A stretch of DNA of 64,000 nucleotides from an uncultured Clostridia bacterium (GTDB lineage: Bacteria; Bacillota; Clostridia; Oscillospirales; Ruminococcaceae), in assembly GCA_947168885.1 (NCBI GenBank), contig CAMVNQ010000001.1, positions 310,001 through 374,000 on the forward strand. The letters run 5' to 3'. A model generated the notes under the pieces. It saw only the letters and a list, made by a program, of their open reading frames with translations, had not been told where the DNA came from and ran no database searches. Numbering within the stretch: position 1 is the stretch's first letter; every line of letters begins with the position of its first letter. Below, piece after piece: positions 1 to 64,000 of the stretch. The translations under genes and the position numbers were made by a program.

Positions 1-258
1 GCCGCGCTCGGACCGGAATACGACTTTACCGGAAGCCTTACCGGCGACAAGGCGTGCTCGGTGGTATTCGACAACTCGAAGGTGAAGAAGCTCGTTCCGG
101 ACTTCAGAGCGACTGTCACTGCCCGCGAGGGAATAAGACGTACAGTAGAGTATGTACTTGCGCATGATGAGTGTCAGCATGATGACGAGGAATTTGATAA
201 ATGGTGCGACGATGTTATCGCTGCAGTTGAGAAAATGAAGGAGAATTTCAATGGTTGA
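1..258 (+). CDS. C-terminal part of an NAD-dependent epimerase/dehydratase-like protein
   Basis: Only the last 85 codons lie in the window; the frame is open from base 1, so the gene begins upstream. The segment FDNSKVKKLVPDF followed by an E-G-I-R-R-T-V-E-Y helix resembles the C-terminal substrate-binding part of extended SDR sugar-nucleotide epimerases, where a phrase of the type sv.fDnSKvk.l.Pdf is common. No catalytic motif is visible because the Rossmann half is missing, so the exact substrate cannot be told. It overlaps the following SDR gene by 8 bases, which points to one operon and translational coupling. Confidence 0.6.
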   Translation, partial: AALGPEYDFTGSLTGDKACSVVFDNSKVKKLVPDFRATVTAREGIRRTVEYVLAHDECQHDDEEFDKWCDDVIAAVEKMKENFNG

Positions 259-1009
259 TGTAAAAGGAAAATGGGCGCTCATAACGGGTGCAGCAAGAGG
301 TATAGGCGCAGGTGCGGCGAAGTTCATGGCAGAGCGCGGATGCAATCTGATACTTCACGGCAGAACGCCGGAGCATTGTGCAAAGACACTTGATGAAGTA
401 AAAGCGCTTGGCGTTGAAGCGTATGCCGTGGGAGCGGAATTCTCCGATCTCGCACAGGTGGAGAAGATGCTCGCGGAGATAGATTCGCTCGGAAAGCGGA
501 TCGATATTGTGCTCAACAATGCGGGCGTACAGGTCGCGTACCGTACCGAGTACCTTAAAACGCCGGCGGAGGACTATGAGAAGAGCTTCCTTATAAACAC
601 GATCGCGCCGATGATGATAGTATATCACTTCCTGCCGAAGATGCAGGAGTACGGTTTCGGTAGGATAGTAAACACTACGAGCGGCATTCGTCTTGAACCG
701 GAGCAGGCGGGGTATTCCGCAAGCAAAGCGGCGCTCGACAAGGTGACCATGGATCTTGCGTCGAAGTATGACGGCACAGACGTTATCATAAGTCTTACCG
801 ACCCGGGCTGGTGCAGGACCGACCTCGGCGGACCGCAGGCTCCGAACTCTCCCGAAAGCTCTTTGCCCGGTGTGGTAGTCGGGGCGTTCGTTGACGACAA
901 AAAGTCCGGCAGAAATCTCGCCGCCGGAAACTTCTACGGTATGACCCTCGAACAGGCCGTTGAACACGCGGAGAAAAACATACCGAATTATACAGGCTCG
1001 ATAGGATAA
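251..1009 (+). CDS. SDR family NAD(P)-dependent oxidoreductase
   Basis: A 252-residue classical short-chain dehydrogenase/reductase. The N-terminal Rossmann motif TGAARGIG (residues 12-19) binds NAD(P), NNAG near residue 90 stabilises the fold, and the active site is the serine of NTTSG together with Y-x-x-x-K in GYSASKAALDK. Length is typical of the family. It overlaps the upstream epimerase-like gene by 8 bases and a hairpin terminator follows, so the two form the end of an operon. Substrate is unknown; the neighbour suggests sugar or polyol chemistry, but that is inference. Confidence 0.85.
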   Translation: MVDVKGKWALITGAARGIGAGAAKFMAERGCNLILHGRTPEHCAKTLDEVKALGVEAYAVGAEFSDLAQVEKMLAEIDSLGKRIDIVLNNAGVQVAYRTEYLKTPAEDYEKSFLINTIAPMMIVYHFLPKMQEYGFGRIVNTTSGIRLEPEQAGYSASKAALDKVTMDLASKYDGTDVIISLTDPGWCRTDLGGPQAPNSPESSLPGVVVGAFVDDKKSGRNLAAGNFYGMTLEQAVEHAEKNIPNYTGSIG

Positions 1010-1016
1010 AAAGCGA

Positions 1017-1056
1017 CCCCGCAGACTGCACAGCGCAGACTGCGGGGTGTTCTGTT
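1017..1056 (+). terminator. Hairpin terminator after the SDR gene
   Basis: A 13-bp stem with one mismatch (CCCCGCAGACTGC against GCAGACTGCGGGG), five-base loop, then TGTTCTGTTTCTC. The T tract is broken, so strength is uncertain. Confidence 0.6.
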
Positions 1057-1148
1057 TCTCTAAACAATATGTCTTCATGCCGAACTTACAGGAATGTCAT
1101 CAAAACGACCTTTTCGTGCGTTCGGCAGACGGATAACCTGCTTGCGCC

Positions 1149-1187
1149 AAAACAAAACCCGCGGTATCCGATCGGAAGTCCCGCGGG
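1149..1187 (-). terminator. Terminator of the zinc-ribbon membrane protein gene
   Basis: Read leftward, CCCGCGG and CCGCGGG pair around a 16-base loop and are followed by TTTTGTTTT. It lies about 25 bases past the stop codon of the leftward gene. Confidence 0.65.
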
Positions 1188-1211
1188 GGATGATGCTGTG
1201 AAAGATTATGT

Positions 1212-2579
1212 TTACTGTATGGAATTGTCAAAATTCTGGAGTACAAACGAGTTTCTGCTTATCGGTTTCCTGCATGAAGGGCAGTACTTGAATCCCTCGG
1301 GGAAGTTCCTGTGGGGGCGAAACTCGTTTTCCTGTGCTCTGACCGTATTCCCGCATCCGTAACAGGTCGTGGTATAAACATCTCCCGTATATATGCTGAA
1401 ACGTGTGTTCGGTGATGCAGGATCTATCATAGTGTCAAACGTGCTTCTGCTTATCGGCTTTTTGCAGACAGGGCAGTACTTGAACCCCTCGGGGAAATTA
1501 TGGTGAGTCTGGAATTCGTTTGCTCTTGCTCTGATCTCGTTTTTGCAGGAAAAGCAGGTCGCGACAAAAACGGGTCCTGCCTGGACCGGAGCCGCGGGAG
1601 CAGGTGTGAACGGAGCCGCAGCACCCATGGGCCTGTCGAACGCGTTCCTGCTTACCGGCTTTTTACATACGCGGCAGTATATGTATCCTTCGGGGAAGCG
1701 GCTGTGGGGTCTGAACTCGCTCGATTTTGCCCTGATCTCCGCGCCGCAGTAAGGACACGGTGTAATATGTACCAATCCGTCGTTGATGATCTTTGAATTG
1801 TGGCTCGTTACCGAGACTGCGTTCTTTATGCCGAAGCCGAGCATGAGTCCGCCGCCGACGATAAAACCAAGTCCGATAAAAGTGCCGGCGTTCGTAGTCG
1901 GAATGCGCATATAGCCCGATCCTGCCGAGCCGGCAAGAACAATGAGACCTATGCCTAAAAGTATTGCTCCCCAGATGATAAGCCCTATCCTCTTGCGTTG
2001 GAGCATTTCCTTCGGACTATGTTCGGGCTGCGGAGCATAACCCTGTCCGGTGTACGCTGTCTGTGCGGGCATCTGAGTCTGCGGCTGCTGCACAGGTACG
2101 GCGGGCTGCTGCGTCTGCGGAAGATACTGTGCCTGTTGTTCAAGAGTCTGATAACGGTGGTCAGTCTCGGAGTTTTTGTCCTCAAGGTCGGATTCGCTTA
2201 TTATACCGTCACCTCTGTCTCCGTTGCCAGAAGCATAATCGAGAAAGCCCTGCAGAGGAAGATCAACGTTCATGAGCTGGACACCGAGAGACTGACAGAC
2301 AAATCCCGAAAGATTGCTGTCAAATGACGTATAGTGCGCGTCCATTACCTGCGCGATATTATAGCACAGATACGCCGCCGTTCCGTCCTGGTACGGCATC
2401 AGGTGTACAGTACACGCGCCGCCTTCAAGGTTGTGCGGAAGTGACATATTTATGCCGAACTGTACCGTATATGATGACTCGCGCAAGTCTTTTCCGAACC
2501 GCTGCTGTGCCGCGTCAAAATACGCCTTATGAACGTTTTCAAGCGGCGAATTGTAATAATGGATAATATCTTTTCTCAT
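1212..2579 (-). CDS. Membrane protein with three tandem zinc-ribbon repeats
   Basis: 455 residues from the ATG at 2579, chosen over an upstream start because GGAGG sits six bases before it. The N-terminal half (about 1-150) is unrecognised; a Q/P-rich linker follows, then two membrane segments around IGLIIWGAILLGIGLIVLAG and AGTFIGLGFIVGGGLMLGF. The C-terminal third holds three near-identical zinc ribbons, each with a CxxC knuckle, a conserved EF..H..FPEG phrase and a second CxxCKKP(V/I)SR knuckle. The repeats are about 50 residues apart and more alike each other than expected by chance, so they arose by internal duplication. Function unknown; the C-terminal ribbons may bind protein or nucleic acid in the cytosol. 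Confidence 0.8.
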   Translation of the reverse strand: MRKDIIHYYNSPLENVHKAYFDAAQQRFGKDLRESSYTVQFGINMSLPHNLEGGACTVHLMPYQDGTAAYLCYNIAQVMDAHYTSFDSNLSGFVCQSLGVQLMNVDLPLQGFLDYASGNGDRGDGIISESDLEDKNSETDHRYQTLEQQAQYLPQTQQPAVPVQQPQTQMPAQTAYTGQGYAPQPEHSPKEMLQRKRIGLIIWGAILLGIGLIVLAGSAGSGYMRIPTTNAGTFIGLGFIVGGGLMLGFGIKNAVSVTSHNSKIINDGLVHITPCPYCGAEIRAKSSEFRPHSRFPEGYIYCRVCKKPVSRNAFDRPMGAAAPFTPAPAAPVQAGPVFVATCFSCKNEIRARANEFQTHHNFPEGFKYCPVCKKPISRSTFDTMIDPASPNTRFSIYTGDVYTTTCYGCGNTVRAQENEFRPHRNFPEGFKYCPSCRKPISRNSFVLQNFDNSIQ

Positions 2580-2871
2580 AATGAGCCTCCGGAAATATTC
2601 CGCCGGCAACACGACCGCCTGAAGTGTTTGGTGCAGGTCGGGTCTGTTTCCGACAATTTGTGACAATATTATAGCATATTATCATGATAAAATCAACCCG
2701 TTGTGGATAGTTTGTGGGGGCGTAAACCCAATAGTTGATAATGCATCAGCGGATTATCTGAATTGTATAAACTCTGTATATATTACACAAACAAAACCCG
2801 CTGATGAAAATCAACGGGTGGGAACTGCCAATAATAGATGATAATACCGGCTGCGAGGAAGAAAAATCCGT

Positions 2872-2917
2872 ATGGCAGATAACTACCATACGGATTCGCC
2901 GCCGCGCGTCCGCGGCT
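2872..2917. repeat. Composite hairpin repeat, copy 1
   Basis: Two adjacent hairpins. The first pairs ATCCGTATGG with CCATACGGAT around a ten-base loop. The second is the constant element CGCCGCCGCGCGTCCGCGGC, which forms GCCGCG/CGCGGC around CGTC. The constant element recurs near 37380, 46781 and 46878, each time preceded by a different hairpin. Confidence 0.75.
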
Positions 2918-2939
2918 GGTGGAGGCGGGGGGAGTCGAC
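2918..2939 (-). repeat. Duplicate of the ssrA 3' end
   Basis: Twenty-two bases here are identical to 3038-3059, the 3' end of the tmRNA gene including its CCA. tmRNA 3' ends are common integration targets, so this may be an att-site scar. A T-arm-like inverted counterpart (GGGTTCGACTCCC) lies at about 2965-2978. Confidence 0.6.
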
Positions 2940-2989
2940 GCTTCGCTTCGCTCGCTAACCCTCGGGGTTCGACTCCCAAGCTCCAGACC

Positions 2990-3034
2990 AATATAAAAGA
3001 CCGCCCGCCGTAAGGCGAGGCGGTCGGTCTCTTA
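2990..3034 (-). terminator. Terminator of ssrA
   Basis: Leftward from the CCA of tmRNA, a GC-rich stem (3014-3025 with 2999-3009, GACCGCC against GGCGGTC at its base) is followed by TTTTATATT. Confidence 0.75.
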
Positions 3035-3037
3035 TAT

Positions 3038-3390
3038 TGGTGGAGGCGGGGGGAGTCGAACCCCCGTCCGAAAGCCGATCCACTCGTCTTTCTACACGCT
3101 TAGTCGATCTTTTTTATCTCCCTTTGGCCGCTCCGAACGACAGGATAGACCGCCGGCAGCTCTTTGAGAGCGCGTCGGGTTACAGAGCTCTCACCCGAGG
3201 CGTTGGCTGCTGTGTCACGCCCAGACCGAAGCCGCAGCGCTCATCGGCAGGACGAGCTGCACTCAGGCAGCTAATGCATAATCTGTTTCAGAATCTGCGT
3301 TTAATTTTAAGTTACCCATTATTAAGGAGTTTAGGAGAACTCCGCGTGCTTAACGAACTTCATGACCCCCGTCGAAACCTTTACGCCCCC
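3038..3390 (-). ncRNA. ssrA: Transfer-messenger RNA (tmRNA)
   Basis: 353 bases. The 5' end GGGGGCG pairs with CGCCTCC before the encoded ACCA tail to give the alanine-type acceptor stem. The 5' D-loop-like segment GTAAAGGTTTCGACGGGGGTC and the T-arm GGGGGTTCGACTCCCCC are canonical. The tag reading frame (3263-3298, leftward) encodes ADSETDYALAA and stops at TGA; the ALAA tail is the usual ClpXP/ClpAP degradation signal. It rescues stalled ribosomes and marks the broken product for proteolysis. A sigma-A promoter lies about 100 bases upstream, so the transcript has a leader that must be trimmed by RNase P. Confidence 0.97.
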
Positions 3391-3486
3391 ATTGTGAAAT
3401 ATTCCGGGGGCTTTCCGGTCGCCCCCGCACCCCTTCGGGTCCCCGTTTAAAGCGTAACAGACCCGAAAAAATGTTTTTTCGGTAAT

Positions 3487-3515
3487 ATTATATCTCAATT
3501 CCGCGCATTTGTCAA
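3487..3515 (-). promoter_or_regulatory. Promoter of ssrA
   Basis: Leftward TTGACA, 17 bases, TATAAT: a full consensus sigma-A promoter, fitting a highly expressed stable RNA. Confidence 0.85.
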
Positions 3516-3617
3516 TCATTAACGCGACAAAACGGGGTCACGGGAGTACAAATGTCGCATTTTGTCCTGTTTTCGCCGGCGCAGTTGGATAAACTGCACA
3601 AAATTTCGGAAAAAGTA

Positions 3618-3646
3618 TTAACAAACGCACGAAAAGGTGGTATAAT
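3618..3646 (+). promoter_or_regulatory. Promoter of the penicillin-binding protein gene
   Basis: TTAACA, 17 bases, TATAAT, about 60 bases before the chosen start codon. Confidence 0.75.
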
Positions 3647-3713
3647 AACAAAGTATATAATTGCCGCAGTATGTCCCGCGGCACAGAACACTAATACTGC
3701 AAAAGGAACACAA

Positions 3714-6182
3714 ATGGGCGGAAAAAAGATAAAATATGTTAAGATACGGGACGAAGACTATATGCCGAAATCCCGCAGCAGGATGAATAAAGACGAACAG
3801 GCGGTCGAGAGTTATTACCACACGCACAAGATGTCGGTCTGGCAGAAGATAAGCGGAGTTCTGTCGTTTCTCGGAACGACCCTGCTCAGCATTCTTATGA
3901 TACTCATAATCACGTTCTGCATCGTGGCGGCTGCTCTCACGGTCTATATAATGCAGTTCGCCGAGAGCAGCTTTGATGTTGATCTTACAAACGTCGAGCT
4001 CTCATATTCGAGCTTTATCTACGCAAAGGACAATTCCGGCGAAGATGTTCTCATCAAGCAGATAAGCGGCGAAACGAGCCGTATCTGGGTGGATATCGAG
4101 GATATAAAGCAGTACACGATAGATGCGTTCGTGGCTACCGAGGACGAGCGATTTTTCGAACATAACGGCGTTGACTGGAAGCGTATGATCTCTGTAACAG
4201 CGGGAGCCCTGCTCCGCGGCGGCACCCAGGGCGGTTCTACCATAACTCAGCAGCTCGTCCGCGACATCACGAAGGACAAGGAAACTACGATAGGACGAAA
4301 GCTCCGCGAGATATTCCGCGCTCTTTCGCTTGAGAACAAATACACGAAATACGACATACTCGAAAGCTATCTGAACCGTATCGGTTTCGGCGGAACGGCT
4401 TACGGTATAGGCTCTGCGGCGTATTACTATTTCGGCAAGGAAGTAAACGAGCTGACTATTGCCGAGAGCGCTATGCTTGCCGGAATAGTACGTTCTCCCT
4501 CGAACTATAACCCGTACAATGTAGAGAACGACGGACTGCGCAAATCGAAGCGCCGTCAGGAATACGCCCTCAAGCACATGTACGATCAGGGCTATATCAC
4601 CACCGATGAATATGAAGAAGCTCTCGCAGAAAAGGTGAAGTTCCGCCGTCCTGTCAAGGGCACATATTACGGCTATACCGATATGCGCTATAACGACTAC
4701 TACGGCATAATCACGGAAGAAAGCAAGAACGACGGCGATCTGTACTATCAGAATGTGCCGTGGGACGAGATACTCGGCGAGGACAGCTCACTCGCATATC
4801 AGTGGAACGGCTCTTACACCGTTTCTCAGGACTGGTATGTTGACGCGGCGATAGATCAGATCGTGAATGACCTCGCGGCGAAGCTCGGTATCTCCTATGA
4901 CGAGGCGTGGGACGAGTTCAGGAGCGGAGGATATACCGCTTACCTCAACGAGAACCTCGAAATGCAGAAAAAGCTCAGCAAGGTGTTCGAGGATCCGTAC
5001 ACCTGTCTCAGCGCTTATGATGCATCGCTTCCGGCAGACAGCAAAAAGCTCATTCAGGGTGCGTTCGTCATCATGGACTACCGCGGCAATGTTCTCGCGA
5101 TAGCGGGCGGTATCGGAGAAAAACCCGGTGACAACTGCTTTAACCGTGCGACACAGGCGGTTAGTGCGATCGGTTCGACGATAAAACCTATCGGCAACTA
5201 CTCGCTCGCAGTGGATAACAACCTTATCACATACTCTACGATGATGCAGGACCTTTCGGGTAAGATACACGCAGATTACGCGGGTACAGGTTCCCACGCG
5301 GCGGAGAGCGGATATGACGATTCCGACCATACTGTCCGCTGGCCGCATAACTATCAGGAGCTCGGTTTCGGCTCGGGCGCTTACTGGCCGGCGTGGTACG
5401 CAGTCCAGAAGTCTATGAACACCATAGCTGCACGCGTTATGCAGAAGGTCGGACTTGTGAATTCGTACAACCAGCTCGTCAACAACTTAGGCTTCCGGCA
5501 TCTCGACAGCGTAAACGATATTGCCTATGCTCCGCTCGCTACGGGCGCTCTTACCAACGGCGCCACACTTACCGAGCTTACCGCTGCGTATCAGATAATG
5601 GGCAACGGCGGAATGTACTACAAGCCCTACTACTACTCGGCAGTATATGACAACAAGGGCGTTGTGGTCCTTGAGCAGGATACCAACGGCAGACGCGCCA
5701 TAGGCGAGGACAGCGCGTGGATCACAAACCGAATGATGCTCAAGGTCGTTGAGGATCCGTTCGGTACAGGTAAAAACGCGAAGCTCGGAGCCTGTGAGGT
5801 CGTCGGAAAGACAGGTACGGCGAACGATATGTCGAACCTGCTCTTCGCGGGACTTACTCCGCAGTATGTCGCCTGCTACCGTATAGCTTACGACGACAAC
5901 CACGAGATAGGAAAGCAGGACGGCTGGCGCACGATGGCTCTCGTATGGCACGATGTAATGGTGAACTTCGTTGATACCGAAGTCGAGCAGAGCTTCACGC
6001 CTGACAGCTCGACGCTTGAACTTCGCTACTGCAACGAGACGGGTCTCCTTGCAACATCGAAGTGCCCCGACACAACGATAGGCTATTACCGCCAGAGCAA
6101 TATCCCGCCGAGCTGTGATTCAAACCACGACGGAACGTACTGGGCTGAACACACAGACAACGAGATTCCGCTCTATGAATAA
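3714..6182 (+). CDS. Class A penicillin-binding protein (bifunctional peptidoglycan synthase)
   Basis: 822 residues from the ATG at 3714, which has AAGGA six bases upstream; the promoter at 3618-3646 lies inside a possible longer frame and so excludes it. A membrane anchor (about residues 48-85) is followed by the GT51 glycosyltransferase domain with catalytic EDERFFEHNG near 142 and GGSTITQQ near 172. The transpeptidase domain carries the serine motif STIK near 486, SMN near 565 and KTGT near 698. It polymerises lipid II and cross-links the stems outside the membrane. A strong terminator follows, so it is a single-gene unit next to another wall enzyme gene. Confidence 0.95.
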   Translation: MGGKKIKYVKIRDEDYMPKSRSRMNKDEQAVESYYHTHKMSVWQKISGVLSFLGTTLLSILMILIITFCIVAAALTVYIMQFAESSFDVDLTNVELSYSSFIYAKDNSGEDVLIKQISGETSRIWVDIEDIKQYTIDAFVATEDERFFEHNGVDWKRMISVTAGALLRGGTQGGSTITQQLVRDITKDKETTIGRKLREIFRALSLENKYTKYDILESYLNRIGFGGTAYGIGSAAYYYFGKEVNELTIAESAMLAGIVRSPSNYNPYNVENDGLRKSKRRQEYALKHMYDQGYITTDEYEEALAEKVKFRRPVKGTYYGYTDMRYNDYYGIITEESKNDGDLYYQNVPWDEILGEDSSLAYQWNGSYTVSQDWYVDAAIDQIVNDLAAKLGISYDEAWDEFRSGGYTAYLNENLEMQKKLSKVFEDPYTCLSAYDASLPADSKKLIQGAFVIMDYRGNVLAIAGGIGEKPGDNCFNRATQAVSAIGSTIKPIGNYSLAVDNNLITYSTMMQDLSGKIHADYAGTGSHAAESGYDDSDHTVRWPHNYQELGFGSGAYWPAWYAVQKSMNTIAARVMQKVGLVNSYNQLVNNLGFRHLDSVNDIAYAPLATGALTNGATLTELTAAYQIMGNGGMYYKPYYYSAVYDNKGVVVLEQDTNGRRAIGEDSAWITNRMMLKVVEDPFGTGKNAKLGACEVVGKTGTANDMSNLLFAGLTPQYVACYRIAYDDNHEIGKQDGWRTMALVWHDVMVNFVDTEVEQSFTPDSSTLELRYCNETGLLATSKCPDTTIGYYRQSNIPPSCDSNHDGTYWAEHTDNEIPLYE

Positions 6183-6197
6183 TAACGATCTCTTCAG

Positions 6198-6228
6198 CAA
6201 CCTCTGCCTGTGGCAGGGGTTGTTTTTT
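6198..6228 (+). terminator. Terminator after the penicillin-binding protein gene
   Basis: CAACCTCTGCC and GGCAGGGGTTG pair around a three-base loop, followed by six T. Confidence 0.92.
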
Positions 6229-6291
6229 CCAAAAAATCACATACACGAAATTGTAACCTGTGTTTCAGGCTTTTTTGTGAAAAATGCGGAC

Positions 6292-6320
6292 TTGCAATAG
6301 AATGTGAAAAATGATATAAT
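6292..6320 (+). promoter_or_regulatory. Promoter of the M23 peptidase gene
   Basis: TTGCAA, 17 bases, TATAAT, about 52 bases before the start codon. Confidence 0.8.
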
Positions 6321-6372
6321 TACAAAGTATCACTCTGTTTAAAAACAGGTAAATTGTACGAAAGGGGGAAAG

Positions 6373-8136
6373 ATGTGCTTGCAGGAGAATGAGAAAGCTG
6401 CGGAAGCAGCGGTTGAGAAAAAGCCTTTCAAAGTTGAGTTCGGCGAGTATATGAACGAGCTTGCGATCTATCTTTCCCAGTTCGGCCGGTACATAATCCT
6501 GATGTTCCTCGGGCTTGCCGTAAAGCTTGGAAAGGGTATAGCGGCACTCGCAAAATATATCTGGAAGCGTTCCGAGAATATAGTCACCGCTCTCCTCAAA
6601 AAAGTGGGCTACTTTGTCGTTATCCTTATCTCGCCTGTCGTCAGGATAATCCACGCAATCGGACAGGCAGGCACGGATATAAAAGAAAACAAGAATTCCA
6701 AGGGACTGGGTGCCGCGCTTAAAATAGCGTTCGCCCGTCTCGGCGGGTTCATTTTCGGCAATACCGGCATAGCGGTCACGGTGTTCAACATCGCCGCCCC
6801 TATCGTATGTACGGTGTTCCTTTTCAGTGTAGTCACCTACGCTTCCTCGCTGTCTTACTGCGTAAAGCTCGTTGTAAACGGAAAGTTCCTCGGTTACGTC
6901 GAGAACGAGCAGGTATATTATGATGCGGACGAAATACTCAAGGACCGTATCAACTACCTCGGAAGCGATGAGAGCATACGCCTTGAGCCTGCGTTCTCGA
7001 TCGAAGTCGCAGGTGAGACACCGCTCCTTACAAAATATCAGGTCGCGGATATGATTCTTCAGTATTCCGACATAAAGGTAGAGTACGCTTACGGCTTCTA
7101 TCTGAACGGTGTATTCCAGGGCGCTGTACCCGATAATGCGCCTATCGTCGAGGCTCTGGACGGGCTTCTCGACAAATACCGCGTTGCTCATCCGAACGCC
7201 GAAATAAGCTTCCGCGACAATCTCGAATATTCCACGGCGGGTCTTTATCTCTCGGGAAGTATCATAGACACCGACTGGCTTGTGTCACAGCTCACAAGAG
7301 TAAAGACCGGTGCGGGTTACTATATCGCCGAAGAGGGCGATACGATCGACATTATCTGCGAAAGGACAGGTCTGTCGCGTCACCAGATAGAGCTTATGAA
7401 TCCGGAGTATGACGGATCTCCCATTAATGTAGGACAGCGTATCAAGATACGTGACGAGGTACCTTTCCTTTCCGTTAACGTTTCCGTCACTGAGGAGTAC
7501 GACACCGAAGTAGCGTACCAGACCGAGTATTACAGCGACGACAGCCTTTACAACGGCGTTTCCCGTATCACCACAGAGGGCGCGCCGGGCGTAAACCACC
7601 TTACCGCGACGGTAACTTATGTAAACAATATCGAGACTTCGCGGCGCGTTACAAACGCTAAGGTCGTTTCAACGCCGGTAACAGAGCGCATCGCCCTCGG
7701 TACAAAGATACCGCCCGAACAGTATTCCACCGAAGACGCGGGCTACGGCAAGTTCATCTGGCCCATGGAGGTCGGCAAGAGCCACATAAGCGAGTACACC
7801 TACTGGGACGGCGGCTACGCGGGTCATGTCGGCATAGATATAGTCGCGTACTACGGCGCGCCGATATACGCGGGCGCAAGCGGTACCGTTACGCATTCGG
7901 GCTGGAACTACGGCTATGGCAACTGTGTAATAATAGACCACGGCAACGGCTATCAGACGCTTTACGGACACTGCAGCGAGCTCCTCGTCTCGGTCGGCGA
8001 GAAGGTCATCCAGGGTCAGGTAATAGCCAAGGAAGGCGCTACCGGAATGGTTTCCGGTGCACATATGCATTTTGAGGTGCGTATGGGTAACGTAAAGCTC
8101 AACCCTGTTAACTATCTTGAGCATATTTATGAGTAA
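6373..8136 (+). CDS. Membrane-anchored LysM-G5-M23 family metallopeptidase
   Basis: 587 residues; GGGGG lies a few bases before the ATG. Hydrophobic segments occur near residues 35-60, 75-95 and 135-165, anchoring the protein in the membrane. A LysM domain (about 314-360, GYYIAEEGDTI...INVGQRIKI) binds peptidoglycan, a G5 domain follows (about 370-440), and the C-terminal M23 peptidase has the zinc motifs HxxxD (HVGID, near 484) and HMHFEV (near 564). Such enzymes cut peptide bridges of peptidoglycan or act as regulators of wall hydrolysis. Single gene with its own promoter and terminator. Confidence 0.93.
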   Translation: MCLQENEKAAEAAVEKKPFKVEFGEYMNELAIYLSQFGRYIILMFLGLAVKLGKGIAALAKYIWKRSENIVTALLKKVGYFVVILISPVVRIIHAIGQAGTDIKENKNSKGLGAALKIAFARLGGFIFGNTGIAVTVFNIAAPIVCTVFLFSVVTYASSLSYCVKLVVNGKFLGYVENEQVYYDADEILKDRINYLGSDESIRLEPAFSIEVAGETPLLTKYQVADMILQYSDIKVEYAYGFYLNGVFQGAVPDNAPIVEALDGLLDKYRVAHPNAEISFRDNLEYSTAGLYLSGSIIDTDWLVSQLTRVKTGAGYYIAEEGDTIDIICERTGLSRHQIELMNPEYDGSPINVGQRIKIRDEVPFLSVNVSVTEEYDTEVAYQTEYYSDDSLYNGVSRITTEGAPGVNHLTATVTYVNNIETSRRVTNAKVVSTPVTERIALGTKIPPEQYSTEDAGYGKFIWPMEVGKSHISEYTYWDGGYAGHVGIDIVAYYGAPIYAGASGTVTHSGWNYGYGNCVIIDHGNGYQTLYGHCSELLVSVGEKVIQGQVIAKEGATGMVSGAHMHFEVRMGNVKLNPVNYLEHIYE

Positions 8137-8144
8137 AACAGCAG

Positions 8145-8177
8145 CATATCCCCTGCCGGCGGCGGGGGATATGTTTT
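8145..8177 (+). terminator. Terminator after the M23 peptidase gene
   Basis: CATATCCCC and GGGGATATG enclose a small GC-rich loop and are followed by TTTTGTG. Confidence 0.85.
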
Positions 8178-8236
8178 GTGATTGCCGAACAGTATAACAT
8201 GATACTATTGCCCTGAGACAATACCGAAAAAAATTC

Positions 8237-8265
8237 TTGACAATTCATTACAGTATTGATATAAT
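8237..8265 (+). promoter_or_regulatory. Promoter of the small helical protein gene
   Basis: TTGACA, 17 bases, TATAAT. Confidence 0.85.
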
Positions 8266-8339
8266 AAAAGCATAAAAAAGAGAATTATTATGACAAAAAC
8301 GGAAAAAGTCCTTCCGGGTACGGATCTGAGGTGACGGAA

Positions 8340-8672
8340 ATGGCAAATGAGAACACGGATTTCTATGAGAACTTTACCAAGAATATATACGAAACGGTAA
8401 AGGGTCTTAGCGATGACCGGGGAGAGTATATAATCCATACTTATGAGAATCTTTACGGCAAGCTTAAAATGGAGGGCGGCACATCCGCCGGTGTCAGCGT
8501 TGACCGCGAAAAGCTCCGTGAAGATCTGAGCCATATCCGTGGAATAGGCGGCCAGAGACTTGATGAGATAATGGCAGTCATTGAGCGGCACCTTACCGGA
8601 AGTGTCGGTGAACCCGAGATCGGGCGTGCGGACGGAGTGGAAGAACCCGAGAGCTCCGACGAGAATAAGTGA
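8340..8672 (+). CDS. Small helical protein with an HhH-like segment, unknown function
   Basis: 110 residues from the ATG at 8340; GAGGTG lies eight bases upstream, and an alternative GTG at 8331 is less likely. The protein is charged and helical. The segment HIRGIGGQRLDEIMAVIERHL (about residues 61-81) resembles a helix-hairpin-helix phrase with the G-I-G turn, which would suggest nucleic-acid contact, but this is weak evidence. The C-terminus is acidic. It stands alone between its own promoter and terminator, upstream of the ABC exporter pair. I do not recognise a named family. Confidence 0.7.
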   Translation: MANENTDFYENFTKNIYETVKGLSDDRGEYIIHTYENLYGKLKMEGGTSAGVSVDREKLREDLSHIRGIGGQRLDEIMAVIERHLTGSVGEPEIGRADGVEEPESSDENK

Positions 8673-8678
8673 TAGCAA

Positions 8679-8714
8679 CGGTGCCGATGCGGCAAAAGCA
8701 TCGGCACCGATTTT
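8679..8714 (+). terminator. Terminator after the small helical protein gene
   Basis: CGGTGCCGATGC pairs perfectly with GCATCGGCACCG, followed by ATTTTGC. Confidence 0.85.
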
Positions 8715-8781
8715 GCGTATCCGGAAAACATCTTGTTTTTTGCCGGATAATGTGTAATTTTTGTGAAATTTGAAAAAGGTC

Positions 8782-8810
8782 TTGAAATAATAATATAAGT
8801 ATGATATTAT
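8782..8810 (+). promoter_or_regulatory. Promoter of the ABC exporter operon
   Basis: TTGAAA, 17 bases, TATTAT, followed by a leader of about 125 bases in which I see no clear regulatory structure. Confidence 0.65.
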
Positions 8811-8941
8811 ATACGAAGCTGTAAAAACGATTACATTGCAAAGCCTTATCGGCATGGCGCATAGCCCGGGTTTTGCCGCGATTCGGATACATTAATTGAG
8901 CATTTTGAATTTCGCATTGATAAAAAGGTGTGGTGACAGAT

Positions 8942-10681
8942 ATGTTTATGTTCCGGTGGCTCTGGAAAAATATGAAGGGCGACAGAGCGATATACTGCTG
9001 TGCGCTGTGTATGACGCTTGTCTGCCAGTCTATGTATATAATAGCTCCGTACATAACCCAGCAGATAATAGATACTTTCCTCGTCGGAGAGCAGGCAGCG
9101 GAAAATCTCAGAACCGGCACGAATACGCTCATAACCATGCTCCTGATGATGATAGGATTCACGGTACTGCGCTGTATTATACAGTACACCTCAAATATGT
9201 GCTATGAGCACGCGTCGCAGGGGATCATCTACCGCGTGAGAAAGATACTCTTCGATAACATAGAAAAGCAGGATGCGCTGTTCTATGACCATCACCGCAC
9301 CGGCGACATAATGACCGTCATTACCGGTGATCTTGAAATGGTTCGTCACTCTATCGCGTGGATAATCAAGACTACTCTCGAATGTATCGTGCTTTTCTCC
9401 GCGACGATGATATACTTCTTCACGATAGACTGGCTCATGGCACTGTGTATGCTCGCTCTGACCCCCGTGATACTGCTTATCACCAAGGGATTCAAGAACG
9501 TTGTCGGTCCGTTCTATGTCGATCTGCGTGAAAAGCTCTCGGATATGAATACCCACGCCGAGGAGAATATCTCCGGCAACCGTGTTGTTAAGGCGTTTGC
9601 CCGCGAGGATACCGAGATCGGAAAGTTTGATAACTGTAACAGGTCGTATAACGAGGCGAACAAGAAGGCCGCGTTCACATGGCTGAAATTCTTCCCCGGA
9701 CTTGAAATAACCGCCCAGAGCTTAAGCGTAGTCTGCCTGTTCTTCGGCGGTATGTTCGTCGCGCTCGGAAGAATGACATTCGGTGAGTACGCCGCGTTTG
9801 CGGGACTTGTATGGACTCTCTCGAACCCTATGAGAACGCTTGGAAACATCGTCAACGACTATCAGCGTTTCACAGCTTCGGCAAACAAGATAATCGAACT
9901 CTACTATGGAAGACCGTTCATCGTTGACCGTGCCGACGCAGAGGAAGTCGAGGGACGCATTAAGGGCGCTGTCGAGTTCCGTGACGTTTCGTTCTCTTAC
10001 GGAGATACCGAGGTGCTCAGAAACATCAGCATCAAGGCTGAACCCGGCGAGACCGTCGCGATCATGGGGGCTACCGGAAGCGGCAAGACAACACTCATCG
10101 ACCTTATCCCGCGCATCTATGACGTGTCCGGCGGAGCCGTTCTTGTTGACGGGCATGACGTGCGCATGATGAAGCTTGAACAGCTCCGCGGCGCGATAGG
10201 CATAGCGACACAGGATGTTCTTCTGTACTCGGACACTATCGAGGGCAATATCTGTTTCGGCAACATCGACCTTCCCGAAGAGGAAGTGGTAAAATATGCG
10301 AAAGCCGCAGATGCGGACGGCTTCATTCAAAAGACATCCGACGGCTATGATACGATAATCGGCGAGCGCGGTGTCGGTCTTTCGGGCGGACAGAAGCAGA
10401 GGATCTCGCTTGCGCGCGCACTTGCGGTTAAGCCGTCGATACTGATACTTGACGATACGACTTCGGCGGTCGATCTTGAGACTGAAAAGCACATTCAGGA
10501 TGCTCTCGCAAACCTCGATTTCCCCTGCACGAAGATAATCGTTGCGCAAAGGATCTCGACAACGCGCACCGCAGACAGGATAATCGTACTTAAAGACGGA
10601 ACAGTCGCAGAATGCGGGACCCACGAAGAACTCATACAGCAGAACGGCTATTACCGCGAAGTCTATGATCTGCAGAAGTGA
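8942..10681 (+). CDS. ABC exporter half-transporter, degenerate-site subunit
   Basis: 579 residues from the ATG at 8942, which has GGTGA five bases upstream; GTG at 8930 or 8933 are alternatives. Six transmembrane helices in the first 310 residues are followed by the nucleotide-binding domain: Walker A GATGSGKT (near 375), signature LSGGQ (near 479), Walker B ending in LILDD where the catalytic glutamate is replaced by aspartate, and an H-loop reading AQRIST with glutamine in place of histidine. These changes mark the non-hydrolysing site of heterodimeric exporters such as TM287/288. The partner gene starts 10 bases downstream. Substrate (drug, lipid or peptide) is not evident. Confidence 0.93.
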   Translation: MFMFRWLWKNMKGDRAIYCCALCMTLVCQSMYIIAPYITQQIIDTFLVGEQAAENLRTGTNTLITMLLMMIGFTVLRCIIQYTSNMCYEHASQGIIYRVRKILFDNIEKQDALFYDHHRTGDIMTVITGDLEMVRHSIAWIIKTTLECIVLFSATMIYFFTIDWLMALCMLALTPVILLITKGFKNVVGPFYVDLREKLSDMNTHAEENISGNRVVKAFAREDTEIGKFDNCNRSYNEANKKAAFTWLKFFPGLEITAQSLSVVCLFFGGMFVALGRMTFGEYAAFAGLVWTLSNPMRTLGNIVNDYQRFTASANKIIELYYGRPFIVDRADAEEVEGRIKGAVEFRDVSFSYGDTEVLRNISIKAEPGETVAIMGATGSGKTTLIDLIPRIYDVSGGAVLVDGHDVRMMKLEQLRGAIGIATQDVLLYSDTIEGNICFGNIDLPEEEVVKYAKAADADGFIQKTSDGYDTIIGERGVGLSGGQKQRISLARALAVKPSILILDDTTSAVDLETEKHIQDALANLDFPCTKIIVAQRISTTRTADRIIVLKDGTVAECGTHEELIQQNGYYREVYDLQK

Positions 10682-10691
10682 GGTGAGATGA

Positions 10692-12458
10692 ATGGCACGA
10701 AATAAATTTGATATTGACGAGACCCTTGAGACCCCATTCGACATAAAGCACCTCAAACGTGCTCTCGTATATGCGGGTAAATACAGGAAAAAGATCTTTC
10801 TTTCGCTGTTCATAAGCATACTCGCGGCAGTGATCGGGCTTTTATCTCCGCTGATCGTACAGTATGCTGTCGATAACTGCATGAAAGGCGCAGAGACGAT
10901 ACCTATGCTTGCGGTGTGTGCCGGCGCTTTGCTGCTCACGATAATCATCAGCGTGTTCCTTGCGCAGAAGCGCGCGAAGATGATGACACGCGTGGGTCAG
11001 GATATAATCTACGACATACGAAAAGACCTTTTCAAGCATATGCAGGAACTTCCGTTCGAGTACTATGACAGCCGCCCGCACGGAAAGATACTCGTGCGCG
11101 TAATAAATTACGTCAACAGCATCTCCGACCTTATGACGAACGGCATCATAAACTTCGTTCTTGAAATGATGAACCTTCTGTTCATCATTGTGTTTATGTT
11201 CTTTGTCTGCTGGCAGCTCGCACTCGTCGTACTGTGCGGACTTCCGATATACGGCGCTGTGATAATGTTCATCAAGAACAGGCAGCGAAAGGCATGGCAG
11301 CTCACATCGAACAAGAGCTCGAACCTGTCTGCGTACCTGCACGAAAGTATAATCGGCGTTCAGATCTCTCAGGTGTTTACGCGCGAAAAGGTGAATGCCG
11401 AGATCAACGACAAACTCGCGAAGAGTTACCGCAAGACGTGGATGAAGGCGGTCGGTTATTCGAACCTCGTATGGCCTTCGACCGACATAGTCTCGACTCT
11501 CACCCGTGCGGCGATATATCTTGTGGGACTCCTGTTCATGCCCGGACTGTCGCTCGGTACGATACTCGCTATGGGCGACTATTCGGCGCGTTTCTGGCAG
11601 CCTATGATGAACCTCTCAAACCTTATGAACACCTTCATCAACGCGGTCGCGTACCTTGAACGCATATTCGAGATGCTTGACGAGCCGGTGACGGTAAAGG
11701 ACAAGGTCGGCGCGGCGGAAATGCCGGAGATAAAAGGCGATGTTCATTTCCGGGACGTGACCTTCTCGTACGAGGACGGAACATCGGTGCTTGAGCATCT
11801 TTCATTCGACGTAAAGGCAGGGCAGAGCATAGCGCTTGTCGGGCCTACCGGCGCGGGCAAGACCACGATAGTCAATCTTATCTCGCGTTTCTATAACCTT
11901 GACAGCGGCTCTGTCACGATTGACGACACCAATATCGCGGATGTCACGCTTCACTCGCTTCGCAGCCAGATGGGTATAATGCTTCAGGACAGCTTTATCT
12001 TCAGCGGTACTATTATGGAGAACCTGAAATACGGGCGGCTGGACGCTTCCGACAAGGAAGTTTACGAAGCCTGCAGGATAGTCGGCATACACGACTACAT
12101 AATGTCTCTCAAAGATGACTATGACACTGTCGTAAGCGAGCGCGGAGCCGGTCTCTCGCAGGGTCAGAAACAGCTTATAGCACTTGCGAGAACGATACTT
12201 TCCAACCCGAAGATACTGGTGCTCGACGAGGCGACCTCGTCAATTGACGCAAAGACCGAGCGCAATCTCCAGAACGGACTCAACCACCTGCTCAAAGGCC
12301 GTACATCGTTCATCATAGCGCACCGTTTATCGACGATACGGAACTGCGACATGATAATGTACGTCTCGAACAAGGGTGTTACCGAGTCCGGAACACACGA
12401 CGAGCTAATAGCCAAGCGCGGCGATTATTATAAGCTTTATACTGCACAGGCGGTGTAA
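10692..12458 (+). CDS. ABC exporter half-transporter, catalytic-site subunit
   Basis: 588 residues with six membrane helices and a nucleotide-binding domain carrying Walker A GPTGAGKT (near 383), a variant signature LSQGQ (near 487), Walker B with the proper catalytic glutamate (LVLDEATS, near 510) and a normal H-loop AHRLST (near 543). The variant signature pairs with the altered Walker B and H-loop of the upstream subunit, so one ATP site is degenerate and one is complete. Start ATG follows AGGTGAG. Cotranscribed with the preceding gene and probably with the two small genes that follow. Confidence 0.93.
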   Translation: MARNKFDIDETLETPFDIKHLKRALVYAGKYRKKIFLSLFISILAAVIGLLSPLIVQYAVDNCMKGAETIPMLAVCAGALLLTIIISVFLAQKRAKMMTRVGQDIIYDIRKDLFKHMQELPFEYYDSRPHGKILVRVINYVNSISDLMTNGIINFVLEMMNLLFIIVFMFFVCWQLALVVLCGLPIYGAVIMFIKNRQRKAWQLTSNKSSNLSAYLHESIIGVQISQVFTREKVNAEINDKLAKSYRKTWMKAVGYSNLVWPSTDIVSTLTRAAIYLVGLLFMPGLSLGTILAMGDYSARFWQPMMNLSNLMNTFINAVAYLERIFEMLDEPVTVKDKVGAAEMPEIKGDVHFRDVTFSYEDGTSVLEHLSFDVKAGQSIALVGPTGAGKTTIVNLISRFYNLDSGSVTIDDTNIADVTLHSLRSQMGIMLQDSFIFSGTIMENLKYGRLDASDKEVYEACRIVGIHDYIMSLKDDYDTVVSERGAGLSQGQKQLIALARTILSNPKILVLDEATSSIDAKTERNLQNGLNHLLKGRTSFIIAHRLSTIRNCDMIMYVSNKGVTESGTHDELIAKRGDYYKLYTAQAV

Positions 12459-12494
12459 AGCTGAATGCATTCAGAATAAACGGGAGAAAAAACA

Positions 12495-12713
12495 ATGTTG
12501 TATGAGGAAGCTGTAAAAACGATACCGACCGGGAAATACCGTCACTATAAAGGTAACGAATATGAGGTCATCGGTATAGCCAGGCATTCCGAGACCCTTG
12601 AACCGATGGTGGTTTACCGTGCGCTTTACGGCGACGGCGGACTTTGGGTGCGTCCCGCGGGAATGTGGAACGAGACGGTCAAAGACGGGCAAAGGCGGTT
12701 TGAAAAGATATGA
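12495..12713 (+). CDS. DUF1653 domain protein
   Basis: 72 residues. The whole length matches the DUF1653 pattern: GKYRHYKGNEYEVIGIARHSE at the start of the fold, then MVVYRALYG and LWVRPAGMWNE. The domain is a small SH3-like barrel of unknown function, found alone or beside housekeeping genes. It overlaps the next gene by four bases (ATGA), so translation is coupled. Confidence 0.9.
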   Translation: MLYEEAVKTIPTGKYRHYKGNEYEVIGIARHSETLEPMVVYRALYGDGGLWVRPAGMWNETVKDGQRRFEKI

Positions 12714-13528
12714 AGAACGATGTTAGTCTGGCAAAGCGTGAAAAACTTCGCAGCTATGACAATTTCGCGTTTGACCTTTATGGCACGCTCATACAGATGA
12801 AAACGGACGAGGAAGGGCTTGCGTTCTGGGCAAAGTTCGCAGAAGTGTATGCGGTCTATGGCGCGGATTATACTGCGGCAGGGCTTCGTGCCAAGTACAA
12901 ACAGCTCACGCGTGAAGAGGAGAAGAAACTAATCGAACAGACGGGCTGCGAGATACCGGAGATAAAGCTTGAAACAGTGTTTCTGCGGCTCCTCACCGAG
13001 GCGGAAAAGACTCACCCTACCGCACACAAAGCCGACATCGCCGGCACCGCATATCATCTTTCCAACGCGTTCCGCTATCTTTCGCGTGAAAGGATGAAGC
13101 TGTATCCTTATGTTCCGGAGCTTCTCACGCTGCTTCGCGATCAGGGGAAAAAGGTGTATATGCTGTCGAACGCACAGGCTGTATTCACCGTCCCCGAGAT
13201 AGAACAACTCGGGCTGCCGCCATATTTTGACGACATTTTCCTGTCGTCGGACATCGGTATGAAAAAGCCGGAGGCCGCCTTTTTTGAGCGGCTTATCGCA
13301 AAGCACTCCCTTGACCCGGAAAAGACCGCGATGGTCGGCAACGACTATGAAGCGGATATGGGTATAGCACTCGCCTGCGGTACAGGCGGGGTGCATATAA
13401 ACTCCGACAGGCTCACTCAGCGTGACAAGGCCGCGAAAAGAGCGATGATCGCGGGAAAATACCGTACCGGCGCGGAAAACATCACCGATGTCGCGAGCAT
13501 AAAGGAGCTTTACGAACTCATACTATAA
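12710..13528 (+). CDS. HAD superfamily hydrolase
   Basis: 272 residues. HAD motif I is FDLYGTL (residues about 20-26; the second aspartate position is tyrosine, as in haloacid dehalogenase and YjjG-like phosphatases), motif II is the serine of MLSN, motif III the lysine of GMKKPEAAFF, and motif IV GNDYEAD. A helical cap lies between motifs I and II. Likely a phosphatase for a small metabolite. It ends the exporter operon and is followed by a strong terminator. Confidence 0.85.
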   Translation: MKNDVSLAKREKLRSYDNFAFDLYGTLIQMKTDEEGLAFWAKFAEVYAVYGADYTAAGLRAKYKQLTREEEKKLIEQTGCEIPEIKLETVFLRLLTEAEKTHPTAHKADIAGTAYHLSNAFRYLSRERMKLYPYVPELLTLLRDQGKKVYMLSNAQAVFTVPEIEQLGLPPYFDDIFLSSDIGMKKPEAAFFERLIAKHSLDPEKTAMVGNDYEADMGIALACGTGGVHINSDRLTQRDKAAKRAMIAGKYRTGAENITDVASIKELYELIL

Positions 13529-13538
13529 AAAGAACGCA

Positions 13539-13574
13539 CGTTCCCCTGCCGTATGGTGGGGGAACGGCTTTTTT
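13539..13574 (+). terminator. Terminator after the HAD hydrolase gene
   Basis: CGTTCCCC and GGGGAACG enclose a 12-base loop and are followed by GCTTTTTT. Confidence 0.9.
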
Positions 13575-13580
13575 CGGCTG

Positions 13581-13609
13581 TTGACAAAACGACTTTTGTG
13601 TATTATAAT
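13581..13609 (+). promoter_or_regulatory. Promoter of the MBOAT operon
   Basis: TTGACA, 17 bases, TATAAT, starting seven bases after the preceding terminator. Confidence 0.88.
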
Positions 13610-13677
13610 AGTTCTGTTCGTTTATTTCGGGGAAACCCGTTTTATTGCCCCGTAGATTATCCGGAGATGTAAAAAAC

Positions 13678-15123
13678 ATGGTATTTTCAAGTCTTGTATT
13701 CCTTTTTATGTTCCTTATCGGAACACTTACGATATACTACATCGCCCCGAAATGCATGAAGAACGCTGTTATCCTTATGTGCAGCCTTATCTTCTATGCG
13801 TGGGGAGAGCCTTCGTATATCATCGTTATGCTGATCTCCACACTCATAGACTACTGCGCGGGACTCGTGATATGGAAGTGGGGCGCCAATAAAGTAATCA
13901 GGCGTATAGCACTTATCGTTTCGATCGTTATGAACCTCACGCTGCTCGGGCTGTTCAAGTACAGCGGTTTTGTTGCGTCGAACATCAACGCTGTGGCAGG
14001 AGACAACGTTCTCAATATAAACGATGCTTTCTTCTTCGGCATCAAAGACCTGCCGCTCAACACACTTCCTATCGGTATCAGTTTCTTTACGTTCCAGTCC
14101 ATGTCATACACGATAGATATGTACCGCGGCGAGATAGAAGTCCAGAAAAATCCGATAAGTTTTGCGGCATTCGTTACCCTTTTCCCACAGCTTGTAGCGG
14201 GTCCTATCGTCCGATATTCCGACATATCGAAGGAGCTCAACAACCGCACGATAAACCTTGACAAGATATACGACGGCGTTGTACGCTTCATAACCGGTAT
14301 GGGCAAAAAAGTCCTTATCGCAAACAGCGTCGGCGCTCTGTGGGATACCGTTCTTGCCGATGTACAGGCGGGCACTCCCGTTTCGGCGGCGACGGCGTGG
14401 CTTGGCGTTATAGCATACACATTACAGATATACTTTGACTTTTCGGGTTATTCCGATATGGCTATCGGTCTCGGAAAGATGATGGGATTCAATTTCCCCG
14501 AAAACTTCAACTATCCGTATCTCTCGAAGAGCGTGTCGGAATTCTGGCGGCGCTGGCATATCACACTCGGCGCGTGGTTCAGGAGCTATGTGTATATTCC
14601 TCTCGGCGGCAACCGCAAAGGAATGGGACGGACGATACTCAACCTCGGTATCGTGTGGCTTCTGACAGGCATCTGGCACGGCGCGGACTGGACATTTATC
14701 ATCTGGGGCGTACTGTACGGCGTATTCATAATCCTTGAGCGTCTGTTCCTCGGCAAAGTGCTTGAAAAGCTCCCGGGGGCGATAAGCTGGATCTATACCA
14801 TACTCCTTGTGATGTTCGGCTGGGTGCTGTTCGCATCTCCGAATCTTGAGACAGCGGGCGCGTACTTCGGAAGTATGTTCGGCTCATCGGGTATTCTTTT
14901 CGACAGCACGACGGTGTATCTGCTCATCAACTACGGGGCTGTGCTTGTGCTTGGTATCTTCGCGGCAACGGACGCGTGGAAGGTGATCGTAACGAACACG
15001 GAAAAGAAAGTTCCTGTGCTTGTACACGTCCTTATGCCGATATGCAAGACAGCTGTGTTCGTATTATCTACGGCGTATCTTGTTGACGCGTCGTACAACC
15101 CGTTCCTCTACTTCAACTTTTAA
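13678..15123 (+). CDS. MBOAT family membrane-bound O-acyltransferase (AlgI/PatB-like)
   Basis: 481 residues from the ATG at 13678, preceded by GGAG; an upstream in-frame start at 13645 would begin in a non-hydrophobic stretch. Many membrane helices. The conserved FWRRWHITLGAWFRSYVYIP segment (near 288-307) and the catalytic histidine in TGIWHGADW (near 333) place it in the MBOAT family. It moves acyl groups across the membrane onto an extracellular polymer. The DHHW protein 17 bases downstream is the usual partner that transfers the acyl group, so the pair probably O-acetylates a surface polysaccharide or peptidoglycan. Confidence 0.93.
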   Translation: MVFSSLVFLFMFLIGTLTIYYIAPKCMKNAVILMCSLIFYAWGEPSYIIVMLISTLIDYCAGLVIWKWGANKVIRRIALIVSIVMNLTLLGLFKYSGFVASNINAVAGDNVLNINDAFFFGIKDLPLNTLPIGISFFTFQSMSYTIDMYRGEIEVQKNPISFAAFVTLFPQLVAGPIVRYSDISKELNNRTINLDKIYDGVVRFITGMGKKVLIANSVGALWDTVLADVQAGTPVSAATAWLGVIAYTLQIYFDFSGYSDMAIGLGKMMGFNFPENFNYPYLSKSVSEFWRRWHITLGAWFRSYVYIPLGGNRKGMGRTILNLGIVWLLTGIWHGADWTFIIWGVLYGVFIILERLFLGKVLEKLPGAISWIYTILLVMFGWVLFASPNLETAGAYFGSMFGSSGILFDSTTVYLLINYGAVLVLGIFAATDAWKVIVTNTEKKVPVLVHVLMPICKTAVFVLSTAYLVDASYNPFLYFNF

Positions 15124-15140
15124 GGCGGTGAAGCGAAGTT

Positions 15141-16289
15141 ATGAAGAAAAAGCCAAGAATATACAAGATCGTGACGGTAGCACTTTTCGCCGCTATGCTC
15201 GTTATACTTCCGGTAATGACGTTCGTGACGCTCCCCGACGAGCCTGCTCCGTTCTCTGAGAATGAGAACAGGACGCTCGCAGTATTCCCGACTGTGTCGT
15301 TCGAGAACTATAAGAACGAAAAGCTCATGACCGGTATTGAGAAATGGTTTGCGGACAGGTTTTTCGGGCGTGAGCAGTGGATAAAGCTTCGCAACAGCAC
15401 AGAGCGCCTCACCGGCAAGATCGACATAAACGGCGTATATACCGCCGATAACCGTATGATGCAGATATGGAAGGGCTTTGACGAGGAGTTCGTTACGAAG
15501 AATCTCAAAGCGATGAACAAGTTTGCAGCGAAGTATCCGGACAAGAAGATGTATTTTCTGCTTGCTCCGACATCGCAGGAGGTTTACTCCGATCTGTTCC
15601 CGTCGAGCGCGCCTATCGGAAGCCAGTCAGAGCTTCTTGAATTCTGCCGTGAGCATCTCGATCTGATCCAGACCATAAACGTTATACCGTCAATGAAGCT
15701 TCACAAGGATAATTATATCTATTACCGCACCGATCATCACTGGAAATCGTTCGGCGCGTACATCGCGTATTACGACGCGGCGAAGGCTATGGGCTTCAAA
15801 CCGTCTGAGCTGAGTGATTTTGACATAGAGCATGTTTCGGATTCTTTCCGCGGAACGCTCTATTCAAAGACGCTCGATGACGGGGTCACACCCGATATAA
15901 TGGATTACTACCATTTCAAGACGGACAGGAACATAAAGCTCACCATAAACAACGGCAAGAGTGTGAACACCTATGACAGCCTTTATATGCGCGAATATCT
16001 CGATGTAAAGGACAAGTACAGCTCATTCCTCGGTCCGAACTCGCCGTATATGAGCATCAATACCGGTTCGGACGGTCCGACTCTGCTCATTATCAAGGAC
16101 AGCTATGCGCATTCGCTTATACCGTTCCTCACCGCACATTTCAGCAGGATAGACGTGCTCGATATGCGCCAGATAAACGACGGTTATTCTCGCTATGTCA
16201 AAGTCGATAACTATGATACGGTCCTGTTCGTTTACAACGCGATAACGTTCTCCGAAGGAACGGAAGTCAGAAAGTTAAACATGGGTTAA
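15141..16289 (+). CDS. DHHW-motif protein (AlgJ/AlgX-like acylation partner)
   Basis: 382 residues with an N-terminal signal anchor (residues about 10-30). The name-giving motif TDHHW sits near residue 197 and ENRTLAVFP near 37-45 is also typical. The C-terminal LLIIKDSYAHSLIPFL segment resembles the GDS-like serine of SGNH acyl hydrolases, here DSYAH. Together these give an extracellular acetyl-transferring partner of the upstream MBOAT. SD GGCGGTG precedes the ATG. Confidence 0.9.
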   Translation: MKKKPRIYKIVTVALFAAMLVILPVMTFVTLPDEPAPFSENENRTLAVFPTVSFENYKNEKLMTGIEKWFADRFFGREQWIKLRNSTERLTGKIDINGVYTADNRMMQIWKGFDEEFVTKNLKAMNKFAAKYPDKKMYFLLAPTSQEVYSDLFPSSAPIGSQSELLEFCREHLDLIQTINVIPSMKLHKDNYIYYRTDHHWKSFGAYIAYYDAAKAMGFKPSELSDFDIEHVSDSFRGTLYSKTLDDGVTPDIMDYYHFKTDRNIKLTINNGKSVNTYDSLYMREYLDVKDKYSSFLGPNSPYMSINTGSDGPTLLIIKDSYAHSLIPFLTAHFSRIDVLDMRQINDGYSRYVKVDNYDTVLFVYNAITFSEGTEVRKLNMG

Positions 16290-16326
16290 GTGCCCTCAGA
16301 ACCGGATAAATCAAACGGAGGTCATT

Positions 16327-16575
16327 ATGGAATCTCGTGTTGCAGTCGTTGGTATAATCGTTGAAAAACCCGAGTCGGCCGAAAAGGTGAACGCGGTGCT
16401 TCACAGTTACGGCAGCTATATCATCGGCAGAATGGGTATCCCCTACCGCGAAAAAGGGATAAGCATAATCAGCATAGCTATGGATGCGCCGCAGGACGAG
16501 ATCTCGGCGCTTTCGGGTAAACTCGGACGTATAGACGGTGTAAGCGTCAAAGCGGCTTTTGCGAAAAACTTCTGA
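16327..16575 (+). CDS. TM1266-type iron-only hydrogenase system regulator
   Basis: 82 residues of the ACT-like TM1266 family: METRV-like start (MESRVAVVGIIVE), then IIGRMGIPYREKGISIISIAMDAP, ISALSGKLG and GVSVKA, all diagnostic. The family usually sits beside hydE, hydF and hydG and is annotated as a putative regulator of [FeFe] hydrogenase maturation. Here no maturation gene is adjacent; it lies 37 bases after the DHHW gene and before a strong terminator. A role in hydrogenase control is therefore by family only. Confidence 0.9.
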   Translation: MESRVAVVGIIVEKPESAEKVNAVLHSYGSYIIGRMGIPYREKGISIISIAMDAPQDEISALSGKLGRIDGVSVKAAFAKNF

Positions 16576-16582
16576 GCCGATC

Positions 16583-16617
16583 ATTCTTCCCGGTATCTTA
16601 CCGGGGAGAATTTTTTT
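16583..16617 (+). terminator. Terminator after the TM1266-like gene
   Basis: ATTCTTCCCGGTA and TACCGGGGAGAAT pair around TCT with one mismatch, then seven T. Confidence 0.93.
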
Positions 16618-16636
16618 ATTTTTTTCAAAAAAAGAC

Positions 16637-16665
16637 TTGACAAACGCAAATAGATTTGATATAAT
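16637..16665 (+). promoter_or_regulatory. Promoter of the redox cluster
   Basis: TTGACA, 17 bases, TATAAT. Just downstream at 16671-16688 an inverted repeat TGTAA/TTACA with eight bases between is placed where a repressor such as the OhrR encoded two genes on could bind; that link is inference. Confidence 0.82.
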
Positions 16666-16749
16666 TTATTTGTAAGCAAAGTATTACATCGGCGAAAACG
16701 GATACAATATCCGTGATATGCCGCAGAATCAATAAAGGAGGATCACATT

Positions 16750-17289
16750 ATGACAGCTTATGATTTCAAAGTTAAAACAAGAAAGGGCGAAGAACTCGAT
16801 CTCTCGACATTCAAGGGGAAAGTTACGCTTATAGTCAATACCGCTACCGGCTGCGGATTTACTCCGCAGTACAAGGGGCTTGAAGAGCTGTACGAAAAGT
16901 ATCACGATAAGGGCTTTGAGGTACTTGATCTGCCCTGTGACCAGTTCGGACATCAGGCTCCCGGCACTGACGACGAGATACACGAATTCTGCACCGGACG
17001 CTATAAGACACAGTTCGAGCAGATGTCGAAGATAGAGGTGAACGGAGAGAACGAGATACCGCTCTACACATATCTCAAAGAGGCACAGCCGGACGAAGAG
17101 ATAATAGGTTTCAAGAACAAAGCGGCTATGAAGGCGGTAAAGGCTATGAGCACGACTTGCAAGAAACCCTCTGACATCAAGTGGAATTTTACTAAATTCC
17201 TCGTCGATAAGGACGGTAACGCCGTAAAGCGTTATGACCCGACATTCAAGCCTGAGGATATGGACGCGGATATTGCCGCTCTGATGTGA
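16750..17289 (+). CDS. Glutathione peroxidase-like thiol peroxidase
   Basis: 179 residues. Catalytic Cys35 in NTATGCGFTPQY, the glutamine in DLPCDQFGHQAPGT (second cysteine of the thioredoxin-dependent type may be Cys in this loop) and the tryptophan-asparagine pair in WNFTKFLVD give the Gpx active site. Bacterial members reduce peroxides with thioredoxin rather than glutathione, which suits the downstream trxA and trxB. An insertion of about 20 residues before WNFTKF is rich in lysine and alanine. SD AAAGGAGG precedes the ATG. Confidence 0.93.
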   Translation: MTAYDFKVKTRKGEELDLSTFKGKVTLIVNTATGCGFTPQYKGLEELYEKYHDKGFEVLDLPCDQFGHQAPGTDDEIHEFCTGRYKTQFEQMSKIEVNGENEIPLYTYLKEAQPDEEIIGFKNKAAMKAVKAMSTTCKKPSDIKWNFTKFLVDKDGNAVKRYDPTFKPEDMDADIAALM

Positions 17290-17294
17290 ACGCC

Positions 17295-17735
17295 ATGACA
17301 GATAAATACGAAGCCATACGGCTCAAAAATCAGCTTTGCTTCCCGATATACCTCTGTTCTAAGGAGATAACGCGGAAGTACGGTGCATTGCTCGAAAAGC
17401 TTGATCTCACATATACCCAGTATGTTGTGATGATGTATTTCTGGGAGAAGAAAAGCTCGAACGTCAAGGAACTCGGAAAGGCGCTTATGCTTGACCCGAG
17501 TACATTAACGCCGCTGCTCAAAAAGCTTGAAGCGAAGGGCTACCTTACACGCGAACGATCACAGTCCGATGAACGCAACCTTACCGTTTCACTGACTGAA
17601 AAGGGAGACTCTCTCAAAGACGAGGCGATACCTGTCCGCGACGAGATGTGCTGCTGCATAGGACTTGATGCCGGGGAAGCGGAAACACTGTATAAGCTTA
17701 TTGCGAAAGTTCTCGCAAACGTTGAAAAAGAATAA
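17295..17735 (+). CDS. ohrR: MarR family peroxide sensor, OhrR type
   Basis: 146 residues from the ATG at 17295. This start puts the reactive cysteine at position 15 in LKNQLCFPIY, exactly as in Bacillus OhrR, and is preferred over a GTG at 17286 that overlaps the gpx stop. The winged helix covers about 50-110 (KALMLDPSTLTPLLKKLEAKGYLTRERSQSDERN). Oxidation of Cys15 by organic peroxide releases DNA in the family. Lying between a peroxidase and thioredoxin, it probably represses this operon. Extra cysteines in DEMCCCIGL near 119-121 are unusual. Confidence 0.92.
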   Translation: MTDKYEAIRLKNQLCFPIYLCSKEITRKYGALLEKLDLTYTQYVVMMYFWEKKSSNVKELGKALMLDPSTLTPLLKKLEAKGYLTRERSQSDERNLTVSLTEKGDSLKDEAIPVRDEMCCCIGLDAGEAETLYKLIAKVLANVEKE

Positions 17736-17747
17736 GGAGGATTTACC

Positions 17748-18053
17748 ATGAATATCATTGAAGTAACAAAGGATACATTTGAAGCCGAAGTCCTTAAATC
17801 GGACAAGCCCGTTATTGCAGATTTCAACGCAGACTGGTGCGGTCCGTGCCAGATGCTCAAACCCACCCTCGATCAGATCGCCGGAGAACGTGACGACATC
17901 AAAATAGTCTCGATAAACATCGATAATGAGGACGATCTCGCGTATGATTACAACGTTTCTTCAATACCGTGCCTTGTCGTGTTCAAGGACGGAAGTGAGG
18001 TCAAGCGCAGCGTCGGTCTCAAACCGAAAGCGGAGATACTGAAGCTCGTCTGA
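17748..18053 (+). CDS. trxA: Thioredoxin
   Basis: 101 residues with the active site WCGPC (residues 30-34) and the cis-proline in SIPCLVVF. Full-length thioredoxin fold. An AAGGAGG ribosome site stands eight bases before the ATG, much stronger than that of ohrR, so it should be made in larger amount. It supplies electrons to the peroxidase upstream and receives them from TrxB. A cysteine next to the cis-proline (Cys in SIPC) is less common than threonine-proline. Confidence 0.96.
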   Translation: MNIIEVTKDTFEAEVLKSDKPVIADFNADWCGPCQMLKPTLDQIAGERDDIKIVSINIDNEDDLAYDYNVSSIPCLVVFKDGSEVKRSVGLKPKAEILKLV

Positions 18054-18083
18054 AATCCTGCGTTCCGCCATTTCCTGTGTAAT

Positions 18084-18240
18084 GGGAACCTCTAAAAACC
18101 CATTTGAGAGAAAAAGAGCTACTTGCACCGATAGCTGCGTCAAGCCTCCTCACCGTGCGCCAGCACGCTTTCGGAGCCTCTCCTTGCTCTCGGCACAATT
18201 ATCTCATTTTCTCTTTTCAAAGCGGTTTTTAGAGGTGCCC
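18084..18240. mobile_element. 157-bp MITE, copy 1
   Basis: Non-coding element beginning GGGAACCTCTAAAAACC and ending GGTTTTTAGAGGTGCCC, imperfect inverted repeats that continue inward for about 30 bases. It is flanked on both sides by TAAT (18080-18083 and 18241-18244), a 4-bp target duplication. A second copy of exactly the same length lies at 26593-26749. It has entered between trxA and trxB. Confidence 0.88.
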
Positions 18241-18327
18241 TAATGAAATTGGACAAGGATATGCTGCTTCCCCGCCTTTGACGGGGAAAAGGCGTCTGTA
18301 ACGCTCTGGATACGAAAGGAAAATATT

Positions 18328-19236
18328 ATGTACGACATCATCATAATCGGCGCGGGTCCCGCGGGGCTTACCGCCGCTATCTATGCGCGCCGTGCGTCTA
18401 AAAGCGTGCTCGTGCTTGAAGCGCTGAGCTACGGCGGACAGATAATCAACACTCCTGACATTGAAAATTACCCCGCTGTGCCGCACGTTTCGGGCTTTGA
18501 TTTCGCAACAAAGGTATATCAGCAGGCAGAGGCTCTCGGTGCTGAATTCGTTTTCGAGAAGGCTGTCGGAATAAAGGACAGCGGCAGCACCAAAACTGTC
18601 GTTACGACGGAAAACGAGTACGAGTGCAAGGCCGTTATCATAGCTACCGGTTCCGAGAACCGTAAACTCGGGCTTGATGACGAGGAGAAGCTTGTCGGCA
18701 GAGGCGTGTCTTACTGTGCTACCTGTGACGGCGCGTTTTACCGCGGAAAGAAGGTCGCGGTTGTGGGCGGCGGGAATACCGCGCTTGAAGACGCACTTTA
18801 TCTCGCGGATATAGCGGAGACCGTGTATCTGATACACCGCCGCGATGCGTTCCGCGGAGATGAAGCGACAGTCACAAGCCTTAAACAGCGCGATAATGTG
18901 AAGTTCGTCTTTAACAGCACGGTCACGAAGCTTATCGCGGATAAGCGGCTCACAAGCATCGAAGTCACGAACAAGAACGGTGAGGCTGACACGATAGAAG
19001 TAAACGGTCTTTTCGTCGCTGTCGGACGCATTCCCGAGAACCAGAATTTTGCGGAGCTCATAAAGCTTGATGAAGCAGGCTATGTCACTGCGGGTGAAGA
19101 CTGCGAGACGAATGTTGCGGGTATCTTTGCGGCAGGCGATAACCGCACCAAATCGGTGAGACAGCTCGTAACTGCTGCTGCCGACGGAGCAGTCGCCGCT
19201 ACCGCCGCTGTTAAATTCGCGGATAGTCTTCGCTGA
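18328..19236 (+). CDS. trxB: Thioredoxin-disulfide reductase
   Basis: 302 residues. FAD motif GAGPAGLTAAIYARR at residues 8-22, redox-active CATC near 131-134, NADPH-binding GGGNTALEDALYLA, and the second FAD motif GIFAAGDNR near the C-terminus. Low-molecular-weight flavoprotein that reduces thioredoxin with NADPH. The start follows AAAGGAAAATATT. The gene was probably joined to trxA before the MITE entered. Confidence 0.96.
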   Translation: MYDIIIIGAGPAGLTAAIYARRASKSVLVLEALSYGGQIINTPDIENYPAVPHVSGFDFATKVYQQAEALGAEFVFEKAVGIKDSGSTKTVVTTENEYECKAVIIATGSENRKLGLDDEEKLVGRGVSYCATCDGAFYRGKKVAVVGGGNTALEDALYLADIAETVYLIHRRDAFRGDEATVTSLKQRDNVKFVFNSTVTKLIADKRLTSIEVTNKNGEADTIEVNGLFVAVGRIPENQNFAELIKLDEAGYVTAGEDCETNVAGIFAAGDNRTKSVRQLVTAAADGAVAATAAVKFADSLR

Positions 19237-19269
19237 GAGATCCGGAAAACTCAAAACAGAATACAGAAA

Positions 19270-19304
19270 CAGCAGACTCAGAACATCCGGGTCTGCTGTT
19301 TTTT
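19270..19304 (+). terminator. Terminator after trxB (CAGCAGAC stem)
   Basis: CAGCAGACTC and GGGTCTGCTG pair around nine bases and are followed by six T. The same stem sequence is used at 44773 and, in part, at 46602. Confidence 0.9.
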
Positions 19305-19314
19305 ATTATGATAT

Positions 19315-19349
19315 GAAGAACCCGTCCGCTTCTGGCGAACGGGTTCTTC
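19315..19349. terminator. Hairpin between the convergent trxB and lipoprotein genes
   Basis: GAAGAACCCGT.CG pairs with CG.ACGGGTTCTTC. No T tract follows in either direction, so it may only assist the neighbouring terminator. Confidence 0.4.
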
Positions 19350-19388
19350 CGGAGGAGCAAACTCCGTTATATAGATTCGGACAAGGCT

Positions 19389-20825
19389 TTATGAGAGTGC
19401 TGCGAGCCTTTCGTTTGCTTCATCGATATAAGTCTGGGTAAGGTCTGCGAGAGCATCAACTGTATCGCCCCAAGGAGTTCCGTGGTTATAGCTTGCCTTG
19501 GTCTCTTCGTTGAGTTCGCCGTAGAGGTCGTCGTTGATAGTCTTCTGATAATCGAATACAGGGTGAGCATCGGTGAGTTCTCTTGCATGGATAAGCATAT
19601 CATACATTTCCTGTGTCCAGCCGTATTCGTTGAAGAGCTGGTTTTCTTCGATCTCCTTGACCTTTTCGTTGTCGCGGCAGATCATCACACAGTTGAGGTA
19701 AGCTGCTGTACCCTCGGGGTTCTTAGCGCCGAGCGGGATAGAGAAGCCCTTTACAACCGACGGCAGATACCATTCGTCAGCTTCCGGACATTTAGGCAGC
19801 GGAACGAACATGAGATCTTCCGTGGTCATACCCATACCCTCGATAGTTGTGGGTTCGTATAAGCAGTACGCACCCTTGGCGAAGAAGAGTGTCTTGCCCT
19901 GACCGATATTGAGCGGTATCTCTCTCTTTGTTACAGGCATAGGTATCTCTGCTCTGTTGAGCTTTAAGAAGAAGTCCTGTACTTTCTGTACCATAGGATC
20001 TTTAAGGTTATGTACGATCTTGCCGTCCTTCATTCCGACGTAAGGTACGCCGCAGGTGAGTGCGAAATCAGGCTCGAATTCCCAGCAGTCGATTCCGTAG
20101 ATCTCGTCCGCGGGGTTGCAGAACTTAGAGAACATATCGTACATAGCGTCCCAGTCCCATTCGCCGTCCATTACGAGCTGTGCGGGGTCGGAAAGACCGT
20201 TCTCCTCGATAGTCTTCTTATTGTAGATGAGAACTGTCTTGAGGTCGGTGGAAGTAAGACCGAGGTAGTGCTTGCCGTTCAGAGCAAACTGGTCGTTAAG
20301 CTCCTTGACGGGTGCCCAGAGCTCGGAATCATAGTCGATGTACTTGTCCATAGCCATGAATTTCTGCTGGAAGATTATGTTTCCGGGGATTATATCGAGG
20401 TCCTCGGCGCTGAACATATCGGGCGAGTCACCTGCGTTGACGAGGGTCGCGAGCTTGTCGTATCTGTCGTTCCATGAGCAGAGGTCGGTGACTATCTTTC
20501 CGCCAAGCTTTGTCTCGAACATCTCAAGAGCCGGGCTCTTGACCTGACCGCCTCTGGGGTTGAGGTCGAAGCACGCGAGAAGGTGAACTTCCTTGTTTTC
20601 GAGTTCGGGAAGATCTGTCTCGATCTCGTTGATGGCTTCCTTAGCTTCTTCCGCGAGTGTTGCGGGAGGAGTTGTGGTCGTAGTCTGTGCGGGTGCGGTA
20701 GTAGTTGCGTTAGGTGCTGCGGTAGCCTCCGGTCTTGCGCCGCCGTTTCCTCCGCACGCTCCGACGGATAAAATACAGGCAGCCGCGGTCACTGCGGTTA
20801 GTATTTTCTTGCCTATTTTTGTCAT
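19389..20825 (-). CDS. Extracellular solute-binding lipoprotein of an ABC importer
   Basis: 478 residues. Signal peptide with lipobox SVGAC (lipidated Cys24), then a Thr/Pro/Ala-rich linker to about residue 60, then a family 1 solute-binding fold: ALEMFETKLGGKI, WNDRYDKLATLVNAGDSPDMF and NGKHYLGL are typical of sugar binders. It captures a carbohydrate outside the membrane. No permease or ATPase gene is nearby, so it must use a transporter encoded elsewhere. Its promoter shares a GATATTAA box with the GH16 and GH5 glucanase genes, which hints at an oligoglucan ligand. Confidence 0.9.
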   Translation of the reverse strand: MTKIGKKILTAVTAAACILSVGACGGNGGARPEATAAPNATTTAPAQTTTTTPPATLAEEAKEAINEIETDLPELENKEVHLLACFDLNPRGGQVKSPALEMFETKLGGKIVTDLCSWNDRYDKLATLVNAGDSPDMFSAEDLDIIPGNIIFQQKFMAMDKYIDYDSELWAPVKELNDQFALNGKHYLGLTSTDLKTVLIYNKKTIEENGLSDPAQLVMDGEWDWDAMYDMFSKFCNPADEIYGIDCWEFEPDFALTCGVPYVGMKDGKIVHNLKDPMVQKVQDFFLKLNRAEIPMPVTKREIPLNIGQGKTLFFAKGAYCLYEPTTIEGMGMTTEDLMFVPLPKCPEADEWYLPSVVKGFSIPLGAKNPEGTAAYLNCVMICRDNEKVKEIEENQLFNEYGWTQEMYDMLIHARELTDAHPVFDYQKTINDDLYGELNEETKASYNHGTPWGDTVDALADLTQTYIDEANERLAALS

Positions 20826-20914
20826 AGTATCAATTCCTTTCCGAAATCATTGGGGCTGCATCAGCCCACGTTTTGCTCCAACGTATGACAGGGGATTAAT
20901 TCCCCTTTGACATG

Positions 20915-20945
20915 ATTATATCACAAACGTGAGCCACTTAATATC
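20915..20945 (-). promoter_or_regulatory. Promoter of the solute-binding lipoprotein gene with GATATTAA box
   Basis: Leftward GATATTAA, 17 bases, TATAAT. The -35 region (TATTAA) is far from consensus but identical to that of the GH16 and GH5 genes, so activation by a shared regulator is likely. Confidence 0.65.
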
Positions 20946-20974
20946 ACAAATTTATTCTTTGTTTCATATTTTTG

Positions 20975-21003
20975 TTGCAATTTTTCGGAAAATGTGCTAT
21001 AAT
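20975..21003 (+). promoter_or_regulatory. Promoter of the candidate structured RNA
   Basis: TTGCAA, 17 bases, TATAAT, placing the transcription start near 21010, about 300 bases before the secA-like gene. Confidence 0.75.
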
Positions 21004-21009
21004 ATCCAA

Positions 21010-21262
21010 CGTAGAGTTTCGGTTCGGTTTCGCCCGCGACCTCCTTAGTTAGTAATGGGTCTCTGTACAGCGGGATTTTGCTGCTGAAACCGTCGATACT
21101 TTATGCCGCGAAAGCCTGTTGACAATGAGTTTGAGTGTGGTAGGCTGGCTGCCGGGCAGCAGCCCTTTGGGGTGCCTGCCCGTGCTGCCGGATTGCCGCA
21201 CTCATCGAGGCTCATTGTCAACAGGACCGTGGAATAAATTATCGACCCCGGATAATTACGAT
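21010..21262 (+). ncRNA. Candidate structured RNA upstream of the secA-like gene
   Basis: The leader can fold into a 5' domain closed by CGGTTTC/GAAACCG and a long rod. The rod begins with GTCGATA (21092-21098) pairing with TATCGAC (21240-21246), continues through TTTAT/ATAAA and CCGCG/CGTGG, then a perfect 15-bp helix CCTGTTGACAATGAG (21115-21129) with 21211-21225, then GAGTG/CACTC and a tip closed by CGGGCAG/CTGCCCG. It may be a free RNA or a leader controlling the gene downstream. It does not match 6S, SRP, RNase P or any riboswitch I can recognise. Confidence 0.5.
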
Positions 21263-21315
21263 TACAGTCGGAATACTGTTCCGCAATATAAATTTTTTAA
21301 AGGAAAAACAAATAT

Positions 21316-23667
21316 ATGATAAAAGGATTTGAGAAAAAGCCCTCGGCTTTTGTCGAAGCAGTCAAAGCTGCCGCGGACGGCGGCAAAATAAGTAGTCTTG
21401 CCGCAGCAGCCCGCAGTGAAAAGGATGCTGTATCGGCTTTCGCCGCTGTATTCCTTGCGGTAAAGGAAGCTCTCGGCCTGACTCCGTTCGATTCACAGAT
21501 AATCGCAGGCGCTTACCTCGATGACGAAAACGCCGTCGAACTTGCAACAGGAGAAGGCAAAACGATAGCTGCTGTTTTCGCGGCATTCTATTCCGTTGTG
21601 TGCTGTGGTGAACACGTCCATATCCTGACATTCAATGACTATCTTGCAAAGCGTGACAGAGAATGGATGAAGCCGGTCTATGACCTGCTTGGCATCTCGA
21701 CTGCGTACATCACCGAAAAGTCGTCGCATGACGAGCGGAAAGCCGCGTATAAAGCAGATGTTCTCTATGCGACTGTCAAAGAGTGTGGATTTGACTTTTT
21801 GCGCGATTTCCTTGTTTCCTCGCCGGAAGAAACCGTGTGTGAAGGCTATGAACGCGCGATCGTTGATGAAGCCGATTCCCTGCTTATAGACGAAGCCCGT
21901 ATCCCTCTTGTTGCTGCGGGAGTAATGGACGTTGACACGGATAAGACGCTCCCCGAGGTGCTCGAATTTGCAAGAACGCTCGAAGAAGGCGACTATGAGA
22001 CCGACGAGGGTACGAAGACGGCGTATCTTACCCGCTCCGGCGAGGAAAAGACGGAAAAGCGGTTTGGCGTCGAAAACATATATGATGAGGCGAACAACGG
22101 ACTGCTCGCGCGGCTGAATGACTCGCTCAATGCGCTTTATGTGCTTAAAGAGGACAAGGACTACATTGTTAAGGACGGTGGCATACGCATTATAGACGCA
22201 TTCACCGGTCGTACCGCCGAAAACCGCAGTTACCCCGGCTTGCTCCAGTCGGCAGTTGAGCTCAAACACGGGCTTGAGGTTTCCGAGCGCGGTATAATTA
22301 TGGGAAGCATACCGATACAGTTTTTCCTGCGACAGTATAAGCGCATCTCCGGAATGACGGGAACGGCTGTCTCCGCTGCGGACGAGTTCGACGAACTGTA
22401 CGGTCTTGTCGTCAAGCACGTTGAGCCGAATACGCCGTCGATACGCGTCGATCTGCCCATGGCGGTGTATTACGATGAGGACAGCAAGCTTGCCGCGGTG
22501 GTGAACGAGGTCAAAACCGCACATGAAGCGCACAGACCTGTTCTCATCGGAACATCTGACATAGCGCAGAGCGAAAAGCTTTCTGAGCTGCTCACGGCTG
22601 CGGGGATAGAACATAATGTACTCAACGCCAAGAACGACGAAGCCGAGGCAGAGATCGTAAAGGGCGCGGGTATGCCCGATGCCGTCACCGTTTCGACGAA
22701 TATGGCGGGGCGCGGAGTTGACATAAAGCTCGGCGGTGCAGACGAGAAACGCCGTGACGAGGCTGTGGCAGCGGGAGGTCTGTACGCGATAGGCACTTTC
22801 CTTGCCGAGAGCGCGCGCATAAACGATCAGCTCCGTGGGCGTGCGGCGAGACAGGGCGACCCTGGACAGAGCAGGCTTTTTGTGTCGCTCGACGAGAAAA
22901 TTATGACGATATACCGGCTCAAAAAGCTGATACCGGCACATAAGTACCCCGAGCCGACGAAGGACGAGATAACGGAAAAGACCGTTGTGAAAGAGGTCGC
23001 ACGCATTCAGAAAATATCACAGGGCAAGACACTTGACGAGCGTGTCAGACTGCTGAAATTTACTATGATCGGCGAAAAGCACCGTGATCTTGTGTTCTCG
23101 GCGCGAAAAAAATATCTTACCGGAGAGAGCGTCCCGACGATATGGCAGGACGAATTCCCCGAGCGCTATGAAAAGGCGGTCAAGCTGTACGGCGAGGATA
23201 AGGTCGCCGAGATGCAGCTCGAATACATCAAATCGGCGATAAACTCGCGCTGGAGCGGGTATCTTGAATTTGCTTCATGGCTCCGCGAGAGCATACATCT
23301 CGCAGCTATCGGCGGAGAAGACCCTGCCGAGGAGTACAATATCCGCTGTGAGAGCTTTTATGAGACTATGAGCGAGGATCTGACGGAAGATATGGGCAAA
23401 GCGCTCGAAGCGCTGATAGCCAAAGGCGTTGACGGATTTAAGATACCGAAGCCCAAGCGTATCTTCACTTATCTGCTCGAAGATTCCGGCGACGAGCTCG
23501 AACGGCATTCGATAGCCGAAGCGCTTATGGGCGAAATAGATTACGATGAGTACGGTGAGGAATATGAATCGTACCGTCCGTCGGATTACAATAAGAAGGA
23601 AAAGGAGGACGAAAAAGCCGGGAAAACAGAGAAAAAAGGCTTTTTCGCGAAGCTTTTCAAGAAATGA
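21316..23667 (+). CDS. secA2: SecA-type preprotein translocase ATPase, short (accessory) form
   Basis: 783 residues, shorter than housekeeping SecA. Walker A ATGEGKT (near 78), DEAD-like VDEADSLLIDEARIPL (near 184), GMTGTA, TNMAGRGVDIKLGG and GRAARQGDPGQSR give a complete motor. The C-terminal zinc and SecB-binding motif is missing; instead there is a Lys/Glu-rich tail ending KKGFFAKLFKK, a likely membrane-contacting amphipathic helix. These traits fit an accessory SecA for special exports, but I cannot exclude that it is the only SecA. mnmE follows after 10 bases. The long structured leader is noted separately. Confidence 0.85.
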   Translation: MIKGFEKKPSAFVEAVKAAADGGKISSLAAAARSEKDAVSAFAAVFLAVKEALGLTPFDSQIIAGAYLDDENAVELATGEGKTIAAVFAAFYSVVCCGEHVHILTFNDYLAKRDREWMKPVYDLLGISTAYITEKSSHDERKAAYKADVLYATVKECGFDFLRDFLVSSPEETVCEGYERAIVDEADSLLIDEARIPLVAAGVMDVDTDKTLPEVLEFARTLEEGDYETDEGTKTAYLTRSGEEKTEKRFGVENIYDEANNGLLARLNDSLNALYVLKEDKDYIVKDGGIRIIDAFTGRTAENRSYPGLLQSAVELKHGLEVSERGIIMGSIPIQFFLRQYKRISGMTGTAVSAADEFDELYGLVVKHVEPNTPSIRVDLPMAVYYDEDSKLAAVVNEVKTAHEAHRPVLIGTSDIAQSEKLSELLTAAGIEHNVLNAKNDEAEAEIVKGAGMPDAVTVSTNMAGRGVDIKLGGADEKRRDEAVAAGGLYAIGTFLAESARINDQLRGRAARQGDPGQSRLFVSLDEKIMTIYRLKKLIPAHKYPEPTKDEITEKTVVKEVARIQKISQGKTLDERVRLLKFTMIGEKHRDLVFSARKKYLTGESVPTIWQDEFPERYEKAVKLYGEDKVAEMQLEYIKSAINSRWSGYLEFASWLRESIHLAAIGGEDPAEEYNIRCESFYETMSEDLTEDMGKALEALIAKGVDGFKIPKPKRIFTYLLEDSGDELERHSIAEALMGEIDYDEYGEEYESYRPSDYNKKEKEDEKAGKTEKKGFFAKLFKK

Positions 23668-23677
23668 AGGAGAACAT

Positions 23678-25039
23678 ATGCAAACGATAGCGGCAATAGC
23701 AACGCCCCCTGCGGAGGGTGGTATAGCAGTCATACGCATTTCGGGAGACAAAGCGGCTGATATTGCCGCGAATGTGTTCAGACCGGTAAACGGAAGGAAT
23801 ATATCGGAAATGAAAGGCTATACCGCCTGCTACGGTGAGATACACGACGGCGGCAAGCGCCTGGACGACGGTGTACTGCTTATTTACCGCGCCCCGCATA
23901 GCTATACGGGTGAGGATACTGCTGAAATTTCCTGTCACGGCGGAGTTTATGTCGCAAGGCGGGTGCTGTCGGCGTGCTTTTCTGCGGGAGCAGTTCCCGC
24001 ACAGGCAGGCGAGTTCACTAAACGTGCCCTGCTCAACGGGAAAATGTCGCTGACGCAGGCTGAAGCGGTCGCGGACGTGATAAGCGCACAGAATGAGCAG
24101 TTCCTTCTATGCTCGAAATCGCAGCAGGAAGGTGCTCTTTACCGACGGATAAAGGCAGTGTCGGAGAAACTGCTTACGCTTGTGACGCTGATACAGGCAT
24201 GGATAGACTATCCCGACGAAATGGAAGACGAGTTTGACGGAAACCTCGAAGCGGACAGGCTGCGAAGTGTTTCGGATGAGCTCACTAGGCTCATTGAGAG
24301 CCACGGCGAAGGTCAGCTCATAAAGGACGGCATCCCCTGTGCGATAGTGGGGCGGCCGAACGTCGGAAAATCGACGCTGATGAACCTGCTAACGGGCACG
24401 GAGCGCAGCATAGTCACCGATATTGAGGGCACTACCCGAGACATAGTCGAAGAGACTGTGTCGGTAGGCGGCGTTATGCTGCGGCTTGCGGACTGTGCGG
24501 GAATACGTGAGACGAACGATGTCGTTGAGAGTATCGGTGTTGAGCGAATGATAAAGAAGCTTGGCGAAGCGGCAGTAGTGCTTGCGGTGTTCGATCTAAG
24601 CAGACCTCTCGCGGACGATGACGAGCGGCTTATAAAGCTTCTTGACGGAAAGCGGGTCGTATGTATAGCGAACAAGACCGATCTCGAAGAAAAGGCAGAC
24701 GTTTCGGCACTCGAAAGCCGGTTCGGAAGTGTGGTCCGTATAAGTGCGAAAGACCCCGATTGCCTTGATACGGTGGCGAAAGCTGTCGCGGCGGTATCCG
24801 GACTTGGAAAGCTTGATCCCGGTGCGGGATTTATAGCGAACGAGCGCCAGCGGCTATGCGCGGAACAGGCAAGAGACGCTGTGAACGAAGCGTTTGCGGC
24901 GCTTGAAGGCGGTATGACGCTTGACGCAGTGAGTGTTATGTGTGAGACTGCGCTCGACAGGCTCTATGAGCTTTCGGGTGAGCAGGTAAGCGAGACGGTC
25001 GTGGATCAGGTATTCAGAAGATTCTGCGTCGGTAAATAA
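23678..25039 (+). CDS. mnmE: tRNA modification GTPase MnmE
   Basis: 453 residues from the ATG at 23678, which follows GAAGGAG. N-terminal folate-binding domain (MQTIAAIATPPAEGGIAVIR), helical domain, and inserted G domain with G1 GRPNVGKST (near 225), G2/G3 GTTRD and DCAG, and G4 NKTD (near 331). The protein ends FCVGK with the conserved cysteine. With MnmG it adds the carboxymethylaminomethyl group to U34 of certain tRNAs; mnmG is not adjacent here. Ten bases separate it from the secA-like gene, so both are probably cotranscribed. Confidence 0.96.
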   Translation: MQTIAAIATPPAEGGIAVIRISGDKAADIAANVFRPVNGRNISEMKGYTACYGEIHDGGKRLDDGVLLIYRAPHSYTGEDTAEISCHGGVYVARRVLSACFSAGAVPAQAGEFTKRALLNGKMSLTQAEAVADVISAQNEQFLLCSKSQQEGALYRRIKAVSEKLLTLVTLIQAWIDYPDEMEDEFDGNLEADRLRSVSDELTRLIESHGEGQLIKDGIPCAIVGRPNVGKSTLMNLLTGTERSIVTDIEGTTRDIVEETVSVGGVMLRLADCAGIRETNDVVESIGVERMIKKLGEAAVVLAVFDLSRPLADDDERLIKLLDGKRVVCIANKTDLEEKADVSALESRFGSVVRISAKDPDCLDTVAKAVAAVSGLGKLDPGAGFIANERQRLCAEQARDAVNEAFAALEGGMTLDAVSVMCETALDRLYELSGEQVSETVVDQVFRRFCVGK

Positions 25040-25051
25040 GGGGGTGAGCTT

Positions 25052-25810
25052 ATGCCGCAGAAACCTGATATGAAAAAGCTGCTCGCGGAGGTCGAGTTCA
25101 AAAACCGTGAGTATATGATAACTCACCTGTCATACGACCGCGAGATGGAGTTCTATCAGAGCGTCAAAATGGGCAACATCGATGAGACAATGCGCCTTTT
25201 CAAGCCCCTTTCAAGTGAGGGTCTCGGCAAGCTCAGCGACGACCCGCTTCGTAATCTGAAATATCATCTGATAATAACGATAGCATTCATCACGAGATAC
25301 TGCATAGAAGGCGGGCTGCCCATGGGAGAGGCGTATAACCTGAGCGACATCTTCATTCAGCGCGTCGATAAATGCAGCAGCGAAAACGAAGTAAACGCTA
25401 TCCACCGCGAAGTCATAGACACCTTCGTTCATTCAATGGACAGGCTTCACAACAGCCGCACATTCTCTCGCGCCGTGATGACCTGTATCGACTATATCTA
25501 TGACAATCTTCATTCAAAGATAACCCTCGATGACCTCGCGGATATAACCGGACTAAGCGCACCGTATCTATCCAAACTCTTTCACAAGGAAACCGGCGTG
25601 ACAGTCAAGCAGTATATTCTCCGCAAAAAAGTCGAGACTGCGGAGAATCTGCTCAAATTCTCGGATCAGCCCTGTTCCGCGATCTCGCATTACCTCGGCT
25701 TCGGCACCGAGAGCCATTTCATTTCGGTGTTCAAGAGCTGCACCAAGATAACGCCGAAGGAATACCGCGACCGCTTTTTCCGCAGCAGATGGGGCGACAA
25801 AAGCGAGTGA
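25052..25810 (+). CDS. AraC family transcriptional regulator
   Basis: 252 residues. The C-terminal 100 residues hold two helix-turn-helix units: ITLDDLADITGLSAPYLSKLFHKETG and PCSAISHYLGFGTESHFISVFK, ending in the typical KITPKEYRDRFF. The N-terminal domain is helical and unassigned. SD GGGGGTGA precedes the ATG; it lies 12 bases after mnmE. Target genes are unknown. A GATATTAA box at the -35 site of three glucan-related promoters in this window, with a second copy 20 bases upstream in one, has the spacing often used by AraC activators, so this is one candidate. Confidence 0.92.
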   Translation: MPQKPDMKKLLAEVEFKNREYMITHLSYDREMEFYQSVKMGNIDETMRLFKPLSSEGLGKLSDDPLRNLKYHLIITIAFITRYCIEGGLPMGEAYNLSDIFIQRVDKCSSENEVNAIHREVIDTFVHSMDRLHNSRTFSRAVMTCIDYIYDNLHSKITLDDLADITGLSAPYLSKLFHKETGVTVKQYILRKKVETAENLLKFSDQPCSAISHYLGFGTESHFISVFKSCTKITPKEYRDRFFRSRWGDKSE

Positions 25811-25866
25811 TGAAACCGTTTACAGCCTTTATGATTAAAATTTTTATATAAAAATTAAAAAAATAG

Positions 25867-25895
25867 TGGACATTTCAGAGATTATGTGGTAAAAT
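25867..25895 (+). promoter_or_regulatory. Promoter of the sortase-anchored surface protein gene
   Basis: TGGACA, 17 bases, TAAAAT, about 58 bases before the start codon. Confidence 0.7.
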
Positions 25896-25952
25896 ACATT
25901 TGTATGAGAGTAGGATATACTCTAATATTCAATTATGAAAGGAATTATTGCT

Positions 25953-26579
25953 ATGAAGATCAGAAAAATTTTAGCCGCTTTAGCAGCAACAGTCGTTGCA
26001 GTTTCTGCAATGGCAGTAAGCGCTTTCGCTGTTGAGATCAACAAGGATATGAAGTCTCACTGGACAGAGAGCACTATTATCGATGCGGAAACGTTCGCAT
26101 CCGAATTTGCGGACGCTACGCCCGATTCCGTATTTACTCTCACTCTTGAGGTCGATGAGTCCCTCGCAGATAAGAAGGGTCATGAGTACTGGTGCGTAAA
26201 AACCATGGTAAACGATACGGGCTGGCCGTTCATCGACAATCTCATCGGTGTTACGCTTTCAGAGGGCAAGGATACATACGTTGTAAATCCCGGCGATACA
26301 TACATCAAGTTCCAGATTCCCGCTGACGTTCTTGAGACACTTAACCAGACAGGTCTTGCGTTCATGGGTCACGGTGTAAAGCTCCTCGAACTCACTTGCT
26401 CCAACGACGAGACTCTTCCCGCTCCCGCAGCAGACACAGCTCCCGCAGCAGGAAACGTTGACGCGGCAACCGACAGCAGCAAGGGCTCTCCCGACACAGG
26501 TATAGCTGATGTTGCAGCAGTTGCAGGCATCGCAGTTCTTGCAGGCGGCGCATTCATCGTTGCTAAGAAGAGAAAGTAA
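25953..26579 (+). CDS. Secreted surface protein with SPDTG sorting signal
   Basis: 208 residues from the ATG at 25953, preceded by AAAGGA. A signal peptide (residues 1-26, ending SAFA), a single beta-rich domain of about 125 residues with two cysteines, an Ala/Pro/Asp spacer, and a C-terminal sorting signal: SPDTG (about 179-183), a hydrophobic stretch and the tail KKRK. The (S/N)PxTG form is the substrate motif known for Clostridioides difficile sortase B. Codon use favours the common codons, suggesting strong expression. The domain is not one I recognise. No sortase gene lies in the window. Confidence 0.85.
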   Translation: MKIRKILAALAATVVAVSAMAVSAFAVEINKDMKSHWTESTIIDAETFASEFADATPDSVFTLTLEVDESLADKKGHEYWCVKTMVNDTGWPFIDNLIGVTLSEGKDTYVVNPGDTYIKFQIPADVLETLNQTGLAFMGHGVKLLELTCSNDETLPAPAADTAPAAGNVDAATDSSKGSPDTGIADVAAVAGIAVLAGGAFIVAKKRK

Positions 26580-26592
26580 TTACCACATATAA

Positions 26593-26749
26593 GGGAACCT
26601 CTAAAAACCCATTTGAGAGAAAAAGAACTGCTTGCACCAACTGCTTCGTCAAGTCTCCTCACCTTGCGTCAGCAAGCTTTCGGAGCCTTTCCTTGCATTT
26701 GGCACAATCATCTCATTTTCTCTATTCAAAGCGGTTTTTAGAGGTACCC
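26593..26749. mobile_element. 157-bp MITE, copy 2
   Basis: Same length, ends and interior as the copy at 18084, with scattered base differences. Flanked by ATAA on both sides (26589-26592 and 26750-26753), again a 4-bp target duplication. It lies between the stop codon of the surface protein gene and that gene's terminator. Confidence 0.88.
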
Positions 26750-26752
26750 ATA

Positions 26753-26782
26753 AAAAACTCCCGACGTTATCGGGAGTTTTTT
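26753..26782. terminator. Bidirectional terminator between the surface protein and GNAT genes
   Basis: AAAAAACTCCCGA pairs with TCGGGAGTTTTTT around five bases; A and T tracts on either side serve both convergent genes. Confidence 0.9.
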
Positions 26783-26796
26783 GTTTTTATCTGCGC

Positions 26797-27423
26797 TCAG
26801 AAAATCTGTCCCGGAAGCTTTAATTTCACTTTCGGCGGGAAGTCCTTGTCGAACTCCTCTACGTCAGCATCATCGACATAGTAGCCGGGCGGTGTCTGAT
26901 ACACGCCGGTAATGCCGCTGAGATAGCCGGGGATAAGCTCTTTGCAGAGAAAGAATGAAGCGTCCGCGTCTTCGGGAAGATCATGGTACCTGATACCGAA
27001 CTTTCCCGCGTAATCGAACCCGCTTTTGCCGTAAAAAGCAATGTTTCCCTCAAACAGAACAGCTCCGAAGCCGAGCTCCGCCGCTCTTTCTATCGAATGA
27101 TCGAGAAGTATCTTCCCGTATCCTTTGCGCTTGAGTTCGGGCGTTATGCATATCGGACCCATTGTGAGGACATCGACGACTCTTCCGTCATCGGCTTCGA
27201 TAACGGTCTTCATGAACATATTCTGTCCGATTATCTGCCCGTCTCTTTCCATTACGAAGTCAAGCTCGCGGATAAACGCGGGGTCGTCTCTGAGGACGTG
27301 AAGCACAAAATGCTCTGTGCAGCCCGGACGATATACGTTCCAGAATGATTCTCTTACAAGGTTTTCGACCTCTCTGTGGTCGTTTATGTTTTCCAAACGG
27401 ATAATGCAGTCGTTTTTATTCAT
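26797..27423 (-). CDS. GNAT family N-acetyltransferase
   Basis: 208 residues. The acetyl-CoA site is seen in GPICITPELKRKGYGKILLDHSIERA, with the R/Q-x-x-G-x-G/A loop RKGYGK, followed by LGFGAVLFEGNIAFYGKSGFDYAG. Similar to the predicted acetyltransferases that carry a longer C-terminal extension. Acceptor substrate unknown. SD AGGAGG precedes the ATG. The mRNA starts about 165 bases upstream and its leader holds a strong hairpin. Confidence 0.88.
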   Translation of the reverse strand: MNKNDCIIRLENINDHREVENLVRESFWNVYRPGCTEHFVLHVLRDDPAFIRELDFVMERDGQIIGQNMFMKTVIEADDGRVVDVLTMGPICITPELKRKGYGKILLDHSIERAAELGFGAVLFEGNIAFYGKSGFDYAGKFGIRYHDLPEDADASFFLCKELIPGYLSGITGVYQTPPGYYVDDADVEEFDKDFPPKVKLKLPGQIF

Positions 27424-27469
27424 TGTTTTTCCTCCTGAAAATTGTTGACATCAATTGCTTAATATGATA

Positions 27470-27506
27470 AGCGGGAGGTTTCCGGACAGCCGTCAAACCT
27501 CCCGGT
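27470..27506 (-). promoter_or_regulatory. Hairpin in the leader of the GNAT gene
   Basis: Leftward CGGGAGGTTT pairs with AAACCTCCCG around about 13 bases, roughly 50 bases before the start codon. No T tract follows, so it is not a plain terminator; it may affect stability or translation. Confidence 0.45.
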
Positions 27507-27597
27507 CAGACTGCTATCTCCTTTTTGTTGTACTTTTTCAAACAGCACTCTCCTGAAATAATAATAGGCAGCCGGTATAGATGTTCCGACTGCCCTT

Positions 27598-27626
27598 ATT
27601 ATATCACATCTGCACCGGGTTGTCAA
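27598..27626 (-). promoter_or_regulatory. Promoter of the GNAT gene
   Basis: Leftward TTGACA, 17 bases, TATAAT: full consensus. Confidence 0.87.
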
Positions 27627-27662
27627 CAAGCCGACAAATGCCTGAAAGACCGGTTCCGGCGA

Positions 27663-28352
27663 TCATTCCTTTTCAAGGAACTTGTAAACTACTGCAGCGA
27701 TAGCAGCACCCACAAACGGACCTACGATGAATACCCAGAGTGAAGCAAGCGGTGCGCCGTTGCCGTTGATAGCCGCAAATACTGCCGGAGCAAGGCTTCT
27801 CGCGGGGTTAACCGATGTTCCGGTAAGTCCGATACCGAGGATATGCACGAGTGTGAGCGTAAGACCGATTATAAGTCCGCCGAACGAGCCGTGGTTGCCT
27901 TTCTTGGATGTAACGCCGAGGATAGTGAGCACGAATACGAATGTGAGGAATACCTCAACAACAAGTCCGGCTACTGCGCTGTCATTTACGCCGCCGAGAC
28001 CGTTCGCACCGAAGCCGCCCGTCTTGTCAAGCACACTTCCCGAGCCGAAGATCGCAGCAAGTATGCCTGAGCCGGCGAATGCGCCGAGACACTGTGCCAC
28101 AATGTACATAAAGAAATCCTTGACGCTCATACCGCCGCTTATGAGTACTCCCAGCGATACAGCAGGGTTGATGTGACAGCCGGAGATGTTTCCGACACAG
28201 TATGCCATTCCGACGATAACAAGTCCGAATGCGAGTGCTGTGAGTATGTAACCGCAGCCGTTCGCCGCGTCGCAGCCCACAAGCATAGCTGTGCCGCAGC
28301 CAAGCGTCACAAGTACACAGGTACCGATAAATTCGGCAATAAACTTTTTCAT
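27663..28352 (-). CDS. MIP family channel, aquaporin Z type
   Basis: 229 residues with six membrane helices and two half-helices carrying the NPA motifs HINPAVSLG and SVNPARSLAPA. The selectivity residues fit a water channel rather than a glycerol facilitator: a histidine in helix 5 (LVHILGIGLTG), a small residue and the arginine after the second NPA. Start ATG follows AGGAGGG. Single gene; its promoter is buried in the end of the GH31 gene. The stop codon lies close to the GNAT promoter upstream region. Confidence 0.93.
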   Translation of the reverse strand: MKKFIAEFIGTCVLVTLGCGTAMLVGCDAANGCGYILTALAFGLVIVGMAYCVGNISGCHINPAVSLGVLISGGMSVKDFFMYIVAQCLGAFAGSGILAAIFGSGSVLDKTGGFGANGLGGVNDSAVAGLVVEVFLTFVFVLTILGVTSKKGNHGSFGGLIIGLTLTLVHILGIGLTGTSVNPARSLAPAVFAAINGNGAPLASLWVFIVGPFVGAAIAAVVYKFLEKE

Positions 28353-28377
28353 TTGTTTTTCCCTCCTGTAAAAAAAT

Positions 28378-28424
28378 AAATATGTGCAGTATGTCCGATC
28401 TGTACGAACTTACTGCACATATTA
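28378..28424 (-). terminator. Terminator of the GH31 gene, overlapping the aquaporin transcription start
   Basis: Leftward, ATATGTGCAGTA pairs with TACTGCACATAT and TTATTTTTTT follows, immediately before the aquaporin ribosome site. Confidence 0.75.
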
Positions 28425-28452
28425 TTATACACTTATGCGCGCACTATGTCAA
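28424..28452 (-). promoter_or_regulatory. Promoter of the aquaporin gene
   Basis: Leftward TTGACA, 17 bases, TATAAT. The -35 box lies within the last codons of the GH31 gene; transcription would begin in the first arm of the GH31 terminator, disarming that hairpin for the new transcript. Confidence 0.82.
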
Positions 28453-30748
28453 GCTTCTGTGCACTTTCAAATGTAATATTGTCAGCTTTGCCCTCGGTCT
28501 GTACCGTTATCTTGTCACCGTTTCTTGTCGCTTTTACGGTGAGAACCTTATTCGCTTCGCTGTCGTAAATTGCTGTCTCGGCAGTTTTTCCGTCCGCGAG
28601 TCCGTAGATAACGATCTTTGCATTCTGCACGTAATCATAGGTGAAATTGCGCTTGAAGTCACCGTAGGCTATTATGGAATCCGGCTTAGCATAGAGCGGC
28701 ATTCCGAAGTAGTCATACTTTCTTTCGTACCACTTGCCGCCTTCGAGCTGTTCGCCGGTCTGAATGTCTGTCCACACGCCTGTGTCGGGGAGGTAGAATT
28801 TCACAACGCCTTCCTCGTTGAATACCGGAGCCACAAGGAGCGAATCGCCGAGCATATACTGCCTGTCAAGCGAGAGAACAGCGGGGTCTTTTGTGTAATC
28901 CACGACCATGGCTCTCATCATCGGAACGCCGGTCTCGTGAGTTTCTATCGCGTTTCTGAACAGGTACGGCATAAGTCTGCCTTTAAGCTTGGTGAAGTGC
29001 CTTACAACGTCACAGCTCTCCTCGTCGAAGTTCCACGGAACGCGGTAAGAGCTGTTGCCGTGCAGTCTTGAATGGGTAGAGAGAAGTCCGAAAGCCGACC
29101 AGCGCTTGTAAAGATCTGGTGTACCGGTCGCTTCAAAGCCGGAGATGTCGTGGCTGAAGAAGCCGAATCCGGACATACAGAGCGATAAGCCGCCGCGTAT
29201 CGTCTCCCACATACTCTCGTAGTTCGAGAAGCAGTCGCCGCCCCAGTGGACAGGGAACTGCTGACCGCCGACGGTAGCCGAACGGGCGAAGAGGCACGCC
29301 TTGTTTTCACCGTAGTATTCCTTAAGGACATCAAACACGGTCTTGTTGTACAGATAAGTGTAGTAGTTGTGCATCTTGTACGGGTCGGAACCGTCGTAGT
29401 AGATGACGTCGGTGGGTATGCGCTCGCCGAAGTCGGTCTTGAAGCAGTCAACGCCCATTTCGCAGAGAGCTTTGAGCTTATCCGCGTACCACTTGCAGGC
29501 ATCGGGATTTGTGAAATCCACAATAGCCATTCCGGGCTGCCACATATCTGCCTGGAATACCGAGCCGTCCTTCTTCCTGATGAAATAGCCCTTCTCCATA
29601 CCCTCGTCGAACATTGTCGAGCGCTGGGAGATATAGGGGTTTATCCATACGCATATCTCTATGTTCTTTGCTTTGAGACGTTTCAGCATAGCCGCGGGTT
29701 CTGCGAACATATCCTTGTCCCATGTGAAGTCGCACCAGCAGTATTCCTTCATCCAGAAGCAGTCGAAGTGGAACACTTCGAGAGGTATGTCGCGGCGCTC
29801 CATTTCGTCGATGAAGAACGAAACTGTCTTCTCGTCGTAATTGGTAGTGAACGATGTCGTGAGCCACAGACCGAACGTGAAAGCGGGCGGAAGAGCGGGC
29901 TTTCCGGTGAGATCGGTATAAACTTTCAGCACATCGGCTATGGTGTCGCCGCCGAATACGAAATATTCGAGATGCTGACCCTGAACGGTGAACGCGACTT
30001 TGGATACTGTCTCGCTCGCTACCTCGAACATCACCTTTTCGGGGTGGTTTACGAAGCAGCCGTAGCCCTGTGATGAAACATAGAACGGTATAGACTTGTA
30101 GGACTGCTCGGTGCAGGTGCCGCCGTCATTGTTCCACACCTCGACGGTCTGACCGTTCTTTACGAAAGTGGAGAACTTCTCACCGAAGCCGTAGATATTC
30201 TCACCTACCGCGATATTGAACATATCACGCATGAATGCGTTATCGGAAGTCTCGCTGTCGGCATAGAAATTCTCACCCTTTTTTGCGGCCATACGTGCGT
30301 CGGTGCGCTGAATACTTTCCTCAATGTAGCTTGTAGTGCGCCAGCCCTGCTTTGTGAGGAGCTTGTCGCCGTAGTAGTATTTTATATCCCACGCGTCCTT
30401 TGCCGCACCGATAACGACCTTTGTCTTACCGGATATAAGCTCATAACCGCCGTTTTCAAGCTTGTTCACAACGGGCTTGAAATCAGCATCTTCATAAAGC
30501 GTGAATGCGGGACCGCGTCTTATCTGTCCTTTGTAGTGATCGACGGTAACTTTGATCGAATTTTCGAGTGTCGAAGTGAATGTCACCTCAAGGCACGGAC
30601 CGCCGAGGGTCATACCTCTGTTGTGGATCCAGTTCGCGGTGCAGAACACGGTTATTGAGCGCTCGTCCGCCGTGATCTCATACGCCTGTGTGGCGAAGCT
30701 TACGTTGTAGCCGGGTTTGTTGAGCCAGAAGCCGTCGGAGAATTTCAT
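28433..30748 (-). CDS. Glycoside hydrolase family 31 (alpha-xylosidase/alpha-glucosidase, YicI-like)
   Basis: 771 residues, the usual GH31 length. The N-terminal beta-sandwich is followed by the (beta/alpha)8 barrel. The nucleophile is Asp439 in CFKTDFGERIP and the acid/base Asp505 in HWGGDCFSN; the KTDFGE form is the one of YicI-type alpha-xylosidases. No signal peptide, so it acts in the cytosol on imported oligosaccharides such as isoprimeverose. Expression appears to be catabolite controlled by the palindrome at 30781. Confidence 0.93.
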   Translation of the reverse strand: MKFSDGFWLNKPGYNVSFATQAYEITADERSITVFCTANWIHNRGMTLGGPCLEVTFTSTLENSIKVTVDHYKGQIRRGPAFTLYEDADFKPVVNKLENGGYELISGKTKVVIGAAKDAWDIKYYYGDKLLTKQGWRTTSYIEESIQRTDARMAAKKGENFYADSETSDNAFMRDMFNIAVGENIYGFGEKFSTFVKNGQTVEVWNNDGGTCTEQSYKSIPFYVSSQGYGCFVNHPEKVMFEVASETVSKVAFTVQGQHLEYFVFGGDTIADVLKVYTDLTGKPALPPAFTFGLWLTTSFTTNYDEKTVSFFIDEMERRDIPLEVFHFDCFWMKEYCWCDFTWDKDMFAEPAAMLKRLKAKNIEICVWINPYISQRSTMFDEGMEKGYFIRKKDGSVFQADMWQPGMAIVDFTNPDACKWYADKLKALCEMGVDCFKTDFGERIPTDVIYYDGSDPYKMHNYYTYLYNKTVFDVLKEYYGENKACLFARSATVGGQQFPVHWGGDCFSNYESMWETIRGGLSLCMSGFGFFSHDISGFEATGTPDLYKRWSAFGLLSTHSRLHGNSSYRVPWNFDEESCDVVRHFTKLKGRLMPYLFRNAIETHETGVPMMRAMVVDYTKDPAVLSLDRQYMLGDSLLVAPVFNEEGVVKFYLPDTGVWTDIQTGEQLEGGKWYERKYDYFGMPLYAKPDSIIAYGDFKRNFTYDYVQNAKIVIYGLADGKTAETAIYDSEANKVLTVKATRNGDKITVQTEGKADNITFESAQKLDIVRA

Positions 30749-30780
30749 AGTTTTTATTTCCTTTCATATTTGATACGGTT

Positions 30781-30794
30781 TGTAAACGTTTACA
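30781..30794. promoter_or_regulatory. cre-like/LacI-type operator of the GH31 gene
   Basis: TGTAAACGTTTACA is a perfect 14-bp palindrome that fits the CcpA cre consensus. It lies just downstream of the transcription start, where binding would block elongation. Confidence 0.8.
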
Positions 30795-30804
30795 GATTAT
30801 ATCC

Positions 30805-30832
30805 ATTATACCATATTTTTACGATTTGTCAA
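30805..30832 (-). promoter_or_regulatory. Promoter of the GH31 gene
   Basis: Leftward TTGACA, 16 bases, TATAAT, with the operator centred about 10 bases after the start point. Confidence 0.83.
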
Positions 30833-30923
30833 TAGGTATAATAAGAAAAACGAAGTATTTTCTCATTTGCAGGGAACTGTTCCTGACGCAGAGCACCGGT
30901 GCGGAACTCTGCGAAAACAGCGG

Positions 30924-31206
30924 TCAGCGCGGATATTCCGCCTTGAGATACTCGATTAGCATTTCCGGAACATACTGATAGTGGTGCGAATCATAGAGCT
31001 TGTACGTCAGACTTCCGCTGTGTGCGGATATACGGTCGTTTCTGCTGCTGTTGTTTCGGGAGCAGAGCTTGTTGCCGTTGTTCCGGCGGAAGTGCTAACG
31101 GGAGATGCCGTTGTTTCGGCGGATGTCGCTGCCGGTGCAGTATTGCCGCATCCTGCCGAGCACGCCAGCAATGCTGCCGCTATGAGTACAGATACAGTTT
31201 TTTCAT
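30924..31206 (-). pseudogene. Decayed lipoprotein gene with two frameshifts
   Basis: The ATG at 31206 overlaps the stop of the upstream GNAT gene (TGATG) and is preceded by AGGTGG. It reads MKKLYLYS and stops. One base more in the run of six A after ATG would give MKKTVSVLIAALL.C, a lipoprotein signal, then a Thr/Ala/Ser-rich linker open to 31007. A second single-base shift would join the end ISAHSGSLTYKLYDSHHYQ and a helix ending KAEYPR, stopping at 30924. Three frames are needed, so the gene is broken, and a catalytic middle part seems to be lost. A sequencing error in the A run could explain the first shift only. Confidence 0.6.
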
Positions 31207-31655
31207 CAAAGCCACCTGATAAATGCGGTCTTGTCGTTGCGGTTGTAGCCCGCACGCTCGTAGAACCGAAGTGTACTCTCTTCCTTCGAGCCGGTAAGAA
31301 GCATCATCTTATAGCAGTTCTCCCGCTCTGCGATCTCTTTGGCATAGTCAAGGCAGGCTGTCGCAAGTCCGCGCTTCCTGTATGCGCTGTCGGTGACAAC
31401 ATTCTCGACGAAGGCATAGGGCTGCTGTCCGTGAGTGAGATTTGTGATGATGACGCAGACGCACGAGGATACTATCTTTCCGTCCTCCTCGGCAACGATG
31501 ATGTGGTGGTCGGGGTCGTCGAGCACTTTACGCCATTTGCGCATGACATCGTCCGAACGTTCTGGGAACGGGTTGCCGTGAAGCTGCATATAAAGCGTCA
31601 TGAGCCCGTCAAAGTCGTTTTCGGTAATTTCGCGTATCAAGGTAATCGCCCCCAT
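31206..31655 (-). CDS. GNAT family N-acetyltransferase, small
   Basis: 149 residues covering a bare GNAT fold: IREITENDFDGLMTLYMQLH at the start, FVENVVTDSAYRKRGLATACLDYAKE with the acetyl-CoA loop RKRGLA, and STLRFYERAGY near the end. The ATG at 31655 has a weak ribosome site; a TTG eight codons lower follows GGGGG and is an alternative. The gene starts 18 bases after crcB and its stop overlaps the decayed lipoprotein gene, so the three are one operon. Confidence 0.85.
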   Translation of the reverse strand: MGAITLIREITENDFDGLMTLYMQLHGNPFPERSDDVMRKWRKVLDDPDHHIIVAEEDGKIVSSCVCVIITNLTHGQQPYAFVENVVTDSAYRKRGLATACLDYAKEIAERENCYKMMLLTGSKEESTLRFYERAGYNRNDKTAFIRWL

Positions 31656-31673
31656 TCGTTTTTACCGTATGAT

Positions 31674-32042
31674 TCATATCCTGAATTTAGCAGCTATTGC
31701 TTTTCCGCAAATTACACCGAGTATGCATAGACCCACGCTCAGTATAATGTACAGCGTTCCCGCCGCATATTCTTTTTTCTCCATAAGTCCTAAAGCTTCG
31801 AGTGAGAATGTCGAGAAAGTGGTGAAGCCGCCGCAGACTCCGGTTTTAAGAAACAGCATCAGCCAAGCCGGAACTTCGTGTTTTTCCGCAGCACCGACTA
31901 TGAAGCCTATCAGAAGCGCTCCCAGAACATTCGTAATGAGCGTAAGTATAGGGAAGCCGCTTTTTATCGGAATCAGACTTATAGCATATCTGGCGGCGGC
32001 TCCGACCGCTCCGCCCGCGGCTGCTGCGAGAAAACCTGTCAT
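31674..32042 (-). CDS. crcB: Fluoride channel CrcB/Fluc
   Basis: 122 residues with four membrane helices. Family motifs GGAVGAAARYAI, TNVLGALLIGF and the pore signature TGVCGGFTTFSTFSLE are all present. Exports fluoride as a dual-topology dimer. Only one homologue is seen, so it should be a homodimer. It follows trkH by six bases and is thus cotranscribed with potassium uptake; I see no fluoride riboswitch in front of it. Confidence 0.93.
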   Translation of the reverse strand: MTGFLAAAAGGAVGAAARYAISLIPIKSGFPILTLITNVLGALLIGFIVGAAEKHEVPAWLMLFLKTGVCGGFTTFSTFSLEALGLMEKKEYAAGTLYIILSVGLCILGVICGKAIAAKFRI

Positions 32043-32048
32043 ATCGGA

Positions 32049-33482
32049 TCACTTCTTCCATGTTGTCGGCGAGAACAGGAGCAGTATCGGGAACAGCTCA
32101 AGTCGTCCGGCAAGCATATCAAATATAAGTATCAGTTTTGCCGGCTCGGAGAATACCGAGAAGTTCGATGCCGGACCCGCAAGTTCAAGACCCGGTCCGA
32201 CGTTGTTCATCGCCGAAGCGACAGCGGTGAAGTTCGTTATAAGATCCATATTGTCGAAAGCGAGTATCACCATAGATACCGCAAAGACAAGGACATACCC
32301 GACCATATATACGTTTACCGAGCGCACTACCTCATGCTCTATGGGGTGTCCGTCCACGTTTATCTTCTTGACCTGCTTCGGGTGGATAAGTACTTCGAGT
32401 TCCTTCTTCATACTCTTGAAGAGTATCAGGATACGCGAGACCTTGATGCCGCCGCTTGTGCTTCCTGCACAGCCGCCGACGAACATAAGCATCACGATCA
32501 TCGACCGTGAGAGTTCCGGCCACATATTGAAGTCCTCGGTCGAGAAACCGGTCGTTGACATTATCGACGCTACCGTAAATGCGGAATGACGGACGGAATC
32601 GCCCATATTGTTGTAGATGCCGTTGATGTTGAACGCGATTATTGCAGATGAGGATATCGCGATAACAAGGAACGTTATGACCTCGGTGGTGAATATTTCC
32701 CTGAATTTCGCGTGTATAAGGAAGAAATACGAGTTGAAGTTTATCGCGAAAAGGAGCATGAACACAGTGACGATTATCTGGATATGCGGCGCGTATTCGC
32801 CCATGCTGGAATTGCGTACTCCCATGCCGCCGGTGCCTCCGGTGGCAAACGCGGTGTTGAGTGCCTCAAACACGTCCATTCCGCCGATTATCAGTGTTAC
32901 GAACATCAGGAACGTGAGCACGAAATATATCGAATAAAGCAGCATCGCCGTTGTTTTGACGTGCGGGACGAGCTTTCCCACGGAAGGTCCGGGTGATTCC
33001 GCTTTCATTATGTGCATATTCTGACCGCCGGAAAGGGGCAGGAACGCCATGATGAATACAAGGACTCCCATACCGCCGACCCAGTGGGTAAAGCTTCTCC
33101 ACATAAGTATCGAGCGCGGCATGACTTCAACGTCGGTAATGACCGTGGCACCGGTGGTGGTGAAGCCGGAAACCGACTCGAACAGAGCATCGACAAAGGA
33201 CGGTATTGCGCCCGTGAGCATGAACGGCACAGCGCCGAAAAGGGACAGGACTATCCAGCTCAGTGAGACTATCACAAATCCTTCGCGGGAATAAAGCGTG
33301 GTGTTCTTCGGCTTTTTCCGTGTTATAAGTATTCCTGCCGCAAGGCAGAACAGCGATGTGCCGAGGAATACGAAAAACGTGCTCTCCCAGTATACGGCGG
33401 ATACTATCAGAGGCACCGCCATGAACAGGCTCTCAAATATCATCAGCCAGCCGAGGATATTTGCTATCATACGATAATTCAT
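32049..33482 (-). CDS. trkH: Potassium uptake membrane subunit, TrkH/KtrB family
   Basis: 477 residues with the four pore repeats of the SKT superfamily. Filter loops read SGFTTTGAT, TGGTGGMG, STTGFSTED and NNVGPGLE; each holds the filter glycine. Length and the two extra N-terminal helices favour TrkH over KtrB. It moves potassium inward with the TrkA ring encoded 80 bases upstream. Start ATG at 33482 follows GGAGATC. Confidence 0.94.
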   Translation of the reverse strand: MNYRMIANILGWLMIFESLFMAVPLIVSAVYWESTFFVFLGTSLFCLAAGILITRKKPKNTTLYSREGFVIVSLSWIVLSLFGAVPFMLTGAIPSFVDALFESVSGFTTTGATVITDVEVMPRSILMWRSFTHWVGGMGVLVFIMAFLPLSGGQNMHIMKAESPGPSVGKLVPHVKTTAMLLYSIYFVLTFLMFVTLIIGGMDVFEALNTAFATGGTGGMGVRNSSMGEYAPHIQIIVTVFMLLFAINFNSYFFLIHAKFREIFTTEVITFLVIAISSSAIIAFNINGIYNNMGDSVRHSAFTVASIMSTTGFSTEDFNMWPELSRSMIVMLMFVGGCAGSTSGGIKVSRILILFKSMKKELEVLIHPKQVKKINVDGHPIEHEVVRSVNVYMVGYVLVFAVSMVILAFDNMDLITNFTAVASAMNNVGPGLELAGPASNFSVFSEPAKLILIFDMLAGRLELFPILLLFSPTTWKK

Positions 33483-33563
33483 AATGATCTCCGAAAAACT
33501 TAAATGTCATTCTCCTGATTATAGGACGGGGCGGCAGGAATCTGTGCGCCGTAACTGCCGGTA

Positions 33564-34919
33564 TCAGGCTTCAAGTATCTCCGCTATGTCGTGAAGCGGA
33601 AAGTCAGAGACGATTATGACCGAATCTCCGACTTCGATTGTGTCGCCGCCGCGTGGGATTATGACTTTTCTGTCGCGCATTATCGAAGCAACGAGCACGC
33701 TCGGTCTGAGCTTCATTTCCATAAGCTTCTTCCCCACGACAGGAGAGTTTTCCTTTATGATGAACTCCGCCGCATCGATCTTGCCCTTGATTATGCTGTA
33801 AAGCGTTTCTACGTTGCTTCCGATCGTGTTCTTCATGGCGCGGACATATCGCACGATGCTTTCGGCGGTGATGTTTTTGGGATAAATTACCGTGTCGAGT
33901 TCAAGATGACGGATAACATCGTCAAAATCGATACGGTTGACTTTCGTGACGAGCTTTCCGCGGCTTACTGATTTTGCGAAAAGCGAGAGCAGTATGTTCT
34001 CTTCGTCAAGATTGGTAAGAGCTACGAAGCCGCCGGCACTCTCGATGCCTTCTTCAAAGAGCACCTGCTGATCGACCGCGTCGCCGTTTATGACAGTGAC
34101 ATATTCGAGGTTCTCGGCGATCTCTTCACAGCGTTCCTTGTCCTTTTCAATGACCTTTACGTCTATTCCGGAACGGTTCAGAAGTTCACACAGATAATGT
34201 GTGGTATTTCCGCCGCCGACTATCATAACGTCCTTTACCGACGTGTTCTTGTATTTTATCTGCTTGAAGAAAGAGTTTGCATTTTTCGGTGAAGCGATAA
34301 TAGAGATGACATCCTTTTCCATGAAGCGGAAGTCGCCCTTTGCTATATAGGCGTTGTCTCCGCGTTCAACGGTGCAGACAAGGACATCACAGTGCAGCTT
34401 TGTCGAGATCTCCTTAACGGCGAGCCCTTCGAGCGGGCTTCCTTCGGGAAGCTTGAATTTCAGCAGTTCGACACGGCCTTTCGCGAATGTGTCTATCTTT
34501 ATCGCGGACGGGAAGCGAAGTACTCTTGCGATCTCGGCCGCAGCCGCCTGTTCGGGGTTTATGACCATTGCAAGACCAAGTTCTTCTTTAAGATACGGGG
34601 CCTCAATACTGTACTGGGGACTGCGTACGCGTGCTATGGTGTGGCAGTTACCGGCTTTCTTTGCTATGAGGCAGCACAGCAGATTGAGCTCGTCAGAGCC
34701 GGTCACCGCGATCAACAGGTCGGCGTTCCTGATTCCGGCTTCCTGCTGGGTAAGGTGCGTTGCGCCGTTGCCGATAACGCCGAGGACATCGTATCTTGCG
34801 GCGGTCTCGTTTACCTTCGCGGGAACCATGTCTATGACGGTGATGTCGTTTCCTTCTTCGTTTAGCTGTTCGGCGAGGGTCTGTCCGACCTTTCCGCAGC
34901 CTACTATAATAATATTCAT
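33564..34919 (-). CDS. trkA: Trk potassium uptake regulatory protein TrkA
   Basis: 451 residues made of two RCK halves: GCGKVGQTLAEQL (residues 8-20) and MIVGGGNTTHYLCELL (near 231) are the two Rossmann nucleotide loops, each followed by a TrkA-C domain. Binds NAD(H)/ATP and gates the TrkH channel from the cytosolic face. First gene of trkA-trkH-crcB-GNAT, driven by the promoter at 35035. Confidence 0.95.
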   Translation of the reverse strand: MNIIIVGCGKVGQTLAEQLNEEGNDITVIDMVPAKVNETAARYDVLGVIGNGATHLTQQEAGIRNADLLIAVTGSDELNLLCCLIAKKAGNCHTIARVRSPQYSIEAPYLKEELGLAMVINPEQAAAAEIARVLRFPSAIKIDTFAKGRVELLKFKLPEGSPLEGLAVKEISTKLHCDVLVCTVERGDNAYIAKGDFRFMEKDVISIIASPKNANSFFKQIKYKNTSVKDVMIVGGGNTTHYLCELLNRSGIDVKVIEKDKERCEEIAENLEYVTVINGDAVDQQVLFEEGIESAGGFVALTNLDEENILLSLFAKSVSRGKLVTKVNRIDFDDVIRHLELDTVIYPKNITAESIVRYVRAMKNTIGSNVETLYSIIKGKIDAAEFIIKENSPVVGKKLMEMKLRPSVLVASIMRDRKVIIPRGGDTIEVGDSVIIVSDFPLHDIAEILEA

Positions 34920-35034
34920 ATATTTCTCCGTTTTTATGGGAACGTTATATAAGTCGGCTTTATCGGGGACTTGTTCCGGTTTTTGACACAGATCAGATGC
35001 GCTGTATCATAAATATAATAATATATCATCTTAT

Positions 35035-35063
35035 AATATACTACATTTTGTGGAAAAAGTCAA
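35035..35063 (-). promoter_or_regulatory. Promoter of trkA
   Basis: Leftward TTGACT, 17 bases, TATATT, with a leader of about 110 AT-rich bases. Confidence 0.65.
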
Positions 35064-35122
35064 GAACGACATAAAGCATATCATTATCTTCACGGATTGT
35101 GCGGTTTTTCGGAAACAAAACA

Positions 35123-35152
35123 CGCCCTGTCCGCGTAATTACGGACAGGGCG
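35123..35152 (-). terminator. Terminator of the CarD-like gene
   Basis: CGCCCTGTCCG pairs with CGGACAGGGCG around eight bases; leftward the sequence continues TGTTTTGTTT. Confidence 0.85.
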
Positions 35153-35167
35153 CTTATTGATGCGTTC

Positions 35168-35689
35168 TTATGCATCTACAGCATTATGCAGACGCTTTCC
35201 TATATATCCCGCGACCTCGTTCTCGTCTATGCCGAGGACGAAAGAGAATTCGGGATAGATCATATTTTCTGCCATACGAAGGGCGTTCTCGTCGGAAACG
35301 AGGACTTTTTTTCCGTTGTCGCGGCAGGATTGGGTATGATTATATATCGACTTAATAAGCGTGATTATCCTTGTGCAGTCGCCCTCTTTGAGTATCATTT
35401 CAATGGCGTTCCTGCGCTCTCTTGTGTTCGGGCCGAGAGTTATCTCACCGCTCACGGAATTGTCGATGGCTTCGTTCACCTCTTCCTCGGTCATGGGTCT
35501 GCGAAGCCGCTTACCGGCCATTCCCGCGGGGACGAAATATGACGACGAACCGGAACCGAGAGGAATGAGCTTGAAATAATCCTCGTATTTTTCACCGTCG
35601 AAAGTCTTGTTCTCTACCGCTTCAATGCGGCAGACACCTACCCCTTTATAGACCACATAATCATTCACCGAAAAGACTGCCGCGTTCAA
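35168..35689 (-). CDS. CarD-like/TRCF-domain transcriptional regulator
   Basis: 173 residues from a TTG start at 35689, chosen because AAAGGAGG lies eight bases upstream and the domain begins right after it; there is no ATG nearby. The N-terminal RNA polymerase interacting domain is clear: FSVNDYVVYKGVGVCRIEAV, then YFKLIPLGSGSSSYFVP. The helical C-terminal part binds DNA in CarD proteins. It adjusts promoter opening by contacting the beta subunit. Single gene. Confidence 0.88.
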   Translation of the reverse strand: MNAAVFSVNDYVVYKGVGVCRIEAVENKTFDGEKYEDYFKLIPLGSGSSSYFVPAGMAGKRLRRPMTEEEVNEAIDNSVSGEITLGPNTRERRNAIEMILKEGDCTRIITLIKSIYNHTQSCRDNGKKVLVSDENALRMAENMIYPEFSFVLGIDENEVAGYIGKRLHNAVDA

Positions 35690-36012
35690 TTTCAAGACCT
35701 CCTTTGTTTTTGTAAGCAATGAATTTCTGTTTTCTCCGCAGAAGGATACAGGGAGAAAACGACATACCAACTATTATTTATTATATCACTTTTTATCAAC
35801 TTTTAACATAGGCTTTTTGTACAAAAAACAGAATTTTAAAAAAGCGCTCATAGCACAAAATGCACAGCGTACCGCGAACTGTCGGTATTTTAACGAACTT
35901 TACATTACTTTCATATATGAGAAGTGCTTTTCCGGATGCGGCAAATTGTGTTCGGGCTGATCATCCCGGTGAAAAAATCTCGCTGAACAACGGCAAATTT
36001 CACGCAAAAAGG

Positions 36013-36041
36013 TTGACTTAGTGACATAGATATGGTATAAT
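36013..36041 (+). promoter_or_regulatory. Promoter of the CofE-like gene
   Basis: TTGACT, 17 bases, TATAAT. The preceding stretch from 35771 is AT-rich and holds no gene that I can support. Confidence 0.8.
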
Positions 36042-36082
36042 ATATGCTATTCACGGAACTGCAAAAGAAAGGGAATGATAAA

Positions 36083-36787
36083 ATGGAAATGCCGTTTGAA
36101 CCGAACGAGGGCAAAAGTCTCACTATAGATACCGATTTCGGCACATTCGCACGCTACCCGATAAGAACTCACGTTATTATGAAAGAAGACGTTATGACCG
36201 ACGTACTTGACAAATATGTCTGTCCTTACCTTGAAAAGGGTGACACGGTCATAATTTCCGAAAAGATAATCGCCATAACACAGGGCAGAGCATTCCCGCT
36301 CGAAGAAATAAAAGTTTCGCGTCTTGCGAAGTTTCTCAGCCACTTCGTCGTAAAGACGAACTATGGCATAGGTCTCGGTATGCCGGAGACCATGGAGCTC
36401 TGCATTCGCGAGGTAGGTCGTCCGAAGGTCCTTTGGGCAGCTTTCTGCGCCGCTATCGGCAAATTATTCGGCAAAAAGGGCGTGTTCTATAACATCTGCG
36501 GTATGAAGGCGCGTGCTATCGACGGCCCCTGCGACTATACCCTTCCGCCCTATAACCACTATGCAAAAATGGCTCCCGATAAGCCCGATGAAGCAGCCGC
36601 GGCTCTCGCAAAACACTGTGGGTGTGATGTGATAATAATCGACGCGAACGATATTGCTGCGACAGTTCTCGGCAAGAGCAGAAAGGATCTTCCCAATGCT
36701 TTCGGCGAGCAGGTTTTCCGGGACAATCCCCACGACCAGTGCTCTCAGCAGACGCCTATCTCAATAGTCCGTAAAGTAAGCGCTTGA
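36083..36787 (+). CDS. CofE-like (F420-0 gamma-glutamyl ligase family) protein
   Basis: 234 residues from the ATG at 36083, with AAGGGA upstream. The pattern RTHVI.KEDVMTDVLDKY, GDTVIISEKIIAITQGRAFPL and IDANDIAATVLGKS matches the CofE family fold, in which the SEK lysine and the D-N-D phrase line the GTP/metal site. True F420 synthesis genes are not around and F420 is not expected in this lineage, so the protein may add glutamate to, or bind, another compound. Standalone homologues of this type occur in many Firmicutes. Confidence 0.7.
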   Translation: MEMPFEPNEGKSLTIDTDFGTFARYPIRTHVIMKEDVMTDVLDKYVCPYLEKGDTVIISEKIIAITQGRAFPLEEIKVSRLAKFLSHFVVKTNYGIGLGMPETMELCIREVGRPKVLWAAFCAAIGKLFGKKGVFYNICGMKARAIDGPCDYTLPPYNHYAKMAPDKPDEAAAALAKHCGCDVIIIDANDIAATVLGKSRKDLPNAFGEQVFRDNPHDQCSQQTPISIVRKVSA

Positions 36788-36910
36788 GTGACGCTCTGCG
36801 CGGTCAGTACTAAGATCTCTGAACAGTTACCCGCTGCCGAAAGACGAAACCGGCTTCACGGCAGAGACTGTAAGGGACTCCGCCTGATATAATATAACAA
36901 AACAAAACAA

Positions 36911-36939
36911 AACGCCTTGTTGATAACAGGGCGTTTTTT
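36911..36939 (+). terminator. Terminator after the CofE-like gene
   Basis: AACGCCTTGTT pairs with AACAGGGCGTT around three bases, then T tract. Confidence 0.88.
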
Positions 36940-37017
36940 CATATACGATGTATTTTTGTGGCAGCTAAGGGTTTTTGAAGATATAAGGGAACCGAAGCAA
37001 ACAGAACAGAAAATCGG

Positions 37018-37499
37018 CGGCGAAACAGCGGATGCCGGGTGATTGCGTTACAGAAAGTATGTCTGAGCTCCGGGCAGCGAGGTGGTCTCCCCGCTTATCG
37101 GGGAGGTGGCGACGCAGGAGCCAGAGGGGCTGACCAACAGACTCAGAAAAATACCGTATGCTACCGGAGTAACATACGGCGAAACGGCGAATGCCGTGGG
37201 ATCGCGTTACAGAAAGTATATATGAGCTCTGGACAGCGTGGCAGAAAAATACCGTATGTTACCGAAGTAACATACGGCGAAACGGCGAATGCTGTGTGAT
37301 TGCGCTGCCATAAGTATATCCGAACTCCGGACTGCGAGGCAGAAAAATTATCCCGCCTCGGGAAACCCGAGACGGGGTCGCCGCCGCGCGTCCGCGGCTG
37401 GGATTGCGTTACAGAAAGTATATCTGCACTCTGGACAGCGTGGCAGAAAAATACCGTATGCTACCGGAGTAACATACGGCGAAACGGCGAATGCCGTGG
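37018..37499. repeat. Mosaic array of about 98-bp repeats beside tRNA-Gly
   Basis: Four units begin at 37041, 37200, 37298 and 37402 with GATTGCGTTACAGAAAGTAT or a close variant. Each continues through a GGACAGCG-GGCAGAAAAAT phrase to a variable hairpin and ends CGAAACGGCGAATGCCGTGG. The hairpin is CCGTATG..CATACGG in three units. Unit 3 has instead CCCGCCTCGGG/CCCGAGACGGG followed by the constant GC hairpin of the composite repeat family; unit 1 carries an extra CTCCCCG/CGGGGAG insert. No gene is credible here. Confidence 0.8.
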
Positions 37500-37570
37500 A
37501 GCGGACAACGGGAATCGAACCCGCCTCGTCGGCTTGGGAAGCCGAAGTTCTACCGATAAACTATGTCCGC
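37497..37570 (-). tRNA. tRNA-Gly (anticodon CCC)
   Basis: 74 bases with encoded CCA. Acceptor GCGGACA pairs with TGTCCGC; the anticodon arm TCGGC-TTCCCAA-GCCGA gives anticodon CCC; T-arm GGCGGGTTCGATTCCCGTT. The 98-bp repeat array ends at its 3' terminus. Confidence 0.96.
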
Positions 37571-37618
37571 AGATATTATATATTATACACTACGCTGCCG
37601 GATTTGTCAATATTATTA

Positions 37619-37647
37619 TTGACAATTTCTGGCTGATAATATATAAT
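37619..37647 (+). promoter_or_regulatory. Promoter of the HD-GYP gene
   Basis: TTGACA, 17 bases, TATAAT, only about 33 bases before the start codon, so the leader is short. Confidence 0.8.
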
Positions 37648-37679
37648 ATAGGTATATTAATAGAAAGCCGGTATTTCTT

Positions 37680-39872
37680 ATGATGAACGACGTATCCGCT
37701 GACCACGGGAACAGGAAAAATCTTTTTGTGACACTTGCACTTTGCGCTGTATGCATTGGTATAAATTTTATTCTGTTCGCGCTTGTCAACGCGCTTGAAC
37801 TTCCGCTTTATCTCGACAACGTCGGGATACTTCTTGCCTCTATCTTCGGAGGCTATCTTCCCGGTATATTCGTTGGATTTGCGACAAATATCATAAACTG
37901 TTTTTCTGACCCGTCGTCTATATACTACGGGCTGCTCAGCGTTCTCAATGCGGTAACAGCCGCGTATTTTGCCCAGAAAGGCTGGCTCTCGTTCAGGAAG
38001 CCGCTTAAGCTTATAGGACTGATACTGCTGCTCGCGCTTGTAGGAGGAGGTCTCGGAACGCTTCTTCCGTGGTTCCTTGACGGAGTTTATTTCGACAGCG
38101 CCTCTATTGCGCAGTCTCTTGTTGACGCGGGACTTAACGATCTTACTGCGGCGCAGCTCCTCGGCAATCTTATAATGGATGTTCTCGACAAGACGATAAC
38201 TGTCATTATAGTCATGACTGTCGTGACGCTTGTTCCGCAGCGTTTAAAGGATATGCTCCGCTTCAGCGGCTGGATGCAGCGTCCTATGAGCGAAAAGGCA
38301 AAGAATGCTCTCAGACATATCCGCTGCCGCAGGATCTCGGTTCGTACGAAGATAATGCTCATACTTATCGCGGCAATGATACTTATGGGCGCGGTCGCTA
38401 CGGGAATAAGCTTCATACTGTTCAGCAACGCCGCAGTTGAGCAGCACACCAAGCTCGTGCGGGGTGTGGCGAATGTGGCTGCGGGATTTGTTGACGGAGA
38501 CAGTGTTGACCGCTGGCTTGCAGAGGGCCGAGAGTCCGAAGGCTACGCCGAGACGGAGAAGCTTTTGTGCACGCTTAAGGAAAGCGACGACGAAATAGAG
38601 TATGTTTATGTGTATAAAATACTTGAGGACGGTTGTCATGTGGTTTTCGACCTTGACAGCGAAACTGTAAAGGGCTCGCCCGTAGGATACGTCGAAGCAT
38701 TCAAAGACGTGCTTCCGGATGCCGATATACCTACGCTTCTCGCGGGCGGCGAACCGGAGCCTATAATCTCGCGCGGCACTATCTACGGCGACGTTCTGTC
38801 GGTGTACCGACCGATATACAACAGCGCAGGCCAGGTGGTCGCTTATGCCGGTGCGGATGTTACTGTGGCGCAGATAGATCATTACGAAAGCAATTTCTGT
38901 GCGGGTATGAGTTCGCTTTTCTTTGCTTTCTTTATCGTTATTTTTGCAGTCGTACTCTGGGTCGTAGAATATCATATCGTTCTTCCCGTGAACTCAATGG
39001 CTGACTGCACGAACCGTTTCGCTTTTGACAGCAACGAGACGCTTGACAAGGGCGTCGAAAATATGCGCGATCTTGAGATACATACCGGCGACGAGATCGA
39101 GAACCTTTACAGCGCGATCGTCAAAATGGCGGGCGACAGCGTGGAGCATCTCGAAGATATAAGCCGGAAGAATGAAACGATACGGAAGATGCAGAACGCG
39201 CTTATTCTCGTGCTTGCGGATATGGTCGAGAGCCGTGACAAGAACACCGGCGATCATGTCAGAAAGACTGCGGCGTATGCACGCATAATAATGAAGACTA
39301 TGAAGGAAAAGGGATATTATCCCGACCAGCTTACGGACAAATTCATCGATGACGTCGGTAATTCCGCGCCTCTTCACGATGTAGGCAAGATAAAGGTATC
39401 TGACCTGATACTCAACAAGCCCGGCCGCCTTACTGACGAAGAGTTCGTTATAATGCAGAGCCACGCAGCCGTTGGCGGAGAAATAATAGACCAGGTCATA
39501 AATCTTGTTCCGGAGCCTGATTACCTCAACGAAGCCAAGAATCTTTCGACCTATCATCACGAAAAGTGGAACGGCAAAGGCTATCCCAAGGGTCTCAAAG
39601 GCGAGGAAATACCGCTTTCGGCCCGCATTATGGCGGTCGCGGACGTGTTCGATGCGCTTGTTTCGAGAAGAAGCTATAAGGAGCCTTTCTCGTTTGAACA
39701 GGCTTGTGACATAATCCGCGAGGGAGCCGGCTCGCACTTCGACCCGCTTGTTGCGGACGCGTTCCTCTCTGCCGAGGAAGAGTGCCGCAAAGTCGCCGAG
39801 TCGTTCGGCGATACCTCTGTGACCGGATATGTCAAGGACGAGCACGTCGACGACAGCGGCAACGCAAGATGA
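37680..39872 (+). CDS. Membrane sensor with HD-GYP phosphodiesterase domain
   Basis: 730 residues. The N-terminal 185 residues form six membrane helices resembling small-molecule binding membrane domains (YLDNVGILLASIFGGYLPGIFVGF). A further helix pair (about 220-245 and 410-435) brackets an extracellular Cache-like sensor of about 165 residues. A coiled linker leads to HD-GYP: HD in APLHDVGKIK (near 565) and HHEKWNGKGYP (near 630), with the full RxxxDNxG-type arrangement of metal ligands. It should hydrolyse cyclic di-GMP in response to an external or membrane ligand. It is the only cyclic di-GMP enzyme in the window. Start has two ATGs in a row and a weak ribosome site. Confidence 0.92.
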   Translation: MMNDVSADHGNRKNLFVTLALCAVCIGINFILFALVNALELPLYLDNVGILLASIFGGYLPGIFVGFATNIINCFSDPSSIYYGLLSVLNAVTAAYFAQKGWLSFRKPLKLIGLILLLALVGGGLGTLLPWFLDGVYFDSASIAQSLVDAGLNDLTAAQLLGNLIMDVLDKTITVIIVMTVVTLVPQRLKDMLRFSGWMQRPMSEKAKNALRHIRCRRISVRTKIMLILIAAMILMGAVATGISFILFSNAAVEQHTKLVRGVANVAAGFVDGDSVDRWLAEGRESEGYAETEKLLCTLKESDDEIEYVYVYKILEDGCHVVFDLDSETVKGSPVGYVEAFKDVLPDADIPTLLAGGEPEPIISRGTIYGDVLSVYRPIYNSAGQVVAYAGADVTVAQIDHYESNFCAGMSSLFFAFFIVIFAVVLWVVEYHIVLPVNSMADCTNRFAFDSNETLDKGVENMRDLEIHTGDEIENLYSAIVKMAGDSVEHLEDISRKNETIRKMQNALILVLADMVESRDKNTGDHVRKTAAYARIIMKTMKEKGYYPDQLTDKFIDDVGNSAPLHDVGKIKVSDLILNKPGRLTDEEFVIMQSHAAVGGEIIDQVINLVPEPDYLNEAKNLSTYHHEKWNGKGYPKGLKGEEIPLSARIMAVADVFDALVSRRSYKEPFSFEQACDIIREGAGSHFDPLVADAFLSAEEECRKVAESFGDTSVTGYVKDEHVDDSGNAR

Positions 39873-39932
39873 TCCGACGTGCCAACATCAGGCTCATATG
39901 GACGGTTTTGGTGCGGAGAAATATGTCTTTTC

Positions 39933-39969
39933 TTGAGGGAGACCCTTTTGAAAAAGGGTCATCCCTCAA
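39933..39969 (+). terminator. Hairpin terminator after the HD-GYP gene
   Basis: TTGAGGGA-GACCCTTT pairs with AAAGGGTC-TCCCTCAA. It is one copy of a repeat whose inverted relative lies at 40043-40092. Confidence 0.6.
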
Positions 39970-39992
39970 ACTCCCTCCCTAAAACTTTTAAT

Positions 39993-40032
39993 CAACAGCC
40001 CTCATCGGGGTTCACCCCGATGAGGGCTGTTG
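39993..40032. repeat. Perfect 18-bp hairpin
   Basis: CAACAGCCCTCATCGGGG is followed by TTCA and its exact complement. It stands midway between two inverted copies of a hairpin repeat in the convergent intergenic region; it probably isolates both genes. Confidence 0.7.
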
Positions 40033-40055
40033 TCTGAAAGTCTTTGGAAAAGGGT

Positions 40056-40092
40056 CTGGGGAATAACCTTTCTCCAGAAAGGTTTTCCCCAG
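40056..40092 (-). terminator. Hairpin terminator of the HAD fusion gene
   Basis: CTGGGGAA-AACCTTTC pairs with GAAAGGTT-TTCCCCAG. Read leftward it follows the stop codon at 40104 by about 12 bases. Similar in layout to the hairpin at 39933, inverted. Confidence 0.6.
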
Positions 40093-40103
40093 AAAAAGCT
40101 GTA

Positions 40104-41696
40104 TTATTCTGCGCCAGAGCCGCCCGCATTAGCCTGATGCTGTCCGTGGCGATATTCTATGGCGTTTCCGCGCTTGCCGGTGCGTTCGATCAGACCGACG
40201 AATTCAAGCACAGAGAGCATCAGCCCCGCATCGGTCGTCCGACAGAGCTTCTGCAGTTCCGCTTTGGTGAACGTCTCCGGAAGTCCGTCGGGGATGAAAA
40301 CTCTGTAATCTTCCGCGTTTTCGAGCACGATCTCGCTGATGAAGCGCGTGGGTATCTTCTCTTTTTTCATACCCTTTCTGCGCACGCGCTTTTCGCTCTT
40401 GCAGTAAACCTTCTTGTCGATCTCAAGGAAGGCTATGCGTATCGTTAGATTCGGGTTTGTGATGAACGCTTTCAGACGGTACAGCTCAAGGAAAAGTTTT
40501 GAGAATGAGTTGTCTGTCCGCTTTGTTTCGGACAATATCTCGCCGGTGCTCTCGTTTATCGAGATTATACGGGACTTCTTTTCATAGGGATAAACGACGG
40601 TGACATGGCTTGCTTGCAGCATTCGCGTCAGTTTTTTCGCGAGATAGCTGAAATTCGCGCTCTGTATCTCGAAAATTCCGTTCTCGCCGGCTCCGTCGGC
40701 ATAAAAACCGCCGATCTTCGCTTCATGGTCGGCTTCGCTGCAATAATAGCATTTAAGCGTATGGTGTATCGTCTTTTCGTTCAGCGTTCCGATAGTCGTT
40801 CTTTCGCGTTCGAGAGCTTTTCTTACAGCCTCGGAGAAGCGTACACTGTCGGGCTCGCCGCGTTCTGCCGGAGTGTACGGCAGGGCAGGGTAGAGCTCCT
40901 TTTCGATGAATTCCGGTACGCCGTAGTGCTCGTTTGTTCCGGTTACACCGTCGGCAGCGGCTTTGACCTCCGGTACGGCGTTTCCGACAGCGTAGCGCCT
41001 GTCCGCAGCTTCAAACATCGGAAGGTCATTTAGATTGTCGCCGAAGCAGACCAGTTCGTCCGCACCGGTAAGCTCTTTGAGCTTTCGCACCGCGTTTGCT
41101 TTTCCCGCTTCTGCCGGAAAGACTTCGAACCATAGCTGGTGCGGCGGGTAGGTATCTGTATAGCAGGCGGTACGGAATCCGTTTTCTTCGGTGAACAGGG
41201 CTTCGAGCGCGGGTCTGTTCACCGGGTCGAGGAATGCCGCGTAAAATATATCGCCGTCAAAGATCCCGTTGTTGTCTGCAAGCGGCCGCCGTCTGTCATC
41301 TCCTTTGCGTCGGGAAAGGTGTGCTTTGAGGTTGGGGGCGTCTTTTATGAAGCTCATGCGTTCTTTTCCGTCGATGAACGCGTATATCATCGGCGTTTCA
41401 CCGTTTTCGGAGACCGCACGGGCAAGTATTTCGCGCTGATGTTCGCCGAACGTGTGTCTGACCGGATATTCGCCGGTCACGGGGTCGTATATGTAAGTGC
41501 CGTTCATAAGCACTACCGGTGCGTTTATTTTCACGTCCCGCATTATCTCGCCTGCGGTCGCGAGTCCTCTCGCTGTGCAGTACGAGAACAGAGCACCGCC
41601 CTCTATGAAGCGGTTGAGCATATCCGCGGCGCGCGGTTTCAGCTTGCCTTCGCTGTTCAGGAGCGTTCCGTCAAGGTCGCTTACGTAGAGTGTCAT
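40104..41696 (-). CDS. Cof-type HAD phosphatase fused to an uncharacterised C-terminal domain
   Basis: 530 residues from the ATG at 41696 (GAAGGGGG upstream). Residues 1-265 are a Cof-type HAD: motif I VSDLDGTLLN, motif II near MNGTY, and motif IV FGDNLNDLPMFEAAD. After residue about 275 comes a separate domain, TIGTLNEKTIHHTLKCYY..., with HEAKIGGFYADG, IFEIQSANF and VTVVYPYEKKSRIISIN. That domain is known to me as a stand-alone protein in Firmicutes; the D-(x)n-EIQ arrangement recalls PD-(D/E)xK nucleases, which is only a guess. The C-terminus looks like a winged helix (TFTKAELQKLC...LEFVGLIERTGKRGNAIEYR). The fusion is unusual. Confidence 0.82.
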   Translation of the reverse strand: MTLYVSDLDGTLLNSEGKLKPRAADMLNRFIEGGALFSYCTARGLATAGEIMRDVKINAPVVLMNGTYIYDPVTGEYPVRHTFGEHQREILARAVSENGETPMIYAFIDGKERMSFIKDAPNLKAHLSRRKGDDRRRPLADNNGIFDGDIFYAAFLDPVNRPALEALFTEENGFRTACYTDTYPPHQLWFEVFPAEAGKANAVRKLKELTGADELVCFGDNLNDLPMFEAADRRYAVGNAVPEVKAAADGVTGTNEHYGVPEFIEKELYPALPYTPAERGEPDSVRFSEAVRKALERERTTIGTLNEKTIHHTLKCYYCSEADHEAKIGGFYADGAGENGIFEIQSANFSYLAKKLTRMLQASHVTVVYPYEKKSRIISINESTGEILSETKRTDNSFSKLFLELYRLKAFITNPNLTIRIAFLEIDKKVYCKSEKRVRRKGMKKEKIPTRFISEIVLENAEDYRVFIPDGLPETFTKAELQKLCRTTDAGLMLSVLEFVGLIERTGKRGNAIEYRHGQHQANAGGSGAE

Positions 41697-41819
41697 TGCC
41701 GCACCCCCTTCTGTTGCATTATAACATATTCCCGCGGAAAAAGCAAGCACGCGGCTGTTTTCACGATACACAGCCGTGCTCCGGAAAGAGCAGAAAATGC
41801 AAAAAATTTCAAAAAACTA

Positions 41820-41848
41820 TTTACAAACGCAAGAATTTATGGTATAAT
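41820..41848 (+). promoter_or_regulatory. Promoter of rpsO
   Basis: TTTACA, 17 bases, TATAAT, with a 125-base leader before the start codon. Confidence 0.85.
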
Positions 41849-41854
41849 TACTGC

Positions 41855-41976
41855 GTTGCTGTATTTACGGCAAAAAATGCACATACCACGGCTCTGAGGA
41901 ATAAGCTCCTGTGGAGATCATGCCTGCCCTTAGCTGTGTTATGCGATAAATTAATATGCAAAGGGGTGTATGTACT
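41855..41976 (+). promoter_or_regulatory. Leader of rpsO, possible S15-binding region
   Basis: The leader can form several short stems, including one around GCTC..GAGG-AATAAGCTCC near 41893-41915. S15 of many bacteria represses its own translation through such leaders. I cannot match it to a defined class. Confidence 0.4.
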
Positions 41977-42243
41977 ATGATGCTCAAGGAAGAAAAAACT
42001 GCTATCATCGAGGCTAACCGTCTCAGTGAAAACGACACGGGTTCTCCTGAAGTTCAGATCGCTATCCTCACAAAGAGAATCGCTGACCTCACCGAACATC
42101 TCAAGAACCACAAGCAGGATCATCATTCCAGACGCGGTCTCTTCAAAATGGTAGGTAGAAGACGTAACCTTCTCAACTATCTCCAGAAGAAGGACATCGA
42201 GCGTTACCGTGCGATAATCGCAAAGCTCGGTATCAGAAAGTAA
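41977..42243 (+). CDS. rpsO: 30S ribosomal protein S15
   Basis: 88 residues, the standard length. [35 protein letters not shown] and the C-terminal [27 protein letters not shown] are diagnostic. Two ATGs are adjacent; AAGGGG precedes the first by ten bases. Binds the central domain of 16S rRNA. The rpsO-pnp pairing is the classic arrangement. Confidence 0.98.
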
Positions 42244-42316
42244 GGCAGAACGGGGCGGGGCAGTTATGCTCTGCCCGTTTGCAAATCACCGGAAAAAAGA
42301 GCGTACAGACTTTCTT

Positions 42317-42360
42317 GCAATAAATTGAGTGCGTGCGCGTCCCCGCATTGAATTTATTGC
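42317..42360 (+). promoter_or_regulatory. Inverted repeat between rpsO and pnp
   Basis: GCAATAAATT pairs perfectly with AATTTATTGC around 24 bases that contain a further GC-rich hairpin. The following T tract is poor, so it may be an RNase processing or attenuation site. Confidence 0.5.
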
Positions 42361-42383
42361 TTGATCTGTACCTCTTTTGAGAC

Positions 42384-42490
42384 CAGACGGCCGGGAAATA
42401 AGTGTTTACCCGCTGTCAGAGATCAGACAGACCAATATTGTGTCTATCCTTGCGCCGAAGCCGGAAGGATAGACAGTAATATGCCGTCTG
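42384..42490 (+). promoter_or_regulatory. Long stem in the pnp leader
   Basis: TGTCTATCCTT (42441-42451) pairs with AAGGATAGACA (42465-42475), and an outer stem CAGACGGC (42384-42391) closes with GCCGTCTG (42483-42490). Position and size recall the pnp leader stem cleaved by RNase III in enterobacteria, through which PNPase controls its own mRNA. Confidence 0.65.
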
Positions 42491-42519
42491 ATGAAATTCA
42501 GAAAAGGAGAAAAATACAG

Positions 42520-44640
42520 ATGTTTGAAAACTACAAGACTTTCAAGACCACATTCGCCGGCAGAGAGCTTATGGTAGAAACAGGTAAGGTATGCGGACTC
42601 GCTAACGGTTCCTGCTGGATACATTATGGCGAAACTGTTGTAATGGTAAACGTTGCGGCAAGCCCCAAGCCCCGTGAGGGCGTTGACTTCTTCCCGCTCT
42701 CCGTTGACTATGAGGAGAAGCTCTACGCGGTAGGAAAGATCCCCGGCGGCTACCTCAAGAGAGAGGGCAGACCCAGCGAGAAGGCTATACTCACTTCCCG
42801 TGTTGTTGACCGTCCTATGCGTCCGCTCTTCCCCAAGGATATGAGAAACGATGTTGCGATCACTATGACAGTCCTCGCGGTAGATCCCGATACTCAGCCC
42901 GAGATCCTTTCCATGATCGGCGCTTCCATTGCGGTATCTATTTCCGATATTCCGTGGAACGGTCCTATCGGCGGCATCTCCGTAGGTCTTATTGACGGCG
43001 AGATCGTACTTATGCCCGACGCAGAGCAGCGTGCAAAGTCCGACCTCCAGCTCACAGTCGCTTCGAGCGAGAAGAAAGTCGTTATGATCGAAGCAGGTGC
43101 GAACGAAGTTGACGATGACACCATGCTCAAGGCTATCATGGCGGGTCACGAAGAGATCAACCGTTCTCTCATCCCGTTCATCAAGGATATTCAGGCACAG
43201 ATAGGCAAGCCGAAGTTCAGCTTCCCGTCTATGGAAATAGACCACGACTTCCTCGACAAGCTTCTTGAAGAGTACGGTGAAAAGGTGAAATTCGCGCTTG
43301 ATACAGACGACAAGAATATCCGTGAAGCTCGTCTCCAGCCGATCAAGGACGCTATCCACGAGGAATTTGATCCCGTATATCCCGATCAGGCTTCTATGAT
43401 CGACGAAGCTATATACAAGCTCCAGAAGGTAATCGTTCGTCGCTGGCTCCTCGATGAGCAGAAGCGTGTTGACGGCAGAAAGATGGATCAGATGCGTCCT
43501 CTCGCAGCTGAGGTCAACCTTCTCCCGCGTGTTCACGGTTCAGGTCTCTTCACAAGAGGTCAGACACAGGTGCTCACAGTCGCTACGCTCGGCCCTGTAA
43601 GCGATTCCCAGAAGCTCGAAGGTCTCGATGATGAGGACACCAAGAGATATATGCACCACTATAACTTCCCCGCTTACTCGGTAGGCGAGACAAAGGCAAG
43701 CCGCGGTCCCGGACGCCGCGAGATCGGTCACGGCGCACTTGCACAGCGCGCTCTTGAGCCTGTTCTCCCGAGCGTTGACGAGTTCCCTTATGCTATAAGA
43801 CTTGTTTCCGAGGTGCTTTCCTCGAACGGTTCGACATCGCAGGCTTCTATCTGCGGTTCCACTCTTGCTCTTATGGATGCCGGCGTTCCGATCAAGTCGC
43901 CTGTTGCAGGTATCTCCTGCGGTCTTATCACAGAGGGCGACCGTTGGATGACAATGGTAGATATCCAGGGTCTTGAGGATTTCTACGGCGATATGGACTT
44001 CAAGGTAGGCGGTACTCACAAGGGTATCACAGCTATCCAGATGGACCTCAAGATCGACGGTCTTACACCCGAGATCATCAAGGACGCTTTCGCAAAGACA
44101 CACAAGGCTCGTGACTATATACTTGACGAGATCATTCTCAAGGCTATCCCCGCTCCGAGAGCTACCGTAAACAAGTATGCTCCGAAGATGATGGGCATGA
44201 AGGTGCCGGTAGAGAAGATCAGAGAAGTTATCGGTACAGGCGGAAAGGTTATCCAGAAGCTCTGTGCTGACTTCGATGTAAAGATCGATATCGATGAAGA
44301 AGGCAACGTATTCATCTGCGGCGCTGATCTTGATAAGGCAAATGCGTGCATAGACACTATCAAGTCGATAGTTACCGATCCCGAGATCGGCGCAATTTAC
44401 AAGGGCAAGGTTGTCCGCGTAAAAGAATTCGGCGCATTCGTTGAGTTCGCTCCCGGCAAGGAGGGTATGGTTCATATCTCCGAGCTTGAGAACAGACGAG
44501 TTGAAAAGGTAGAGGACGTATGCAACGTCGGCGATCAGATCATCGTTAAGATCATCAAGATCGACAATCAGGGCAAGATCGGTCTTTCGAGAAAAGCTGC
44601 GCTTGCCGATATAGAAGCTGCAAAGAATAAGCAGCAGTGA
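42520..44640 (+). CDS. pnp: Polyribonucleotide nucleotidyltransferase (PNPase)
   Basis: 706 residues from the ATG at 42520, preceded by AAAAGGAG. Two RNase PH domains (ETGKVCGLANGSCWIHYGE at the start; ARGLFTRGQTQVL-type phrase GLFTRGQTQVLTVATLG in the second half) with the catalytic DFYGDMDFKVGGT segment, then KH (VPVEKIREVIGTGGKVIQKL, about 563-582) and S1 (about 622-690). Degrades RNA 3' to 5' with phosphate. Downstream of rpsO and partly read from the same promoter. Confidence 0.98.
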   Translation: MFENYKTFKTTFAGRELMVETGKVCGLANGSCWIHYGETVVMVNVAASPKPREGVDFFPLSVDYEEKLYAVGKIPGGYLKREGRPSEKAILTSRVVDRPMRPLFPKDMRNDVAITMTVLAVDPDTQPEILSMIGASIAVSISDIPWNGPIGGISVGLIDGEIVLMPDAEQRAKSDLQLTVASSEKKVVMIEAGANEVDDDTMLKAIMAGHEEINRSLIPFIKDIQAQIGKPKFSFPSMEIDHDFLDKLLEEYGEKVKFALDTDDKNIREARLQPIKDAIHEEFDPVYPDQASMIDEAIYKLQKVIVRRWLLDEQKRVDGRKMDQMRPLAAEVNLLPRVHGSGLFTRGQTQVLTVATLGPVSDSQKLEGLDDEDTKRYMHHYNFPAYSVGETKASRGPGRREIGHGALAQRALEPVLPSVDEFPYAIRLVSEVLSSNGSTSQASICGSTLALMDAGVPIKSPVAGISCGLITEGDRWMTMVDIQGLEDFYGDMDFKVGGTHKGITAIQMDLKIDGLTPEIIKDAFAKTHKARDYILDEIILKAIPAPRATVNKYAPKMMGMKVPVEKIREVIGTGGKVIQKLCADFDVKIDIDEEGNVFICGADLDKANACIDTIKSIVTDPEIGAIYKGKVVRVKEFGAFVEFAPGKEGMVHISELENRRVEKVEDVCNVGDQIIVKIIKIDNQGKIGLSRKAALADIEAAKNKQQ

Positions 44641-44724
44641 TCAGCGCGTCTGCGGACGCGCGTGTCCTACGCGGACGGCGGCAGGGCTACGCGCCCTGCA
44701 CCGCGGCAGGCATTCGCCTGCACC
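44641..44724. repeat. String of four small GC hairpins after pnp
   Basis: GCGCGTC/GGACGCGC, GTCC/GGAC, GCAGGGC/GCCCTGC and GGCAGGC/GCCTGC follow one another directly after the stop codon. The last one (44701-44724) is inverted again at 44843-44866. Confidence 0.65.
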
Positions 44725-44772
44725 AAAAGCTGACGCGTTTTGATTTGTCAGGATTATTAAAATATAAAAATA

Positions 44773-44805
44773 CAGCAGACTCGGTTGTTCGGGTCTGCTG
44801 TTTTT
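44773..44805 (+). terminator. Terminator after pnp (CAGCAGAC stem)
   Basis: CAGCAGACTC and GGGTCTGCTG pair around eight bases and five T follow. Same stem as the trxB terminator. Confidence 0.9.
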
Positions 44806-44842
44806 AGCAATTCCTTATGTTTTTTGGTACCGACATTTTTCC

Positions 44843-44915
44843 GGTGCAGGCGGATGCCTGCCGCGGGTCCGGGCGGCGTCAGCCCGGGACTGCCTGTCAA
44901 GGCGCGCGTAAGCGC
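44843..44915. repeat. GC hairpin cluster downstream of the zinc-ribbon gene
   Basis: 44843-44866 is the inverted copy (23 of 24 bases) of 44701-44724. It is followed by GTCCGGGC/GCCCGGGAC and GGCGC/GCGCC hairpins that probably close the leftward gene at 44920. Confidence 0.65.
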
Positions 44916-44919
44916 CGGA

Positions 44920-45357
44920 TCAGCGGAATATTCCCTCGACTGCCCATTTTCCGATAACATTGTTGTCGTAGAGCGAGAAGAAAAGTCTGATGATAAACGC
45001 GATAACGGCGATAACTATACCCGCTGCGGCGATACCCTTGCTTCTGGATCCCTTGAGGAAGCCGAGGAGTGAGGATATGACTGCGAGAGGTTCAAGAACT
45101 ACCCAGATGCATATCATACCGACGAGCGACGCGACGAAGCCGAGTATAGTAAGTACATCGAAGAATCCGAAAGGTTTCTTCGGCTCGGAAGGTCTCGGAG
45201 CCGATATAGGGGGCGGTGGGGGCATGATCGGAACGGGTTGAGCCGGAGCGGCAATATCGTTTGTGCCGAACGGTTCAGAAAAATCCGTGCTTCCGCAAGA
45301 ACAGCAGAACGCGTTCTCGTTTTTGTTATCAAATCCGCAGTTAAGACATTTTTTCAT
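44920..45357 (-). CDS. Small zinc-ribbon membrane protein
   Basis: 145 residues. An N-terminal zinc ribbon (CLNCGFDNKNENAFCCSCG), a proline-rich linker, and two membrane segments: FFDVLTILGFVASLVGMICIWVV and GIAAAGIVIAVIAFIIRLFFSL. The layout matches the common zinc-ribbon plus DUF4190-like membrane proteins of unknown role. SD GAAAGGA precedes the ATG. Confidence 0.8.
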   Translation of the reverse strand: MKKCLNCGFDNKNENAFCCSCGSTDFSEPFGTNDIAAPAQPVPIMPPPPPISAPRPSEPKKPFGFFDVLTILGFVASLVGMICIWVVLEPLAVISSLLGFLKGSRSKGIAAAGIVIAVIAFIIRLFFSLYDNNVIGKWAVEGIFR

Positions 45358-45514
45358 ATATTCAAATCCTTTCTGTGTCTGTCGGTAAGTGTGTTTTCTC
45401 CCTGAATTGCATTATAGCAGAAAACAACGGTGTTGTCAATAGCGGATAGATCTACGGCTGTAATGCCGTTATGATCTGTTGATAAAATAAATACAATAAA
45501 TTTTTACAAATATA

Positions 45515-45543
45515 TTGCAATCTGATATAATTTGTGATAAAAT
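45515..45543 (+). promoter_or_regulatory. Promoter of corA
   Basis: TTGCAA, 17 bases, TAAAAT; transcription would start near 45550. Confidence 0.7.
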
Positions 45544-45582
45544 ATATAGTGCAAAATTTCAGATCTAAAAGAGGTGAGATCA

Positions 45583-45660
45583 ATGACAGGCGACCCGCAT
45601 GGGCGAAAACGTATTAAAATAGCCGGGGGAGACCTGCCGCGCGCTGCCTCCCGGAAATAA
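45583..45660 (+). CDS. Upstream ORF (leader peptide) before corA
   Basis: 25 codons starting MTGDPHGRKRIK and ending PRAASRK, with AGAGGTGA five bases before the ATG, better than that of corA itself. It stops with TAA only 12 bases before the corA ATG and is in the same frame. Its second half lies in a hairpin (CCGGGGGAG with CTCCCGG) whose 3' arm CTCCC could also pair with the corA GGAG. This looks like a translated leader controlling corA. Confidence 0.55.
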   Translation: MTGDPHGRKRIKIAGGDLPRAASRK

Positions 45661-45672
45661 GGAGAGAACGCA

Positions 45673-46599
45673 ATGATAACAACCTACAGATCTGCGGGCG
45701 CAGGCATGACCGAGGTCGAAGAGCTCGAACCCGGCTGCTGGATCTCCGCGATAGCGCCCACCGAGGCAGAGATCTCCAAGCTTGAGACAGAGCTTTCGGT
45801 AGATCGCGACTTTATCCGCTCCGCGCTTGACGAGGAGGAATCCTCGCGTATCGAGAACGACGAGGGTCAGACACTTATCGTCCTTGACTATCCTGTCGCG
45901 GAAAAGAACGACGACGACACTTTCTCGTATTCGACACTTCCGATGGGGCTGATACTTACCGACTCAAACGTCATATCCGTAAGCCTTACACAGAACACTA
46001 TCATCGACGATTTCTCAAAGGGCGTCGTGAAAAACGTCAACACGAAATTCAAGACCCAGTTTGTTTTTTGTATCCTGCTTCGCATCGCGGCGAAGTATCT
46101 TCAGTACCTAAAGCAGATAGAGAAGATCTTCAACTATGTACAGAAGCAGCTTCATACGTCGATGAAGAACGAGCACCTTATCCAGCTGCTCGGCTTGCAG
46201 AAATCGCTTATTTACTTCTCAACGTCGCTTAAATCCACCGAGACTGTCCTCGAAAAGCTGCTGCGCGGCCGCGTTATCAAGCTTTATGACGAAGATCAGG
46301 AGCTCCTTGAGGACGTACTTGTCGAGATCAAGCAAGCGATAGAGATGTCGAATATTTACTCTAACATCTTATCCAATACGATGGATGCGTACTCGAATAT
46401 CATTTCCAACAACATGAACCGTGTCATGAAAGCACTCACTATCATAACGATCGTGCTTCAGATACCGAACATTATTTTTGCGTATTACGGTATGAATACC
46501 GATCTTCCGCTCCCGTACACCTGGGTCGCGATAGTGCTCGCCGTTGTTCTCGCCACCCTTGCGACGGTCATCCTGCTAAAAAGTAAATTCCTTCGATGA
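45673..46599 (+). CDS. corA: CorA family divalent cation (magnesium) transporter
   Basis: 308 residues. Long cytosolic helical funnel, then two C-terminal membrane helices (VMKALTIITIVLQIPNIIFAYY and WVAIVLAVVLATLATVILL) with the pore signature YGMN (near 271) before the loop NTDLPLP. Forms a pentamer for magnesium entry. GGAGAG precedes the ATG. Expression is probably tuned by the upstream ORF and its hairpin. Confidence 0.94.
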   Translation: MITTYRSAGAGMTEVEELEPGCWISAIAPTEAEISKLETELSVDRDFIRSALDEEESSRIENDEGQTLIVLDYPVAEKNDDDTFSYSTLPMGLILTDSNVISVSLTQNTIIDDFSKGVVKNVNTKFKTQFVFCILLRIAAKYLQYLKQIEKIFNYVQKQLHTSMKNEHLIQLLGLQKSLIYFSTSLKSTETVLEKLLRGRVIKLYDEDQELLEDVLVEIKQAIEMSNIYSNILSNTMDAYSNIISNNMNRVMKALTIITIVLQIPNIIFAYYGMNTDLPLPYTWVAIVLAVVLATLATVILLKSKFLR

Positions 46600-46601
46600 A
46601 T

Positions 46602-46645
46602 AAAGAAACAGCAGACTTGTAAGTAACAAGTCTGCTGTTTCTTTG
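46602..46645. terminator. Terminator after corA
   Basis: A perfect 19-bp stem, AAAGAAACAGCAGACTTGT with its complement, around AAGTA. It shares CAGCAGAC with two other terminators and can act both ways. Confidence 0.9.
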
Positions 46646-46693
46646 TGCCTATATTTTTTGGAGAAAAACCATTTATTGCTTTTTGAGATGTGT

Positions 46694-46895
46694 GTCCGCG
46701 GCTATAACGGCTGCGTCTTAGCAGAGTATGACGGCTGCGGGGCAGTGTATTGTCACTTTATGAGAGTGACAGTCGGACTCGCCGCCGCGCGTCCGCGGCC
46801 ATGACGGCTGCGGCTTAGCAGAGTATGACGGCTGCGGGGCAGTGTATTGTCACTTTATGAGAGTGACAGACGGACTCGCCGCCGCGCGTCCGCGG
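46694..46895. repeat. 97-bp tandem repeat holding two composite hairpin elements
   Basis: Two units (46694-46790 and 46791-46887) differ at a few positions. Each contains the hairpin TGTCACT/AGTGACA and then the constant GC hairpin CGCCGCCGCGCGTCCGCGGC (the last copy is one base off at its end). The array lies just downstream of the leftward GH16 gene; the second unit runs up to its stop codon. Confidence 0.85.
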
Positions 46896-46896
46896 T

Positions 46897-47751
46897 TCAG
46901 CTTTCAAACGGGGTGAATACGAGCCATTCATATTCGGCGGTAACGGGGAGCTTGTCGTCCTTGAACGCGTTGAGCCAGCCGTCAACACCTGTTCCGCACC
47001 ATGCGTTCGCCATTATCTTGCTGGGTGTCTGCGGAAGCTTTTCGGGTTCTCTTTCGACCTTGTGTACTTCAACGCCATCAACGAACCATGTGAGGCTGTC
47101 CTTGTGCCACTCGAAAGCGTATGTGTGGAAATCTTCCGACGCGTCAAAACCGAGGTCGTGCATATACTCGTGACCGCCCTTGCCATCAACGAAGTAATTG
47201 AACTGCACCTTTGTCGTGTCCTTACCGAGTATCTCAACGTCGATCTCGTCCCACGGGTTGTTGTCGGAAGGACCTGTATAGGTGAAGAATGACGAAACGA
47301 CGCCGTCGTTCTTTATTGCTTTCATGCTTATCTCATAGCGGCCGTAGCCGTAGAAGTCCTTGCTTCTGAATTCACCGCCGGAATAGGGGATACCGCCCTT
47401 CGGCTTGCTGTCGTTGTCTATAACGAGCTGCATTTTTCCGTCATTGAAAGTAACATTCGACTTACGCCATGTTACATTGAACATACTTCCGTTGCACCAG
47501 CCGTCGGATGCTTCAAAGCCGGCAGGCATACCGCTGCGGAAGTCGGAGTACTGTGCGCCTTCCGGTACGTCAACGAGCGTCGCAGCCTCAGTCGTCGTTT
47601 CCGGTGCCGACGTAGTCTCAGGTGCGGCTTCGGTAACTGCTGCTGTCGTTGTTGTCGCGGCAGTTGTGGTCGCTGCGGGCTGCTGTCCGCAGGCGCTGAA
47701 TATCATTGCGGAAAGAACTAACGGTAAAAAACTGTACTTTTTTATGTTCAT
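46897..47751 (-). CDS. Secreted GH16 beta-glucanase (licheninase-like) lipoprotein
   Basis: 284 residues. Signal peptide with lipobox IFSAC, a Thr/Ala/Glu-rich linker to about residue 60, then a GH16 jelly-roll domain. Catalytic residues are in DEIDVEILG (near 168-176), the EIDxE form; the surrounding GYGRYEISMKAIKNDGVVSSFFTYTGP segment is typical of beta-1,3-1,4-glucanases. It cuts mixed-linkage glucan at the cell surface. Shares a divergent intergenic region and a promoter box with the GH5 gene. Confidence 0.93.
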   Translation of the reverse strand: MNIKKYSFLPLVLSAMIFSACGQQPAATTTAATTTTAAVTEAAPETTSAPETTTEAATLVDVPEGAQYSDFRSGMPAGFEASDGWCNGSMFNVTWRKSNVTFNDGKMQLVIDNDSKPKGGIPYSGGEFRSKDFYGYGRYEISMKAIKNDGVVSSFFTYTGPSDNNPWDEIDVEILGKDTTKVQFNYFVDGKGGHEYMHDLGFDASEDFHTYAFEWHKDSLTWFVDGVEVHKVEREPEKLPQTPSKIMANAWCGTGVDGWLNAFKDDKLPVTAEYEWLVFTPFES

Positions 47752-47818
47752 ATATATTGCCTCCTTTTACGGTGAGTTTATCACCGCGAATGCATCGGTT
47801 TCTGTTCCTTACAATGTC

Positions 47819-47869
47819 ATTATAACACTTTGGTTACAGAATTAATATCATAAAATTATCTTTAATATC
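47819..47869 (-). promoter_or_regulatory. Promoter of the GH16 gene with two GATATTAA boxes
   Basis: Leftward GATATTAA (47842-47849), 17 bases, TATAAT (47819-47824). A second GATATTAA lies 20 bases further upstream (47862-47869), a spacing typical of AraC-type direct repeats. Confidence 0.7.
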
Positions 47870-47920
47870 GAAAAATTGCTCTAATAGCGGTTAAAATATT
47901 GCTATCAAGGATAAAAAAAT

Positions 47921-47951
47921 GATATTAATGCAACGCAGAATATGCTATAAT
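47921..47951 (+). promoter_or_regulatory. Promoter of the GH5 gene with GATATTAA box
   Basis: GATATTAA, 17 bases, TATAAT. A weaker copy, GCTATCAA, lies 20 bases upstream. Confidence 0.65.
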
Positions 47952-48035
47952 CAAATCAGAATAAATGTGACGGATAATATCGTTTCTGCGTTTCGCGCGG
48001 AAACCCGGATATTACAGCAGGAAAGGGTGAACGGT

Positions 48036-48992
48036 ATGAAGGAATTTAAAGGTTTCACAAAAGGCATAGACCTTGGCGGCTGGCTCTCACAGTGTGATTA
48101 CAGCAAAGAGCGTCTTGAGGGCTTCATCGTTGAAAAGGATATAGAAACGATAGCGTCCTGGGGAGCCGATCACGTTCGCGTCCCGATAGATTTCAATATC
48201 CTTGAGGACGACAACGGCGGCTATAGTGATGCGGGATTCGGTTATGTCAGGGGCGCGGTGGATATGTGCCTTAAGAACGGTCTCAATATTATTATAGATC
48301 TCCACAAGACAGCAGGTTTTTCATTCGACAAGGGCGAGCAGGAATTCGGATTCTTCGACAGCGAGGAGCTTCAGCAGCGCTTCTATCGTCTCTGGGAGGA
48401 GATCGCGCGCAGATTCTCGTATGACTCCGAACACATCGCGTTCGAGCTTCTCAATGAGGTCACGGACAAGGAATTCGGGCCGACATGGAACAAGGTGGCT
48501 AAGGAGTGCATCAGACGTATCCGTGCGATAGCGCCGGACACCGTGATACTTGTCGGAAGCTACTGGAACAACAGCGTGTGCTCGGTCAAGGATCTTGACC
48601 CGCCTTATGATGACAGGATAGTATATAACTTCCATTGTTATGATCCGCTGCTGTTCACTCATCAGCACGCATACTGGGTACCGCCGGAAATGGGCGATGT
48701 CAGCAAGGATATGACATTTGAAGAGAGCGGAGCTTCCGAAGAGTATTTTGAGAACCTCTTCTCCGAGGCGTTGCAGAAAGCTAAGGATAACAACACTGTC
48801 CTTTACTGCGGAGAGTACGGTGTCATAGATAAAGCCGCTCCCGAGGAAGCACTCAAGTGGTACAAGGCAATAAATGCTGTGTTCAGAAAGCACAACATCG
48901 GACGCTGTGCGTGGAGCTACAAGGAAATGGACTTCGGTATTTCCGATAAGCGCCTTGACGGCATCAGAGAAGAATTATTAAAATATATATAA
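48036..48992 (+). CDS. Intracellular GH5 family glycoside hydrolase (cellulase-like)
   Basis: 318 residues from the ATG at 48036, which follows GAAAGGGTG; longer versions have no ribosome site and would include the promoter. GKFxGIDLGGWLSQ-like start (GFTKGIDLGGWLSQ), acid/base Glu in FELLNEVTD (near 139) and nucleophile Glu in YCGEYGV (near 259) mark GH5. No signal peptide, so it acts on imported glucan oligosaccharides. With the divergent GH16 and the sugar-binding lipoprotein it makes a plausible beta-glucan pathway. Confidence 0.92.
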   Translation: MKEFKGFTKGIDLGGWLSQCDYSKERLEGFIVEKDIETIASWGADHVRVPIDFNILEDDNGGYSDAGFGYVRGAVDMCLKNGLNIIIDLHKTAGFSFDKGEQEFGFFDSEELQQRFYRLWEEIARRFSYDSEHIAFELLNEVTDKEFGPTWNKVAKECIRRIRAIAPDTVILVGSYWNNSVCSVKDLDPPYDDRIVYNFHCYDPLLFTHQHAYWVPPEMGDVSKDMTFEESGASEEYFENLFSEALQKAKDNNTVLYCGEYGVIDKAAPEEALKWYKAINAVFRKHNIGRCAWSYKEMDFGISDKRLDGIREELLKYI

Positions 48993-49027
48993 ATATAAAA
49001 AAATAATGTATAATGAACAAATATAAA

Positions 49028-49062
49028 AAATATCCCCTGTCCGTGTCGGGCAGGGGATATTT
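49028..49062. terminator. Bidirectional terminator between GH5 and rny
   Basis: AAATATCCCCTGTCC pairs with GGGCAGGGGATATTT with one mismatch, loop GTGTC. Confidence 0.88.
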
Positions 49063-49064
49063 GC

Positions 49065-50675
49065 TTACTTTGCGTATTCTACAGCGCGGCTCTCTCTTAT
49101 GAGATTTACCTTGATCTGACCCGGATACTCCATTTCGCTTTCGATCTTCTTCGCGATCTCGCGTGCGAGCACGGTCATCTTGTCGTCGCCCATAGCTTCG
49201 GGCTTTATCATTACGCGTACTTCACGACCTGCCTGGATAGCGTAGGTCTTTTCAACGCCGTTGTACGACGAGCATATCTCTTCGAGTTTCTGGAGACGCT
49301 TTATGTAGTTCTCGAAGTTCTCGCTTCTTGCTGCGGGACGTGCAGCGCTTATAGCGTCGGCTGCCTTTACGAGGCAAGCTATGACTGTTCTCGCTTCAAC
49401 GTCGCCGTGGTGAGCTTCGATAGCGTGGATGATCTCAGGATTTTCCTTGTACTTGCGGCATACATCAACGCCGATCTGTACGTGCGAGCCTTCGATCTCT
49501 TCGCTGAGCGCCTTGCCGACATCATGCAGCAGACCGGCTCTGCGGGCCATAGCTGCATCTACACCGAGTTCGTCCGCCATCATACCTGCGAGGTGCGCGA
49601 CTTCGATAGAGTGATCGAGTACGTTCTGGCTGTAAGACGAGCGGTAGTAGAGACGACCGACGAGCTTTACGAGCTCGGGGTTCATGTTGTTTACGTTGGT
49701 AGCAAGCAGAGCACGTTCGCCCTCCTGCTTGATCTTCTGCTCGACCTCGCGTCTTGCGCGCTCGACAGTTTCCTCGATGCGTGTCGGGTGGATACGACCA
49801 TCCTGGATAAGGCGTTCGAGAGCGATACGTGCGATCTCGCGGCGAACCTTATCGTGGCTCGAAAGGGTGATAGCCTCGGGCGTATCGTCGATGATAAGGT
49901 CAACTCCGGTGAGCTGTTCGAGGGTGCGTATGTTGCGTCCCTCGCGTCCGATGATCCTTCCTTTCATCTCGTCGTTAGGAAGCGAAACGACTGAAACCGT
50001 CATTTCGGATACCGTTTCTGCGGCAAGTCTCGATATAGCCAGCGCTATGCAGTTTCTTGCCTTGTCGTCGCATTCATCCTTGAGCGTCTGCTCGTAGTTG
50101 TTTATGCGGACAGCCTTTTCTCTGTCGAGCTCGCTGTCGAGCATATGGAGAAGATGATCTTTTGCCTGTTCTGTGGTGAAGCCCGATATCCTTTCGAGTA
50201 TCCCCATCTGATCCGCCTTGAGTTTTTCCGCCTCGGCGAGCTTTTCTTCAGCCTTCTTGTTCTTTGCTGCAAGGCTTTCTTCAAGCTTTTCGATCTTGTC
50301 GTTCTTCTTGTCGAGATTTTCTTCTTTCTGCTGTAATCTTCTTTCGGCTCTGGAAACCTCTGCGCGTCTGTCCTTTAGTTCACGCTCGGCTTCCGATTTC
50401 ATTTTCTGGATCTCTTTTTCTGTCTGTCCTCTCATGCGGTAGATCTCGTCTTTTGCCTCGACGAGTTTTGTTTTCTTTGTGGTCTCGGCTTTTTCTTTAG
50501 CCTCGGCTACAATTCTTTCCGCTTCTTTTTCGGCAGACTCGATCTGTGCTTCCGCGTCTTTTTTGCGCTGTTCGATACCTTTATTAAAGGCGATCTTATA
50601 AACTATAAGACTTGCTGCGACAGCGCCGATAAATAAAGCAGCGGCAATGAGCACGATTGCGACCCATAATTCCAT
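49065..50675 (-). CDS. rny: Ribonuclease Y
   Basis: 536 residues from the ATG at 50675 (AAAAGGAGGG upstream). N-terminal membrane helix ([24 protein letters not shown]), a long Lys/Glu coiled coil to about residue 200, KH domain with [15 protein letters not shown], and HD domain with [10 protein letters not shown] and LLHDVGKAL. Membrane-bound endonuclease that starts mRNA decay in Firmicutes. Single gene; the 50763-51095 stretch upstream is AT-rich and I see no clear promoter or gene in it. Confidence 0.97.
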
Positions 50676-51095
50676 GAAACCGTCCCTCCTTTTCGTAAAA
50701 TTCCCGATTCCCATAGCACCGCTATGCAGAATTACACGAAAATATACAGGACGCATGGACATAATGAGCCCGTGTCAAGCCGCTGCACAAATATAAAATA
50801 ACTTCTATCAAAACGCGGGGTAGCCGTTTAAAGCACAGCTCCTCACATATCCGTATTTTTGAGTGCCCTCATGCATTTCGCACGGGACACGGCGGTAATA
50901 AAAATTAATTTTTCTGCATAGGGGATATAATATGTAAACCAAGAAGGTAATAATGATAAATAGCTGTATCCCGCAGTTTTTGATATGCGTTTAATGTATT
51001 TACATACAGACTTATTCACGATATTAATTTTAATACTTTTTGACCGAAATGTCAAGGTGTTTTGTGATAATTTTATAAAAAATTTTTGTCATTGC

Positions 51096-51124
51096 TTGAC
51101 GAAGCGCCTATAATATGATATACT
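51096..51124 (+). promoter_or_regulatory. Promoter of tRNA-Leu
   Basis: TTGACG, 17 bases, TATACT, about 20 bases before the mature 5' end. Confidence 0.82.
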
Positions 51125-51143
51125 AATTTGTATAAATTATTTT

Positions 51144-51230
51144 GCCGGCGTGATGGAATTGGCAGACGTGACGGACTCAAAATCCGTTGGTAGCAATACC
51201 GTGCGGGTTCGACCCCCGCCGCCGGCACCA
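51144..51230 (+). tRNA. tRNA-Leu (anticodon CAA)
   Basis: 87 bases with encoded CCA. Acceptor GCCGGCG pairs with CGCCGGC; anticodon arm ACGGA-CTCAAAA-TCCGT; a long variable arm (TGGTAGCAATACCG) as in class II tRNAs; T-arm GCGGGTTCGACCCCCGC. Confidence 0.97.
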
Positions 51231-51572
51231 GGCGCGACGGCGCCGCCGATTCCGTATCGGGTCGCTTCCTGCGGCGAGATACTTCCTCGCAGCCGTTATA
51301 TTCATCAGATTCGGTACAGTTCTTTGTAAATAGCTTCATCAGCGGACGGGAACCGCCTACGGTAATTGACCGCGATCCCATGTATTAACCGCCTGAATAT
51401 CAACAATATCGGGGTACAGCCCCTTAAAGCCGTGAAAACGGCACAATATCACCTCGCAGCCGCCATATCTATCGAATAACACAGCCGGAGCTGTCGGACG
51501 CGAGTCTCGTAAGCACTGCTGTCTGACTATGCTGTCCGGAAACGGTAAGCAACTGCATAAAGAGGAACCGCA

Positions 51573-52307
51573 ATGAAAAAAGAGTTTATTGTCGCGCTCT
51601 GCGACACGCAGAAAAATGATATATCCTCCGCCGAGACTGCGGTAAGAGACTGGTTTGCCGCATCGGGGCAAGAGCACGCGCGTCTTGATGTGTTCACGGA
51701 TATACCTACTGTCAAGGAAAAACTTGCCGACGGCTTCTCCGCCGATGTATATATAATAGGTATATCTGCTCACGGTTCTGTCGGTATCGAACTCGCCCGT
51801 GTAATACGTCTCCGCCAGCCCGATGTCCCCATGATCTTTATTGCCGGCGCGCGAACATCGGCGTTTGAAGCATATGAACTCCACGCGCTCCGGTATATTC
51901 TGAAGCCTGCCGACCGTGACGAGATCTTTTCCGCACTCGATCTCGCGTACATACTTTACCGCGTTCTTCCGGCAAATACCGTAACGGTACGTCTGAACGG
52001 TGAGACAAGGAGCGTAAATGCCGACGATGTGGTCTTCGTTGAGAACAATGTTCGCATAATGCGTTATGTTCTTCGCGACGGAAGCACACTGACGGGTGCG
52101 CGCCGAAACGTCTCTTTTGAGGAGTATTTCGCGCCGCTGCTTGGCTCCGGCCGATTTGTCCAGCCGCATAAGTCGTTTATCATCAACATTCGTTATGTAC
52201 GGGCGATAAAGAGCTCAAGCGTTGTTATGACTAACGGGGTTCAGGTGCCGATCAGCCGCCGCCACCTCACAGAAGTGCAGGAGGCATACAGAAAGTACGG
52301 AATGTAA
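51573..52307 (+). CDS. LytTR-type DNA-binding regulator with a degenerate receiver
   Basis: 244 residues. The receiver (1-115) keeps the acidic start (ALCD), the T/S region and the lysine of ILKPAD, but the phospho-accepting aspartate is gone: the strand reads DVYIIGIS with Gly63 where LDI is expected. It cannot be phosphorylated in the usual way. The C-terminal LytTR domain (about 140-243) has VENNVRIMRYVLRDG, RFVQPHKSFIINIRYVRAI and VPISRRHL. No histidine kinase is nearby. It lies upstream of the pilin genes and may control them. The stretch 51231-51572 holds no gene I can support. Confidence 0.9.
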   Translation: MKKEFIVALCDTQKNDISSAETAVRDWFAASGQEHARLDVFTDIPTVKEKLADGFSADVYIIGISAHGSVGIELARVIRLRQPDVPMIFIAGARTSAFEAYELHALRYILKPADRDEIFSALDLAYILYRVLPANTVTVRLNGETRSVNADDVVFVENNVRIMRYVLRDGSTLTGARRNVSFEEYFAPLLGSGRFVQPHKSFIINIRYVRAIKSSSVVMTNGVQVPISRRHLTEVQEAYRKYGM

Positions 52308-52316
52308 CAGGATGTG

Positions 52317-52347
52317 ATGCCGCTGTCTTAACGACGGCGGCATTTTT
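52317..52347 (+). terminator. Terminator after the LytTR gene
   Basis: ATGCCGCTGTC and GACGGCGGCAT pair around five bases with one mismatch, then TTTTT. Confidence 0.88.
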
Positions 52348-52414
52348 GTGAAAACAGCTTAACAAATCGTTGTATAAGCGGCGGATACTTTATTGATTAG
52401 CGCATTATTGTACT

Positions 52415-52550
52415 ATGTAACAAATGATTTGATGAATGTGGAAAATTTATTGTTACAAGAAGCACTTCGAGGTTACAGATAAGGTTTCAATTTACGCACA
52501 AACAAAACAGTGCTTCGGGAATTGGGCCTCGTGAACACTGCTATGTAACC
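52415..52550. promoter_or_regulatory. Cluster of TGTAAC inverted motifs upstream of the pilin promoter
   Basis: TGTAACAA (52416) and TTGTTACA (52450) are perfect inverses, as are GGTTACA (52471) and TGTAACC (52544). Inside the second pair CAGTG/CACTG can also form. They may be protein sites or parts of a folded RNA. The rest of 52348-52640 is AT-rich and without a gene. Confidence 0.4.
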
Positions 52551-52640
52551 GTTTTAAATTAAAATGCATAAAAAATTATGCCCGGTTTTATTAAATGGTG
52601 ATAAAATTAGAGGTTTTCGCAAAAAAAATTAAAAAAACAC

Positions 52641-52669
52641 TTGCAATTTCTTCCGGTTTGATATATACT
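52641..52669 (+). promoter_or_regulatory. Promoter of the pilin genes
   Basis: TTGCAA, 17 bases, TATACT. The 90-base leader has a hairpin CGGAAA.GG/CC.TTTCCG and then TATAACCC/GGGGTTATA followed by an A/T tract, placed just before the ribosome site, so attenuation is possible. Confidence 0.72.
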
Positions 52670-52763
52670 GTAATTACGGAAAGGGAATTAGCCACCTTTT
52701 CCGAAACGTATATAACCCTGAGGGGTTATAAATAAAAATTTTTTTCAAAAGGAGGAAAAAACA

Positions 52764-53420
52764 ATGATAAAGTTTTTCCAGAAGCTCAAGGCTAAGAAGG
52801 GCTTTACACTCGTTGAGTTAATCGTAGTTATCGCGATCATCGGTGTATTAGCTGCAATCCTCATTCCGACAATGCTCGGATACGTTACCAACTCCAGAGT
52901 TACATCCGCTGACTCTACAGCTGCAGGTATCGAAGATACAATCGACGTATTCCTCACAGCTGCTGATACAGCTGGCTACGGTGCTCTCCAGTCCCAGACT
53001 GCTATTACCAGAATTGCTGGTGATGTAACAGGTGCTGGCGCGTGGAGCATCACAAACAGCAGTACTGGTGCATTCAAGTCTCAGCCTGGTGGAATTGGCT
53101 GGTCAGGTGCTGGTACAGGCTCTGCTAATCAGACAAAGGCTAATGTTACAAACGCTGAAGACCTCCTCGCTATCGAGCTCGGCAACAAGTTCCCGGATAT
53201 GTCGACAGGTACTTTTGTTGCTTACATCGTAGCTGGTGATTGCACTTGCGTAATGTACACAGCTGATGCTAACGCTAACGCACAGCTTTCCGATATCGAA
53301 AGTAACGTTGCTGCTAACGGTAAGTGGAGTTCTCTTACATTCTCTTGGGATAACACAACAGCAGGTGTTGACTCCACAGGTCACATCGTTGGTACATCTC
53401 CTAAGGTAAATCTTGGCTAA
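52764..53420 (+). CDS. Type IV pilin-like protein 1 (probable major pilin)
   Basis: 218 residues. Class III leader KKGFTLVELIVVIAIIGVLAAILIP with cleavage after the glycine, GFTLVE having the conserved Glu5. The rest is a Ser/Thr/Ala/Gly-rich globular head with two cysteines in GDCTCVMY. Codon use is strongly biased to preferred codons (GCT, GTT, ACA), unlike its neighbours, which suggests high expression. AAAAGGAGG precedes the ATG. Assembly ATPase, platform protein and prepilin peptidase are not in the window. A hairpin at 53471-53498 follows the gene and may limit reading into the next pilin. Confidence 0.92.
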   Translation: MIKFFQKLKAKKGFTLVELIVVIAIIGVLAAILIPTMLGYVTNSRVTSADSTAAGIEDTIDVFLTAADTAGYGALQSQTAITRIAGDVTGAGAWSITNSSTGAFKSQPGGIGWSGAGTGSANQTKANVTNAEDLLAIELGNKFPDMSTGTFVAYIVAGDCTCVMYTADANANAQLSDIESNVAANGKWSSLTFSWDNTTAGVDSTGHIVGTSPKVNLG

Positions 53421-53470
53421 TAAGATTAAAACCTTAAAGGAAGCTTTGAGCTTCTAAAAACAACCACAAG

Positions 53471-53498
53471 TTTCCCCGGTGGGTTACCGCCGGGGAAA
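53471..53498 (+). promoter_or_regulatory. Hairpin between pilin genes 1 and 2
   Basis: TTTCCCCGG pairs with CCGGGGAAA around a GC-rich loop; only a weak T stretch follows. It could end most transcripts after pilin 1 or protect its 3' end. The remaining 53421-53673 interval shows no other clear element. Confidence 0.6.
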
Positions 53499-53673
53499 TA
53501 AGTGATTTTAGGGCTTGTGAAACGATTACGAACCTTAAAATGACTTAACCGATCAGTGTTTATTATTGGGGCTCGCGGAAAACTACCCGCTGCGGCGGGA
53601 ATCGGTAAACCGAAACAATTTTTCTTTAACACCGCAGCTCCTTTTAATAAATTTTTTAAAAGGGGGAAAACAG

Positions 53674-54327
53674 ATGATCTCAAAAATCAACCGCCTTCGG
53701 GCAAAAAAGGGATTTACAATGATCGAGATGATCGTTATCGTCGCTATCATTGGAATCCTCACCTCTATCGTCGTGGCTACGATGTCCTATGACAGAAAGC
53801 CCACAGTCGGAAAAGGTCTCGCGAAGGATCTTTTCTATGTAGCACAGGATGCTATATCAAGCATCGAAGTGTCTAATCCCAAAGCCTTTGACAGCTACGG
53901 GACAGACAGAGCCGGCTTCTATGCGGCTGTTGATGCCGGTGGAAACATTACTGATATCCGTTCCATGGGAATTGGTGCGTTTGACGGCACTAAGCGTCCC
54001 GACCTTGGGTTTGGTATGACGCTTAATCCCTCTACTCCTCACGTAATAAAGCATGATGGGACTGAGGCAGACGATCACAATGCTTTTGAGAACAAGCTCG
54101 TCCACGCTATCAGCGACTACCTTATGACAAAGGACAGCATGGAGGGTGGCTACTACGTTATGTTCGATAAGAACTTCCGTGTTATTGCCGCTTACTGGAG
54201 TGATGCTCCGCACATGTTCCTCGGAGCAGGCGCACTTCAGGATGACTGCGTAATGGATACAGGTCATTACTGCTGTGCTTACCCCGCGAGATTATGTATG
54301 CCCGGTCAGTATATGTTTGGTGTGTAA
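53674..54327 (+). CDS. Type IV pilin-like protein 2
   Basis: 217 residues from the ATG at 53674, with AAAGGGGG upstream. Leader KKGFTMIEMIVIVAIIGILTSIVV, with Glu5 kept. The head domain (Lys/Asp/Gly-rich, four cysteines near the C-terminus in DDCVMDTGHYCCAYPARLCMPG) is unlike the other two pilins, so it is likely a minor pilin with a special role. Codon use is ordinary. Confidence 0.88.
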   Translation: MISKINRLRAKKGFTMIEMIVIVAIIGILTSIVVATMSYDRKPTVGKGLAKDLFYVAQDAISSIEVSNPKAFDSYGTDRAGFYAAVDAGGNITDIRSMGIGAFDGTKRPDLGFGMTLNPSTPHVIKHDGTEADDHNAFENKLVHAISDYLMTKDSMEGGYYVMFDKNFRVIAAYWSDAPHMFLGAGALQDDCVMDTGHYCCAYPARLCMPGQYMFGV

Positions 54328-54364
54328 GCTTATCGGCTCTTATTGTTAATGGTGTTGAAGAAAA

Positions 54365-54994
54365 ATGAAAAAATTGAATAAAAAGAAAGGCTTTACTCTG
54401 GTAGAGCTTATCGTCGTGATCGCAATAATAGGTGTACTTGCAGCGATTCTCATACCGACGATGCTCAACTATGTAGCCCGTTCGCATGTCAGCAATGCGA
54501 ATGCCGCAGCGGGAAAGCTGCGTGATAATATCACTTATTTCATGACACAGGCAGATGCAGAAGGTTATGGAATGTTCCTTTCCCACACTGCAATCTGCGA
54601 CGGACAGATTACGATCACGGGTGGTGTCTGGGATCTTACAATCTCGGATAACGGAGTTTTTGTCCAGCATTATGCTACCAAATGGATGGGTCATGGTCAG
54701 GGCTATCTTAACGATGGTCACGAAGCGAGCGATGTTGCCGAAGAACGGTTTATGTGTTATATGGCAAAAACGTTCCGCGAGATTGAGAACGGATATATTG
54801 AGTTCCGTCTTATTGGCGGTGTATGCAGCGCACTTTACTTCACGTCAGACCAGAACTCACAGGTAACGGAAATGCCCGGATTTAGTCCAACGGAAGCATG
54901 GGCTGTCGATACTTTCCAGTGGGACGGCAGAAACGATGGCATCACGTCGAGTGGACTTACTGTCGGAACCTCGCCTGTGTTACTTTCGACTTAA
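54365..54994 (+). CDS. Type IV pilin-like protein 3
   Basis: 209 residues. Leader KKKGFTLVELIVVIAIIGVLAAILIPTMLNYV nearly equals that of pilin 1, and the C-terminus (DTFQWDG...GITSSGLTVGTSPV) aligns with the end of pilin 1 (LTFSWDN...GVDSTGHIVGTSPK). The two are paralogues with diverged middles. Two cysteine-containing motifs occur (FMCYMAK, GGVCSALYF). The ribosome site is weak, so it is probably a minor pilin. Confidence 0.9.
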   Translation: MKKLNKKKGFTLVELIVVIAIIGVLAAILIPTMLNYVARSHVSNANAAAGKLRDNITYFMTQADAEGYGMFLSHTAICDGQITITGGVWDLTISDNGVFVQHYATKWMGHGQGYLNDGHEASDVAEERFMCYMAKTFREIENGYIEFRLIGGVCSALYFTSDQNSQVTEMPGFSPTEAWAVDTFQWDGRNDGITSSGLTVGTSPVLLST

Positions 54995-55013
54995 AAAACG
55001 AATATAGAATAAG

Positions 55014-55048
55014 AGCTTACCCTCGTTATAAGCGGTGGTAAGCTTTTT
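55014..55048 (+). terminator. Terminator after the pilin genes
   Basis: AGCTTACC pairs with GGTAAGCT across a 15-base loop and TTTTT follows. Confidence 0.8.
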
Positions 55049-55052
55049 GCTA

Positions 55053-55571
55053 TTATGAAAGAATCAGTCTTACCGCAGCAGCGCTTACAAGTGCGCAGGT
55101 AATATCGCCGATCAGTGCCGCTGCGAGTGCATATCGTGTTTTCTTCGCCTTTACCGCTGCGAAATAAACAGAAAGCGTATAGAAGGTTGTTTCACTGCTT
55201 CCGAGGATCACCGATGCAACACGTCCTGCAAAACTGTCGGGTTCGAAGTCGGCAAGTATCTGTCCGAATATTGCTATAGATCCGCTGCCCGAAAACGGAC
55301 GAAGTATCAGAAGTGTCCCGCACTCAGGAGGAAAACCGACAGCACTGAGTGCGGGAGCTATAAGTCCGGTAATTGCTTCCGAAGCTCCGGATGCACGAAA
55401 AACACCGACTGAAACCACAAGACAGAACAGCGAAGGGAAGATGTCATACACTGTACGCAGTCCTTCTTTTACCCCTTCTGTGAATTCGGCAAAGACATCG
55501 GTCTTTTTAATCAGTCCGTAGATAAGTACACCGGCTATGAGCACCGGTACCGTGAAATCCGAAAAGTTCAT
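55053..55571 (-). CDS. spmB: Spore maturation protein B
   Basis: 172 residues from the ATG at 55571, which overlaps the spmA stop (ATGA) and follows GAAAGAGGCGG. Nucleoside-recognition (Gate) domain membrane protein: VPVLIAGVLIYGLIKKTDVFAEFTEGVKEGL and the conserved RPFSGSGSIAIFGQIL and GSSETTFYTLSVYF. With SpmA it is needed for spore core dehydration in Bacillus; close relatives are also found outside sporulation. Confidence 0.94.
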   Translation of the reverse strand: MNFSDFTVPVLIAGVLIYGLIKKTDVFAEFTEGVKEGLRTVYDIFPSLFCLVVSVGVFRASGASEAITGLIAPALSAVGFPPECGTLLILRPFSGSGSIAIFGQILADFEPDSFAGRVASVILGSSETTFYTLSVYFAAVKAKKTRYALAAALIGDITCALVSAAAVRLILS

Positions 55572-56161
55572 ATCCGCCTCTTTCCTGCGCGGCGGAGTAC
55601 CGATACCGCGAGCAGAGCCGCAGTCAGCGAAGCGACAGACGTTATCCATACGCACGGAAGTATCTCCATTGGGTCAGCCGAACCGTGAGCGAGCCGCATA
55701 GCCGCTGCGGTAGTCGGAATGAGCTGTAGGCTCGCTGTGTTCATTACTGTGAGCAGTATCATATTGTCCGACGCTTTTTCAGGAGTTGTACTGTGCTCTT
55801 CCTTTTCTATCTCACGCATAGCGGCGATCCCGAATGGGGTGGATGCGTTTCCGAGTCCGAGAATATTTGCTGTGATGTTGAGGGTTATGTACTGCATGGC
55901 TGTACCGCCTTTTTTCAGACCGCGAAAAAGCCGCGAGAGCAATGGCTCGGCGGCTTTTGATATTTTTCCGGTAAGTCCCGAAGCCTGCGCTACACGCATA
56001 ACTCCGCTCCATAGAGCGATGATACCGATGAGGGTCATCGCGAGTGTTACTGCATTTCCGCATTCATCGAGGAACGCAGAGGAGAGTTCGCTCATACGAC
56101 CCGTACATGCCGCGAAAACTAACGAGAGAAGAATAAGTCCGGTCATGACCCATTTCATCAT
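55568..56161 (-). CDS. spmA: Spore maturation protein A
   Basis: 197 residues. MTLIGIIALWSGVMRVAQASGLTGKISKAAEPLLSRLF and NITANILGLGNASTPFGIAAMREI are the family signatures, as is NTASLQLIPTT. Multi-pass membrane protein that works with SpmB. Starts 54 bases after clpC and overlaps spmB by four bases; all three form one leftward operon. Confidence 0.94.
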   Translation of the reverse strand: MMKWVMTGLILLSLVFAACTGRMSELSSAFLDECGNAVTLAMTLIGIIALWSGVMRVAQASGLTGKISKAAEPLLSRLFRGLKKGGTAMQYITLNITANILGLGNASTPFGIAAMREIEKEEHSTTPEKASDNMILLTVMNTASLQLIPTTAAAMRLAHGSADPMEILPCVWITSVASLTAALLAVSVLRRAGKRRI

Positions 56162-56215
56162 ATTATCACCGCCCTGTCGTGTAAGTTACTTCAATATATG
56201 AATTTCTGCGGTGCA

Positions 56216-58579
56216 TTATACATCATTCTCATCAAAAAGCGCACATTTCTTTCCAGCGAGAATCATATCTGCAAGCGGGTCTTCGAGCTTTTCTGTAATT
56301 GTGCGTGAAAGAAATCGTGCACCGAATTTATCGCTGTGACCGAGTTTTGCGATCTTTGCGACTGCTTTATCCGTTACGGTAAGCGTGATACCTGCTTCTT
56401 TTGCACGGTAAATGAGCTCTGACACCATATTTCCACATATTCGCAGAGTATCCTGCTCTGTGAGCCGTGAGAATACCGCGACAGCATCGATGCGGTTGAT
56501 GAACTCAGGTCGGAACGCCTTGTACAATTCGCTGTTTACTATCTCGGAAGTGCAGTCCTTTTCCGGGGAAATGAACCCGAATGACCGGGTCTTTTCCTCG
56601 GCAGCTCTCGCTCCGACATTTGTCGTCATTATGATAACACAGTTCTTAAGGCTTGCTTTCACGCCGTCCGCAGAGGTGAGATGTCCGTCGTCAAGAGCCT
56701 GAAGCAGCAGGTCGGGAATATCCGGGTGCGCCTTTTCTATCTCATCGAACAGCAGGACACAGTATGGGTGGCGTCTTACCGCTTCGATGAGCCTTCCGCC
56801 GTCTTCATATCCCACATATCCTGCCGGCGAGCCGATAAGCCCTGATACACTGTGTTTTTCCATATACTCGGACATGTCGAAACGTATCAGAGCATCATCT
56901 TTCCCGAATATTTCTCGGGAAATGCTTTTCGCGAGCTCGGTTTTTCCGACTCCGGTAGGTCCTGCGAAAATGAAGCTTCCGATAGGACGGTCGCTCCGCG
57001 ATATACCGACGGAGCCGCGCTTTATTGCTGCGCAGACTGTGTGAACAGCATCGTCCTGTCCGATTATGTGTGCTTTCAATCTGTCCTCAAGCGTCAGCGC
57101 AAGCTCCGTTCTGTCCGTATGCAGTCCGGAAACCGGTATCCCCGTAAGCCTGCTCACCGCCGCAGCAATATCGTCGGGCGTTATGACAGGACGCGTTTTG
57201 TCGGCAGCCGTATCAAGCTTTTCTGCTTTTGCGGCAAGAGCTTTTTCTTTGTCGTGTATATCGGCGGCAAGTGCAAAATCCTGCGCAATTACAGCCTTCT
57301 CCTTTTCTGCGGCGAGTTCCTGGAGCTCGTGCTGAATATCGGCTTTTTCTTTGAGTTCCGGAGTCCCGTTCATTCGCGCTGTTGTACAGCTCTCGTCTAT
57401 CAGGTCTATCGCTTTATCCGGAAGCCGCCTGTCCTCGATATACCGGACGGAAAGGCGTACTGCCGCATCGAGTGTTTCGTCGGGAAGCGTTACATTATGA
57501 TGTTCCTCATATTTCCCGCGTATCCCGCGAAGTATTCCGAAAGCGGCACTCTCGTCCGGCTCCTCGATATAAATAGGCCGGAAACGTCGTGAGAGCGCCG
57601 GATCCTTTTCGATGGTCCTGCGGTATTCATCTGCGGTCGTAGCACCGATAATGCGTATCTCCCCGCGCGAAAGTGCAGGTTTTAGAATGTTTGCGGCATC
57701 TATAGCGCCTTCTGCGGCACCGGCACCGGAAATAGTGTGGATCTCGTCGATGAACAGGACAGTATTCTCAGACGACTTCACCTCTTCAATAACGGCTCTC
57801 AGCCGTTCCTCAAAATCACCGCGGTATTTTGCGCCCGCGACGAGGGACGCAGTGTCGAGACTTATGATGCGTATATTTTTGATTTCCTCTGGTGCGTTTC
57901 CGGATACTGCCATAAGCGCGATACCTTCGGCAACTGCGGTCTTGCCAACTCCGCTTTCTCCTATAAGGCACGGGTTGTTCTTCCTTCGGCGGATAAGTAC
58001 CCGAAGCGCTGCGGCGATCTCTTGGTCACGGGCTATGACGGGGTCGAGCTTCCCGCTGCGGGCGAGTGCTGTCAGGTCGCGGCCGAACCGGTCAAGCACG
58101 GTGGTCCGGTATTCACGGTCAGGTGCGTTTGCGGTCTCGCAGTTTCTCGGCGCACCGCAGCATTCGCGGATTATCTGCTTTGTGTCGGCACCGAGCTCTT
58201 TCAGAATAGTCGCACCGCAGCAGGTCTCGTCCCTTATGACAGACACAAGGATATGCTCTGTCCCGACAAGTATTTTTCCTTCGTCGCGTGCGTCCCTGAG
58301 AGCGTTTTCGAGTATCTTTCTGCTCCGTGGTGTAATATCTGCGGATGTGAGCTTTGTAGCGACGCCCTTTCCCATGATGAGCTCTGTTCTGCGCATGATC
58401 TCCTTGCCGGTAATTCCGTATTTGTTCAGTGCTGTACAGGCAGCGCTGTTTTCTTCGCTCAAAAGGCCGTAAAGTATATGTTCGCTTCCGATGTAGGTAT
58501 GACCCATTTCCATAGCCGCGTCAGCACCTTTGTTTAATGCGGAATTGGCTTTTTCCGTAAATCCCTTGAATTCTATCAT
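56216..58579 (-). CDS. clpC: ClpC-type AAA+ chaperone-protease ATPase
   Basis: 787 residues. Two N-terminal Clp repeats (GFTEKANSALNKGADAAMEMGHTYIGSEHIL), first AAA+ with Walker A GESGVGKT (near 210), a UVR motif in the middle region (DFALAADIHDKEKAL), second AAA+ with Walker A GPTGVGKT (near 535), and a C-terminal D2-small domain. The UVR motif and layout mean ClpC rather than ClpB. It feeds proteins to ClpP. It is not within the usual ctsR-mcsA-mcsB operon but with spmA and spmB, which is unusual. Confidence 0.92.
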   Translation of the reverse strand: MIEFKGFTEKANSALNKGADAAMEMGHTYIGSEHILYGLLSEENSAACTALNKYGITGKEIMRRTELIMGKGVATKLTSADITPRSRKILENALRDARDEGKILVGTEHILVSVIRDETCCGATILKELGADTKQIIRECCGAPRNCETANAPDREYRTTVLDRFGRDLTALARSGKLDPVIARDQEIAAALRVLIRRRKNNPCLIGESGVGKTAVAEGIALMAVSGNAPEEIKNIRIISLDTASLVAGAKYRGDFEERLRAVIEEVKSSENTVLFIDEIHTISGAGAAEGAIDAANILKPALSRGEIRIIGATTADEYRRTIEKDPALSRRFRPIYIEEPDESAAFGILRGIRGKYEEHHNVTLPDETLDAAVRLSVRYIEDRRLPDKAIDLIDESCTTARMNGTPELKEKADIQHELQELAAEKEKAVIAQDFALAADIHDKEKALAAKAEKLDTAADKTRPVITPDDIAAAVSRLTGIPVSGLHTDRTELALTLEDRLKAHIIGQDDAVHTVCAAIKRGSVGISRSDRPIGSFIFAGPTGVGKTELAKSISREIFGKDDALIRFDMSEYMEKHSVSGLIGSPAGYVGYEDGGRLIEAVRRHPYCVLLFDEIEKAHPDIPDLLLQALDDGHLTSADGVKASLKNCVIIMTTNVGARAAEEKTRSFGFISPEKDCTSEIVNSELYKAFRPEFINRIDAVAVFSRLTEQDTLRICGNMVSELIYRAKEAGITLTVTDKAVAKIAKLGHSDKFGARFLSRTITEKLEDPLADMILAGKKCALFDENDV

Positions 58580-58692
58580 GATGTCTCCTCCGTACAGTCA
58601 TAAGATACCGCTGCATTTTCTCATCATTCCCCGGCAGGGTAGGATGTCATAAAAACTGATTGTCCGTGTAAATATATTTTTCGCCGACAGGT

Positions 58693-58720
58693 AACATTTT
58701 TCGCGGACGCTCATATATTA
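58693..58720 (+). promoter_or_regulatory. Possible sporulation-type promoter of the cysteine-rich gene
   Basis: AACA and, 15 bases later, CATATATTA resemble the SigK pattern (mACm, 16, CATAnnnTA). No good SigA promoter is seen here. Tentative. Confidence 0.35.
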
Positions 58721-58724
58721 TATT

Positions 58725-58738
58725 ATGAAACGTTTCAT
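58725..58738. promoter_or_regulatory. Palindromic operator-like site
   Basis: ATGAAACGTTTCAT is a perfect 14-bp palindrome of the LacI/CcpA type, just upstream of the ribosome site of the cysteine-rich gene. Confidence 0.5.
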
Positions 58739-58766
58739 AAAACATTAATCAACGGAGGAACATATT

Positions 58767-58922
58767 ATGTGCGGAAATAACAACTGTTCGCTCATCATCA
58801 TCATCCTGCTCATTCTCTGCTGCTGCGGCAACGGCGGCGGTATCATCGGCGGATGCGGCTGCAACAACAATTGCGGCTGTGACAACAACTGCGGCGGCTG
58901 CGGAAACAACAACTGCTGCTGA
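58767..58922 (+). CDS. Chorion-class high-cysteine mini-protein
   Basis: 51 residues: a start MCGNNNCS, a hydrophobic stretch of nine Ile/Leu residues, then a triple cysteine and a Gly/Asn/Cys-rich tail with CGC, CGGC and a final CC. GGAGG lies eight bases before the ATG. Proteins of this make-up are annotated in Firmicutes as chorion class high-cysteine HCB proteins; their function is unknown. The cysteine-rich, membrane-active design and the possible SigK promoter suggest a spore surface or metal-binding role. Confidence 0.8.
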   Translation: MCGNNNCSLIIIILLILCCCGNGGGIIGGCGCNNNCGCDNNCGGCGNNNCC

Positions 58923-58925
58923 ACA

Positions 58926-58954
58926 AAAAAGGAGGCATAACGCCTCCTTTTTGT
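58926..58954 (+). terminator. Terminator after the cysteine-rich gene
   Basis: AAAAAGGAGGC pairs with GCCTCCTTTTT around five bases. Confidence 0.92.
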
Positions 58955-58980
58955 TTTATGGATCTGTTTACGGTTCCGGA

Positions 58981-59021
58981 AAACAAAAAACGGCAGACCC
59001 GAAAGTTGATCGGATCTGCCG
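58981..59021 (-). terminator. Terminator at the end of the prophage lysis genes
   Basis: Leftward, CGGCAGATCCGA pairs with TCGGGTCTGCCG (one wobble) and TTTTTTGTTT follows. Confidence 0.9.
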
Positions 59022-59036
59022 CCCTGAAAGTTTCGT

Positions 59037-59789
59037 TTACTGTATCTTAGCAATATCGCCGGTGTTGACCCAGCTGAAAAGCTCCTTTATAAGAACCCTT
59101 CCGTCAAGTATCCCCGCCACGGTAAAGGGGTGTTTTCTGCCCTTTATCGATTCGGGTACAGCGATATTTGTGCCGGAGTAGTTACCTGCTGTTGTTTTGA
59201 TATAGACCTTGTCGCCTGTTCTGAACCTCGGCTTTGCGGAAGTCTTTTTCTTCGGGTACTCAATGTACGGGCATTCGAACCAGTACTCCCAGAGCCCGTC
59301 GAGTTTACGCTTCACGACACCGTCCCCGCGTGGGCCGAGCGTGCTCTCTATTGTTTCACCGCTTCCGATGTATATACCGACGTGAGGGTGAGACTTACAG
59401 TACACGACGAGTCCCGGTATGTCCGGCATATCATTTATGCTGCCCTTGACTCTTGCGGTGCTGAACATATATCCCGCATTCACGTCAGGAAATCCTGCCG
59501 AACCGTACTTCGGCGAACCTGTGCCGCCGTCGGGCTTTCCGCTCCAGTAGTACGATTTTATAAGTCCCACGCAGTCAACTCCGTAGTATCCTTTTCCGAA
59601 AAGCTGCCTTAGCTCATTCCAGCGCGGCTCGGAGTATCCCGTACCGTTCCGGTTTCCATATATCTTCCGAAGCATCTCGAATTGCTGTTCAACTGGGCGG
59701 AGTATCCCGCCCCACATATACGTTGTATTCAGCGAAAGAGCTTTTTCGGCGTGCTTTACAAGTCCTGCATTAGTGTAAACGCCCATCAT
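59037..59789 (-). CDS. Prophage endolysin, NlpC/P60-type cysteine peptidase
   Basis: 250 residues. Catalytic Cys73 in YYGVDCVGLIKSYYW and His136 in HPHVGIYIGSG, in the order of NlpC/P60 (CHAP-like) peptidases; the segment PDIPGLVVYCKSHPHVGIYIG is typical of clostridial phage lysins. The C-terminal 70 residues (FRTGDKVYIKTTAGNYSGTNI...) look like an SH3-type wall-binding domain. No signal peptide; release needs the holin encoded just upstream, whose stop overlaps this start. Confidence 0.88.
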   Translation of the reverse strand: MMGVYTNAGLVKHAEKALSLNTTYMWGGILRPVEQQFEMLRKIYGNRNGTGYSEPRWNELRQLFGKGYYGVDCVGLIKSYYWSGKPDGGTGSPKYGSAGFPDVNAGYMFSTARVKGSINDMPDIPGLVVYCKSHPHVGIYIGSGETIESTLGPRGDGVVKRKLDGLWEYWFECPYIEYPKKKTSAKPRFRTGDKVYIKTTAGNYSGTNIAVPESIKGRKHPFTVAGILDGRVLIKELFSWVNTGDIAKIQ

Positions 59790-60121
59790 TCATCACCCTT
59801 TACATATTTGTCCGTTCTGTCGCTTTTTTCGAGCATCTCTTTCATCTTTGCGAGGGAAATGTCCACCCACGAGGAAAACGTGTCAAATGTCACGAATTTG
59901 GAAAGAAGCGGGAAACGTTTTATAAACGCGTCATAAGTAACACGCAGTTTCAGCGCTCCCGTTCCGCTTCCGAGAGCTTTCTCCGCTTCGGTAACCGCAA
60001 AGACGAGCCATTCTTTTGCTGACATACGGCTTCGGATCATGACAGCAACCGCGCCGCCCGTAAGTATGACAAGCCCGATGACAACCGGTGCCCATTCAAC
60101 TATTTTTTCAATAATATGCAT
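59786..60121 (-). CDS. Phage holin, LL-H type
   Basis: 111 residues. One N-terminal membrane helix (WAPVVIGLVILTGGAVAVMI), then a charged helical domain with EWLVFAVTEAEKAL and YDAFIKRFP as in LL-H family holins. Makes membrane pores so the endolysin can reach the wall. Overlaps the endolysin gene by four bases. Confidence 0.78.
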   Translation of the reverse strand: MHIIEKIVEWAPVVIGLVILTGGAVAVMIRSRMSAKEWLVFAVTEAEKALGSGTGALKLRVTYDAFIKRFPLLSKFVTFDTFSSWVDISLAKMKEMLEKSDRTDKYVKGDE

Positions 60122-60140
60122 AATATCAGCTCCCTGTGTT

Positions 60141-61262
60141 TTACGTGAGCGTCCAGTTCTTCGCGGCCGCTACAGCCTTTTCTTCCGCCGACAGTCTCGC
60201 GAGGTTTGTCGCACCGAGCGTGAGATTATGTGCTGTTCCGCCGGTGTAGTCGTGAAGGTTCGCAATCATAGCGACCATACTGTCGTGCGTCAGAACGTTC
60301 GTGAAGTTTGCGGAACCGTTTGAAATGATAAAGTTGCCGATCATACCCGGCCAGTCCTCCGGTATCTGTATATCTTCAAGCGCTGTGCAGCCGAAGAAAG
60401 GATTTCCTGCGTTCAATGCTGCTGTATTTACCCAATTTGTGTTGCTTTTTATTACGAGTTTTCTGAGCGAGGAACAGCCCGAAATGAAGTACCCGCTTAA
60501 ATGTGTAATACTTGGCGGGAACTCGATCTCCGTAAGACCTGTGCAGTTATAGAAAGCATAAGGAGTTATCTGAGTCATTGTGCAGCCTTCCTCAAACGAT
60601 ATCTTCATTGGTTCGCTGTGTCCGGCAAAACCGCTGTAATTGTTGCCCTGGAGCGATCTTACCGTGTTCGGTATCACAACGACCCCGGGGTATCTGAATT
60701 TACCGTCAGACGTGAACGAAATTGTATTGTCATATACAGCTTTTTTCACGGTAAAGTTTCTTCTGACAGACTTTTGTTCTGTCGGTATTACTATATCGTT
60801 GTCGAACGACGGTTCGATAGTGTAGCTGCCTTCATAATCGGGGAGCCTTTCTCCCGTGAGCTCCGTTGTCACTTCTATCTCCGGCTGTAAGAGTGAAGCT
60901 CCGCTGGTCGGACAGTCCGTTTCCACCGCAAATACGGCGTCGTCCTGAAATCCGATGAGCGTAACGCATTTGTTTGCATCCGGACTTACGACCGCGAGCG
61001 TGTATCGGTAGCTGTCACGGCCGATCTTCGTATCGTCCGATGAGAACGAGAACGTCACAGAACCGTCAGAGTCCTGTTCTTCCGGTCCCGCGGTCTTTTC
61101 TATGAGAGCCGACGAGCTCATGCGGTAATGCACCGCGAAGCGTAAGATGCTTCCCTCCGGCAGAATATACGGCTCACCGCTCGCTTTGTCGGTAAGCGTG
61201 AATTTCAGCGTGAAGCTGTCGCCGTGGGGCAAGCTTATGTTGTATCCTTTTATAGTTACCAT
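60141..61262 (-). CDS. Phage baseplate/receptor-binding protein with BspA-type leucine-rich repeats
   Basis: 373 residues. The N-terminal 130 residues (ISLPHGDSFTLKFTLTDKASGEPY...) resemble BppU-like upper baseplate proteins of siphophages. From about residue 215, BspA-type repeats appear: ITPYAFYNCTGLTEIEFPPSITHLSGYFISGCSSLRKLVI and FFGCTALEDIQIP. Such repeats bind host surfaces; in a tail protein they would bind the bacterial receptor. SD TAGGAGG lies in the end of the preceding gene. Confidence 0.8.
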   Translation of the reverse strand: MVTIKGYNISLPHGDSFTLKFTLTDKASGEPYILPEGSILRFAVHYRMSSSALIEKTAGPEEQDSDGSVTFSFSSDDTKIGRDSYRYTLAVVSPDANKCVTLIGFQDDAVFAVETDCPTSGASLLQPEIEVTTELTGERLPDYEGSYTIEPSFDNDIVIPTEQKSVRRNFTVKKAVYDNTISFTSDGKFRYPGVVVIPNTVRSLQGNNYSGFAGHSEPMKISFEEGCTMTQITPYAFYNCTGLTEIEFPPSITHLSGYFISGCSSLRKLVIKSNTNWVNTAALNAGNPFFGCTALEDIQIPEDWPGMIGNFIISNGSANFTNVLTHDSMVAMIANLHDYTGGTAHNLTLGATNLARLSAEEKAVAAAKNWTLT

Positions 61263-61263
61263 T

Positions 61264-61530
61264 CTATCCTCCTAAGATGACCGAAAGCAGCATAGTTCCC
61301 ATACCTCCCGCAACAGCACCGAGCAGTGCCGATATTATCGTCTCCCACCTTTTGGCGGGCTTGCTCTCGATGTCCGTGAGCTCCGCCGCCATACGGTTAA
61401 GGTCTTCTCTCATGTGCTGCATTTCCACGGTCATTTTCTGTACGCTTTCGACGAGTTCCTCGATGTGATCGAGCCGTTTCTGAAGCGACGAACACGCGCT
61501 TTCGACCGCTGCAAGCCGTTCGCGTATCAT
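61264..61530 (-). CDS. XhlA-like small coiled-coil membrane protein
   Basis: 88 residues: a long heptad-patterned helix (ERLAAVESACSSLQKRLDHIEELVESVQ) and a C-terminal membrane helix (IISALLGAVAGGMGTMLLSVIL). This is the layout of phage XhlA (hemolysin XhlA) proteins, which assist holins. It lies between the tail genes and the lysis genes. Confidence 0.7.
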   Translation of the reverse strand: MIRERLAAVESACSSLQKRLDHIEELVESVQKMTVEMQHMREDLNRMAAELTDIESKPAKRWETIISALLGAVAGGMGTMLLSVILGG

Positions 61531-61558
61531 AACATTGTTTTCTTCCGTTCAGATCACC

Positions 61559-63871
61559 TCATTTCACAAGCACTTCAACGTGCGTATCATCGATGCGTTT
61601 AAGCACTCTCGCTCTTGTCGCAGATTTCGAGTATGCCGCTGTGCCGTTCTTTGCTGTGCAGTATCCGCCTGTTTTGCAGCTCCCGTCGTCTATAACGATA
61701 AGTCTGCCGACAAGCCCTACTGCCGCCCATTCGGGACGCTGTTCACGCGGAATGTACTTCTTTTCGGGGTCATAGTCGGGATTTAATATCGGCTCTCCGT
61801 CTTTGTCCCTGATCGTGCAGCCGAACACATCGCGTTTGTATTTGTCCTGCCAGTGCAGTGCCGCGCTGTTGCCGACAACAGAAGGTTTTGCAGATACAAC
61901 GCCGAGAAACCCGTTTCCGTTCGCGGGAACGATCTTATCACCGTCGAGCGCAACGAGCATTCCGCGCCTGTCTTCGTTTTCGGGATTTCCGTCCGCCCAC
62001 TCGAAATATTCGGCGTAGTCCGCGCCCATTGTGTTGTAGTTTCCCGCAATGTATATATCTCCGAGGGAAGTTGCGTACATCGCGTTTCCGGTTCCTGCTC
62101 CATAGCCGTGCGAGCCTATAACAAATCTTGTGCTATTGGGTAAATTTGTTGTGTCCGCACCGAAACCTACCGCCCAACAGCCACCTTTATCAACAATATT
62201 GCTGTCGCCTATGCAGCCGCAATACCCACTTGTTACAGTATTGTTAGAGCCAAAAACGAACTGATTGTCTTTTCCTACAACGGTGTTTGAGCTTCCGGCG
62301 ATTATTCCCGCATACATAGCGCTATTGACTATCAGGTTAGAAGCCCCGACAATAATGCTGTTTGTCGCTCCGGAATAAACCTTGTTGTAGCTACCAGCGA
62401 CGAAAGAAAATGAAATGCCGCCCCTGACCTCGTTGTTGAAACCTGTAAGCACAAATCCCGTGCTGCCGGAATTAGTCATTACGTTCTTATTGCCGCTGAT
62501 CAAAGCCGAATCGACATTTGTTATGTCATTTTCACTGCCGCCTATATGCGTTTTTTGTGAGCCTGTGAGCGTGTTTTTATAACCCTCTGCGTGATTATAA
62601 TCGCCGCTTGTTATCGTGCACCCGTCTGCCGCTGTATAGCCGTTGAAACGTTCGTTGTGCTGTCCGACGTTCTCCCCTACACCGCCGCCGCCCGAAGTGT
62701 CTATCGCGTCTATGCGTTTCTGCGTCTGCGATCTTGTCTGTGTGGAAGAGAACGTTGAGACAAGTGAACCAACACAGTCCGCTGCGCTGCAATTTATAAC
62801 GTGCCCTACGCGATAGTTCCATTCGTATGATGTGACAACTCCGATGATACCGCTGCGCTGGTCAACGTCACCACCTCTGAACATAAGCGTGTCTCCGACA
62901 TCTATTGCGGGGTCACCGTAGATGCAGGTCTTTATGCCTCTCTGTTTGAACGAGTCTATATATCCGAGCCACGCACGGTTTGCGGTATCATATTCGGCAT
63001 CTGTCTTTCCTGCGAGAAGCGGGTTCTTGTCGAGCGCGTAAGCTGCCGGAGCAGCCTGTGTATCCGGCGAGACATACGTCGAAGTATAGTTTGTTATTTT
63101 GTCTCCCGTGTAGGCGGACATATATTTTATATACGCTCTTGTATCGGTCGCGTAAATATATCTGCGCTCATTTGCGGTGACTTCTCTGTCTGTTGAAATG
63201 GCACTTCCCGATGAAGAGTATTTCGCAGGTATTATCTTAAGCTTCGAGTTCCTGTCGATCACCGCATATCCGCAAAGCAGGTAAGCGCACCACATTATGA
63301 TGTCCCTGCATGACTGTATCTGCCTGTCCGCAGGGGTTACCGTCAGAGCGTTGTTCGGAAAACCGTCAAGGCTGTCGTCCTCTATATCCGTATCTATACC
63401 GCATTCCGTGCAGGCAGCGATTATAATTTCCGCCGGCGTTCCTGTCATTTCCCGCAGAGCCGCCGAAGGCTCTTTGTCCGCTTTCACTCCGTCGTCGTAT
63501 GCCACAATCGAGATGACGTTCCCGCGTCTTGACGAAAGTATCGGGTCAACGAGGAATGTCCCGAGCGGCACTGCCTCGAACGACTCTCCGACCGCCGCAA
63601 GCTTGTATGAAAGCGAAACACTGCCGCCTGTGAGATCGAGAGCGGCAGCGTCGTCCGTGAAAAATGAAAATCTCAGGCAGGAGAGATTGAATGTCCCTAT
63701 GCGGTATTTTTCGCCGCAGAGTTCCTTTGTGAGCTTGAGAGAGCCGCTCACGAGGTTGCTGTCGTTTATTGTGATACTGTCACTTTCCGGAAGTGTCAGA
63801 CTGCCTGTCACAGCCTCTTTCACCGCTTTTGACGCAAGAGCGTCAATGTATGACTGACTTACGTTGTACAT
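61559..63871 (-). CDS. Phage tail fibre/tip protein with C-terminal autocleavage (Peptidase_G2-like) domain
   Basis: 770 residues. The first 390 resemble prophage tail-associated proteins that follow the distal tail gene (YIDALASKAVKEAVTGSLTLP at the start). A glycine-rich joint (DTSGGGGVGENVG) leads to a beta-helical stretch of about 180 residues rich in SGNKNVMTNSG-, GSYNKVYSG- and GSSNTVVGKDN-like repeats, as in trimeric fibre shafts. The C-terminal 170 residues (GADYAEYFEWADGNPENEDRRGMLVALDG..., GFLGVVSAKPSVVGNSAALHW) match the intramolecular chaperone/autocleavage domain called Peptidase_G2. SD AAGGAG precedes the ATG. Confidence 0.85.
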   Translation of the reverse strand: MYNVSQSYIDALASKAVKEAVTGSLTLPESDSITINDSNLVSGSLKLTKELCGEKYRIGTFNLSCLRFSFFTDDAAALDLTGGSVSLSYKLAAVGESFEAVPLGTFLVDPILSSRRGNVISIVAYDDGVKADKEPSAALREMTGTPAEIIIAACTECGIDTDIEDDSLDGFPNNALTVTPADRQIQSCRDIIMWCAYLLCGYAVIDRNSKLKIIPAKYSSSGSAISTDREVTANERRYIYATDTRAYIKYMSAYTGDKITNYTSTYVSPDTQAAPAAYALDKNPLLAGKTDAEYDTANRAWLGYIDSFKQRGIKTCIYGDPAIDVGDTLMFRGGDVDQRSGIIGVVTSYEWNYRVGHVINCSAADCVGSLVSTFSSTQTRSQTQKRIDAIDTSGGGGVGENVGQHNERFNGYTAADGCTITSGDYNHAEGYKNTLTGSQKTHIGGSENDITNVDSALISGNKNVMTNSGSTGFVLTGFNNEVRGGISFSFVAGSYNKVYSGATNSIIVGASNLIVNSAMYAGIIAGSSNTVVGKDNQFVFGSNNTVTSGYCGCIGDSNIVDKGGCWAVGFGADTTNLPNSTRFVIGSHGYGAGTGNAMYATSLGDIYIAGNYNTMGADYAEYFEWADGNPENEDRRGMLVALDGDKIVPANGNGFLGVVSAKPSVVGNSAALHWQDKYKRDVFGCTIRDKDGEPILNPDYDPEKKYIPREQRPEWAAVGLVGRLIVIDDGSCKTGGYCTAKNGTAAYSKSATRARVLKRIDDTHVEVLVK

Positions 63872-63884
63872 ATCTCCACGCTCC

Positions 63885-64000
63885 TTAATACTCTATGAGC
63901 CGACAGCTTATTTCCCACCAACTTTCCGAAGCGTTCCCGTTCTGCTGCTGATAGAAGTCGGCTTTTACACTCTCCGCGTACATATCGCAGTTCACATATC
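63885..64000 (-). CDS. C-terminal end of a phage tail protein (distal-tail-like)
   Basis: The last 37 codons of a leftward gene that starts beyond the window: CDMYAESVKADFYQQQNG ... SWWEISCRLIEY, then TAA. Position immediately before the tail-tip gene and the end sequence suggest a distal tail or similar protein. The stop is 14 bases before the next start. Confidence 0.55.
   Translation of the reverse strand, partial: YVNCDMYAESVKADFYQQQNGNASESWWEISCRLIEY

Follow-up and report, generated by a model that had tools for sequence, protein, structure and literature searches.

Results

A promoter element shared by three glucan-related genes

The stretch of DNA analysed here (64,000 nucleotides, referred to as the window) raises the question of whether three genes, encoding a sugar-binding lipoprotein (the binder, SBP) and GH16 and GH5 glucanases, are controlled together, the two glucanase genes lying about 27 kb from the SBP promoter and 21 kb from a gene for an AraC-type regulator. 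A sequence-only reading had proposed that all three promoters consist of (A/G)TGATATTAA, 17 bases and TATAAT, and direct reading of the letters bears this out. The sequence GATATTAA, followed after exactly 17 bases by TATAAT, is present at 20945-20915 (-), 47849-47819 (-) and 47921-47951 (+), and in each case a T stands directly before the box, with G or A in front of this T. The −35 position, where the consensus was said to be replaced by the box, reads TATTAA, with two of six matches to TTGACA. The additional copies that had been reported are also in place: a second exact box at the GH16 promoter (47869-47862, minus strand, 20 bp upstream) and, at the GH5 promoter, a 6/8 match (47901-47908) on the upstream side of the box. 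Two features were absent from that reading. The binder promoter carries a 5/8 match, GAAACAAA, at the same 20-bp spacing, and the −10 element is of the extended type in all three promoters (TGATATAAT for the binder, TGTTATAAT for GH16 and TGCTATAAT for GH5). Because the three −10 hexamers are extended (TGnTATAAT), the promoters may function without a −35 hexamer. The observation of a shared box is confirmed, and what is shared is larger than was first stated.

The box is one end of a longer, 36-bp tandem operator

Orthologues of GH5, SBP, AraC and GH16 were gathered in relatives, mostly of the same genus, and their promoters were inspected; the box recurs in them, in many cases accompanied by another copy 20 bp further upstream. 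For motif discovery we used 60 upstream regions (23 SBP, 20 GH5, 17 GH16) with the window excluded and with identical regions and regions shorter than 250 bases dropped. Expectation-maximisation was run from 60 random starts, and the three best of the eight printed runs converged on a tandem repeat, with final scores of 1152, 1106 and 845 versus 782 or less. Refinement seeded with the repeat gave the consensus YAAAAWWnYGATATAAAARn-YAAAAWTnYGATATWA, followed by 15 poorly conserved bases and TGnTATAAT. The repeat unit, YAAAAWTnYGATAT, occurs in two copies at 20-bp spacing and covers 36 bp in all, and the GATATTAA box is its promoter-proximal end. The box put forward earlier as the control site is thus real, but the whole site is the tandem operator, of which the box forms only the end. 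Counting from the −10 element, we place the operator at about −66 to −31.

In the seeded refinement, 52 of the 60 training regions score at least 22 and eight score below 0. Two of the low scorers (L199 SBP, L201 SBP) lie downstream of a GH5 lipoprotein gene that has its own site, and two more (L185 GH5, L220 GH5) directly downstream of GH16. At L183 SBP, L184 SBP and L220 GH16 the site is present and the assigned gene start is probably too far upstream. Unlike these seven, L225 SBP scores low with no such accounting. When the relatives' matrix was applied to both strands of the window, the three promoters ranked first to third, at the scores given below, and 20 simulated Markov windows, scanned on one strand each, reached at most 0.7. 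The sites in the window are as follows.

20915..20974, minus strand: operator and promoter of the sugar-binding lipoprotein gene; matrix 47.7, the best in the 64-kb window; operator 20974-20939, 15-bp gap, extended −10 TGATATAAT at 20923-20915
47819..47878, minus strand: operator and promoter of the GH16 gene; matrix 45.2; tandem operator 47878-47843, extended −10 TGTTATAAT at 47827-47819
47892..47951, plus strand: operator and promoter of the GH5 gene; matrix 41.5; tandem operator 47892-47927, extended −10 TGCTATAAT at 47943-47951
25836..25895, plus strand: degraded operator before the gene for a wall-anchored protein; matrix 19.9, fourth best in the window

The degraded operator retains the upstream half, TATATAAA, while its downstream half reads AGTGGAC and is followed by an extended −10, TGGTAAAAT. 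It is not among the 26 matches of the genome-wide profile search described below, and orthologues of the wall-anchored protein in relatives have better operator copies than the one in the window. Separately, an operator-only match (21289-21324, plus strand, matrix 22.5) overlies the start codon of a secA-like gene and has no −10 element; it too is missing from the 26 profile matches and is probably due to chance.

The constant 17-bp distance to TATAAT is what one would expect if an alternative sigma factor recognised the box as its −35 element. We rejected that explanation, which we regard as exceedingly improbable, on the grounds that what is conserved is a tandem repeat of 36 bp. A sigma factor would have no need of the distal repeat copy, the conserved part reaches 36 bp upstream, and the −10 element is an ordinary extended −10.

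The operator is specific to the three promoters in its own genome

In the 3.78-Mb genome (32 contigs) from which the window comes, (A/G)TGATATTAA-N17-TATAAT occurs in exactly three copies, all in the window, and the reversed control gave none. Looser patterns were less selective: GATATTAA-N17-TANNNT matched four times versus once for the control, and TGATATTAA-N14-TGNTATAAT with up to three mismatches matched 37 times versus 15 for the reversed control (three exact matches, one with one mismatch, three with two and 30 with three). We then used a calibrated profile built from 30 sites of relatives, without the window sites, for a search in which 150 of 2471 first-look candidates were scored and 26 matches obtained. 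The three promoters rank first, with E values of 3.4e-9 (binder), 1.1e-8 (GH5) and 8.3e-8 (GH16). The next-best match in the genome, at E 0.0098, spans 38 of the 60 model positions, leaving a gap of five orders of magnitude.

Since the three sites were first picked by eye, a chance likeness among A+T-rich promoters had to be considered; the relatives-only profile search refutes it, and the exact genome scan and the simulated windows speak against it as well, so that its likelihood is negligible. The sequence-only reading was to be abandoned if the pattern proved frequent at unrelated promoters, and in this genome there were no further exact matches and none that was close by profile. At seven loci of this genome that contain six of the near-miss sites (L040 and L292 represent a single site), inspection of the N-termini revealed no recognisable glucan gene.

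A scan of 149 genomes with TGATATTAA-N17-TANNNT found matches in 40 of them. Among the matches listed, only the three described here and one in another genome (G021:C10) end in TATAAT, and one (G057:C104) stands before an NPXTG gene. Beyond its own genome the short box, taken alone, serves poorly as a marker, and the full operator does better.

Proteins encoded by the candidate target and regulator genes

The genes of interest in the window are the following.

19389..20825, minus strand: probable SBP, sugar-binding lipoprotein of an ABC importer, 478 aa (SBP_bac_8 22.2 bits, below the cut-off of 27)
25052..25810, plus strand: AraC-family regulator, 252 aa, proposed activator (helical N-terminal domain and AraC HTH)
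25935..26579, plus strand: small secreted protein whose C-terminus, SPDTG, is wall-sorting-like (Rumino_NPXTG 21.4 bits, below the cut-off of 23.5)
46897..47751, minus strand: GH16 lipoprotein of the lichenase type, 1,3-1,4-beta-glucanase (NF047856 325 bits, cut-off 300)
48036..48992, plus strand: GH5 endoglucanase, CelC-like, no visible signal peptide (1cec CelC, E 8.5e-61)

The lipoprotein signals of SBP and GH16 were judged by eye, and the two proteins match 5f7v (E 4.6e-4) and 3wvj (E 7.6e-77), respectively. The true start of the wall-anchored protein is possibly the ATG at 25953. Its model is a predicted beta-sandwich, and the best match is to a domain from a mixed-linkage-glucan-binding protein of Bacteroides ovatus, which supports the substrate assignment. 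Compared with B. ovatus SGBP-B (PDB 6e57, 6e9b), the wall-anchored protein is predicted to have the same fold, at 14% identity, but differs in having a single domain and a Gram-positive wall-sorting-like end; glucan binding is a prediction from the model, and the protein is probably a new glucan binder. A Pfam scan of 30 window proteins turned up neither an importer permease nor a GH94 protein. Elsewhere in the window (61559-63871, minus strand) lies a gene for a 770-aa protein with a Peptidase_G2 autoproteolytic domain.

The AraC protein scores well above the cut-offs for HTH_18 (68.6 bits versus 33.6) and HTH_AraC (59.3 versus 26.6), and, as in the AraC/XylS family, its C-terminal domain holds two helix-turn-helix motifs. 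The predicted model (pLDDT 82, pTM 0.51) combines an all-helical N-terminal part (residues 7-135) with a standard double-HTH domain resembling those of MarA, AraC and YesN. The N-terminal sensor fold of AraC itself is cupin-like. Among the 50 Foldseek rows listed, the AraC-type rows that extend over at least 150 columns have an rmsd of at least 5.1, and the close matches cover no more than about the HTH half. Tandem direct repeats upstream of or over −35 are a trait of AraC/XylS sites; the operator is such a repeat, with a 20-bp period, and co-occurrence is what ties it to this particular protein.

The operator accompanies the AraC gene across genomes

The earlier reading had linked the binder to the distant glucanases and had named the protein at 25052-25810 as the regulator. 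Both proposals gain support from relatives, in many of which orthologues of binder, GH16, GH5 and AraC occur together with a full tandem site before the target genes. The wall-anchored protein (25935-26579) appears there as the fourth member of the set. Twenty stretches from 18 genomes were mapped. Eight of the 18 have AraC, SBP, NPXTG, GH16 and GH5 clustered within 20 kb, in differing orders, and two have the same set without GH16. In seven, AraC/SBP and GH16/GH5 are on separate contigs, reflecting either contig breaks or true dispersal, a separation that resembles the dispersed layout in the window; physical linkage is therefore not universal. In one mapped genome (G023) neither GH5 nor GH16 was found. 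Among the relatives, L183-L188, L194 and L196 show the five-gene locus reshuffled in order and orientation, with most transcription units having their own operator. In the window, the secA-like gene and mnmE (21316-25039) separate binder and AraC gene; the former scores below every listed NCBIfam SecA/SecA2 cut-off, and neither was detected in the 20 mapped stretches at E 1e-12.

We applied the profile to 60 genomes, defining AraC orthologues by E<1e-60. The operator was detected at E<=1e-3 in 18 of the 21 genomes with an AraC orthologue versus one of the 39 without, eight of the 21 having supplied sites to the profile. With those eight removed, and with the comparison confined to the same genus for genomes lacking AraC, the counts are 10/13 (own genome included) versus 1/15 (p 2.7e-4). 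The AraC-bearing exceptions are G009 (E 0.0083), G027 (0.0013) and G012 (no site); conversely, G008 has an operator site and no detected AraC orthologue. The computation shows that the operator exists, that in this genome it is confined to these genes, that relatives conserve it and that it co-occurs with the AraC gene.

One could envision that some other regulator binds what is a genuine tandem site and that the AraC gene is a bystander of the locus. In line with this, the AraC gene in the window is split from the binder gene by the secA-like gene and mnmE and is 21 kb away from GH16, G008 has the site without the orthologue, and the genome carries an AraC paralogue (C11:44368, 41% identity). 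Set against these points, the AraC gene accompanies the target genes in several rearranged versions of the locus, operator presence tracks AraC presence by Fisher test, and C11, the contig of the paralogue, has none of the 26 profile matches. An arrangement of tandem repeats upstream of promoters is also reported, in the available text, for AraC-family regulators of Caldicellulosiruptor bescii (PMC8579813). We consider it unlikely that the AraC gene is a bystander.

The operator precedes glucan genes at held-out loci

Held-out loci (L228-L282) were picked by AraC similarity from outside the training set, and duplicates of training regions were removed. A site with a score of 15 or more was found before 27/27 GH5, 14/19 GH16, 4/4 NPXTG and 5/6 SBP genes, compared with 5/47 AraC genes and 14/623 other genes. 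For the four target genes together (50/56) versus other genes, p is 7e-56, a value to be read with the relatedness of the sequences in mind, as they are not independent. Because AraC genes mostly lack a site, autoregulation is not general. Nine of the 14 "other" genes were scanned: six encode glucan-type enzymes (two GH5, two GH3, GH149 and GH94), two encode lipoproteins that have no family match and lie beside permeases (according to the scan in L267, and judged just by look in L248), and one encodes a leucine-rich-repeat protein.

In the window and L183-L282, training loci included, we counted 166 distinct operator-plus-promoter sites, which precede GH5 (48), SBP (26), GH16 (34), NPXTG (22), AraC (8) and other genes (20), or no called gene (8). 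At 66 clostridial AraC loci (L203-L282, again including training loci) there were 131 operator matches in 118 kb of intergenic DNA and six in 890 kb of coding DNA. A more distant GH16 (51-53% identity) located away from the AraC locus also carries the operator, in G033 (C8) and G007 (C66).

Discussion

A model for activation by the AraC protein

From the sequence evidence it is very likely that the AraC protein binds the tandem operator and activates the GH16, binder and GH5 transcripts for glucan use. Two AraC subunits would occupy the tandem repeat, roughly on the same face of the DNA, over the stretch between about −66 and −31; the proximal subunit would lie over −35 and recruit RNA polymerase to an extended −10 promoter that lacks a −35 hexamer. 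What we infer is that this protein binds the site and that it activates and does not repress, together with the positions relative to the transcription start and the sugar signal. The proposed arrangement is of the class II type, for which AraC provides a precedent, and the fold search with the AraC model also matched a class II complex of RamA (7bef). Three separate transcripts would be switched on for the use of mixed-linkage or beta-1,3-containing glucan, supplying a surface GH16 lichenase, the binding lipoprotein of an importer and a cytosolic CelC-like GH5. In relatives the target set would also take in the wall-anchored, probably glucan-binding, protein. The signal is probably an imported glucan oligosaccharide.

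Alternatively, the AraC protein might repress by covering −35, with a sugar relieving the repression, as the overlap of the site with the −35 region would allow. However, promoters without a −35 hexamer (2/6) should be weak on their own, and all four single-component AraC-type regulators of C. bescii have activator-type site positions, as far as that report is available (PMC8579813). An AraC-containing locus of Blautia producta is induced by barley glucan, according to the accessible part of the paper, an effect in which relief and activation are not distinguished (PMC10318527). We judge repression to be quite improbable, and activation by the AraC protein is retained as the preferred reading.

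Relation to known systems

The CelC protein of Clostridium thermocellum is the closest solved relative of the window GH5, and LicA of celC-glyR3-licA is a GH16 lichenase. In the part of the literature available on celC-glyR3-licA, CelC, a GH5, is co-regulated with LicA, and the regulator is a LacI-type repressor that acts at a partly palindromic operator and is released by laminaribiose (PMC5483248). The candidate regulator here is of the AraC type and its site is a direct repeat, placing it outside the LacI-family/palindromic kind; celC-glyR3-licA is a functional counterpart with a LacI-type repressor.

Sensing of cereal and forage beta-glucan by rumen and gut Clostridia is little known, the one case found being the mixed-linkage beta-glucan locus of B. 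producta, which, in the accessible text, barley glucan induces about 4-5 fold and for which the authors note homologues in Lachnospiraceae and Treponema (PMC10318527). An AraC-type regulator, a surface GH16 glucanase and an SBP are common to that locus and the set described here. Among the six genes listed for it are GH94 and ABC transporter subunits, with neither a GH5 nor a wall-anchored protein, and the available text describes no operator, the word "promoter" having 0 occurrences (PMC10318527). In C. bescii, AraC-family activators have tandem repeats upstream of mapped promoters, and all four single-component AraC-type regulators are placed upstream of promoters and read as activators; these regulators serve other sugars, with 0 occurrences of "laminar", "mixed-linkage" or "lichenan" in the available main text (PMC8579813). 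GH149 clusters with AraC or LacI regulators have been noted in Proteobacteria in the accessible part of another study (PMC5827456). Neither this operator nor an AraC glucan regulon in Ruminococcus-like bacteria was found in the open PMC subset. AraC activators with tandem sites are already known; the proposed regulon appears to be new and is well supported, and it is not a new kind of system. With it come a candidate regulator, an operator defined to 36 bp, a promoter of the activator type and a short list of targets. Judged by their promoters, the scattered cereal-type glucan genes look like one small co-regulated set, and dispersed genes become recognisable as one system from promoter sequence.

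AraC relatives in Treponema

In Treponema, AraC relatives are also found among glucan genes. At L248, L254, L267 and L281 they adjoin a protein of roughly 1,100 aa, which passes the GH149 1,3-beta-glucan phosphorylase cut-off in L248 and L267; by look, the L254 and L281 proteins share their N-terminus with it. This neighbourhood hints at a shared beta-glucan control in Clostridia and Spirochaetes. Operator-like sequences at Treponema AraC loci number 15 in 19.8 kb of intergenic DNA versus four in 227 kb of coding DNA, and eight of the 14 loci have an intergenic one. When whole genomes were searched with the clostridial profile, the best match was at the AraC locus in one of nine Treponema (T. 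zioleckii, E 0.0017, by coordinates), and unseeded motif discovery, with L249 and L265 left out, returned translation-start signals instead of an operator. For these two reasons, conservation of the operator in Treponema is only suggested. In two clostridial genomes searched in the same way, the match at the AraC locus was the best (L235) and the third best (L243).

We put forward tentatively, as an idea that may well prove wrong, a portable beta-glucan control cassette in which the AraC gene and the operator of 20-bp repeats travel together among rumen and gut Clostridia and, in diverged form, reach Treponema. Such a cassette would capture host-specific glucan genes (GH5, GH16, GH3, GH94, GH149, importers); in Gram-positives it would also take up a single-domain, wall-anchored version of the module that binds mixed-linkage glucan in Bacteroides. 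In a tree of 77 AraC proteins, from which the direction of transfer is not read, the 14 spirochaete proteins form one group.
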